From an uncultured Eubacteriales bacterium (GTDB lineage Bacteria > Bacillota > Clostridia > Oscillospirales > Acutalibacteraceae): 37,290 nucleotides of DNA. Below the pieces are notes generated by a model. It did no database searches, was not told the origin of the DNA, and saw only the letters and a list, made by a program, of their open reading frames with translations. Where the stretch lies: assembly GCA_900315195.1 (NCBI GenBank), contig OMYD01000048.1, positions 1 through 37,290 on the forward strand, given 5' to 3'. Below are positions 1 to 37,290 of this stretch, in pieces. Every line of letters starts with the position of its first letter. Within the stretch, counting starts at the first letter, position 1. The position numbers were made by a program, and so were the translations under genes.

Positions 1-11
1 GTGTTTTTACC

Positions 12-40
12 TTGACTTCACTTTTTCATTCAAGCATATA
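12..40 (+). promoter_or_regulatory. Candidate promoter of addBA
   Basis: A TTGACT hexamer at 12-17 is followed after 17 bases by CATATA at 35-40 (TATAAA at 37-42 is an alternative with 19-base spacing). It lies about 30 bases upstream of the addB start codon. The match is moderate and the window begins just upstream, so other control elements may be missing. Confidence 0.4.
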
Positions 41-68
41 AAGCTTAAATTTAAGTTAGGGTGATAAT

Positions 69-3000
69 ATGCTTAGATTCATCTTAGGCAAAGGCGGCAC
101 GGGAAAAACCGCCTATATATACAACAGAATAAAGGAACTGGTGCAAAACGGCGAGGAGCAGGTGCTCATGCTGGTTCCCGACCAAAGCACCTTTGAGGCG
201 GAAAAAGCCTTTCTTGAAATTCTGGGAGCAAAACAGTGCAAGCGTGTAGAGGTGTTCGGGTTTGACGGAATGTGCCGCCACGTTTTTCAAAAGACTCATG
301 CTCTGCCGTTAAATGTTATCGACAACGGTACACGCGCCGTACTTATGAGCGTAGCGCTTGAACAGCTAAGCGAAAAGCTGACGCTGCTTAAGTCGCGCAG
401 AACGCGAGCGGTGACCGAAATGCTTTTAGGCACGCTTTCCGAATGCAAAAAGAGCAATATCTCAACCGAAATGCTGCGCGAAGCCGCAAACAATATTAAT
501 GACGAAACTCTATGTACAAAACTGAATGAAACCGCTCTTGCGCTCGACACTTTTGAAGCGTTGCTGTCACAGAGCTATGTGGATCCGCTTGATAACCTTG
601 ATCGATTGAAAAAAATTCTTCTAAAGAATGATGATATTTTTAAAAATCAAGTAATGTTTGTAGACGGCTTCAGCGGCTTCACTAAAGCTCAGCTTGAAAT
701 ACTCAGACTGCTGATTTCACGCTGCCGAGAGGTTAATGTTACCCTGACTCTTGACCCCGATGGCAGCAAAAGCGAGGATGTTTTTAAGATATCTCAGGCT
801 ACATATGATACGCTCAAGGATATTGCAAAGCGCGATTTTGCCGAAATTAAAGCACCCGTTAAACTAACCGGCGCGCCGCGTTTTGAAAATGAGGCTATTG
901 CCCGACTTGAGGAGAATATCTTTCGCCGCCATTTTGAGCCTTGCGAAGATGAGCCGAGGGACGTAACCGTATACAGCGCCGCTGATCTTCACGATGAGTG
1001 TGAGTTTGTCGCGCGCCGAATAAAGCGGCTTGTTATAGAAAAGGGATGCCGATACGGCGATATCTCGATTATCTGCCGCGACGAGAAGAATTACCGTGGA
1101 GTTCTTGACGTTATTCTTGAAAAATACGATATTCCGTTCTTTATGGACATCCACCGCGATATTAATGTAAAGCCGGCTGTGCGGCTTATAAATTCTATTT
1201 TTCGCCTTATAACCGAAGGTTTTGACCGCGAGGACTTTTTATCGCTATTGAAAACAGGGTTAACTTATATTTCCGATAAAGAAATAAGCAGTTTCGAAAA
1301 CTACATTTATATCTGGAATCTTAGCGGAAAGCGGCTTTGCGAGCCGTTTACGCTAAACCCGCGCGGATACGCCGATGAATTCACCGAAGCCGACAAAAAA
1401 GAGCTTTCAGTCTGTGAGTCGGTAAGAAAAAGCGTCTCTGAGCCTCTGCTTGCGTTCAGGGAGGAGATAAAGGACAAAAACGGTAAGGAGATTACCGAGC
1501 TGCTTTATCGCTTGCTGGTGACGCTGGACGCCCCTAACGCTCTGTCAAGGATGTATGATTCGCTTGAAACGAACGGCGAAAAGGGTATGGGCGCTGAGCA
1601 GATCCGCGTATGGGGGCTTTTAATGGAGGCTTTGGACAAAACGGTTGCGGCTGTGGGCGAACTTCCGTTATCGGCGGAGAGATATTATGAGCTGCTTACA
1701 ATTCAAATTTCTAATATAGAATATTCGCAGATTCCGCAGACCCTCGACTGTGTAACGGTCACCACGGCGCAGCGTGTCCGCGGCGCGTCACTTGAAGCGG
1801 CGTTTTTAATTGGCTGCTGCGATGGTGAATTTCCCGCTGTCCCGCGTGCTTCAGGATTGTTTTCAAGCTACGAAATCAAGCAGCTTCAGCTTAACGATAT
1901 CGACATCAGCGACGATTTTTCATACATAGCCAATCTTGAAACGTTTATCGCGTACTGCGCTGTTATTGCTCCGTCGCAGTATTTGTATGTCAGTTTCCCG
2001 TTGATTGATATGGAGGGTGAAAAAAAGAAACCATCCTCAATAATAAAAGAAATTATCAAAGTCTTTCCTAATATTAGAGTTACCGATAAAGTTGACTACG
2101 ACTCACGACTCGATTCAATGTTTGCTTTGACTCCGGCTTTTGAGGAATACGCCAGATCGCTTTCTGGCAATAATACAGAGCTTAAAGGGCTTGGCGAGTT
2201 CTTTGCCGAGCACACGGGTTATTCTTCCGGCACTGAGGCGGTAAAGCGCGCACTTGACCGCTCGCCTTTTAAAATTGAAAACCCTGCCAATGCCAGACTT
2301 CTTTTCGGAGAAAATCTGACAGTTTCGGCTTCACAGGTGGAAAAATTCAGCAAATGCTGTTTTTCGTATTTTTGCTGCTACGGTTTGCGTGTGCGCGAAA
2401 GGCTAAAGGCGGAAATAAACCCTATGGAATACGGCACAATGGTGCACTATATTCTAGAGCGCTTTTTTACAGAATATTCTAAAAAGGAATATTCCGAAAT
2501 GACTGACGAACAGTTGTCAAAGTTTATTCACAGCACGGTTGACGCATATCTTGAGGGTTACCTGGGCGGCAGAGTAGGTAAGGAAAAATCTTTTCTTTAC
2601 AGGCTTGCGGTGCTTTGCGACAATATCCTGCTGCTTCTGCGCCATCTTATTGATGAGCTTTGCCAAAGCGACTTTTCGGTTGCCGACTGCGAACTTAAAA
2701 TCGGAGGAGATATTCCTGCTTATACACTTAAACTGCCCACAGGTGAGAATATCGCGGTTTGCGGAAGCGTTGACAGGGTGGATATCATGCATACCAAAAA
2801 CGGCGATTACCTCCGTGTTATCGACTATAAATCAGGCGGAAAAGCGTTTAAGCTTTCTGATATCCTTTTCGGGTTGAATCTTCAAATGCTTCTTTACCTT
2901 TGCTCAATCGAAAAAAACGGCACAGAGCGTTACGGTGAAATCACGCCCGCGGGAATACTGTATATGCCGGCCGTTGTCCCAAATTTCAGCGCTGACGGAA

Positions 3001-3428
3001 TGGACGAAACTGCTGTTAATAATAAAATATCCGATACCTTTAAAATGAACGGTCTGCTGCTCGATGATGTCCGTGTTATAAAGGGTATGGACAAAACCGA
3101 GGGAGCGAAATATATTCCCGTTAAAATAAAAAACGGAAGCAATGTTAAATCCGACAGCCTGGCCACTCTGGAACAGTTCGGAAAGATATTTCAAAAGCTA
3201 AATGACACTGTGTCTAAAATGGGTGAAAAGCTGTTTGGCGGCGACATTGCGGCGGCTCCTTTAAAAGGAGCCGCGGACGCATGCCAATACTGCCCGTACG
3301 ACAGCGTTTGCGGATATAGACAGAGTGACCCCGTCAACGTGTTCTCTATGAAAAACGATGAGGTATTAAAACGTATCGACGAAGAACAAAACGAAGATAA
3401 TAAGGAGGTGAGCAGCGATGAAGCGTGA
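69..3428 (+). CDS. addB: AddB, ATP-dependent helicase/deoxyribonuclease subunit B
   Basis: This is the AddB subunit of the AddAB helicase-nuclease, which processes double-strand DNA ends for RecA loading in place of RecBCD in most Firmicutes. The 1119-residue length is normal for the family. A Walker A motif GKGGTGKT lies at residues 7-14. The C-terminal nuclease domain carries the iron-sulfur cysteines typical of AddB: one group near residue 762 (KCC) and C1072, C1075 and C1081 near the end, with a nuclease DYKSGG motif between them. The ATG at 69 follows an AGGG-type ribosome binding site and starts right at the P-loop, as expected. It overlaps addA by 11 bases, so the two are probably translationally coupled. 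Confidence 0.96.
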   Translation: MLRFILGKGGTGKTAYIYNRIKELVQNGEEQVLMLVPDQSTFEAEKAFLEILGAKQCKRVEVFGFDGMCRHVFQKTHALPLNVIDNGTRAVLMSVALEQLSEKLTLLKSRRTRAVTEMLLGTLSECKKSNISTEMLREAANNINDETLCTKLNETALALDTFEALLSQSYVDPLDNLDRLKKILLKNDDIFKNQVMFVDGFSGFTKAQLEILRLLISRCREVNVTLTLDPDGSKSEDVFKISQATYDTLKDIAKRDFAEIKAPVKLTGAPRFENEAIARLEENIFRRHFEPCEDEPRDVTVYSAADLHDECEFVARRIKRLVIEKGCRYGDISIICRDEKNYRGVLDVILEKYDIPFFMDIHRDINVKPAVRLINSIFRLITEGFDREDFLSLLKTGLTYISDKEISSFENYIYIWNLSGKRLCEPFTLNPRGYADEFTEADKKELSVCESVRKSVSEPLLAFREEIKDKNGKEITELLYRLLVTLDAPNALSRMYDSLETNGEKGMGAEQIRVWGLLMEALDKTVAAVGELPLSAERYYELLTIQISNIEYSQIPQTLDCVTVTTAQRVRGASLEAAFLIGCCDGEFPAVPRASGLFSSYEIKQLQLNDIDISDDFSYIANLETFIAYCAVIAPSQYLYVSFPLIDMEGEKKKPSSIIKEIIKVFPNIRVTDKVDYDSRLDSMFALTPAFEEYARSLSGNNTELKGLGEFFAEHTGYSSGTEAVKRALDRSPFKIENPANARLLFGENLTVSASQVEKFSKCCFSYFCCYGLRVRERLKAEINPMEYGTMVHYILERFFTEYSKKEYSEMTDEQLSKFIHSTVDAYLEGYLGGRVGKEKSFLYRLAVLCDNILLLLRHLIDELCQSDFSVADCELKIGGDIPAYTLKLPTGENIAVCGSVDRVDIMHTKNGDYLRVIDYKSGGKAFKLSDILFGLNLQMLLYLCSIEKNGTERYGEITPAGILYMPAVVPNFSADGMDETAVNNKISDTFKMNGLLLDDVRVIKGMDKTEGAKYIPVKIKNGSNVKSDSLATLEQFGKIFQKLNDTVSKMGEKLFGGDIAAAPLKGAADACQYCPYDSVCGYRQSDPVNVFSMKNDEVLKRIDEEQNEDNKEVSSDEA

Positions 3429-6400
3429 ATGGACGCCGCAACAGTATAACGCAATAACCGCGACCGACGGCTCTGTGCTTGTGTCGGCTGCCGCGGGCTC
3501 CGGCAAGACTGCAGTACTTGTTGAGCGCGTTATCCGCCTCATAACATCTCCCGACAAGCCAATTGACGCTGACAGGCTGCTTGTCGTTACCTTTACACGC
3601 GACGCAGCCGCCGAAATGAAGCAGCGCATATCGCAGGCTTTGGCAGCGCTTCTGGAGGACGACCCGTTCAATCCTCAGCTTTTAAGACAAAGCAAGCTGC
3701 TTTACACCGCGTCTATCTGCACTATAGACAGCTTTTGCGGAGATTTGGTAAAGGAATACTTTCATACTCTGGGAGTTTCCGCCGATTACCGAGTTGCCGA
3801 CGACGCCGAGATAGAACTTATGAAAACCGCGGCTATGGACGTAGCCGTTGAGGCTTTTTATAACGAGGGCGGTGCCCGGTTTGGCAAGCTTCTCGACGCC
3901 TTCTCGGGCAAAGAAGGAGACCAAAACCTGAGAACCACCGTACAGAAGGTTCACAGATTTCTTGAAACCCAGCCGTTTCCTGATTTATGGCTTAAAGAGA
4001 TGTATGAGGGTTACGGAGAAAGGTCTGTTACTAGTTCGGTCTGGGGCAGGATTATTATTGACTACGCTGTTCCCGCTGTCGCTCACTGCGTTAACCTGTG
4101 CGAAAGCTCCATTTGTATGCTTGGTGAGGCAGATGATAAGTTAAAGAACAAACTCGTTCCGATAATTGAGGACGATTTAATATATTTCCAAACCCTGCAA
4201 AACAGGCTTCTCGGTGAGAACTGGGATGCTATCGTCAGTGCTGCCCACAGCTTTTCCGCGAAGCAGCTCCGTCCCCCGAATGGGTATAAAGAAGACCCGA
4301 TAAAGCTTGCGGTCGCCGCTAACAGAGAAAGAGTTAAGAACACGGTAAAGCGCCTTCAAAAGTATTTCTGCAGAACCGCTGATGAGGCGCACGATGAGTT
4401 TTCAGAGCTGCAAAAGCTTGTCGGGGTACTGTTTGATTTAGCGCGCCGATACATTCACGAGCTCGACGAGCTGAAGCGCAAAAAAAACGTGCTGACATTC
4501 TCTGACATTGAGCTGCTTGCCGTAAAGCTGCTCGCAGCTCCCGACGGCGAGGGCGGATATGTGAAAACGGCTCAGGGACACGAGATTTCAAACCGATTTG
4601 ACGCGGTAATAGTTGATGAATACCAGGATGTAAACGATGTGCAAAACCTTATATTCAACTGTATGTCGCGCAATGAGCAGAATTTGTTTACGGTCGGTGA
4701 CGTTAAACAGTGCATTTACGGATTTCGCCAGGCAAAGCCGCAGATTTTTGTAAACAGAAAGCAGAGGTATGCTCGTTTTAACCCCGAGAACCCAAGCTAT
4801 CCAGCAACTATAATTCTTGATAAGAATTTTAGAAGCCGTGCCGAAGTGTGTGACACTGTTAATTTTATCTTTTCACGCCTTATGACCCGTGATACCGCGC
4901 AAATGGATTACACGCCAGATGAATACCTGAACGTAGGTTTTCCGTATGAGCCAGCCGAGTGCTGCGAAACCGAGCTTGCGGTCATAGACAAGTCCGTCTT
5001 TGACGAGTGCACGGGAACAGAGCTTGAAGCGGCGTATATAGCCCGACGAATCCGCGAAATAATGTCATCAAATATGACGGTTACAGATGGTGATGAAAAA
5101 CGCCGCCCGACCTACAGCGACTTCGCGGTAATGCTGCGCAGCGCCAAAAGCAGCGCGCCTGTAATTGTCAAAGCTCTGAACGATCGCGGTATCCCGGCAT
5201 ACAGCGAGGAAAAAGAAAGCGTTTTTGATACTTTAGAGGTTAAAATTCTTCTTAATCTTCTGCGCGTTATCAATAATCCCACTTCTGATATTGCACTGCT
5301 CTCGGTGCTTTGCAGCCCAATTTACGGATTTACTCCCGACGAGCTGGCTCAGCTACGCGCGAAAAATCGCCGAATATCTCTTTTTGCCTCTATCGAGGCT
5401 TTTCAGTCGCAGAGCAAAAAGGCAGCTGCATTTATATCTCAGCTTAAAGTCATGCGCTCATGCGCATGTGTTACAACAGTTGATGAATTAATCGGCAGAG
5501 TACTTGAGCTGACATCGCTCGGAGCTGTAACTTGTGCGGTCAGCGGAGGTGATACTCCGCTTAAAAATCTTGATCTTGTCAGGCATTTTGCACGCTCTTA
5601 TGAGGGCGGCGGCGGAAAGACGCTTTCGGATTTTATCGGTTTTACCGACAGGATGATTGAGGGTGGGGTAGAGATGACTTCAGCCGCGGCAAACGACGCC
5701 GAATCGCTTAACGGTGTTCGCGTGCTCAGTGTCCATAAATCAAAGGGCTTGGAATACCCGTTCTGCTTTCTGGCAGGAACTGCCAAGCGGTTTAATAAAA
5801 AAGACCTCAATTCCGATGTGCTTATTGATAACTACGCGGGACTCGGTATCAAGCGCAAGCAAGGTGTTTGCAGATTCAGCACATTGCCGCGTCTGGCGGT
5901 TGAAATTGAGATTGAACGCAATGAGCTTGCAGAAGAGCTCAGAATCCTGTATGTCGCGCTGACGCGCGCAAGAGAAAAGCTTATTATTACAGGCACGCTT
6001 TCAAACGCCGAAAAATACATCTCCGATACGGCATCTCAGCTAATGTTTAATAAAATAATTGACCCGTATACAGTTACCGGCTCCAATAAGCTTCTTGACT
6101 GGCTTACGCTGTGCGCCCTGTGCAACCCGTCCTCACGAAAGGATATGCTTAGAGAAGCTGAGCAGATAACCCTGCGCGACGATTATCCTGTCTGGAATTT
6201 CCGCATTATTAATTCTCCGGAGCAGCTTGCGCTGTCATTTAACAGTGAGGATTTGCTCCGCGCTAAGGGTGAAAACCGTATAACCGAGCAGAACTACGCG
6301 GAGATACTCTCTTGGAATCTTTCATATCAGTATCCAAACGCCGCGGCGACAACTCTGCCGCAAAAGGTAAGCGCCTCGCAAATTGCTCATACTCAAAGCG

Positions 6401-6960
6401 ATGATTACTTTGAGAAGATTATCGCCAAGCCGCGTTTTCTCAGCAAGGAACATAGTTCGGCGGTTGAGCGCGGCTCGGCTCACCATCAGTTTTTGCAGTA
6501 CTGCGACTTTACTCTTGCCAGAAAGAGCATTGATGAAGAAATCAATCGTCTTGAGAGCGAGGGCGTTTTAAGTGCTGAACAGGCGGCGTTAATTGACCGC
6601 CATGGTCTTGAAAAGCTCGTACATAACGGTCTGTTTGATCGCGTAATCGCTTCGCCTGAGCTCTACCGAGAGGAGCGTTTCACCGTAAAAATACACCCTG
6701 CGCTTATTTCTGACGATTATCCCGATACGGATGATGAAATCGTAATGCAGGGCGCGGTTGACCTCGCCTTTGAGGAAAATGGAAAAATCGTCATTGTAGA
6801 CTATAAAACCGACCGTGTGCGCGATATTCAAAAGCTTGTTACGCTTTATAAAAAACAGCTGGAGTTGTATAAGGAAGCAATGAGACAAACTCTTGAGAAA
6901 GAGGTTTCCGAGTGCCTAATTTGCTCGGTTGCTCTGAATGATGTTGTAAAAGTATGTTAA
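3418..6960 (+). CDS. addA: AddA, ATP-dependent helicase/nuclease subunit A
   Basis: UvrD-family SF1A helicase with a C-terminal RecB-type nuclease domain, partner of AddB in double-strand-break repair. The protein has 1180 residues. Visible motifs are Walker A AAAGSGKT near residues 22-32, the helicase motif VDEYQDVND (motif II) near residue 400, LSVHKSKGLEYP (motif V region), and LYVALTRAREKL (motif VI). The nuclease motif VDYKTDRV is near residue 1128. An AAGGAGG ribosome binding site lies inside the end of addB, and the start at 3418 gives an 11-base overlap. A terminator-like hairpin follows at 6983. Nothing appears truncated. Confidence 0.97.
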   Translation: MKREWTPQQYNAITATDGSVLVSAAAGSGKTAVLVERVIRLITSPDKPIDADRLLVVTFTRDAAAEMKQRISQALAALLEDDPFNPQLLRQSKLLYTASICTIDSFCGDLVKEYFHTLGVSADYRVADDAEIELMKTAAMDVAVEAFYNEGGARFGKLLDAFSGKEGDQNLRTTVQKVHRFLETQPFPDLWLKEMYEGYGERSVTSSVWGRIIIDYAVPAVAHCVNLCESSICMLGEADDKLKNKLVPIIEDDLIYFQTLQNRLLGENWDAIVSAAHSFSAKQLRPPNGYKEDPIKLAVAANRERVKNTVKRLQKYFCRTADEAHDEFSELQKLVGVLFDLARRYIHELDELKRKKNVLTFSDIELLAVKLLAAPDGEGGYVKTAQGHEISNRFDAVIVDEYQDVNDVQNLIFNCMSRNEQNLFTVGDVKQCIYGFRQAKPQIFVNRKQRYARFNPENPSYPATIILDKNFRSRAEVCDTVNFIFSRLMTRDTAQMDYTPDEYLNVGFPYEPAECCETELAVIDKSVFDECTGTELEAAYIARRIREIMSSNMTVTDGDEKRRPTYSDFAVMLRSAKSSAPVIVKALNDRGIPAYSEEKESVFDTLEVKILLNLLRVINNPTSDIALLSVLCSPIYGFTPDELAQLRAKNRRISLFASIEAFQSQSKKAAAFISQLKVMRSCACVTTVDELIGRVLELTSLGAVTCAVSGGDTPLKNLDLVRHFARSYEGGGGKTLSDFIGFTDRMIEGGVEMTSAAANDAESLNGVRVLSVHKSKGLEYPFCFLAGTAKRFNKKDLNSDVLIDNYAGLGIKRKQGVCRFSTLPRLAVEIEIERNELAEELRILYVALTRAREKLIITGTLSNAEKYISDTASQLMFNKIIDPYTVTGSNKLLDWLTLCALCNPSSRKDMLREAEQITLRDDYPVWNFRIINSPEQLALSFNSEDLLRAKGENRITEQNYAEILSWNLSYQYPNAAATTLPQKVSASQIAHTQSDDYFEKIIAKPRFLSKEHSSAVERGSAHHQFLQYCDFTLARKSIDEEINRLESEGVLSAEQAALIDRHGLEKLVHNGLFDRVIASPELYREERFTVKIHPALISDDYPDTDDEIVMQGAVDLAFEENGKIVIVDYKTDRVRDIQKLVTLYKKQLELYKEAMRQTLEKEVSECLICSVALNDVVKVC

Positions 6961-6982
6961 ACTGTATTCTCAAATAAAAAAG

Positions 6983-7016
6983 GGCAGGCTTGAAACCGAT
7001 TGGTTCAAAGCCTGCC
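6983..7016 (-). terminator. Intrinsic terminator of the amylase transcript, shared with addA
   Basis: The arm starting GGCAGGCTT at 6983 pairs with the arm ending AGCCTGCC at 7016 (about 12 bp with one bulge, then four more inner pairs). The minus-strand read-through side is followed by a T-rich run (CTTTTTTATTTG), so it mainly terminates the amylase gene. It may also stop addBA transcripts, as the genes converge here. Confidence 0.8.
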
Positions 7017-7030
7017 TTGAATTTTGATCT

Positions 7031-8698
7031 TTAAATCTTAAACTCAGCTATAATTTTCTGAATGGTTGTAATATCCTGAATGTCGATTTTTTTATCGCCG
7101 TTAGCGTCGGCAATTTTGAATTCTCTGGGGTTGTCCACATCAACAATCGGGCTGCCGTCGGATTTTTTAAACTCAGCAAGAAAGCGCTGCAGAATTGTAG
7201 CATCTTCAACATCGATAATTCCGTTGCCGTTGAGGTCGCCTACCAATACTTCAGGCTCATCATCGTTATAGAGTACTACAACCTCGCTCGCGGCAATTTT
7301 ACCCGTCAGTTTTCCGTCCTTAACCGTGAATTTATCTCCGCTGACCTTATCGGTGTATTCGCCGTCGGCAAGAGAGGTGTTTACGTTTACATTGTTTTCG
7401 TTATCCGAAACACTTACGATTACCGCGCCCTTGTTGCCGCGCTCAATCATGTTGACCTTATTCTTAACAACCTGAACAACGTTTTTACTTTCGCCGATCA
7501 TTGCGTTGCGGAACTTGTTTACCGCAACTACCTCATCACTGTAGTAGTTGCCGTTGCCCGCGAGTCCGATAGTGTTATCGCCCCACTGGTTTTCGGTGTT
7601 GCTTCCCTGAGGACGCGCGAAAAACAGGGGAGTGGTGTCACCCTGCGCGGCAATGATTGCCCAGCCTTGCTGTATTTGCTTGTCGTCAAGAATTTTCCAT
7701 GTGCTGCTGCCATCTTTACAGAAGTTGTCGTGCGACTCAACCCATGTAACAAGACGTCCGGGATCAATGTCGCTCATTTCTTCGTCATAAGCGCGGTAGT
7801 TCTTAACAGCAGCTACAGATAGTTTTTTCTTTGAAATTGCGTTTTGCAGATTTGAGCCATAGGCTTCCGCCGTTACATGCATCATTTTTGCGTAAGCGCC
7901 CATTCTGTCGCCGCCTGAAAGAATTTCGCCGTACTGGAACTCGGCGCTGTTATTTAGGACGGTAGGCCAGAAGTTACCCGCGTACTTGGAATCGTCATCT
8001 GGAAGCTCAATGTGCTTTGCGGCGTCAAAACGGAAGCCGTCAGCGCCGTCCGAAAGAACGGTTGTCATGTAGTCAACAATCATCTGCTGAACTGCGGGGT
8101 TCTGGGTGTTGAGGTCCCACAGACCGGTAAGCTTGCCTTGGGTAACCTGATAGCGGTTTGACCAGTCGCTGATTTCAACTCTGTCGTGGAACGCCTTGCC
8201 GCCAATGGTCTTGACATGGCTTGAGATAACGCTGTAGTCTGATGAACAATGGTTGGCAACGATGTCGACGATTACCTTAATACCGTATTTGTGAGCTTCA
8301 TCGCACATGTCTTTAAATTCGTCCTCAGTGCCAAGCATATAGTTGCCGATTGTGTAGTCGGTGGGCTGGTACTGGTACCACCAGTTGCCCTTATTTGTGC
8401 TTTTAAGCGACATTTTTCCGCCGTCACCGATTTTAACTTGGTTAATAGGTGAGGTCTGAATCGATTTAAAACCCGCCTGCGCAATCTTGGGAATGTTATC
8501 TTTTATGTTTTTAAAGCTCCAGGTCCAGCAGTGAAGTATAGCGCCGTCCTCGATTTTGTCGGGAAGATTGTTGGACTGTGCCGCTGCGGCGCCGGATTCG
8601 GAATCAGCAGCGCCCGCGGTAGTTGAAAACGCCAGTGAGCTGAGCGCCATAACAGCGGTCAGAACAACTGAAAAACTGCGTTTAAACGTCTTTTTCAT
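7031..8698 (-). CDS. Secreted GH13 alpha-amylase with C-terminal dockerin
   Basis: Extracellular starch-degrading enzyme of 555 residues. Residues 1-31 form a signal peptide (basic MKKTFKR start, hydrophobic core, cleavage near TAGA-ADSE). The catalytic barrel resembles Bacillus AmyE (GH13 subfamily 28 by recalled motifs): nucleophile D225 in DGFRFDAAKH, acid/base E258 in FQYGEIL, and D324 in WVESHD. Residues from about 485 to the end form a type I dockerin with two calcium-binding F-hand repeats (DLNGNGIIDVEDA and DANGDKKIDIQDI), so the enzyme should dock on a cohesin-bearing scaffold, as in amylosomes. AAGGAG sits upstream of the ATG. It lies 21 bases downstream of the DUF308 gene and ends at a strong terminator. 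The scaffoldin is not in this window. Confidence 0.95.
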   Translation of the reverse strand: MKKTFKRSFSVVLTAVMALSSLAFSTTAGAADSESGAAAAQSNNLPDKIEDGAILHCWTWSFKNIKDNIPKIAQAGFKSIQTSPINQVKIGDGGKMSLKSTNKGNWWYQYQPTDYTIGNYMLGTEDEFKDMCDEAHKYGIKVIVDIVANHCSSDYSVISSHVKTIGGKAFHDRVEISDWSNRYQVTQGKLTGLWDLNTQNPAVQQMIVDYMTTVLSDGADGFRFDAAKHIELPDDDSKYAGNFWPTVLNNSAEFQYGEILSGGDRMGAYAKMMHVTAEAYGSNLQNAISKKKLSVAAVKNYRAYDEEMSDIDPGRLVTWVESHDNFCKDGSSTWKILDDKQIQQGWAIIAAQGDTTPLFFARPQGSNTENQWGDNTIGLAGNGNYYSDEVVAVNKFRNAMIGESKNVVQVVKNKVNMIERGNKGAVIVSVSDNENNVNVNTSLADGEYTDKVSGDKFTVKDGKLTGKIAASEVVVLYNDDEPEVLVGDLNGNGIIDVEDATILQRFLAEFKKSDGSPIVDVDNPREFKIADANGDKKIDIQDITTIQKIIAEFKI

Positions 8699-8719
8699 AA
8701 ACTTCTCCTTTAAGATTTA

Positions 8720-9310
8720 TTAATCTCTGTCGTTGTTGTAACGTGCCAGTTCTTTTGTAACTTTTTTGCGCATTCTTGAATCTAGGAAAATAATAATCAA
8801 GCTTGAAAGTCCCTCATAAACCAGAGAAATACCAATAAATATTACAATAGCTTTTCCCCAAAACTTATAGAAAAGGATACAAAGAATACCAAGCAGCAGA
8901 CCCACAAGAGAAACAATAAGGAAATAATTCCAACGCGGATAGCCCATAGATTTAATGTTAAATGCTCTCTTGATATTTACTACACTGTCAACAATAAGAA
9001 CAGCGCCGATTGTATAGAATAGGATTTTCATCATAAAATCCTGAGCGACAAGAGCAAATATTCCTAAACCGACCGCAACAACACCCAGCGCAAGCTCAAG
9101 GAAAAGGTTCTCCTCATCATCCTTGTTAAGGAAAAAAGCAATAACGTTAATAACTCCGTAAATTAACATCGCAATACCGAATACAACGTTAATTCCGTCG
9201 GCTACTTCTTGGGATTTAGCGACCATAAATACTCCGAGCACTATGTAGGCAATTGAAGCGATTATAAAAGTACCGATCAGATTTCTTTTGTTTGGTTTTT
9301 CTTTAGACAT
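8720..9310 (-). CDS. DUF308/HdeD-family membrane protein
   Basis: A 196-residue integral membrane protein with about six hydrophobic segments arranged in short repeated pairs and a basic N-terminus, the pattern of the HdeD/DUF308 family. The family is linked to acid resistance in E. coli; its role in Firmicutes is not established. The ATG at 9310 is preceded by AGGAGG. Spacing is 12 bases from pyrB upstream and 21 bases to the amylase downstream, so it may be cotranscribed with either. No enzymatic motif is visible, and no specific function is proposed. Confidence 0.8.
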   Translation of the reverse strand: MSKEKPNKRNLIGTFIIASIAYIVLGVFMVAKSQEVADGINVVFGIAMLIYGVINVIAFFLNKDDEENLFLELALGVVAVGLGIFALVAQDFMMKILFYTIGAVLIVDSVVNIKRAFNIKSMGYPRWNYFLIVSLVGLLLGILCILFYKFWGKAIVIFIGISLVYEGLSSLIIIFLDSRMRKKVTKELARYNNDRD

Positions 9311-9322
9311 ATAAATTCCTCC

Positions 9323-10390
9323 TTAGTCAATTCTCTTGTCGCAGAAGTCGCACATCTGCATACCGAGTTTTCTATAGCTCAAGTTTGGCAGATATGCCTC
9401 GCTCTGAGTTACACATTTTGGATTGTTGCAGTGCTGGGAGCATAATTGCGTTTCGCGTGAGGCTATAACAAAATCCTCGTCCTGCAACAGCAGCAGTATC
9501 AAAGCCATTCTGCCGTACATTCCGTATTGCGCCTGCTTAAAATACAGTGCCCGAGGGTCGTCGTCGATGTCAACTGTTATTTCGTTAACGCGGGGCAGGG
9601 GGTGTAAAATAATCATGTCATCCCTTGCGCGGTCAAGCTTTTCACGGTCGAGTACAAAAACATTTTTTTGAGCCTCGTATTCGTCCTCACTTTTGAACCT
9701 CTCACGCTGAATACGCGTCATATAGAGCACGTCGAGGTCGCTTATAGCGTCCGAAAGACTGTGAGATATTTCATATTTGCAGTTGTTCTTCTCGAGGATA
9801 TCAATAATGTACAAAGGTACGCTTAATTCTTTTGTAGAAATAAGTACAAAAGAATTACCCTCGTATTTTGCCAGAGTTTTAATAAGCGAGTGAACGGTTC
9901 TTCCGTTTAGCAAATCACCGCACACGCCTATTTTCATGTGGTCGAGCCTGCCTTTTTCACAGCTCAGGGTAACAATGTCCGTCAGCGTCTGGGTGGGGTG
10001 CAGGTGACCGCCGTCACCGCAGTTAATCAGGGGCACTCCCGAATAAAGCGAAGCCGCCTTTGCGGTCCCCTCAACAGGGTGGCGGATGGCTATAATATCG
10101 GCATATCCGCCGATTACCGAAATAGTATCTTTCAGGTTTTCACCCTTTGATACCGAGGAGTTCATCGGATTGTCAAAGCCTATAGTCCTTCCGCCAAGCT
10201 TAAGCATAGCGGTCTGAAACGACATCTGCGTGCGAGTACTCGGTTCATAAAAAAGGGTAGCGAGTATTTTGCCGTCACACGCGTGTCGGTAATCAGCGGG
10301 ACTTTGCATTATTTTTTTCGCTTTTTTAATAAGCTTCGCAATCTGATCAACACTCAACGCTTCAAGGTCAATCAGGTTTTTATTTGTCAT
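9323..10390 (-). CDS. pyrB: Aspartate carbamoyltransferase catalytic chain with a C-terminal PyrI-like zinc tail
   Basis: Catalyses carbamoyl phosphate + aspartate to carbamoyl-aspartate, the committed step of pyrimidine synthesis. The carbamoyl-phosphate loop YEPSTRTQ is near residue 50, the histidine motif HPTQTLTDI near residue 130, and HPLPRVNEI near residue 262. After the normal PyrB body (about 310 residues) comes a cysteine-rich tail with C321-x4-C326 and C347-x2-C350, the spacing of the zinc-binding domain of the regulatory chain PyrI, but without PyrI's nucleotide-binding domain. C317 lies just before it. The gene is not in a pyr cluster here; its nearest neighbours are DUF308 and rodA. 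The ribosome binding site is AAAGGTG. Confidence 0.93.
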   Translation of the reverse strand: MTNKNLIDLEALSVDQIAKLIKKAKKIMQSPADYRHACDGKILATLFYEPSTRTQMSFQTAMLKLGGRTIGFDNPMNSSVSKGENLKDTISVIGGYADIIAIRHPVEGTAKAASLYSGVPLINCGDGGHLHPTQTLTDIVTLSCEKGRLDHMKIGVCGDLLNGRTVHSLIKTLAKYEGNSFVLISTKELSVPLYIIDILEKNNCKYEISHSLSDAISDLDVLYMTRIQRERFKSEDEYEAQKNVFVLDREKLDRARDDMIILHPLPRVNEITVDIDDDPRALYFKQAQYGMYGRMALILLLLQDEDFVIASRETQLCSQHCNNPKCVTQSEAYLPNLSYRKLGMQMCDFCDKRID

Positions 10391-10547
10391 AGATTCACAC
10401 CTTTCGCCAGTATCTCTATTTGCTAATATTGTATCAAATTATAATAAGATATTATTTCGATTATAGAATTATAGCAAATAATAATAGTGAAATCTTGATA
10501 AAAAATTTGTAATTATTTCGCTTAGTTTTTAATGATAAAACAAAATA

Positions 10548-10567
10548 GGTCGGAAACTATTCCGACC
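10548..10567 (-). terminator. Intrinsic terminator of rodA
   Basis: Perfect 8-bp stem GGTCGGAA/TTCCGACC with loop ACTA, followed on the minus strand by a T-rich stretch (TATTTTGTTTTA). It sits 7 bases past the end of rodA and separates it from pyrB. Confidence 0.85.
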
Positions 10568-10574
10568 CGAAATA

Positions 10575-11744
10575 CTACATTCTTATTCTGATTTCACTTC
10601 CGCGGCGCACTTTGGCTTTATCCATATCGTCCATATTATGACCGCGCACGCTCTGAACCAAGCCGATGCAGACAAGAGTGCTGAGAGCAGAGGTTCCTCC
10701 CGAGCTGAACAGCGGCAGAGTAATACCGATAACGGGGAAGAAGCCAAGCACCATGCCGATATTTATAATCGTCTGGGAAGCGAAGGACGCGAACACGCCG
10801 ATGCATAAAAGCTTGCCTTCGTTTTCTGTTGAGTTTGCGGCGTTCATAAGAACCTTTATGATAATTCCAAACAGAATTACAATCAGCAGCATACAGCCGA
10901 AAAATCCGAGTTCCTCACCGGCGACAGTCATAATAAAATCGTTTTCCTGTTCGGGAACAATAGAGTAAGCTACGCGCGAACCGTTGTAAAGTCCGCTGCC
11001 GCCAAGCTCACCGCTCGCTATTGACACCTTGCTCTGATACTGCTGCCAGCCGTAATTTGTCATCGCGTTTCCGTCAAGGTCAAAAAGCGCCAGAAAACGG
11101 TTGCGGTGCTCGTCATTCATAAACAAATTCCATATAATCGGAATACTTATAAGCAGTGTGCCGCCGAGAATCGCGAAGTAGCGAAGCTGGACGCCCGCTA
11201 CAAACGCCATAATCAAAAACATAAGCGCGAAAATAAGCACCGTGCCGTCGTCGCCCTGCAAATGAATAATAACCATGGGAATCAGCGCGTGGGCCAGCAG
11301 AGAAAGCACACCCGGAAGGCTGCGGATTATTCTTTTTTCAATCAAATACGATAGATGTTTAGAAAAAGTTATGATAAAGCAGATTTTAATAAATTCAGAT
11401 GGCTGAAAGGTATATCCGCCCGGCAGCTCAATCCATGCGGTATCGTCTGTTCCGCTGACTCGGATACCGAAAGCAAAAACGAGCGCAGCGAGGATAAGTC
11501 CAACAACCAGAGCAATGTACCATTTTTTTATAATGAATCTATAATCCGCAAAAGAGATGAAAACCGCAGCAGCTGTACCCAATATTACCGCCGTAAGCTG
11601 AGGGCGGATGTAGTTGTAATCGCCGGAGCGCTGCATACTGGAGATTAGCAGCAGACTGTAAATAACCGCGGCAATTGTAAGCATCCACAGAACAATATCG
11701 GTTTTGCGAAAAAAATCCGAGAATGAGTCTGAAAACCTGTTCAT
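10575..11744 (-). CDS. rodA: RodA/FtsW-family peptidoglycan glycosyltransferase
   Basis: SEDS-family polytopic membrane protein of 389 residues that polymerises lipid II glycan strands, most likely for side-wall elongation with a class B PBP. The sequence shows about ten hydrophobic segments and the family motifs WIELPGGYTFQPSEF, QGDDGT and AGEELGFFG, plus the late GIVLPFFSSGGTS-type motif, here GITLPLFSSGGTS. The QPSEF-type wording and 389-residue length fit RodA better than FtsW or SpoVE, but the assignment among SEDS paralogues rests on resemblance alone. It is transcribed divergently from fhs and has its own terminator. Confidence 0.85.
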   Translation of the reverse strand: MNRFSDSFSDFFRKTDIVLWMLTIAAVIYSLLLISSMQRSGDYNYIRPQLTAVILGTAAAVFISFADYRFIIKKWYIALVVGLILAALVFAFGIRVSGTDDTAWIELPGGYTFQPSEFIKICFIITFSKHLSYLIEKRIIRSLPGVLSLLAHALIPMVIIHLQGDDGTVLIFALMFLIMAFVAGVQLRYFAILGGTLLISIPIIWNLFMNDEHRNRFLALFDLDGNAMTNYGWQQYQSKVSIASGELGGSGLYNGSRVAYSIVPEQENDFIMTVAGEELGFFGCMLLIVILFGIIIKVLMNAANSTENEGKLLCIGVFASFASQTIINIGMVLGFFPVIGITLPLFSSGGTSALSTLVCIGLVQSVRGHNMDDMDKAKVRRGSEIRIRM

Positions 11745-11889
11745 GAAAACTCCTCTGTTTCATTTAATAATCTTATTATAGTAAATTCGGCGCATAATAT
11801 CAAGTTATTTTTTGAATTTGGAATAATACATAGCAAATCCTTTGTTATAATAGATAAGATAATAAAGAAATATCGCGGAGGTGCGAAAA

Positions 11890-13492
11890 ATGTTATCAGA
11901 TATTGAAATTGCTCAGCAGGCAAGCTTGCTTCCCATTAAAAACGTCGCGGCTCAGATCGGCATTGCCGAGGACGAGCTGGAGTTCTACGGAAAATATAAG
12001 GCTAAGCTTTCTGACGAGCTGAGTGCCCGTGTAAAGGATAATCCCGACGGAAAGCTTATTCTTGTTACCGCAATCAACCCCACACCCGCAGGTGAGGGCA
12101 AAACTACCACTACGGCGGGACTAGGTCAGGCTATGGCTAAAATCGGCAAAAAGGCGATTATCGCGCTGCGCGAGCCGTCACTGGGCCCTGTATTCGGAAT
12201 TAAAGGAGGAGCCGCGGGCGGCGGATACGCTCAGGTGCTTCCCATGGAGGATATCAACCTTCACTTTACGGGCGACATGCACGCGATCACCGCGGCAAAT
12301 AACCTTTGCTGCGCAATGCTTGACAACCACATTCAGCAGGGCAACGCCCTCGGTATTGACCAGCGCAGGATTCTTATTAAGCGCTGCCTCGACATGAACG
12401 ACCGCGCGCTCCGCAACGTTGTAATCGGTCTCGGCGGAAAGGTCAACGGCGTTCCTCGCGAGGACCACTTTATCATCACCGTAGCTTCCGAGGTTATGGC
12501 TATTCTCTGCAGGCGAGCCCGTTTACGCAAGAGATTTGCAGGCTGACGGCGCTATGACAGCCCTGCTCAAGGACGCAATAAAGCCAAACCTTGTTCAGAC
12601 TCTTGAGGGAACTCCCGCTGTAATGCACGGCGGTCCCTTTGCTAATATCGCTCACGGCTGCAACAGCGTGCGCGCAACAAAGCTCGCGCTCAAGCTTGCC
12701 GATTACTGCATTACCGAGGCAGGCTTCGGCTCAGACCTCGGCGCGGAAAAATTTCTCGACATTAAGTGCCGCTTTGCGAATCTCAAGCCCTCGGCAATCG
12801 TGCTTGTGGCCACCTGCCGCGCTCTCAAATACAATGGCGGAGTTCCAAAGGCAGAGGTATCAAATGAGAATCTTGACGCTCTTAAAAAAGGTATCGTAAA
12901 CCTCGGAGTGCACATTGAGAATATGCGCAAATACGGCGTGCCCGTTGTGGTAGCCATCAATCAGTTCGGCACCGACACAGAGGCTGAGCTTAAATATATC
13001 GAAAATTACTGTATAGAAAACGGCGCTGATTTCGCTCTTTCAAATGTATTCGGCAAAGGCGGCGACGGCGGAGTTGAGCTAGCAAAGAAGGTTGTTGAGG
13101 CGTGCGATAAGCCATCCGATTTCAGCCCGATTTACGATATTAACCTCACTGTCAAAGAGAAAATCGAGTCAATCGCCGAAAAAATTTACGGTGCCGCTAA
13201 GGTAAATTACACCACAGCGGCAGAGAAGGCAATTGCCGAAGTTCAGAAGCTGGGCGCTGACAAGCTGCCCGTCTGCATAGCAAAAACACAGTACTCGCTG
13301 TCCGACAATCCCGCTCTGCTCGGCGCTCCCAAGGACTTTGAGATTACCGTGCGCAACGTTTCGCTTTCAAACGGCGCGGGCTTTACCGTTGTTTATACGG
13401 GCGATATTATGACTATGCCCGGACTTCCCAAGGCTCCCGCGGCGCATAATATCGACGTTAACAGCGACGGTAAAATTACGGGACTGTTTTAA
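11890..13492 (+). pseudogene. fhs: Formate-tetrahydrofolate ligase, internally deleted and frameshifted
   Basis: Encodes most of formate-THF ligase (ATP + formate + THF to 10-formyl-THF). The first part runs from the ATG at 11890 (GGAGGTG upstream) through the P-loop [14 protein letters not shown] and [12 protein letters not shown] to SEVMAILC at 12510. The protein then resumes in another frame at 12512 with [15 protein letters not shown] and continues normally to 13489. The two parts encode 207 and 326 residues, 533 in all against about 556 for the family. The missing 22 or so residues plus the frame change fit a 65-base deletion. As written it cannot give a full-length enzyme. It is either a true lesion or an assembly error. 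It leads an operon with tsaE, tsaB and rpiB. Confidence 0.9.
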
Positions 13493-13493
13493 T

Positions 13494-13919
13494 ATGATAC
13501 GTATTGTTTCAGACAGCGCGTCGGAAACCGAGATGATAGGTGAGCGCCTTGCCGCAAAGCTGAAGGGCAGTGAAGTAATCGCGCTCTTCGGCGGTTTGGG
13601 CATGGGAAAAACCGCCTTCACGCGCGGACTTGCCCGCGGTCTGGGTTTTTCTGAGGGCGTTTCAAGTCCGACCTTCGCTCTGGTCAACGAATACAGGGGA
13701 AGGGTCAATATTTATCACTTTGATATGTATCGCGTTCAAACCTGGGATGATCTTTACTCTACTGGCTTTTTCGATTATATTGACAACGGTGTTCTTGTAA
13801 TTGAATGGAGTGAAAATATTGAGGGCGCTCTGCCCGAGGATGCTCTCCGCGTCACAATTTCGAGAGGAGAACACGACGATCAGCGAATTTTTGAGATTGA
13901 AGGTGTTGACAGCTTATGA
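13494..13919 (+). CDS. tsaE: TsaE, ATPase for tRNA threonylcarbamoyladenosine synthesis
   Basis: P-loop ATPase of 141 residues that drives the TsaBDE complex, which places threonylcarbamoyl on A37 of ANN-decoding tRNAs. The Walker A loop is GGLGMGKT near residues 30-37. The family signatures SSPTFALVNEY and HFDMYRV follow, and VIEWSENI is near residue 103. The start codon is one base after the fhs stop, and the end overlaps tsaB by four bases (ATGA). Size and motifs are those of a complete protein. Confidence 0.94.
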   Translation: MIRIVSDSASETEMIGERLAAKLKGSEVIALFGGLGMGKTAFTRGLARGLGFSEGVSSPTFALVNEYRGRVNIYHFDMYRVQTWDDLYSTGFFDYIDNGVLVIEWSENIEGALPEDALRVTISRGEHDDQRIFEIEGVDSL

Positions 13920-14623
13920 CAATACTTGCTATGGACACCTCGGCAAAAGCAGCGTCAGTCTGTCTTGCGAGCGAGGACAAAATAATCGGCGAGTTTTTCA
14001 TAAACACATCGCTCACGCACAGTCAGACGCTTGTTCCAATGGTTGAACAGCTCTGCAAACAATCGGATGTCCCGATGGAGAATATCGAGGCTGTCGCCAT
14101 CAATGCGGGTCCGGGCTCTTTTACGGGAGTCAGAATCGGCGTAGCGGCAGCAAAGGGAATCGCTTTTCAACAAAATCTGCCATGCGTATCGGTTTCAACT
14201 CTTGAGAGCATGGCGTATAATATGCTTGGCAGCGACTGTGTCGTCTGCGCATTGATGGACGCGCGCTGCTCTCAGGTATATAACGCTATGTTCCGTGTGA
14301 AAAGGGAGAGTGTCGAGCGACTCTGTGACGACAGAGCGATTTCCATGACGGATTTGAAGCTTGATTTGCAAAAATACACCGATAAAGTGGTGTTTGTCGG
14401 TGACGGGGCTCATATAGCGTTTAAAAGCCTTGAAAATTTGCCTGAGAACGTTTTTTTGGCGCCGATGATTAGAATCACTCAAACGGCTGCTTCCGTCGCG
14501 TGCGCGGCGTTTAAACAGATAAATGAAGGAAATACGCTCACGCCTGCCGAGCTTATGCCTGTATATCTCAGGCTGCCGCAGGCACAGCGTGAGCTTAATA
14601 AGAAATTGGGGGTTACAAAATGA
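13916..14623 (+). CDS. tsaB: TsaB, tRNA threonylcarbamoyladenosine biosynthesis protein
   Basis: ASKHA-fold pseudoprotease of 235 residues that scaffolds TsaD and TsaE. The N-terminus ILAMDTSAKAASVCLA and the motif INAGPGSFTGVRIGVAAAKG near residue 62 are diagnostic. The neighbouring rimI or tsaD found in many genomes is not here; rpiB follows instead, with a four-base ATGA overlap. Tight packing with tsaE suggests coupled translation. Confidence 0.93.
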   Translation: MTILAMDTSAKAASVCLASEDKIIGEFFINTSLTHSQTLVPMVEQLCKQSDVPMENIEAVAINAGPGSFTGVRIGVAAAKGIAFQQNLPCVSVSTLESMAYNMLGSDCVVCALMDARCSQVYNAMFRVKRESVERLCDDRAISMTDLKLDLQKYTDKVVFVGDGAHIAFKSLENLPENVFLAPMIRITQTAASVACAAFKQINEGNTLTPAELMPVYLRLPQAQRELNKKLGVTK

Positions 14624-15069
14624 TAGCACTTGGCTGTGATCACGGCGGCTATAATCTTATGGTCGCAATTAAAAAGTATCTCAATAAAAACAACATTGAG
14701 TATAAGGACTTCGGCACCGACAGCACCGAAAGCGTAGATTATCCGGTGTATGCCTACAAGGTAGCCAAGGCGGTTACCGAAGGCGGCTGTGAACTCGGTA
14801 TTCTCTGCTGCGGTACGGGAATAGGAATCTCAATGGCTGCTAATAAGGTAAAGGGCGTTCGTGCCGCGGTTGTAAACAACGAATTCGGAGCTGAGATGAC
14901 ACGCCGCCACAACCATGCCAATATTCTCTGCATGGGCGGCAGAGTAATAAACGAGGATCAGGCGGTAAAATTCACCGACATTTTCCTTAACACCCCGGAG
15001 GAAGGTGACCGCCACGACAAGCGCGTTGCCATGATAACCGCTATTGAAAATGGCACCTTTAAGGGCTGA
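14620..15069 (+). CDS. rpiB: Ribose-5-phosphate isomerase B
   Basis: Interconverts ribose 5-phosphate and ribulose 5-phosphate in the non-oxidative pentose phosphate pathway. The 149-residue protein shows IALGCDHGGY at the start, the catalytic cysteine in CCGTGIGISMAANK near residue 67, and MTRRHNHANILCMGGR near residue 90, all RpiB signatures. A GGGGG-type ribosome binding site lies inside tsaB, and the four-base overlap indicates coupling. It is the last gene of the fhs-tsaE-tsaB-rpiB unit. Confidence 0.95.
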   Translation: MIALGCDHGGYNLMVAIKKYLNKNNIEYKDFGTDSTESVDYPVYAYKVAKAVTEGGCELGILCCGTGIGISMAANKVKGVRAAVVNNEFGAEMTRRHNHANILCMGGRVINEDQAVKFTDIFLNTPEEGDRHDKRVAMITAIENGTFKG

Positions 15070-15087
15070 AAACTAAATATATAATAC

Positions 15088-15113
15088 AAACGCACCGTTA
15101 AAATGGTGCGTTT
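15088..15113 (+). terminator. Intrinsic terminator after rpiB
   Basis: Nine-bp stem AAACGCACC/GGTGCGTTT around an 8-base loop, followed by TTCTTTTTTATT. It ends the fhs-rpiB unit. Confidence 0.9.
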
Positions 15114-15122
15114 TCTTTTTTA

Positions 15123-15227
15123 TTGTATATTGTAACCATATTGTAATCTTTTGTAGTAATTTCGGCAAAATCACTCTGTTTTTAACATTATTAACAATCT
15201 TTAACAAAAAAACGAAACTTTTTAACA
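15123..15227. other. AT-rich intergenic DNA with helically phased short repeats
   Basis: Part of the 454-base gap between rpiB and the XRE gene. TTGTA occurs at 15123, 15130, 15141 and 15151, and TTAACA at 15182, 15191, 15201 and 15222, so most copies lie 9-11 bases apart, or two turns apart for the last. Repeats on one DNA face can be binding sites for a multimeric regulator, but AT-rich DNA yields such words by chance. No reading frame with a ribosome binding site was seen in this gap. Confidence 0.35.
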
Positions 15228-15385
15228 CAATCAACAAGCTTCCACAAAGGATAATAAACTATAAAATTTGCACTAATAAAGTTCCTGATACGAATAATAT
15301 ATAAGAATAGTATACAACAAATATGGCTTTTGTAACTAAATTCGGTAAAAAATTTCATTTTTTTAAATTTATTTACAAAAAGGGG

Positions 15386-15414
15386 TTGTTTTTTTTCTTA
15401 TAAAGTATTATAAT
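15386..15414 (+). promoter_or_regulatory. Candidate promoter of the small XRE gene
   Basis: TTGTTT at 15386-15391 and a perfect TATAAT at 15409-15414 with a 17-base spacer. The resulting leader of about 100 bases contains a perfect 6-bp hairpin GGAGAA/TTCTCC at 15458-15473. Confidence 0.6.
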
Positions 15415-15523
15415 ATACCCATAATGTTCTTGAAGAATTTTAATAAAGAATTTTTTTGGAGAATTATTTCTCCGTTTATTGAAATTCAAAAGAAGAAGTA
15501 AAGCAATATGGAGAGAGTAAAAA

Positions 15524-15772
15524 ATGAGATTACGCAAACAAGAATTAGGAGATAGAAATCTGGTAGGCAACCGCGTGGAGCTTGTCAGAAAACAAAAGGG
15601 TATGAAGCAAAAAGAATTGCTTGCACAGCTTCAGGTCAACGGCGTTGATATGAACGCTTCGGGACTTTCCAAGCTGGAGGGGCAAATCCGTTTCGTAACA
15701 GACGTTGAGCTGGTTGCCCTTGCCGATATCCTCGAGGTTTCGGTTGACTACCTTCTTGGAAGAGAAAAGTAA
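15524..15772 (+). CDS. Small XRE-family (Cro/C1-type) transcriptional regulator
   Basis: An 82-residue protein that is almost all helix-turn-helix domain. NRVELVRKQKGMKQKELLAQL spans helices 1-2, ASGLSKLEGQ is the recognition helix region, and it ends with the usual VDYLLGR motif. GGAGAG precedes the ATG at 15524. It is a single-gene unit with its own promoter and terminator, so autoregulation is plausible. Its targets cannot be seen; the phased repeats upstream and the large RNA unit downstream are the nearest candidates, which is inference only. Confidence 0.85.
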   Translation: MRLRKQELGDRNLVGNRVELVRKQKGMKQKELLAQLQVNGVDMNASGLSKLEGQIRFVTDVELVALADILEVSVDYLLGREK

Positions 15773-15783
15773 TTTTCATCTGA

Positions 15784-15805
15784 TAGAGAGCTGCTCGGCT
15801 CTCTA
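15784..15805 (+). terminator. Intrinsic terminator after the small XRE gene
   Basis: Perfect 8-bp stem TAGAGAGC/GCTCTCTA with a 6-base loop, followed by TTTTTACTTTAT. Confidence 0.9.
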
Positions 15806-15861
15806 TTTTTACTTTATAGGAATACTTTTGTTTAAAGTAGGGGATTATATAAAAAAACAAG

Positions 15862-15886
15862 GCCGCCGGGCATAGTTCCCGACGGC
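15862..15886. terminator. Second terminator-like hairpin
   Basis: Nine-base arms GCCGCCGGG/CCCGACGGC with one mismatch and a 7-base loop, T-run on the plus side (TTTTAT) and A-run on the other, so it could work in both directions. It lies between the XRE terminator and the promoter of the RNA unit, with no obvious minus-strand gene to end. Confidence 0.6.
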
Positions 15887-15982
15887 TTTTATACACTCTC
15901 GTACTTATTATTATATCACTATATAAAATCAATTGCAATAGTTTTTTCAAAAATAAAAATTTATTTATTTCTATAAAAAGTA

Positions 15983-16010
15983 TTGACAATGTTAAAATCT
16001 ATGGTATAAT
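15983..16010 (+). promoter_or_regulatory. Near-consensus sigma-A promoter of the large RNA unit
   Basis: Perfect TTGACA at 15983-15988 and perfect TATAAT at 16005-16010, 16-base spacer. This is the best housekeeping promoter in the window. The expected transcript starts near 16017 and runs to the terminator at 16600-16622. Confidence 0.85.
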
Positions 16011-16395
16011 ATAGACAAAGATAAGACAAAGCAAGGAGGTCTTCCAGATGAAAGTTAAGATTTTTCAAATCAGAGCTATTAAAGATTTCATTCGGAGCTT
16101 ACCCCCCAATGTAGTATCCCAAAGCTTTTGGGTAAAGGGGAACGGATCTTATTAAGTCAGATCAGCTAATCATTTTATTGTTATTAAAACATACTTTTTG
16201 AATTTGGATTAAGACTCGTATCTGTAGCAGGGAAAACAGGAACACAAATCAACTTTCATTTTTTGATATATTAGTTTTCCCGCCTTGGTAAGAAACATTC
16301 CGGCGAACTTAAAAGTGTTTGGGAATCGTTGGATTACTTACAATTTAATATCGAATTACTTTCTACTTATAGTGGAACATTTCATCTCGACGACA

Positions 16396-16571
16396 GGAGA
16401 TTAGTCCCATGAGAAGTTTAAGCTTTTAACCGATTATTCTACGAAACCGGAGAAGGTCCAATGTAATACTTAATTGTTTAATCGGAACATTCTAAGCAAA
16501 GCGAGGATTATTCCCATGTACACGGTAAGGACGATTTAGATATTCCAGTAGTAATTGGAGTGAGTCCCAAG
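16396..16571 (+). repeat. Four degenerate tandem units (about 53 nt) within the large RNA
   Basis: The pattern GGA, 4-8 bases, TCC, then CATG/AATG/CAAG recurs at 16396, 16449, 16505 and 16557 (spacings 53, 56 and 52). Each GGA/TCC pair can form a small stem. The 3' part of several units shares ATTC(T/C)A, and GGAACATT occurs at 16373 and 16482, about two units apart. A fifth instance of the small motif lies at the 5' end (GGA at 16035, GATG at 16047). Confidence 0.55.
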
Positions 16572-16599
16572 TATAGTTTAATTTGAAAGTAAAAATTAA

Positions 16600-16622
16600 G
16601 GCCGGCAAGTGCACTGCCGGCC
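16600..16622 (+). terminator. Terminator of the large RNA unit
   Basis: Perfect 8-bp stem GGCCGGCA/TGCCGGCC with a 7-base loop, tail TGTAATTTTG. It directly follows the closing helix of the RNA. Confidence 0.8.
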
Positions 16623-16668
16623 TGTAATTTTGCTCCTGCACATGATTGTAAATCATAAACACTATGAA

Positions 16669-16696
16669 AAAGCACCGCCTAAAAAGACGGTGCTTT
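16669..16696 (-). terminator. Terminator of the phosphoglucomutase gene
   Basis: Perfect 9-bp stem AAAGCACCG/CGGTGCTTT with a 10-base loop and a TTTT run on the minus-strand exit side. It lies 39 bases past the stop codon of the mutase gene. Confidence 0.8.
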
Positions 16697-16734
16697 ACTA
16701 TTAACAAGAATTAATTACTGCGGGATTTTACGGC

Positions 16735-18462
16735 TTACAAACCGAGAATCTCTTTTGCGGAATTAACAAGTGTTTCGCAAACGTTGAGGGCTTCTTCTTT
16801 TGTTTTGCCTACAGCCGTCACATACAGCTTGATTTTTGGTTCGGTACCGCTGGGACGGATGATAACCGCGTTGTCGTTCTCAAGGTTCAGCGCGATAACA
16901 TTTGAGGTGGGGAGGGAGATGCGCTCAACCTTGCCTGTCAGCAGGTCGGTTTCCTTTTTAAGCTTGTAATCGCTTACCTTAACAACCTTGTAGCCTCCGA
17001 CAGCGTCGGGAAGGTTATCTCTTACGGCAGACATCATGTCAGCCATCTTCTGCATGCCTGTCTCGCCCTTAAACTCAAACGCGTAGGTCTGGTTAATATA
17101 ATAGCCAAACTCCTTATACAGTTCGTCAATTACCTCAGCGAGCGACTTGCCCTGCTTCTTATAGTATGCAGCCATTTCGGCAATCAGCATGGAAGCAACA
17201 ACGGCATCCTTGTCTCTTACATATGTGCCGGCAAGATAACCGTAGCTCTCCTCAAAGCCAAACAGATAGCGGTTTTCCTCGCCTTTCTGCTCCAAACCGA
17301 GAATAATCTCGCCGATGTATTTAAAGCCTGTCAGTACGTTTTTAAGTTCGCAGCCGTACTTATCACACAGTTTGTTAATAAGCTTAGTCGATACGATTGT
17401 CTTTACAACTACAGGGTTTTCGGGCAGAGTGCCTGCGGCCTTTTTACAGGAGAGAATGTAGTTTGTCAGCATTACTCCATCTTCATTACCGGTAATCAGG
17501 CGGTATTTGCCTTTGTTCTCGCCGTAGTCGCGGACGGCAATACCAACTCTGTCAGAGTCAGGGTCTGTAGCAAGCAGTAAGTCAGGCTGTACGGTTTCAC
17601 ACAGGTCAAGACCCATCTGCAAAGCTTCCTTCTTTTCAGGGTTGGGGTAGGGGCAGGTGGTAAAGTTTCCGTCAGGCAGTTCCTGCTCTTTAACGATTGT
17701 AACGTCCTCAACGCCGATATTTTTAAGAACCTTTCTTACAAGCTTATTGCCGCAGCCGTTGAGAGGAGTGTAAACAACTTTAAGGTCAGAGCCCTTGCAG
17801 ATACCCGGGTTAACCTGCTGTTCCATAACCTTTTCAAGATAGCTTTCGTATACGCTGTCATCAACATATTCAATCATGCCTGACTTAAAAGCCTCATCAA
17901 AATCTCCTACCTTGACATCCTTGAACATGTCAAGCTTCTGAATTTCGTCATAAACCGCTGCTGCGGCGTTGTCAGTCATCTGGCAGCCATCCTCGCCGTA
18001 AGCCTTATATCCGTTATATTCAGCGGAATTGTGGCTTGCGGTAACCATAATACCCGCCTGACACTTAAAGTAGCGCACAAGGTAGGAGAGAACAGGCGTG
18101 GGCTGAAGCTCACTTGTGATATAGACCTTAATTCCGTTGGCGGCAAGTACCTTGGCGGCCTCAATCATAAACAGGTCAGCCTTGATTCTGCTGTCATGCG
18201 AAATAGCTACGGCGCCCTTGCCGTATTTTGCGAGAACATAATTAGCCAAGCCCTGAGTAGCCTGACGTACTACGTAGATATTCATGCGGTTAGTGCCTGC
18301 GCCTATAACACCTCTTAATCCTGCGGTGCCAAACTGAAGCGCGGTATAGAAACGGTCGCGGATCGCCTCATCATTTCCTTCAATATTTTTTAACTCCTCA
18401 ATTAAATCTGTATCATCTTTCGCGTTTTCAAGCCATTCGGAGTAAAGCTTTTTTTCATCCAT
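16735..18462 (-). CDS. pgcA: Phosphoglucomutase/phosphomannomutase, alpha-D-phosphohexomutase family
   Basis: Interconverts glucose 1-phosphate and glucose 6-phosphate, and possibly the mannose esters, linking glycolysis with glycogen and envelope sugar synthesis. The catalytic phosphoserine is in MVTASHNSAEYNGYK near residue 140, the magnesium site is DPDSDRVG near residue 300, the sugar-binding loop is FGFEESYGY near residue 395, and the phosphate-binding RPSGTEPKIK is near residue 540. The start at 18462 (MDEKKLYSEW) is preferred because AAGGGG lies nine bases upstream; the ATG at 18471 abuts that site with no spacer. The length of 575 residues is normal for the Firmicute PgcA type. Confidence 0.93.
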   Translation of the reverse strand: MDEKKLYSEWLENAKDDTDLIEELKNIEGNDEAIRDRFYTALQFGTAGLRGVIGAGTNRMNIYVVRQATQGLANYVLAKYGKGAVAISHDSRIKADLFMIEAAKVLAANGIKVYITSELQPTPVLSYLVRYFKCQAGIMVTASHNSAEYNGYKAYGEDGCQMTDNAAAAVYDEIQKLDMFKDVKVGDFDEAFKSGMIEYVDDSVYESYLEKVMEQQVNPGICKGSDLKVVYTPLNGCGNKLVRKVLKNIGVEDVTIVKEQELPDGNFTTCPYPNPEKKEALQMGLDLCETVQPDLLLATDPDSDRVGIAVRDYGENKGKYRLITGNEDGVMLTNYILSCKKAAGTLPENPVVVKTIVSTKLINKLCDKYGCELKNVLTGFKYIGEIILGLEQKGEENRYLFGFEESYGYLAGTYVRDKDAVVASMLIAEMAAYYKKQGKSLAEVIDELYKEFGYYINQTYAFEFKGETGMQKMADMMSAVRDNLPDAVGGYKVVKVSDYKLKKETDLLTGKVERISLPTSNVIALNLENDNAVIIRPSGTEPKIKLYVTAVGKTKEEALNVCETLVNSAKEILGL

Positions 18463-18548
18463 CAATGTCATCCCCTTAAAAATACTATTATTATTTTATA
18501 AAACAAGCATTTATACGGATATGCCTATTCAAATATTAATATAACACA

Positions 18549-18594
18549 AAACGGCGAAAAATACAAGCGGTTTGGTGCGTATCTTTCGCCGTTT
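18549..18594 (-). terminator. Long inverted repeat, probable terminator of the dlt-like operon
   Basis: Eleven-bp arms AAACGGCGAAA/TTTCGCCGTTT enclose 24 bases. It lies about 60 bases past the end of the operon on the minus strand, in the 195-base gap before the mutase gene. The T-run is weak on that side, so termination is inferred from position. Confidence 0.5.
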
Positions 18595-18657
18595 ATTCAA
18601 TTCTTTTGCTTTGTGTTTCACATGGTCAGCAACACATGCATTTAAGCTCGGTTAACT

Positions 18658-19803
18658 TTAGTAATCATCAAGAGCATTCAGAGTGTTTACGTCTTCCTTG
18701 ACCTCTATCTTTTGTTTGTTTTTTATCAGATAGTCGCAGTAACGTTCAAGCTTGTCAAAATAATCGGACGCCTTATCCCATTTTGCCTTTTGTTCGTCAT
18801 TCAGTTTATCGGGAACAATGTTGTATTTGTCACGTATAAGACTTCCCAGATACTTTGTCATCTTAGCTGAGCCGTAAATATTCATATGGTCGTAGTTATA
18901 GAAGTCGGTTTTCGGGTCAAGTCCGACTTTTTTCCAATCGCGTTCAAGGTTAATGTAATCATATCCGTAGCTGTTGATTATTTCACCCGCGCGGTTGGAG
19001 CGCTTTACTCGGTCAAATGTAGCTCTGTATACTAAATGAGGAACACGCGTAAATACAACGTTAAGATTTTTTTCCTTGCAATAATCAAGAAGCTCTCTTA
19101 GTTCTGACTCAAGCAAGGGGTTAAGAGCAAGGGTTCTCTCTTCGTTTACAATCTTTTCGTTAAGAATCTTCTGCGGAGGATTAAATATATTTGTAGTGGT
19201 TCTAAAGCCTTTTAAGTAAGAGCCTCCGCGGTTATCCTGGTTAAGCTTTGAAACTACCGAGCGCATCTGTCCCGGATATTCCTTCCACAGATCATGATAT
19301 TTTATCAGCGGAATAAAGTACTCAAGTCTTTTGTCCGGTTCAATATATTCATTGACAAAATCTATTTTGTTTTGATTAAAAGGAACACTGTCAATAAGCT
19401 TGCGTATATGACCCTCAATACCTTCGTTTTTCTTTTCCATATATAAAAAGGCGTTAACCTCAATGACTATTAGCTGAGGACTTTGTGTTCTAACAACCTC
19501 TTTAAGCGCTGTAAGCATTCCCGAAGCTGTAATTGACTGGGTTGCGTAAGGATAGCTCGTAAAACCGAACTCCTTATATGCGCGTCCTGAAGCAAAGCTT
19601 GTGTAAACGTCACTTGCTCCCATCATTACAACATCAAGAGAGTCAGTGTCCTCCATATAATAGCCTTCCATACGAAGACTGTTTTGGTCGATTCTGCGAA
19701 GAAGCAGGTTGTTCATGAGCAAAAGCGACATGAGCAGAGCCAGAAAAAAGCTTGTCAGCTTAACTGTACGTGTAATATATAGTTTATTTCTTTTCTTATT
19801 CAT
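18658..19803 (-). CDS. Membrane-anchored SGNH-like protein of the dlt-like operon (DltD/AlgJ-like)
   Basis: A 381-residue protein with a basic N-terminus, one hydrophobic anchor at residues 14-35 and a large extracytoplasmic domain. MMGASDVYTSF near residue 60 resembles the SGNH/GDSL block with its nucleophile serine, and YDHMNIYGSAKMTKYLG near residue 315 supplies the Asp-x-x-His pair. It therefore looks like the DltD or AlgJ/AlgX partner that works with an MBOAT protein to pass acyl groups to a surface polymer. It is the last gene of the operon, starting 19 bases after the MBOAT gene. The exact acceptor is not known. Confidence 0.75.
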   Translation of the reverse strand: MNKKRNKLYITRTVKLTSFFLALLMSLLLMNNLLLRRIDQNSLRMEGYYMEDTDSLDVVMMGASDVYTSFASGRAYKEFGFTSYPYATQSITASGMLTALKEVVRTQSPQLIVIEVNAFLYMEKKNEGIEGHIRKLIDSVPFNQNKIDFVNEYIEPDKRLEYFIPLIKYHDLWKEYPGQMRSVVSKLNQDNRGGSYLKGFRTTTNIFNPPQKILNEKIVNEERTLALNPLLESELRELLDYCKEKNLNVVFTRVPHLVYRATFDRVKRSNRAGEIINSYGYDYINLERDWKKVGLDPKTDFYNYDHMNIYGSAKMTKYLGSLIRDKYNIVPDKLNDEQKAKWDKASDYFDKLERYCDYLIKNKQKIEVKEDVNTLNALDDY

Positions 19804-19822
19804 AATATACCGAAAAACTCAA

Positions 19823-21457
19823 TTAGAATTGCATATATACGAAGCTTGCGGCGTCATAGCCTGAGCCGTATACACCGAATACAACAACTGCTATAATACC
19901 GGCATAAAGCAGAAGAAAGCGAAGCGCAAAAGGCTTTTCGTCAAGCTGGACACGAAGGCTTTTTTCGGGATTGCGTTCCTGCATTATGCTTACAAACAGA
20001 ATTATTGCAGCACCTATTGATATTACGCAATAGTCAAGTGCGTCAAGTTTTAATCCGCTTATCTGATTGTAACCTGTAATAAAATTCTGGTTCGTAAAAA
20101 ACATTGCAATTGTCTTTACGCCCTGAATGAACGATGGCGCAACATCGAAGACATATCCTACAAGCACAATTAAAAACGTGCGGAACATGGCAAAAAGGCT
20201 GTACCACCAGCATTCGCGGCGGATATGCAGCTTGTTGATAATACTGTCAAATATCGGCTGAATAAGGATACTCAGCATGATGATAACGCCGTTCCACGCG
20301 CCGAATGCTACATATTTCCAGTAAGCGCCATGCCAAATACCGACAAGCAAAAATACAATAAGCGAGGCGACACTGGTAGGAAGCACCTTTGAAATGTGAG
20401 TTCCGGCAGCAGTTTTGCCAAAGCGCGTACCCTTCATTTTTTTGCTGGCGTTAAGGAATACGTTGGACATAGCGATGGGGTAGAACACATAGTTTTTCAT
20501 CCATCCGCCAAGCGATATGTGCCATCTGCGCCAGTATTCATTGATTGATTTTGAGAAGTACGGCCGCTTGAAGTTCTCCATCATATCTATGCCGAAAATC
20601 TGACATACGCCGCGCGAAATGTCAATACCGCCCGAGAAGTCAGCGTAAAGCTGCAAAGCGTAAAGCAGAATTGTGAACGTCAGCGTGGTTCCGTTGTATT
20701 TGTCGTAGCCTGCAATAACGGTGTTAATAGCGATTACCGCGCGATCCGCGATAACAAGCTTTTTGAAGAAGCCCCAAAGGATAAGTTCCATACCGTGCTT
20801 AACACGGGTAAAATCGAACTTATGAGGCTCGTAAAGCTGGTGGGCAAGTTGGTCGTAAATACTGATAGGACCCTGGATGATCTGCGGGAAGAACGAAACA
20901 AAAAGCAAAAGCTTTAAGGGGTTCTTCTGAGGAGGGGTTTTTTCACGGTAAACGTCCACAATGTAGCCCATTGACTGGAAGGTATAGAACGAAATACCCA
21001 GCGGCAAAAACAGTTTTAGCGTCGGAGCCGACATGCTGAATCCGAAACTGCCGAGAATGTCATTTAGGCTGCCCGCGAAGAAGTTATAATACTTCAAAAA
21101 CGCCAGAATGCCGAAGTTGATTACAAGGGCAAGCGTCATTATTAGGCGCTTCTGCACCTTTATTTTGTTTTTATACGCCTTTTTTTGGTTTCTGTCCCAT
21201 TCGCTCTTTTTTGCCTTGAGCAAAGCCTTGGATTTGTTTGAAACATGCTGAATCCAAAGGGCTATAAGATATGTATTGAGCGTTGTGAAAAGAATGAAAA
21301 AAGCGAATTTGTATCCCGCTACAGCGTAGAAGAATATGCTGGCAACAAGAAGGATCGGCCACTTGCATTTCTTTATCGGAAGCGCAAAGTAAAACAGCAT
21401 TGTAGCCAACACAAAAAAGATAAAATTCAGTGAGGTGTAGGATATATTGAAAAGCAA
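19823..21457 (-). CDS. MBOAT-family membrane acyltransferase, DltB/AlgI-like
   Basis: Polytopic membrane protein of 544 residues. The catalytic histidine lies in GIWHGAYWKYVAFGAWNG near residue 370, and INEYWRRWHISLGGWMKNYVF near residue 310 is the MBOAT signature. DltB moves D-alanyl groups from carrier DltC across the membrane, and AlgI moves acetyl groups; here the adjacent carrier protein favours a DltB-like mechanism. The start is TTG at 21457: AGGAG sits eight bases upstream and no in-frame ATG fits. It starts 18 bases after the decarboxylase gene. Confidence 0.88.
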   Translation of the reverse strand: MLFNISYTSLNFIFFVLATMLFYFALPIKKCKWPILLVASIFFYAVAGYKFAFFILFTTLNTYLIALWIQHVSNKSKALLKAKKSEWDRNQKKAYKNKIKVQKRLIMTLALVINFGILAFLKYYNFFAGSLNDILGSFGFSMSAPTLKLFLPLGISFYTFQSMGYIVDVYREKTPPQKNPLKLLLFVSFFPQIIQGPISIYDQLAHQLYEPHKFDFTRVKHGMELILWGFFKKLVIADRAVIAINTVIAGYDKYNGTTLTFTILLYALQLYADFSGGIDISRGVCQIFGIDMMENFKRPYFSKSINEYWRRWHISLGGWMKNYVFYPIAMSNVFLNASKKMKGTRFGKTAAGTHISKVLPTSVASLIVFLLVGIWHGAYWKYVAFGAWNGVIIMLSILIQPIFDSIINKLHIRRECWWYSLFAMFRTFLIVLVGYVFDVAPSFIQGVKTIAMFFTNQNFITGYNQISGLKLDALDYCVISIGAAIILFVSIMQERNPEKSLRVQLDEKPFALRFLLLYAGIIAVVVFGVYGSGYDAASFVYMQF

Positions 21458-21475
21458 AATAACATCTCCTGAGTG

Positions 21476-22663
21476 TTAGATTTTCGGTGTGTTAAATACG
21501 TCTGAATAAAGCATTTCGCGGATAACCGTAAGTCCGCTTTCTGCCGAATATACAGATACAACGGGCATTTCACGGCTGAGGAATACAGCCATGCCCTCGG
21601 TTACCGAATAAGCTCCTGTACGGCAGAATACAAGTATATCGCCGATTGAAAGCGAGTCAAACACAGCGTTGCGTGAAAGCACATCGGCGGTGGTGCAAAG
21701 GCTTCCGCATAATGTCCACGGCTGTTCGCCGCCGCACGTATCATTATTCTTTAAATGAATAATTCTTGGAATCTGCATACCCTGAAGCTGGCCGTCATAT
21801 TTTAGCTGGTTAAGTCCGCCGTCAACAATTGCGTAGTTGATATCGTAGTTTGTTTTAACGTCGATAATCTTGGTGAGGTAGAATCCGCAGGGAGCCGCGA
21901 AGAATCTGCCCATCTCTACAGTGAGAGCCGCTTTTTCGGAGAGGGAGCGAATGCTGTCTGAGATAGAAGCCAGGCGTTCCTCCTCGAGGGCATCGGCGTT
22001 GCCGTCAAAGTAGTCAACAGCCAGACCCGTACCGTACTCAACGCGTTCAATTGTAAAGTCAAGCTCAGCCTTAACGCGGTCAATCAACTCGGAAATGTAG
22101 TCAAGCTCGCGGATAATAGGCTTGGCTTTTTTCTTCTGTGTACCGGTAAAGTAGTGGATGCCCACAATTTCAATGCCCTTGTACTCGTCACGTCTTTTGA
22201 TGATATCAAGAACCTGAGTCTCTTCCATACCGAACTGGCTTCCGCCCTTAACGTCTGTAACGCGGAGCAAAACGGGGTAGACCTTCTTTCGGTTTACGCC
22301 TTCGCTGTTGATCATCTCAACGTGGAGCAGGCTTTCAGCGGTAAAGGTTCCGACTTCGTCGTCAGCGGCGCGGTGAACATCCTTTTCGGTTTTGTTTACG
22401 CCCGAAAAAATGATTTTGCTCATATCTACGCCTGTTTTTTCGCAGACAGTCAGCTCACCGGGGCTGCAAACCTCAATTTTATCGAATGTATCGGGGAGTC
22501 TGCCAAGGAGAAAGGGGTTTGCCTTTATGGAAAAGCAAAGTCCTACATTTTCTCCGAAATATTTGCGCACTAACTCAGCCCGCTTCTCAAACTCGTCCAA
22601 ATCAAAGACATAAGAGGGAGTGGCTAGCTGTTGTGACAGTTTTCTTAATGTATCGGTATTCAT
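21476..22663 (-). CDS. Fold-type III PLP-dependent decarboxylase, likely acting on a carrier-bound amino acid
   Basis: A 395-residue alanine-racemase-fold enzyme of the diaminopimelate/ornithine decarboxylase group. The PLP lysine is in CFSIKANPF near residue 48; HYFTGTQ near residue 173, GTGLAVDYF, EMGRFFAAPCG near residue 252, CGSLCTTADVL near residue 325, and GAYSVTEG near residue 355 follow in the usual order. FTGTQ and QFGM recall BtrK, which decarboxylates glutamyl-BtrI (a carrier protein) in butirosin synthesis; this comparison is from memory. The gene lies 3 bases after the carrier gene and 18 before the MBOAT gene, so the substrate is plausibly an aminoacyl-carrier. A free-amino-acid decarboxylase such as LysA is the alternative. 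Confidence 0.82.
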   Translation of the reverse strand: MNTDTLRKLSQQLATPSYVFDLDEFEKRAELVRKYFGENVGLCFSIKANPFLLGRLPDTFDKIEVCSPGELTVCEKTGVDMSKIIFSGVNKTEKDVHRAADDEVGTFTAESLLHVEMINSEGVNRKKVYPVLLRVTDVKGGSQFGMEETQVLDIIKRRDEYKGIEIVGIHYFTGTQKKKAKPIIRELDYISELIDRVKAELDFTIERVEYGTGLAVDYFDGNADALEEERLASISDSIRSLSEKAALTVEMGRFFAAPCGFYLTKIIDVKTNYDINYAIVDGGLNQLKYDGQLQGMQIPRIIHLKNNDTCGGEQPWTLCGSLCTTADVLSRNAVFDSLSIGDILVFCRTGAYSVTEGMAVFLSREMPVVSVYSAESGLTVIREMLYSDVFNTPKI

Positions 22664-22666
22664 ATC

Positions 22667-22894
22667 TTATTCGTCCTGAAGGGTCTCAATCAGCGCCCAC
22701 ATAGCCTTGGCTGAGTTGAAGTTATCGGGTACGAGATTGTTGGGCTTGATTTCGATGTCGAATGCGTCGTTGAGCTCACCAACAAGAGCAACGATGTCAA
22801 AGGAATCGAGAACGCCGTTTGTGATAAGAGCGGTTTCGTTTTCAAAGTCAACGTCGGGTCTGAGTTCTTCCAAAATCTGCATTAATTCATCCAT
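22667..22894 (-). CDS. Acyl/aminoacyl carrier protein, DltC-like
   Basis: A 75-residue carrier protein. The phosphopantetheine serine is in GVLDSFDIVALVGELNDAFD near residue 32, and the LDSFD wording is closer to DltC than to fatty-acid ACP (DSLD/DSLS). It lies between the ligase and the decarboxylase genes, 16 and 3 bases away, so it is the natural partner of both. AAGGAG precedes the ATG. It should be loaded with phosphopantetheine by a transferase encoded elsewhere. Confidence 0.9.
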   Translation of the reverse strand: MDELMQILEELRPDVDFENETALITNGVLDSFDIVALVGELNDAFDIEIKPNNLVPDNFNSAKAMWALIETLQDE

Positions 22895-22910
22895 GATAGT
22901 ATTCTCCTTT

Positions 22911-24346
22911 TTATTTAAAGAATGTTTTTAGTGTCTGCATGTCGGTTTTGCCGTTGGGCAGTGTGGGAAGCTTATCAAGCTGCACCTGCTTGCGCGGAAC
23001 CATAAACGCAGGCATGTTCTGTCTGAAATAAAGTACAATTTCCTTCGGGGTCGCCTGACCCGTGTAGAAAAGGTAGAGGGTGGCTTTTTCTTTATGGTAA
23101 AGCGCGCAGCAGTCTGTCACGCCTTCCAGCTTTTTAGCGGTTTCCTCAATCTCGCCCAGCTCAATGCGGTGACCGAGGTGTTTGATCTGGCGGTCTTTTC
23201 TGCCGTGAAAATGAAGAACGCCGTTTTCATCAAAGCTTCCGAGGTCGCCTGTTTTGTAAATCAGCTCGCGGTAATTCGGATTGAGCGGGTTCTGCATAAA
23301 GGACTTCGCGGTCTGCTCGGGGTTGCCGTAGTAGCCCAGCGCCCGCAGATCCCAGGGCAGGCTGCCCCAGGCGGCGTTTTCGGTGATGTAATTGCGGCTT
23401 CTGTCATGAATTGCCAGCGCCAGGCCGGTCAGGTATATCACAGCCTCCCAATGGGCCTGCCTGTATTTCAGCCAGGCTAAATCCATGAACGGCTCCCGCA
23501 GAGGTATTTGCACGGCATTACCGAGCCTGAGAAGCAAAGCTTTTTAAGATATTCTGGCTTGCTTACGTCAAAGGCACCGAGTTTTGCGGGGATTTCCACA
23601 CCCGCGACACTCCAGCAAAGGGCTGTTATTTTCTCGCGGTTAAGCGTCTCAAAAAGAGCGGCGGGAACCGCGAACTCATTTTTTGGGATAATGTAAGTCG
23701 AAGCACCGAAGCTTATGGGCAGGTAAATATCCCTTACAGCCGCGATATAATCAAGCGGGCTCTGGTTGCCTAAAACGTCGCTGTCATCAATCGAAAGCAC
23801 CTTTGCCACCGAGTCGATATAAGTCATCAGAGACAGGTGAGATGTGATAACGCCTTTAGGAACGCCCGTCGAACCTGAGGTAAAGATTACATAAAGAGGA
23901 GAGGTGCACTGCAGAGCAGCCTCACGCTGACTAAGCAGCTCATCATCCGGCTCAGTATCATTAAGCTCTTCCATAACAAGGATTTCGCCGCTGAAATCAA
24001 GCGAGCGCGCAGTCTCAAGATGAGCTTCGTCAACCAGCATGTAGTCGGCTTTTATTACGCCGATAATCTGATTAAGCCTTGCCTTTGGCATGTCGCCGTC
24101 CATAGGGGCGTAAAAGCAGCCCGCGCGGACCGCGCCCAGAAAACATGAGGGAGTGAGAATGTGTCTGCCTGACATTACAGCTACAGGAGAACCGCAGGGA
24201 ACCCTTTTGGCAAGAGCGGTGCCTATGCTCTTTGTCAGCGCGTTAAACTCACCGAAGGTAATCTGAGAATGCTCGTCTTTAAACATAACCTTATCAGAGT
24301 ATTTTTCCGCGTTTTTGTTAAGTCGATTGAGAATAGATGTTTCCAT
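22911..24346 (-). pseudogene. AMP-forming amino-acid:carrier ligase (DltA-like), disrupted
   Basis: An adenylation enzyme that would load an amino acid on the adjacent carrier. The first part, from the ATG at 24346, shows the phosphate loop IFTSGSTGVPKG near residue 155 and runs to FSGSVMPCKYL near 23505. The protein resumes in another frame at about 23340 with ALGYYGNPEQTA and ends with YKTGDLG, GRKDRQIKHLGHRIELGEIE and the catalytic lysine motif PNGKTD. Between them the core A5 motif (YGPTE) and the GE-x-C-x-x-G motif are missing. The roughly 145 bases there match no adenylation sequence in any frame and are flanked by an 8-bp direct repeat (23342-23349, 23495-23502). As written the enzyme is inactive; an assembly fault is possible. 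Confidence 0.85.
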
Positions 24347-24406
24347 ATTACACTTCCTTTTCCGGAATTGCTTTTTCTCTGATTATACATTCTTACACAT
24401 TATACT

Positions 24407-24434
24407 ATTATATCAATTTTTGTTATAAAGTCAA
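24407..24434 (-). promoter_or_regulatory. Promoter of the dlt-like operon
   Basis: On the minus strand, TTGACT (plus 24429-24434) and a perfect TATAAT (plus 24407-24412) with a 16-base spacer, about 60 bases upstream of the ligase start codon. Additional TATAAT-like words lie just downstream. Confidence 0.65.
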
Positions 24435-24551
24435 TGGATTTGACGGATTTTGGAGCTAAAACGACATTTTTTTGTGAAAGTCATGTTATGCTCAGTAAAG
24501 ATAAGAATAATAATTGTAAATATTGTTATCCAAAAACTCCTGAAATAAAAG

Positions 24552-24584
24552 CAGCGGCAGAAAAACAAACGTTTTCTGCCGCTG
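24552..24584 (-). terminator. Terminator of the glycosyltransferase gene
   Basis: Perfect 13-bp stem CAGCGGCAGAAAA/TTTTCTGCCGCTG with a 7-base loop and a TTTTATTT run on the minus-strand exit side. The rest of the 298-base gap (24347-24644) holds only the operon promoter; no further gene was seen. Confidence 0.85.
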
Positions 24585-24644
24585 AGAATAATAGTTTTTA
24601 ACCATATTCCAACATATGGATAGTCAGATGTAAAGTATTAATAC

Positions 24645-25604
24645 TTATATATCTTCATCTTCGTCGTTTAAATATTTTTCAACAATAAAGCGCGGGCGGC
24701 GTTTTGTTTCAAGGTAAATTTTACCTATGTATTCACCGATAATACCGATAGCAAGGAGCTGCAGTCCGCCAAGCGCCCAAATTGAACATAGTGTGCTTGT
24801 CCAGCCGCTTACCGTAGCGCCGACAAAGAAGCTGATAACCGAGTAAATAATCATAATCAGGCTGATTAAGAATATAATAAGACCAAGCCATGTTATCATT
24901 CGTATGGGCTGAATGCTAAGCGAGGTGATTCCCTCCCATGCAAGAGCAAGCATTTTTTTAAGAGGATATTTGCTTTCGCCCGCAAGTCGCTCAGAGCGCT
25001 CGTATTTAACAATGTCGGATTTGTAGCCTATAAGCGGAACCATGCCGCGCAGGAATATATTTGTCTCACGGTAAAGCGAGAATGCCTCCAGCGCGCGCCT
25101 GCTCATAAGGCGGAAATCGGCGTGGTTAAAAATAACCTTCGCGCCCATTTTATTAAGAATTTTGTAGAAAGCCTCGGCGGTAAAGCGCTTGAAAAAGGTG
25201 TCAGTCTCGCGCTTTGAGCGCACGCCGTATACAACGTCACAGCCGGCCTCAAACTTCTCAATCATTTCGTCAAAAACGTTAATGTCGTCCTGGAGGTCGG
25301 CGTCGATTGAGATAACCGCGTCAGCCTTGTCCTTAAGAGTCATCAGACCGCACAGCAGGGCGTTTTGGTGGCCCCTGTTGCGGCTAAGCTTAATTCCCTG
25401 AAAAATGGCGTTTTGATTATGCAAATCAGATATAATATCCCATGTTCTGTCACGCGAGCCGTCGTCGATAAATACGATTTTACTGTCATCGGTTATTTTG
25501 CCCTCCGACATTAAATCATAGTATTTGTTTAGTAGTTTTTCTGCGGAATCCCATAATACTTCTTCTTCGTTATAGCAGGGAATTGCCAGATAAAGCTTTG
25601 TCAT
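24645..25604 (-). CDS. Family 2 glycosyltransferase, GtrB/DPM1-like undecaprenyl-phosphate sugar transferase
   Basis: A 319-residue membrane-bound GT-A enzyme that should transfer a sugar from a nucleotide donor to undecaprenyl phosphate for surface glycan decoration. AIPCYNEEEVL is at the start, FIDDGSRDRTW is near residue 45, and the metal-binding DADLQDD is near residue 98. Two C-terminal transmembrane segments lie near residues 230-290, followed by GEYIGKIYLETKRRPRF, the GtrB-type ending. The ATG at 25604 is preferred because AAAGGTGAG sits five bases upstream; the in-frame GTG at 25613 lies inside that site. It is a single-gene unit next to the dlt-like operon, and a shared role in envelope decoration is only inferred. 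Confidence 0.88.
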   Translation of the reverse strand: MTKLYLAIPCYNEEEVLWDSAEKLLNKYYDLMSEGKITDDSKIVFIDDGSRDRTWDIISDLHNQNAIFQGIKLSRNRGHQNALLCGLMTLKDKADAVISIDADLQDDINVFDEMIEKFEAGCDVVYGVRSKRETDTFFKRFTAEAFYKILNKMGAKVIFNHADFRLMSRRALEAFSLYRETNIFLRGMVPLIGYKSDIVKYERSERLAGESKYPLKKMLALAWEGITSLSIQPIRMITWLGLIIFLISLIMIIYSVISFFVGATVSGWTSTLCSIWALGGLQLLAIGIIGEYIGKIYLETKRRPRFIVEKYLNDEDEDI

Positions 25605-25741
25605 TACACTCACCTTTATTATATAATAATTCTATATTATCATAATACGGACAGGCGCAAAAGTCAAGATAATAGTAATAACAATCGTGAAGCCAATCTT
25701 GAAAATTTTGTAATAATTTTTAGAAAAATTGTAAAAATCTC

Positions 25742-25770
25742 TTGTAAACAAACCCTCTTTGTATTATAAT
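25742..25770 (+). promoter_or_regulatory. Promoter of pfkA
   Basis: TTGTAA at 25742-25747 and perfect TATAAT at 25765-25770 with a 17-base spacer, about 40 bases upstream of the pfkA start codon, whose ribosome binding site is GGAGGT. Confidence 0.7.
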
Positions 25771-25808
25771 AAGAAATAATTTGAATATTATCCTTTGGAG
25801 GTATTGAT

Positions 25809-26777
25809 ATGGCACAGAAATCAATTGCGGTATTAACAAGCGGAGGCGACGCCCCGGGCATGAACGCGGCTGTCAGAGCTGTTGTCCGCGCCGGAATTAA
25901 CAGGGGAATGCGTGTTTTTGGTATTTACCGTGGATATAACGGATTACTTAACGGCGATATTATGGAAATGAACCTGCGCTCCGTTTCCGACATAATCGGA
26001 AATGGCGGAACAATGCTTTATACCGCCAGAAGCGAGGAGTTTAAAAAGAAAGAAGCTCAGCAGCGCGCGGCTGATTTTTGCCGCAGCAAGGGGATTGAAG
26101 GCGTTGTAGTTATCGGCGGCGACGGCTCTTTCCGCGGAGCAAGAGCGCTCACCGCTGCGGGCATAAACTGTATCGGCGTTCCCGGTACAATCGATAACGA
26201 TATCGCTTGCTCTGAGTACACCGTTGGCTTTGACACAGCCATGAATACGGCTCTTGAAATGGTTGACAGAATCCGCGACACCGCTCAGTCCCACGACCGC
26301 TGCTCCATCGTTGAGGTTATGGGCAGACGCTGCGGCGACATCGCTCTGCAGACGGGTATCGCTACTGGCGCTACCGCAATTCTTGTTCCCGAAATTGAAT
26401 ATAACATAGAGCGCGACGTTATTGAACGAATTATTAATACCCAAAAAACAGGTAAGAAGCATTTTATAATCGTTGTAGCTGAGGGCGTCGGCGGTGTTCG
26501 GGATCTTGCGAAGTACATCGAGCAGCGCCTCGGCATTGAGGCAAGAGCTACCGTTCTCGGTCATGTTCAGCGCGGCGGTTCGCCTACTGTACGTGACAGA
26601 GTAGTGGCGAGCCAAATGGGCTATGAGGCTGTTTCTTTGCTCGACAAGGGTATCGGAAACCGCGTAGTTGTAATGCGCGACGGCAAAATCACCAATCTCG
26701 ATATCAACGAGGCTTTGGACATGGAGCGCGTTTTTGATACAAAGCTCTACAAAATCGCTATGTCCGTTTCAATTTAA
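25809..26777 (+). CDS. pfkA: ATP-dependent 6-phosphofructokinase
   Basis: Phosphorylates fructose 6-phosphate in glycolysis. The 322-residue protein has the bacterial PfkA motifs in order: TSGGDAPGMNAAVRAVVR near residue 10, the ATP loop GGDGSFRGA near residue 102, the catalytic PGTIDNDI near residue 123 with its proton-acceptor aspartate, EVMGRRCGDIAL near residue 168, and VLGHVQRGGSPT near residue 244. The glycine after GGD (GGDGS) marks the ATP-using rather than the PPi-using type. It has its own promoter and terminator. Confidence 0.97.
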   Translation: MAQKSIAVLTSGGDAPGMNAAVRAVVRAGINRGMRVFGIYRGYNGLLNGDIMEMNLRSVSDIIGNGGTMLYTARSEEFKKKEAQQRAADFCRSKGIEGVVVIGGDGSFRGARALTAAGINCIGVPGTIDNDIACSEYTVGFDTAMNTALEMVDRIRDTAQSHDRCSIVEVMGRRCGDIALQTGIATGATAILVPEIEYNIERDVIERIINTQKTGKKHFIIVVAEGVGGVRDLAKYIEQRLGIEARATVLGHVQRGGSPTVRDRVVASQMGYEAVSLLDKGIGNRVVVMRDGKITNLDINEALDMERVFDTKLYKIAMSVSI

Positions 26778-26788
26778 TTATTTCATCA

Positions 26789-26821
26789 AAATACGCGGGC
26801 GGACGAGTTCCGCCCGTATTT
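26789..26821 (+). terminator. Terminator of pfkA
   Basis: Arms AAATACG-GGGCGGA and TCCGCCCGTATTT pair over 14 bp with one bulged C and a 5-base loop, followed by TT and A/T-rich DNA. Confidence 0.85.
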
Positions 26822-26869
26822 TTGAATCTACTTTAATACTGTTTAAAATTCTTGAAAGGAATTATGAAC

Positions 26870-28411
26870 ATGCTTTCAAAACTGCAGAAGATTTCCAAGG
26901 ATTTAATACTCTATTCCGTTTTGGTGTCGGAGTTTGAGCGGCTTGACTTTAAGGATGATGCCCTTGCGGGTGTGCGCGCCAACTACTTCAACGCCAAATG
27001 CTCACCTCAGGTTGAAAAAACCGACATTAAGCTAGGCGGAAAAATTCAGAGCCTTTCTTACTCAATGCGCTGCGGTGAGCCTTTGTCGTGGAAAATTACA
27101 TGCGAAGCGCGTCCTGTCCAAACCGTTATGCGCGCTGAGGACGGAAGCTACAGAGTATTGAGCTACGGCGGAAACGGAATTGTTTTCAAGCGCCAGTTTT
27201 TTGACGGAGCTCACGAATGGCTTCGTACCGAATATTATGACCGAGAACTTGAAAACAAGCTTTTGGCGGTAATATATCCAATAAACGTTAGCGGTCTTAT
27301 AGTGCTGCGCTTACAGCGTTTGCTGCAGAGCGGCATTAAAACCGTTGACCTTTATCCGTCGGTAACAGCGCCCAAAAAGCGTTGCGCGGCTTTAATATAC
27401 TCAAATTCCGGTATGCTGTGGTACGACAAGTCTTTTAAGCCCGAGCAGGTAATCGTTGAAAAAGAAGCTGACAAGCAGGGCTTCCGCTTTTCAAAGGAGG
27501 CGTTTATCTCAGAGAATGTCAGCGACCTTCTGAATTTAAAAGAAGCGCCTTACCTGAGTGAAGAGGATATTTCGTTCAGTGATGAAATTATTGAGCCCGA
27601 ACCCGAGAAGCCGCAGGAATATTCCGCTTACGAAAAGATTGAGAATATTCTTTTTGAAGCTCATAAAACAAATAAAAACATTTTCGGCGAGCTTGCCTTC
27701 CACTCAACGGGTGAGGAGATCGGGGAACAGTCTGAAGCAGCGGAAGAACCACAAATCACCGAGGAGCCTGAAGTAATAGAAGGACCACAAATCACCGAGG
27801 AGCCTGAAGCAATAGAAGAACCCGAAATCACAGAGGAACCTGAAGCAATAGAAGAACCCGAAATCATAGAGGAGACTGAAGCATTAGAAGAAACTGAAAA
27901 TTCAGAGGAAACCGAAGAAGAACCTTCAGAAGCGGTAGCTCTTGAGGAGCCTGGGGCAGACAGCATTATTCAGACAAGGCAGGGCGACTACGCGTACTAC
28001 GGTAGTCTTGATGAAAACGGAAAGCGCGAGGGAAGGGGCAGAACCGTAACTCCCGACGGGCTTACAGCGTATGACGGAGGATACTCTGCCGACAAACGCA
28101 ACGGTTTCGGCGTGTGCTACTACAAAGACGGCAGCGCCAATTATATAGGCGACTGGGTAACGGGCAACCGCAGCGGAAAAGGTGTCGGCTTCCGCAGAAG
28201 CGACGGCACAATGCACGCGGGCAGATGGAGCAATAACAAGCCCGACGGCTTTGGGGCTCGTTTTGATAAAAACGGAGATTTCCTCGATGTATGCACATAT
28301 GTCGACGGAAAGCGCAGCGGCAAGAGCGTGTCTTTTGACGATGACGGCAACGTTATTATTCGCCTCTGGAGGGACGGAGAGATGGTCGGCGAGCGCGTAA
28401 TTTCCGATTAG
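26870..28411 (+). CDS. E/P-repeat and MORN-repeat protein of unknown function
   Basis: A 513-residue protein in three parts. Residues 1 to about 285 form a soluble domain not recognised here. Residues about 292-360 are an acidic Glu/Pro linker built from 12-residue repeats of the type EEPEITEEPEAI. Residues about 370-505 carry four or more MORN-like repeats (YYGSLDENGKREGRGR, YDGGYSADKRNGFGVCYY, YIGDWVTGNRSGKG, AGRWSNNKPDGFGARF). MORN repeats often mediate protein or lipid contacts. There is no signal peptide. The ATG at 26870 is chosen for its 9-base spacing from AAAGGA; the ATG at 26864 and TTG at 26852 are alternatives. It is followed 10 bases later by mscS, suggesting a joint unit. Confidence 0.8.
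   Translation: MLSKLQKISKDLILYSVLVSEFERLDFKDDALAGVRANYFNAKCSPQVEKTDIKLGGKIQSLSYSMRCGEPLSWKITCEARPVQTVMRAEDGSYRVLSYGGNGIVFKRQFFDGAHEWLRTEYYDRELENKLLAVIYPINVSGLIVLRLQRLLQSGIKTVDLYPSVTAPKKRCAALIYSNSGMLWYDKSFKPEQVIVEKEADKQGFRFSKEAFISENVSDLLNLKEAPYLSEEDISFSDEIIEPEPEKPQEYSAYEKIENILFEAHKTNKNIFGELAFHSTGEEIGEQSEAAEEPQITEEPEVIEGPQITEEPEAIEEPEITEEPEAIEEPEIIEETEALEETENSEETEEEPSEAVALEEPGADSIIQTRQGDYAYYGSLDENGKREGRGRTVTPDGLTAYDGGYSADKRNGFGVCYYKDGSANYIGDWVTGNRSGKGVGFRRSDGTMHAGRWSNNKPDGFGARFDKNGDFLDVCTYVDGKRSGKSVSFDDDGNVIIRLWRDGEMVGERVISD
27743..27919 (+). repeat. In-frame 36-bp tandem repeat encoding the Glu/Pro linker
   Basis: Four full 36-bp units start at 27743, 27779, 27815 and 27851, each beginning GAAGAACC or GAAGGACC, with a partial, diverged fifth from 27887. 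Neighbouring units differ at only a few positions (units 1 and 2 most alike), consistent with recent slippage or unequal crossing-over. Copy number may vary between strains. Confidence 0.85.
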
Positions 28412-28421
28412 GAGTGAGTTA

Positions 28422-29228
28422 ATGGATAGTTTATATAGGGCTTTGTGGCAATTTGCCAACGGATTTTTGCGTTTTTCTGTAGTTTTAATTATCGGCGTTC
28501 TGATTGTTAAGATTATTTTGGTTTCAATCAAAAAAATGCTGGTGAAATCAAAGGTAGACCATACCGCAAAAACCTTTCTGTTCTCACTTTTGCGAGTAAT
28601 ACTGTTCGGGATCGTAGTAATAACCGCGCTTGGTACGGCAGGAGTCAACATTTCCTCGCTTATTACCGCGCTTGGAGCGGCGGCTTTGACGGCGGGTCTC
28701 GCGTTTCAGGACACTCTCAAAAACTTTGTCAGCGGAATGATTCTGCTGTTTAACAAGCCGATAACCGCGGGCGACCTTATTCAGGTTAATAATTACGAGG
28801 GTTACGTTGACAGCATCAGGATTTTTTATACTCAGATTCACACATTTGACAACAGGGTAGTTCAGATCCCCAATTCGCAGCTCACAACAAACTGTATTGT
28901 AAATTGCTCGGTTGCGGGTACACGCAGGGTTGATGTTAAAGTATCGGTGAGCTATGAGGACAACCTGACGAAGGTCAAGAGCGTTATATACGACGCTATT
29001 TCAAAAAATCCGCTTATTCTCACCGATCCGGAACCGAAGGTTTATGTTAATAAGCACCTCGACAGCGGCGTTGAAATTTTGATTTTTATGTGGACTGATC
29101 ACCGGAATTATTATACGGTTCTGTTTGAAATGGAAGAAAAAATCAAACTGGCGTTTGACGAAAATGAAATTACAATTCCGTATCCGCATGTTCAGCTTGC
29201 CGAAAAAACCGATAAAAAAAGATTATAA
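28422..29228 (+). CDS. mscS: MscS-family small-conductance mechanosensitive channel
   Basis: A 268-residue channel that opens on membrane tension to release solutes on osmotic downshock. Three transmembrane helices lie at about residues 15-35, 48-68 and 72-105. The pore helix and following segment read ALGAAALTAGLAFQDTLKNFVSGMILLFNKP, shown here in parts: GAAALTAGLAFQDTLKN then FVSGMILLF. The beta domain follows (GDLIQVNNYEGYVDSI, PNSQLTTNCIVN). GGAGTGAG precedes the ATG at 28422, 10 bases after the MORN gene. Confidence 0.94.
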   Translation: MDSLYRALWQFANGFLRFSVVLIIGVLIVKIILVSIKKMLVKSKVDHTAKTFLFSLLRVILFGIVVITALGTAGVNISSLITALGAAALTAGLAFQDTLKNFVSGMILLFNKPITAGDLIQVNNYEGYVDSIRIFYTQIHTFDNRVVQIPNSQLTTNCIVNCSVAGTRRVDVKVSVSYEDNLTKVKSVIYDAISKNPLILTDPEPKVYVNKHLDSGVEILIFMWTDHRNYYTVLFEMEEKIKLAFDENEITIPYPHVQLAEKTDKKRL

Positions 29229-29247
29229 TTTGAATAAAAAAAAATAA

Positions 29248-29300
29248 TCCTCATATACTAATGGCGTCGTGTAATACGGCGTCATTTTTATATATGAGGA
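29248..29300 (+). promoter_or_regulatory. Long two-part hairpin between mscS and the lipoprotein gene; terminator and SD-sequestering element
   Basis: Outer arms TCCTCATATA (29248-29257) and TATATGAGGA (29291-29300) pair perfectly over 10 bp. Inner arms ATGGCGTCGT (29261-29270) and ACGGCGTCAT (29276-29285) pair over 10 bp with two G-U pairs and loop GTAAT. A TTTTT run follows the inner stem, so the inner hairpin can terminate mscS transcripts. The outer right arm contains GAGGA, the ribosome binding site of the next gene, so read-through RNA would hide it. Confidence 0.7.
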
Positions 29301-29308
29301 AGTATTTT

Positions 29309-29617
29309 ATGAAAAAAATTATTTGTATTATGTTTGCCGCTCTTGCGATGACAGCATCACTCTCGGGCTGCGGCGGCGACAGCAGTGAGGCTGTTTCAAA
29401 CCGTGAGTCAATGGCGTCAGACGTTAAATCAAAGGTCGATAACGTTGGGGACGATGTCCGTGAAGGTGTTACCGACGCCGTTGATGCAGTCACCGATAAC
29501 GTTGACAGAATGATCAGTGACGGTCAGGTTTCTGACGGCGATGGCGTAATCGGCAACGAGGACGAAGATATCGACGGTACAGAGGACACAACCAATACCG
29601 ATTCAACCGAGCAATAG
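29309..29617 (+). CDS. Small acidic lipoprotein of unknown function
   Basis: A 102-residue exported protein. [21 protein letters not shown] is a lipoprotein signal with lipobox LSGC (read in parts: [15 protein letters not shown] then ASLSGC). The mature part is short, acidic and low in complexity, with many Asp, Glu, Ser and Thr and a [20 protein letters not shown] helix-prone stretch. The ATG at 29309 is used because GAGGA lies nine bases upstream and the signal peptide starts there; the upstream in-frame ATG at 29261 falls inside the hairpin. Its last 15 bases overlap the convergent sigE. Confidence 0.75.
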
Positions 29618-30295
29618 TCCGCATCTTAAACGATTAATGATTTTTTTCTCCAGCCTTGAGATGTATGACTGCGAAATGCCCATCATATCGGCAACCTGCT
29701 TTTGAGTGTGCTCTGCGTTTCCGTTAAGCCCGAACCTAAGTTCCACAATACGGCTTTCACGAGGACACAGCTTTTTTACCTCGCTGAGTACAAGCTGTCT
29801 TTCGTCCTCGCGTTCCAGGTTCTGGTTGATTTCCTCGGCGTCGCTGCCAAGAATATCGCACAGAAGCAGCTCGTTGCCGTCGCGGTCGGTATTAAGCGGC
29901 TCGTCAATGGATATTTCATTTTTTAATTGAGATGATTTGCGCAGGTACATCAGAATTTCGTTTTCAATACACCGTGATGCGTATGTAGCGAGTTTGATGT
30001 TCTTTTCGGGAGAAAAGGTATTTACCGCTTTAATCAGTCCGATGGTGCCTATTGATATTAAATCCTCGGTGCCTGCTCCGGGCGACTCAAATTTTTTTGC
30101 GATGTATACCACAAGACGCAGGTTGTGAACAATAAGCGGCTCTCTTGCGCGGGGATCTCCCGTTTTAACGCGTTCCATCGCGGCACACTCCTCCGCCTTG
30201 CTCAAGGGCGGAGGAAGGGCGTCGCTTCCGTTGATGTAAAATACTGTATTGCCGCCTGCAAAAAAAAGTCTCAGACGAAGCAAAAGTCCTTTCAT
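29603..30295 (-). CDS. sigE: Sporulation sigma factor SigE (mother cell)
   Basis: A 230-residue sigma-70 family factor that directs early mother-cell gene expression. Region 2 reads [13 protein letters not shown] and [17 protein letters not shown] near residues 55-90, with [17 protein letters not shown] for promoter melting. Region 4 ends with the helix-turn-helix [21 protein letters not shown]. The first 25-30 residues precede the PLSKAEE stretch and are the expected pro-sequence removed by SpoIIGA. The gene follows spoIIGA by 56 bases, the standard order. GAGGT precedes the ATG. Confidence 0.93.
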
Positions 30296-30351
30296 TATTC
30301 AGTTACCTCGATTCATATTATTGTATATACTGATAAAAAGTGAATGCGGTT

Positions 30352-31158
30352 TTAGTTTTTATTAATTAGCTCGTAGGGTACAATCGCCTTTATGTCGCCG
30401 TTTAAAACGCCGCAGCATATGCCTATATAAACGTGCTCGGCAAGCGGCTTTCCGTCAATTCTGACTTCATCGGTTCGGATTCCCTCAAGGATACCGTCTC
30501 CGCCAAGGCTTTGATAGGGAATAATTCTCTTCGGGAAATTTATCACATTGATATTGCCTAAGCAGTTATTGTCGGCTATTATTACAAAATCGCCGGAAAA
30601 AGGCTCGGTGACATGACATCCCGTATCCGCAAGAGCCTGAAATTCGGCAGTATAGTTGCCAATTTGAGCGTTTACAACGCATACTTTTTTACCCACGTCC
30701 TTACGGGCAAGTTTGCCAAACAGCTTTAGCGCGTAAAAACAGCAGAGTGTCAGCAAAATCAGCACGACAGGGGAGATGTTGAAGTAAACAACATCATTTA
30801 CCACAGCAACTCCGGAGGGTTTAAAAACCGTGCAGATAAAAATCATAGCTCCGCAAAAGGAAAAAGAAACCGCAAAAAGCGTAAACGTGCGTATAATAAA
30901 GCTTTTGGGGCTTGCTCTGCCGTATGCCGCCAAGACCATAAGTGCGGCAAAGCTTACATCAAGAGCCAAATTAATCGCAGGGGGGAGCTTTGGCAGCAGA
31001 GCCGAAAGGCTGCACGCACTTCCCACAGCGCCGCCTAGCAGTACACGGCACGCCTTTGCTCTGAGTTTTAGCAGCCGTCCTACGGATAGCAGCATTATCC
31101 AGTCGATCACCATGTTGACTACAATCAAAACATCCACATACACCGTGCGCAACAACAT
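30352..31158 (-). CDS. spoIIGA: SpoIIGA, membrane aspartic protease that processes pro-sigma-E
   Basis: A 268-residue protein with five hydrophobic segments in the first 150 residues and a cytoplasmic protease domain. The catalytic aspartate is in ALADTGCHVTEPFSG near residue 180 (the Bacillus form is DTGN). It cleaves the SigE pro-sequence after SpoIIR signalling from the forespore. An in-frame GTG at 31161 lies one codon upstream of the ATG; the upstream site is weak, so the start is uncertain by one codon. Together with sigE it marks the organism as belonging to a spore-forming lineage. Confidence 0.9.
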   Translation of the reverse strand: MLLRTVYVDVLIVVNMVIDWIMLLSVGRLLKLRAKACRVLLGGAVGSACSLSALLPKLPPAINLALDVSFAALMVLAAYGRASPKSFIIRTFTLFAVSFSFCGAMIFICTVFKPSGVAVVNDVVYFNISPVVLILLTLCCFYALKLFGKLARKDVGKKVCVVNAQIGNYTAEFQALADTGCHVTEPFSGDFVIIADNNCLGNINVINFPKRIIPYQSLGGDGILEGIRTDEVRIDGKPLAEHVYIGICCGVLNGDIKAIVPYELINKN

Positions 31159-31225
31159 CACCCGAGGTTATTATCGCATAACATCGGCAGAATAAATGTC
31201 AAAAAATGTTCAGGAGGAAAATTTT

Positions 31226-31315
31226 ATGCTTGCAGGTATTATTATAGGAGCTTTTATCGGAGGCTTTCTTGGAGTTTCGTTTATGTGCCTTTTGTTTTAC
31301 AGCAGAAGCCGATAA
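31226..31315 (+). CDS. 29-residue single-span membrane peptide
   Basis: A perfect AGGAGG lies eight bases before the ATG at 31226, giving MLAGIIIGAFIGGFLGVSFM followed by CLLFYSRSR. It is one glycine-rich transmembrane helix with GxxxG spacing and a basic end. It lies alone on the plus strand between spoIIGA and the sensor kinase, both on the minus strand. It resembles the very small DUF3789-type membrane peptides, but this is a recollection. No clear promoter was seen. The ribosome binding site and length-matched helix are the evidence that it is real. Confidence 0.55.
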   Translation: MLAGIIIGAFIGGFLGVSFMCLLFYSRSR

Positions 31316-31390
31316 TAATTCGGAATTTCTGTTTTAAAGCATTTTAACGGAAATTAGTATAACTCTTAGCTCTGATGATTTTCACAAAAA

Positions 31391-31416
31391 CAGGCAACGC
31401 AAAAAAGCGTTGCCTG
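31391..31416 (-). terminator. Terminator of the two-component operon
   Basis: Perfect 10-bp stem CAGGCAACGC/GCGTTGCCTG with loop AAAAAA and a TTTTTGTG tail on the minus-strand exit side, 12 bases past the kinase stop codon. It may also stop plus-strand transcripts of the small peptide gene. Confidence 0.88.
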
Positions 31417-31428
31417 ACTTGCTTTATA

Positions 31429-32727
31429 TTAAAATTTTACCGTAAACGTTGTTCCGTTTTCCTTGTTGCTCTCTACACTAATTTTGCCGTTCATGCTTTC
31501 GGTGATTCGCTGGGCAATGGACAGCCCCAGGCCGTATCCCTTAGTGGTGCGGCTTTTTTCTGCGCGGTAAAAGCGGTCGAAAATATGCTCTGCGTCCTCT
31601 TTTGAAATAGGCGTGCCGATGTTGTTTACCGAAAATTCAACACTGTCTCCATGCTTTTGAAGTCGGATTGTAACGTTCGTGCCTCTGTCGGCGTATTTTA
31701 CCGCGTTGTCAACAAGGATGTGCGCAAGCTGATTAAGCTGGGTAGCGTCACCATCAAGCGTTACGTCGCTCATAATATCAGTGTCAATCATAATCTCTTT
31801 TTCAAACGCCACCGGCTCAAAATTGAGCGCGCAGCCTTCGGTGATTTCACTGAAATTAACCTCGCTTAGCTGTACCTTTGTTTCTCCGGCGTCGGATTTT
31901 GCGAGGAACAGCATGTTGTCAATCAGCTTTTTCATGTGATTGGCTTCTTCCTCGGTGCTCTCAAGCCATTGGTGCTCGTCCGCTACGGTAGATTCTTTGT
32001 GAGACATCATAATATTGTTGTTTGCCAAAATAACCGTCAGAGGCGTTTTAAGTTCGTGAGAGGCGTCGGCTACAAACTGCTTTTGCTGCTCCCACGCGCG
32101 TTTAACGGGCTTTACCGCAAGTCCCGAAAGCCACAGGCTTATTAAGAAAATTACTGCCATAGCAGCCGTAAGCATAAGAGCACTTATGATTATTGATGTT
32201 CGAAGATTACTGAAAATGAAGCTGTTGTCGGCAAGAATAATTTTGCTGTGCGACAAATCCGATTTTTTCAGATACATCAGCCCTTCGTCCATAACCTGAC
32301 CGAACCCTCGGCTGTTTTTCAGGGCGGCTTTAACGCATTTTTCAAGTGTTTCGCTGTCAATTGTGAGGTCATTTTCGGTTTTTGAAACTATGTTTCCGTC
32401 TTCGTCAATATCGACGATTACATAAGAGGAAATCTGAATCGGGGTGTCGTTGCCGAATTTGCGTTTACCGTCGCGGTTTTCGTCGTCGGGTTTAAAGTCG
32501 TCTTTTATCGGAAATGCGGAATCAGGCGTAATTTGGTTTTGCTGTTCGTGCGGAGTATCAAAAAAATCTCTGCCGTTTTTGTCGAAAACCTGGTTCATGC
32601 CGCGCTCCATCATGTTTACCGAGTTGGAGTAGTTATTAACGTTAACAATGACTATAATTGTCAGAATAACCGCGCCTATAAGCAGCATATTAATCAGCAC
32701 AATACGCCGTCTTAGTTTTTTAATCAT
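31429..32727 (-). CDS. Sensor histidine kinase of a two-component system
   Basis: A 432-residue membrane kinase. Transmembrane helix 1 is at about residues 9-29, an extracytoplasmic sensor region of about 145 residues follows, and helix 2 is at about 178-202. The phosphoacceptor is H224 in DASHELKTPL. The ATP-binding domain has an N box (LVDNAVKYAD), G1 (FDRFYRAEKS region) and G2 (GYGLGLSIAQ). There is no clear PAS domain, and the sensor domain is not recognised. It overlaps the response regulator gene by 8 bases, so the two form a pair. Confidence 0.94.
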   Translation of the reverse strand: MIKKLRRRIVLINMLLIGAVILTIIVIVNVNNYSNSVNMMERGMNQVFDKNGRDFFDTPHEQQNQITPDSAFPIKDDFKPDDENRDGKRKFGNDTPIQISSYVIVDIDEDGNIVSKTENDLTIDSETLEKCVKAALKNSRGFGQVMDEGLMYLKKSDLSHSKIILADNSFIFSNLRTSIIISALMLTAAMAVIFLISLWLSGLAVKPVKRAWEQQKQFVADASHELKTPLTVILANNNIMMSHKESTVADEHQWLESTEEEANHMKKLIDNMLFLAKSDAGETKVQLSEVNFSEITEGCALNFEPVAFEKEIMIDTDIMSDVTLDGDATQLNQLAHILVDNAVKYADRGTNVTIRLQKHGDSVEFSVNNIGTPISKEDAEHIFDRFYRAEKSRTTKGYGLGLSIAQRITESMNGKISVESNKENGTTFTVKF

Positions 32728-33397
32728 TTTTCTGCTCCAGTCTGTAGCCCATCTTTTTAATCGCCTTTATCTCTGTTGAAGACTGAATAAAACTCAGCTT
32801 GCGGCGAAGAAATGATATGTACGCCTCAACATTGTTTGAACCGGCGTCAGAGTCATAGCCCCACACCTTTGTAATAATGTCTTCTTTTGAAATGATTGTG
32901 TCGCGGTTTGCTATAAGGAGTTTTAGAATCTCGGATTCCTTATAGTTTAAATGAACGTTCTTGGTGCCCTTGCTCAGCTCGCAGGTTGAGGCGTTGAAGT
33001 TGAAGTCGCCAAAGTCGGTTTCATCAAGTATAACCTCGCCTCTGCGGCGGGTAAGCGCCTTGATCCTTGCAATAAGCTCCTCGGGAGCAAATGGCTTTGT
33101 CATGTAATCATCGGCTCCGCTGTTCAGTCCGCTCACTTTGTCTGGAACGGTATCCTTAGCGGTGAGCATAAGAATAGGTGTGTCGATTTTGTTTTTTCTA
33201 AGTTCATATGCAACCTCAAAGCCATCGCGGAACGGAAGCATTATATCAAGAATAATAACGTCGTAAATGCCGCTTAACGCGTAGTCGAGTCCGTCGTTGC
33301 CGTCGTGAACCATGTCCACCATGTACTTCTGCTCGGTTAATATCTGTTTTAACGCGCGCGCCAAACGTTTCTCGTCCTCTACAATCAATACCTGCAT
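32720..33397 (-). CDS. OmpR/PhoB-family response regulator
   Basis: A 225-residue DNA-binding regulator. The receiver domain starts at MQVLIVEDEKR, with phosphoacceptor D51 in VIILDIMLP and the conserved lysine in MTKPFAPEEL near residue 100. The C-terminal winged helix contains LNYKESEILKLLI and VWGYDSDAGSNNVEAYISFLRRKL. The start at 33397 is chosen for GGGAGG eight bases upstream and because the receiver domain begins there; the longer frame from 33451 runs through the promoter. Tandem 11-bp-period sites next to its own promoter suggest autoregulation. Confidence 0.95.
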   Translation of the reverse strand: MQVLIVEDEKRLARALKQILTEQKYMVDMVHDGNDGLDYALSGIYDVIILDIMLPFRDGFEVAYELRKNKIDTPILMLTAKDTVPDKVSGLNSGADDYMTKPFAPEELIARIKALTRRRGEVILDETDFGDFNFNASTCELSKGTKNVHLNYKESEILKLLIANRDTIISKEDIITKVWGYDSDAGSNNVEAYISFLRRKLSFIQSSTEIKAIKKMGYRLEQKND

Positions 33398-33422
33398 AAA
33401 ATGACCTCCCTTGTTTAATATG

Positions 33423-33470
33423 ATTATAACAGTTAATACTTTACACGGCAAGCCTTAAATAAACCTGAAA
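33423..33470 (-). promoter_or_regulatory. Promoter of the response regulator operon with adjacent tandem operator
   Basis: On the minus strand, TTGCCG (plus 33446-33451) and perfect TATAAT (plus 33423-33428) with a 17-base spacer. Immediately upstream, CCTTAAA (33453-33459) and CCTGAAA (33464-33470) repeat at an 11-bp period; these are the reverse complement of the TTTAAGG words found at two other sites in this gap. Confidence 0.65.
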
Positions 33471-33486
33471 AACATTTTTAATTACT

Positions 33487-33504
33487 TTTAAGGCTTTTTT
33501 AAGG
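33487..33504 (+). promoter_or_regulatory. Tandem TTTAAGG operator, central site
   Basis: TTTAAGG at 33487-33493 and 33498-33504, spacer 4 bases, period 11 bp. This is the direct-repeat layout bound by OmpR/PhoB-type regulators. It lies 86 bp upstream of the identical promoter-proximal site. Confidence 0.6.
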
Positions 33505-33572
33505 TTTACGAAATATTATTAAACCAACATAAAACCGCAAACAAAAATAAAAATTTTAAAAAACTAAAAATA

Positions 33573-33605
33573 TTTAAGGCTTTTTTAAGGTTGACTATTT
33601 ATAAT
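33573..33605 (+). promoter_or_regulatory. Activator-type promoter of the VTC/DUF4956 operon
   Basis: TTTAAGG at 33573-33579 and 33584-33590 (period 11 bp) followed by a perfect TATAAT at 33600-33605. No consensus -35 is present at the right distance; the tandem site covers that position, as in PhoB-type activated promoters. The start codon of the VTC gene is 33 bases further on. Confidence 0.65.
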
Positions 33606-33637
33606 TCAGTCAGACAAACGGGAAAGGGGACATCACA

Positions 33638-34360
33638 ATGGCAATTCAGACCGTTTTTGAAAGAACAGAAAAGAAATATATAATCACCCTCAGTCAGCGC
33701 AAGGCGCTGCTTGGTATGATTAACGAATACATAAAGCCCGATGAATACGGCGAGAGCACAGTTTGCTCGCTATACTTCGATACCGAGGACTTTCGGCTTA
33801 TCCGGCGCTCAATGGAAAAGCCGGCGTTTAAAGAAAAGCTCAGGCTGAGAAGCTACTCAACACCAAAGGCGGGAAGCAACGTTTTCCTTGAGCTTAAAAA
33901 GAAGTATAAGGGCGTTGTTTACAAGCGCAGGCAGACGCTTGAGTATACTAAGGCTATGGACTACATAAAAAACGACGTAAAGCCGAACGATTCCCAGATT
34001 ATGCGCGAAATCGACTGGTCGATGAAATATTACAAGACCATAGCTCCCAGAATGTTCATCGCGTATGACCGCACCGCTTTCTACAGCAGAACAGACCATG
34101 AGCTTAGGATCACCTTTGACCGCAACGTACGTTTCCGCACCGACAACCTGGACCTTTCAAAGGGGCACTACGGTGAGAGAATTTTAGACGCGGGGATCTG
34201 CATAATGGAAATCAAAGCTTTGCAGGCAATGCCGCTCTGGCTTACCGACGCGCTCACCGAGCTGAAGATATTCCCGGGCTCGTTCTCAAAATACGGAACG
34301 GCGTATCAGCTAACAGAACAGAGAAAAAACAACTTTAAAGGAGGGCAAAACTGTGCTTAA
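33638..34360 (+). CDS. VTC-domain (polyphosphate polymerase-like) protein
   Basis: A 240-residue soluble protein of the VTC/CYTH-like fold, whose eukaryotic members make polyphosphate. RTEKKYIITLSQRKALL at the start, KEKLRLRSY near residue 70, FLELKKKYKGVVYKRR near residue 88, and IMEIKALQAMPLWL near residue 192 supply the basic and acidic residues that line the tunnel. In bacteria such genes often sit beside DUF4956 and CotH genes; here DUF4956 overlaps it by 8 bases and no CotH gene follows. GAAAGGGG precedes the ATG. Polyphosphate synthesis is inferred from the family, not shown. Confidence 0.88.
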   Translation: MAIQTVFERTEKKYIITLSQRKALLGMINEYIKPDEYGESTVCSLYFDTEDFRLIRRSMEKPAFKEKLRLRSYSTPKAGSNVFLELKKKYKGVVYKRRQTLEYTKAMDYIKNDVKPNDSQIMREIDWSMKYYKTIAPRMFIAYDRTAFYSRTDHELRITFDRNVRFRTDNLDLSKGHYGERILDAGICIMEIKALQAMPLWLTDALTELKIFPGSFSKYGTAYQLTEQRKNNFKGGQNCA

Positions 34361-35042
34361 CATCAACTCTATTTTTGAACCTATTTACTCATCGACATCC
34401 GAAATCACAACAACAACATATCTGGTGTGTTCGCTTGTTTCCCTTGCGCTTGGCGCGGTAATCGCGTGGGCGTCGGGTTTCAGAAACAGACAGAGCAAAG
34501 GATTTTCGCTCTCCATAATGCTCATACCCGTAATTGTCCAGATGGTAATAATGCTTGTCAGCGACAATGTGGGCGCGGGCATCGCGGTAATGGGTACATT
34601 TTCACTGGTACGCTTCCGCAGCGCTCCGGGCTCGGCAAGAGAAATCGTAAGTATTTTCCTGGCAATGGCGGCAGGCATGGCTACTGCCAAGGGATACCTC
34701 GGAGTAGGTATTGTGTTTGTGGCGGTAATTTCGCTTATTCTGGTGCTCTCAAACTTTGTTAAAATCAAGGACAGCGACGATTTGCAGCGGGACCTGAAAA
34801 TCACAATCCCCGAGGATTTGAACTACGCTCACGAGTTTGACGATTTGTTTAACAAGTATACAAAGCAGGCTAAGCTTGTAAACGTAAAGACCACCAACAT
34901 GGGCAGCCTGTATAAACTTAGCTACCGCGTTGAGCTTAACAGCGAGGACGAAGTCCAGGCGTTTATTGATGAGTTGAGATGCCGCAACGGTAACCTAGAA
35001 ATAGCTATGATGATTCCTCCGCTTGAGGACAGAGTTCTATGA
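34353..35042 (+). CDS. DUF4956 membrane protein
   Basis: A 229-residue protein with about four membrane segments in residues 20-135 (the third and fourth around GAGIAVMGTFSLVRFRSAPGS and FLAMAAGMATAKGYLGVG, here given within 20 residues each as GIAVMGTFSLVRFRS and AAGMATAKGYLGVG). A cytoplasmic alpha/beta domain follows. GTFSLVRFRS is the family mark. The start is GTG at 34353, with GGAGGG upstream, overlapping the VTC gene by 8 bases. It probably forms a membrane partner for the VTC protein; its function is unknown. The operon ends at the terminator at 35089. Confidence 0.87.
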   Translation: MLNINSIFEPIYSSTSEITTTTYLVCSLVSLALGAVIAWASGFRNRQSKGFSLSIMLIPVIVQMVIMLVSDNVGAGIAVMGTFSLVRFRSAPGSAREIVSIFLAMAAGMATAKGYLGVGIVFVAVISLILVLSNFVKIKDSDDLQRDLKITIPEDLNYAHEFDDLFNKYTKQAKLVNVKTTNMGSLYKLSYRVELNSEDEVQAFIDELRCRNGNLEIAMMIPPLEDRVL

Positions 35043-35088
35043 TAAAACAGATTACTACACTTTTTTCTTAATGTATCTCCTTAAAAGT

Positions 35089-35121
35089 CGACAGGGCAGG
35101 CAGTAAATGCTTGCCCTGTCG
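35089..35121 (+). terminator. Terminator of the VTC/DUF4956 operon
   Basis: Fourteen-bp stem CGACAGGGCAGGCA/TGCTTGCCCTGTCG (one G-U pair) with a 5-base loop, followed by GCTATTATTTTTTA. Confidence 0.9.
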
Positions 35122-35157
35122 GCTATTATTTTTTATTTGTGGTTAGAATGCGCCTTC

Positions 35158-35186
35158 TTGACTATAGCGCGCGATGGGGATATAAT
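35158..35186 (+). promoter_or_regulatory. Promoter of the PH-domain gene
   Basis: TTGACT at 35158-35163 and perfect TATAAT at 35181-35186 with a 17-base spacer, 29 bases upstream of the start codon. Confidence 0.75.
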
Positions 35187-35215
35187 AAAAGCATAAATTA
35201 TAGGGAGCTGATTTC

Positions 35216-35593
35216 ATGATTGATTTTAACAACGGAAGCTTTATAAAGCTTAAGCAGACCGACCCTGAAAACGCATTACGCGTTGTTCAGCCGCTTTTAA
35301 TCGGCGGTGAGCAAGTTTTGTCGGCGTATAAGGGCGTGCGTGATTTTGTTGTGTTTACCAATATGCGCGTAATCTCCGTAAACGTTCAGGGCGTTACGGG
35401 TAAAAAGAAGGATTTCACATCTATGCCTTACTCCAAAATCTCGGTGTTTTCGGTTGAGACATCCGGCGTTGCGGACATTGACAGCGAGCTTGAAATGTGG
35501 TTTTCGGGCTTAGGCAAGGTTCACTTTGAATTTACCGGGCGCTCGGATATTGTTAGGATTGGTCAGATTATAGCCAGCTATACCCTTAGATAA
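35216..35593 (+). CDS. Bacterial PH-domain protein
   Basis: A 125-residue cytosolic protein of the bacterial pleckstrin-homology type (bPH_1). LIGGEQVLSAYKGVRDFVVF, here read as GGEQVLSAYKGVRDFVVFT, FTNMRVISVNVQG, and KDFTSMPYSKISVFSVET are the family pattern, followed by the long C-terminal helix IVRIGQIIASYTL. Members usually assemble into rings; their role is poorly known. GGGAG precedes the ATG. Its stop codon abuts the stop codon of the convergent XRE gene with no base between them. Confidence 0.88.
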   Translation: MIDFNNGSFIKLKQTDPENALRVVQPLLIGGEQVLSAYKGVRDFVVFTNMRVISVNVQGVTGKKKDFTSMPYSKISVFSVETSGVADIDSELEMWFSGLGKVHFEFTGRSDIVRIGQIIASYTLR

Positions 35594-36259
35594 TTACTCG
35601 TTGCCGCTGCGGTTGTGGTTTCTTACGTTCCTTTCGGCAAACTGAATAAGGTTGAAAAGCGATGACGCTCCTTTTTCAAAGTATCCGGATATTATGTCGG
35701 GCGACAGGGATAGGGCCAGCTTTTCGCGCTCGGCAATCGCGTCAGCAATCTCCAGATCCAGCAGCATGGCGGCTGTAGTCAGGTTTTTGTAGCGCTTTTG
35801 GTCAAGAGAAAACATGTTCTGAGGGTTTTCGTTTCCTGCCTCGTAAATGCAGCGGAACACCTGGTACTCGGCGCACATAAGGTAGTTTCCCGCAGCGTTA
35901 GTAAGGCGCTTACTGCCCATCTGAGCCAGCAGGTCGTAAATAATAGTAGTTGTGTTTGTCAGCAGGCGGTGGTTGATGCGGTTTATCATGTTGCCGTTTA
36001 AATGGCGGAAATCGTCGGTGTCAGGCAGGTCATTCGCCGTTACGGTGCTGCGCTGAACCGTCCTTCCCAGAAGATAATCCGCGCTGACCTCATAGTAATC
36101 GGCGGCTCTGATTAAAAAGTCAAGCCCGCATTCGCGGATTCCTTTTTCGTAATGTGACAGCAGGGACTGCGAAATACCAAGGTCTTTTGCCGCCTGTTTT
36201 TGGCTTAAACCGCGCTCTCGGCGCAAAAAAGTTATAATTCTGGGAAAATCCTTGTTCAA
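35594..36259 (-). CDS. XRE-family regulator with a helical C-terminal domain
   Basis: A 221-residue protein. Residues 1-65 form a helix-turn-helix domain (IITFLRRERGLSQKQAAKDL, GISQSLLSHYEKGIRECGL, VSADYLLGRT). The remaining 150 residues are helical, contain no known enzyme motif, and probably sense a signal or form dimers. The start is TTG at 36259 with AAGGAG about ten bases upstream; the nearby in-frame alternatives are interrupted. Its translation start overlaps the -35 of the divergent phosphatase promoter, so it may repress that gene or itself. Confidence 0.85.
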   Translation of the reverse strand: MNKDFPRIITFLRRERGLSQKQAAKDLGISQSLLSHYEKGIRECGLDFLIRAADYYEVSADYLLGRTVQRSTVTANDLPDTDDFRHLNGNMINRINHRLLTNTTTIIYDLLAQMGSKRLTNAAGNYLMCAEYQVFRCIYEAGNENPQNMFSLDQKRYKNLTTAAMLLDLEIADAIAEREKLALSLSPDIISGYFEKGASSLFNLIQFAERNVRNHNRSGNE

Positions 36260-36263
36260 ACTC

Positions 36264-36293
36264 TTGACACTCCTTTTTAATTAATAGTATAAT
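36264..36293 (+). promoter_or_regulatory. Promoter of the histidine phosphatase gene, overlapping the XRE start
   Basis: Perfect TTGACA at 36264-36269 and perfect TATAAT at 36288-36293, spacer 18 bases. AGTAT words at 36286 and 36334 and the inverted ATACT at 36306 lie around it and could be half-sites for the XRE protein. Confidence 0.65.
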
Positions 36294-36379
36294 TTATAAG
36301 TTGAAATACTAATTATATTATCATATTACAATCAGTATAATCCAAATTCAACAGTTTGTAAAGCAGTTACGGTGTTTTT

Positions 36380-36991
36380 ATGAAATCATATGTAATACAT
36401 CTGATTCGGCACGGCGCTATTGATGAAACCCTGACGGGCAAATACATCGGCACAACCGACCCTGAGCTTTCGGATAAGGGAAGGCTGGCGCTTAAAAAGC
36501 TGAAGCATGACATGGAATACCCCGACGTAAAGGTGGTGTTCTCAAGTCCGCTTAAACGCTGTACCGAAACATGTAAAATTCTTTTTCCCAATATTAATCC
36601 CTTGGTAATCGCGAATCTGAGCGAATGTAATTTCGGGGAATGGGAGGGCAGAACCGCCGACGAGCTTAAAGACGACGAGGATTTTCAGAAGTGGCTCGCG
36701 GGCGACAACTGTGTAAAACCTCCGAGAGGTGAGAGCAACTCGGACTTTGTAAGGCGGATATGTCTTATGTTTGAGAGCATTGCCGAAGGGCTGATGAAAA
36801 CGGGCAACACGGAAAGCGCGATAATAACCCACGGAGGCGTAATAATGACGCTCCTGTCGGTTTACGGGCTTCCGCAGGCAAAGCCCTTTGAATGGGCAAT
36901 GGACAATGGCTGCGGCTATTCAATAAGAATAACGCCGATGCTGTGGCAGAGGGGAAAAGTCGCAGAGGTATTTCAAAAAGTACCTTTTTGA
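36380..36991 (+). CDS. Histidine phosphatase (phosphoglycerate mutase-like superfamily)
   Basis: A 203-residue phosphatase with the phosphohistidine motif LIRHGAID at residues 7-14, the second arginine in FSSPLKRCTETC near residue 58, the acid in ECNFGEWEGRTADEL near residue 85, and the second histidine in IITHGGVIM near residue 150. The branch resembles alpha-ribazole phosphatase/CobC and other broad-specificity members; the substrate cannot be told from the sequence. The protein is complete and soluble. There is no cobalamin gene nearby. Confidence 0.85.
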   Translation: MKSYVIHLIRHGAIDETLTGKYIGTTDPELSDKGRLALKKLKHDMEYPDVKVVFSSPLKRCTETCKILFPNINPLVIANLSECNFGEWEGRTADELKDDEDFQKWLAGDNCVKPPRGESNSDFVRRICLMFESIAEGLMKTGNTESAIITHGGVIMTLLSVYGLPQAKPFEWAMDNGCGYSIRITPMLWQRGKVAEVFQKVPF

Positions 36992-37032
36992 ATTCATAAT
37001 TATGTTGCGCAGACAGTTTGCTTCAACAGAAA

Positions 37033-37053
37033 GCCTCCCTTTATAAGGGAGGC
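37033..37053 (+). terminator. Hairpin after the phosphatase gene, at the transposase junction
   Basis: Perfect 9-bp stem GCCTCCCTT/AAGGGAGGC with a 3-base loop. No T-run follows; instead the transposase coding sequence begins at once. It may be a terminator whose tail was lost when the element inserted, or part of the element itself. Confidence 0.45.
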
Positions 37054-37290
37054 GGCACGATTGTTGACGCAACCATTATCAATGCTTCATCATCAACCAA
37101 GAACGCTGCAAAACAACGTGACCCTGAAATGCGCCAGACAAAGAAAGGTAACCAATGGCATTTTGGAATGAAATGTCATATTGGTGTTGATGCTTTTACC
37201 GGAATGGTGCATACCTGTGAAGCGACCTCTGCCAATGTCAGCGATATTGAGGTTGCACCAAAGCTTTTGCGCAAAGACGACGAGTTTGCT
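37054..37290 (+). mobile_element. 5'-truncated IS5-like DDE transposase, running off the window
   Basis: Translation from 37054 gives [20 protein letters not shown], then [20 protein letters not shown] and [25 protein letters not shown]. This is the catalytic middle of an IS5-group transposase, with conserved aspartates in VDAT and GVDA. The usual 150-200 N-terminal residues are missing: a stop codon lies in frame at 36997, and the DNA upstream belongs to the hairpin and the phosphatase gene. The window ends before the rest of the gene, so it cannot be said whether the 3' part is whole. It is probably an IS remnant. Confidence 0.85.

Follow-up and report, generated by a model that had tools for sequence, protein, structure and literature searches.

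What kind of gene occupies the roughly 600 nt between an xre-like gene and a convergent pgm gene in this window (the whole 37,290-nt stretch of DNA analysed, whose numbering is used throughout)? The preliminary description took it for a large structured RNA with its own sigma-A promoter and a strong terminator, without a convincing protein, possibly of the ROOL class and otherwise of a new family. Judged by comparison of its homologues, the conserved content of this gene is largely a set of translation signals, namely a stalling-type small open reading frame (sORF) followed by tandem candidate minigenes, and not an ornate fold.

The transcription unit itself stood as first described. Its promoter, TTGACA-16-TATAAT at 15983-16010 on the plus strand, matches the consensus at 12 of 12 positions and is the sole such site among the 10 promoter-like sites found in 14000-18500 at the 9-of-12 level, a number that is not above that of shuffles (mean 9.3). 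TTGACA...TATAATATAGACAA is kept in homologues, as is a terminator-like hairpin. From the promoter position, the RNA probably starts near 16017 (+); the intrinsic terminator recognized by a terminator scan at 16599-16623 (+) has a GC-rich stem of 9-10 bp, and the predicted RNA, counted from 16017, is ~614 nt long, close to the ~610 nt proposed earlier. Since the hairpin is terminator-like on both strands in that scan, it may also serve the convergent pgm gene, and it is probably common to the two. From 83 distinct 5′ units extracted, three non-homologues (L135, L136 and L141) were dropped; terminator-like hairpins were placed in 75 of the remaining 80, and the removal of three miscalled ones left 72 units, with 47 representatives less than 80% alike. 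On this comparative evidence the transcription unit looks real and conserved among relatives, and it is single-copy in the source genome. The region between the xre-like gene and the RNA gene also holds a minus-strand promoter-like site (15938-15910; 10/12, TG-extended); no more than 25 nt further on, a hairpin strongly resembling a terminator lies on that strand (15886-15862).

ROOL (RF03087) was rejected as an identity for this RNA, having given no covariance match either at gathering score or at E ≤ 10. Rfam returned no family at gathering scores over the whole window, by which GOLLD, OLE, raiA and the other Rfam 15 families were rejected as well, and the 19 sub-threshold matches obtained at E ≤ 10 in 15770-16740 include none of ROOL, GOLLD, OLE or raiA. 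On 15 homologous loci, no family fell on the RNA, and elsewhere in those loci only 6S RNA and tRNA were found. A ROOL search of 161 congeneric genomes gave 0 matches, but control genomes were silent too, so that this result is not evidence alone. Phages and prophages are the carriers of ROOL, which in many cases lies close to tRNA islands (PMC12286853). There is no tRNA in the window, and the neighbours of the RNA gene are xre-like, pgm and TrkA-like genes, which is not the phage or tRNA-island setting of ROOL. With ROOL, GOLLD and OLE the gene shares a length near 600 nt and an unknown function, and ROOL has been found in the rumen (PMC12286853); it differs from them in its lack of Rfam matches, the absence of its 5′ pattern from viral contigs, its unremarkable folding energy, and its conserved sORF and start sites. 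The idea of a new family therefore survives as far as conservation and the absence of an Rfam match are concerned, but the family is of another kind than had been envisaged, made mostly of translation signals.

The RNA gene was detected by BLAST in 56 of the 161 congeneric genomes. R1, a sequence-only model built on the 5′ 127 nt of the RNA, found it in 80 of the 161 at 54 bits or more, with the next match only at 34 bits; the larger tally of 148/161 at E ≤ 0.01 adds to these 80 only weak matches of ~20-34 bits. In a sample of 398 genomes of the family, no genome of another genus exceeded 34.1 bits with R1, which is background level, and the tally of 115/398 at E ≤ 0.001 again consists of weak matches. 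Searches over more than 40 genomes used stricter filters, with the loss of some weak matches. The host genus of the 161 genomes includes Ruminococcus bromii, and an exact-pattern scan of 84,980 named species yielded 51 stretches, a lower bound, among them R. bromii YE282, 5AMG and ATCC 27255, Ruminococcus sp. FMBCY1, and many uncultured Ruminococcus or Clostridia assemblies. Viral contigs gave 0 matches to the exact 5′ pattern, and a phage origin was rejected on that ground. There is usually one copy per genome; a second strong match occurs in two genomes only, G059, which has two divergent copies (L046 and L047) at separate loci, and G075, in which strong R1 matches lie on two contigs. The copy L175 in G121 (contig C7; 34 bits) lacks the -10 element and the Shine-Dalgarno (SD) sequence between TTGACA and the sORF ATG, and is apparently a natural broken copy of the gene.

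The earlier statement that the unit holds no convincing protein fails, because a sORF at 16048-16155 (+) shows protein-level selection. It encodes the peptide MKVKIFQIRAIKDFIRSLPPNVVSQSFWVKGNGSY* and is led by a perfect SD, AAGGAGGT, at 16033-16040 (+), which is kept in homologues and forms an anti-SD duplex with a median of -12.4 kcal/mol (45 homologues). The homologues share a layout of promoter, AAGGAGG-like SD and start codon, and their ORFs are 20-35 codons long. The core is typically IKDxxRSLPPN (RSLPPN at 16093-16110 in the window): in the 79 units with a complete core, it starts with IKD in 60 and ends with RS[LF]PPN in 78. The stop codon follows 0-14 residues past PPN, and the C-terminal extension is variable. 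Mean codon-position entropy of the 67 distinct cores is 0.35, 0.29 and 1.17 bits at the first, second and third positions, the third being free to vary. Over these 11-codon cores, pN/pS is 0.20 in frame versus 1.66 and 3.98 in the other frames, a value biased low by the extraction pattern, which fixes some codon positions 1 and 2 of RSLPP. Outside the pattern, pN/pS is 0.32 for the five codons before RSLPPN (1.01 and 1.32 in the other frames) and 0.51 for nine codons (1.28 and 1.40). Omission of the 11 units obtained by pattern scan changed pN/pS little, with values below 1 in frame only, and the pattern was matched by 80 of 80 units, so that none was lost to it. These substitution patterns indicate that the sORF is under protein-level selection.

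A conserved peptide may suggest a plain peptide gene, in which the product of 20-35 aa is the effector (a signal, toxin or antitoxin) and the rest a long 3′ UTR. The conservation of IKDxxRSLPPN speaks for it, but there is free variation past PPN and weaker conservation ahead of the core (the nine codons above), no signal or transmembrane segment is seen by eye, the downstream modules are conserved too, and neither Pfam nor NCBIfam gave a match for three of the peptides. We consider this explanation very unlikely. The conserved core has another meaning if ribosomes pause on it. PPN is listed as a strong stalling triplet, with upstream R or K strengthening arrest and S or L just before PP weakening it (PMC5811046), and pausing at PPN is relieved by EF-P or its paralogue (PMC11611912); EF-P is encoded in the source genome. 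As in arrest peptides, a conserved stretch, which would lie in the upper tunnel, runs up to PPN (a motif treated in PMC11611912 and PMC5811046) and is followed by variable ends. In sequence, then, the nascent chain is conserved up to a stalling motif, at which arrest is predicted.

The 72 units come in two forms. The long form (49 units, 498-1272 nt) encodes mostly MK... peptides, and the short form (23 units, 316-561 nt) encodes ML... peptides and, by eye, is without most of the 5′ domain. Downstream of the RNA lies a convergent pgm in 21 of 75 loci, confirmed by Pfam in the window, and a TrkA-like gene, named by eye, in 12; upstream lies an xre-like gene in 10 of 75, and in 11 more the upstream ORF resembles an antisense frame of that stretch. 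Mechanically called ORFs of at least 80 codons are convergent in 39 of the 49 long-form loci with a downstream ORF, and the next ORF after short-form RNAs is often on the same strand. Neighbour genes differ between clades.

TnaC and SecM are arrest or leader peptides with proline stalling, and the usual role of SD-led stalling leader peptides is to control a gene located downstream. The whole unit might accordingly be a long leader that regulates or attenuates the next gene, as the typical role of such peptides and the same-strand ORFs of the short form would have it. A leader controls a downstream gene of the same transcript; here, a terminator-like hairpin stands between the RNA and the next gene, the downstream ORF is convergent in the window and in most long-form loci (the pgm cluster accounting for the 21 of 75 loci mentioned), and each clade tends to have its own neighbour. 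Since neighbours vary by clade and a terminator intervenes, the RNA gene does not appear to be a leader, an explanation that we hold to be extremely improbable, and in having no regulated downstream gene it is unlike arrest leader peptides.

The upstream neighbour in the window, an 82-aa xre-like protein (15524-15772, +; named by eye, no Pfam match at 1e-5), was matched in 139 of the 161 congeners at E ≤ 1e-8, with 86-100% identity over nearly the whole length in almost all, 100% in more than 20, and weak paralogues at ~40% identity in a few. In seven genomes without a strong RNA match, the xre gene has a different downstream neighbourhood, with no SD-led PPN peptide there. Regulation by the adjacent xre-like gene was rejected, because many xre-bearing congeners are without the RNA and the adjacency looks incidental. 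Elsewhere in the window, the minus strand encodes an alpha-amylase catalytic domain with a type I dockerin (7031-8698), consistent with the amylosome of R. bromii, and, at 18658-21457, an MBOAT O-acyltransferase gene; the 381-aa ORF that comes after it has no Pfam match at 1e-5, and we guess that the two may form a cell-surface acetylation pair.

Downstream of the sORF, a small element of the form GG[AU]G-N4-6-[AU]CC-[ACG]-AUG is repeated, 2 to 7 times per RNA. In its summary form, GGAG-N-UCC-A-AUG, an SD-like GGAG lies ~9 nt before the AUG, within a small GG..CC hairpin. The window's copy has, all on the plus strand, module 1 at 16396-16429 (GGAG, UCCC, AUG AGA AGU UUA AGC UUU UAA; MRSLSF*, AUG at 16409), module 2 at 16449-16466 (GGAG, UCC and the start-stop AUG UAA, AUG at 16461), module 3 at 16503-16539 (GAGG, UUCCC, AUG UAC ACG GUA AGG ACG AUU UAG; MYTVRTI*, AUG at 16516), and a terminal module at 16557-16571 (GGAG, GUCCC, AAG) without a start codon. 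Its AUG modules have 6, 1 and 7 codons, two of the three being longer than two codons; in the window's own clade, modules 1 and 3 likewise close only after 6 and 7 codons. An AUG UAA module occurs in 26 of 36 long-form representatives, and the module 3 peptides of close relatives are MYTVRTL*, MYKVRTL* and MYTLRTL*, with UAG, UGA or UAA as the stop. A minigene consists of an SD, an AUG and, only a few codons on, a stop in the same frame, and this is what the module sequences contain. Read out of frame, the PPN codons of the sORF (16094-16114) also form a module-like start-stop, GGAG...AUG UAG, though not in all homologues.

Most of these modules are closed after a short distance. Among the 148 module AUGs of the 47 representatives, 30 meet an in-frame stop with no sense codon between, 62 after at most one and 112 after at most two, versus a stop within two codons in 48/148 (frame 1) and 13/148 (frame 2) in the other frames; among non-module AUGs of the same RNAs the figure is 72/302 versus 112/148 (Fisher 4e-26), with p values for modules overstated because representatives below 80% similarity are still related. 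Some of the frame bias could reflect an RNA motif in which AUG and UUAA lie at a fixed distance, frame 1 being enriched too (48/148), and the gap in anti-SD energy between module AUGs and others is partly circular, as modules are defined by a G-rich upstream. When defined by the 5′ flank alone, 207 modules were found in 75 unclustered units, with ATG in 163, AAG in 31, GTG in 6 and other triplets in 7, some of which are probably chance matches. The first in-frame T[AG][AG] after these is TAA in 89, TAG in 38, TGA in 15 and TGG in none, versus 4.0 TGG expected under independence of the two positions. Stops are also swapped between relatives, L168 having ATT TGA where L171 has ATC TAG, and the module-AUG-to-stop distance varies in whole codons; these two are examples of the arrays that are expanded in some species, with MC* MR* MR* MF* MI* at the end of L168 and MR* MC* MR* MF* MI* in L171.

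The same modules carry marks of constraint on the RNA. The third stem pair, in 134 modules, is A-U in 54, A-C in 23, U-A in 16, A-A in 15, G-C in 14, G-U in 4, U-U in 4 and others in 4. The A/U exchange is non-random (A-U 54, U-A 16, A-A 15, U-U 4; Fisher, n = 89, p 3e-6), although this pair is evidently not required, since A-C is the second commonest state. The AAG module is found by a strict pattern, which some of its flank variants escape, in 30 of 72 units and in 0 of the short ML-peptide form; it keeps its hairpin, often together with a downstream UACAGUUAA, which suggests that modules have some RNA-level role without initiation. Together, the terminal AAG module and the RNA-level stem indicate that modules matter as RNA too, and they keep alive a reading as a new structured noncoding RNA, in which the GG..CC-AUG modules are protein- or RNA-binding sites, their AUGs and stops are unused, and only the 5′ sORF is translated.

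What is known of the fold bears on that reading both ways. The inner helix noted in the preliminary description (16230-16237/16274-16281, extended by 16227-28/16282-83, +) gained covariation support: in 16 close homologues, own arms pair with a mean of -12.9 versus -8.5 kcal/mol for swapped arms (z -6.4, 0/20,000 permutations), in a test that is alignment-free. When columns were counted in a MAFFT alignment of 15 sequences, this helix was not above shuffles (67/500 for cells paired, 83/500 for covariation score), because its arms slide between sequences. The pairing of the 5′ and 3′ ends (16063-16079/16573-16588), also proposed before, found no such support (own-vs-swapped z -1.1; 2,622/20,000), and its 5′ arm falls within the sORF. 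For the 5′ domain, a first own-vs-swapped test gave 222/20,000 (27 representatives), and a double-centred test over the whole arm gave 27, 150 and 45 of 20,000 at three clustering levels; the value of 27, from 22 representatives, concerns the arms flanking the small hairpin at 16178-16193 and indicates modest covariation. By part, the double-centred test gave 431 to 912 of 20,000 for P1 and nothing for P2. That small hairpin, UUGUU..AACA (+), at the centre of the 5′ domain, has an outer pair that is U-A, A-U or G-C in homologues, and a hairpin directly after the PPN codons, CCCAAA-GCU-UUUGGG at 16118-16132 (+), has paired changes in L017, CCCGAtGCTttCGGG, both by eye. RNAalifold on MAFFT alignments gave nothing or the small hairpin only, because the 3′ arms do not align. 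Folding energy is unremarkable for the whole RNA (z -1.06; 3/20 shuffles as good) and no better than shuffles for the 5′ domain (mean z +0.2, 27 representatives), and hence lends structure no thermodynamic support.

The large structured RNA first proposed thus holds as a transcription unit in which one helix or more covaries. As for the noncoding reading, module-stem exchange and the covarying helix show RNA-level constraint, the terminal module keeps the rest of the motif without AUG, and the number of modules varies between 2 and 7 per RNA, as that of binding sites does. Unused AUGs and stops are harder to reconcile with a start that, outside the terminal AAG class, varies mainly to GUG (6/207, with 7 others), with stops that swap among TAA, TAG and TGA without TGG at distances of whole codons, and with a 5′ domain that folds no better than shuffles. 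We therefore regard the noncoding reading as unlikely.

The loop of the covarying helix contains AACUUUCAU (16251-16259, +), the exact complement of the sORF start AUGAAAGUU. CTTTCA is present in 18 of 25 representatives with an ATGAAAG start and in 0 of 9 without it, and a permutation test of this anti-start pairing was not significant (z -1.0); the element is a possible anti-start element, to be taken as a lead.

A promoter, a sORF, a structured body and a terminator are also the architecture of dual-function small RNAs. S. aureus RNAIII is one such RNA, with its own promoter and terminator, a peptide and an RNA body, and SR1 is built likewise with a small peptide. The gene may accordingly be a regulatory RNA of this kind, whose peptide has its own job and whose body pairs with target mRNAs or acts as a sponge for RNA aimed at start regions, which the modules mimic. 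By comparison alone, an independent transcript with a conserved small peptide is indeed present, but module loops vary, leaving little continuous seed, and in contrast to SR1 and RNAIII the gene has a peptide that ends near a stalling motif and a body made up of arrayed start sites, is confined to one genus in the genomes searched, and has no target that is known. A CsrB/Rsm-type sponge for CsrA is unlikely, CsrA not being found in the 96% complete source genome by a search that matched 3 of 14 controls. Overall, we find a dual-function regulatory RNA quite unlikely.

The modules find closer counterparts in known minigenes. The bar minigenes of phage lambda, axe-txe mg2 and the EHEC LEE1 leader all have SD-led ORFs with one or a few codons, but as single elements in a leader or phage transcript, whereas in the RNA gene 2-7 AUG modules make up a gene of their own that has no cistron after it. 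Drop-off and toxicity are reported to be greater for minigenes that have a strong SD, few codons and UAA; SD-bound ribosomes can stabilise mRNA, and minigenes act in cis on mRNA (PMC8708949).

Because the conserved blocks outside the 5′ domain are translation signals, ribosome loading is the simplest purpose common to them. We propose an independent RNA gene, a "micro-polycistron" that would load and hold ribosomes, in which a strongly led sORF is followed by an array of small GG..CC start modules and a terminator. Comparison supports this anatomy well, whereas the mechanism is an inference from it, and the proposal as a whole stands at even chances in our estimation. Ribosomes entering at the sORF would pause at R-S-L-P-P-N, a stalling motif of the EF-P-dependent kind; others would initiate on the minigenes, to be held there or to drop off as fMet-, fMet-X- or fMet-X-X-tRNA. 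The RNA may then trap ribosomes and initiator or peptidyl-tRNA in a manner sensitive to translation, or may itself be stabilised by those ribosomes. The upstream domain would tune loading, its loop being able to pair with the sORF start in some clades. A more specific version, which we put forward tentatively as possible rather than probable, is an autonomous ribosome-trapping RNA. Instead of a protein or a folded noncoding RNA, its gene would produce ribosome-loading sites in tandem, and these (one PPN arrest ORF and the start-stop or few-codon minigenes) would titrate ribosomes, initiator tRNA or specific peptidyl-tRNAs according to the state of translation.

An open-access literature search on minigene arrays, start-stop RNAs and R. 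bromii noncoding RNAs yielded nothing comparable, and the word Ruminococcus is absent from the main text of PMC8040213 and PMC8632094. All evidence for the architecture is comparative. To our knowledge, no described RNA is a stand-alone array of SD-led minigenes. If ribosomes use the module sites, these would be bacterial genes that act by occupying the translation machinery, and they would bear on ribosome hibernation, peptidyl-tRNA drop-off and the biology of EF-P. Even with the AUGs unused, a conserved RNA family absent from Rfam 15 would remain. R. bromii is a keystone starch degrader of the human gut, and such an RNA would, if the proposal is true, be present in this gut and rumen bacterium. 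The comparisons suggest that the function of this RNA in R. bromii and its relatives is the capture of ribosomes and not the making of a protein.
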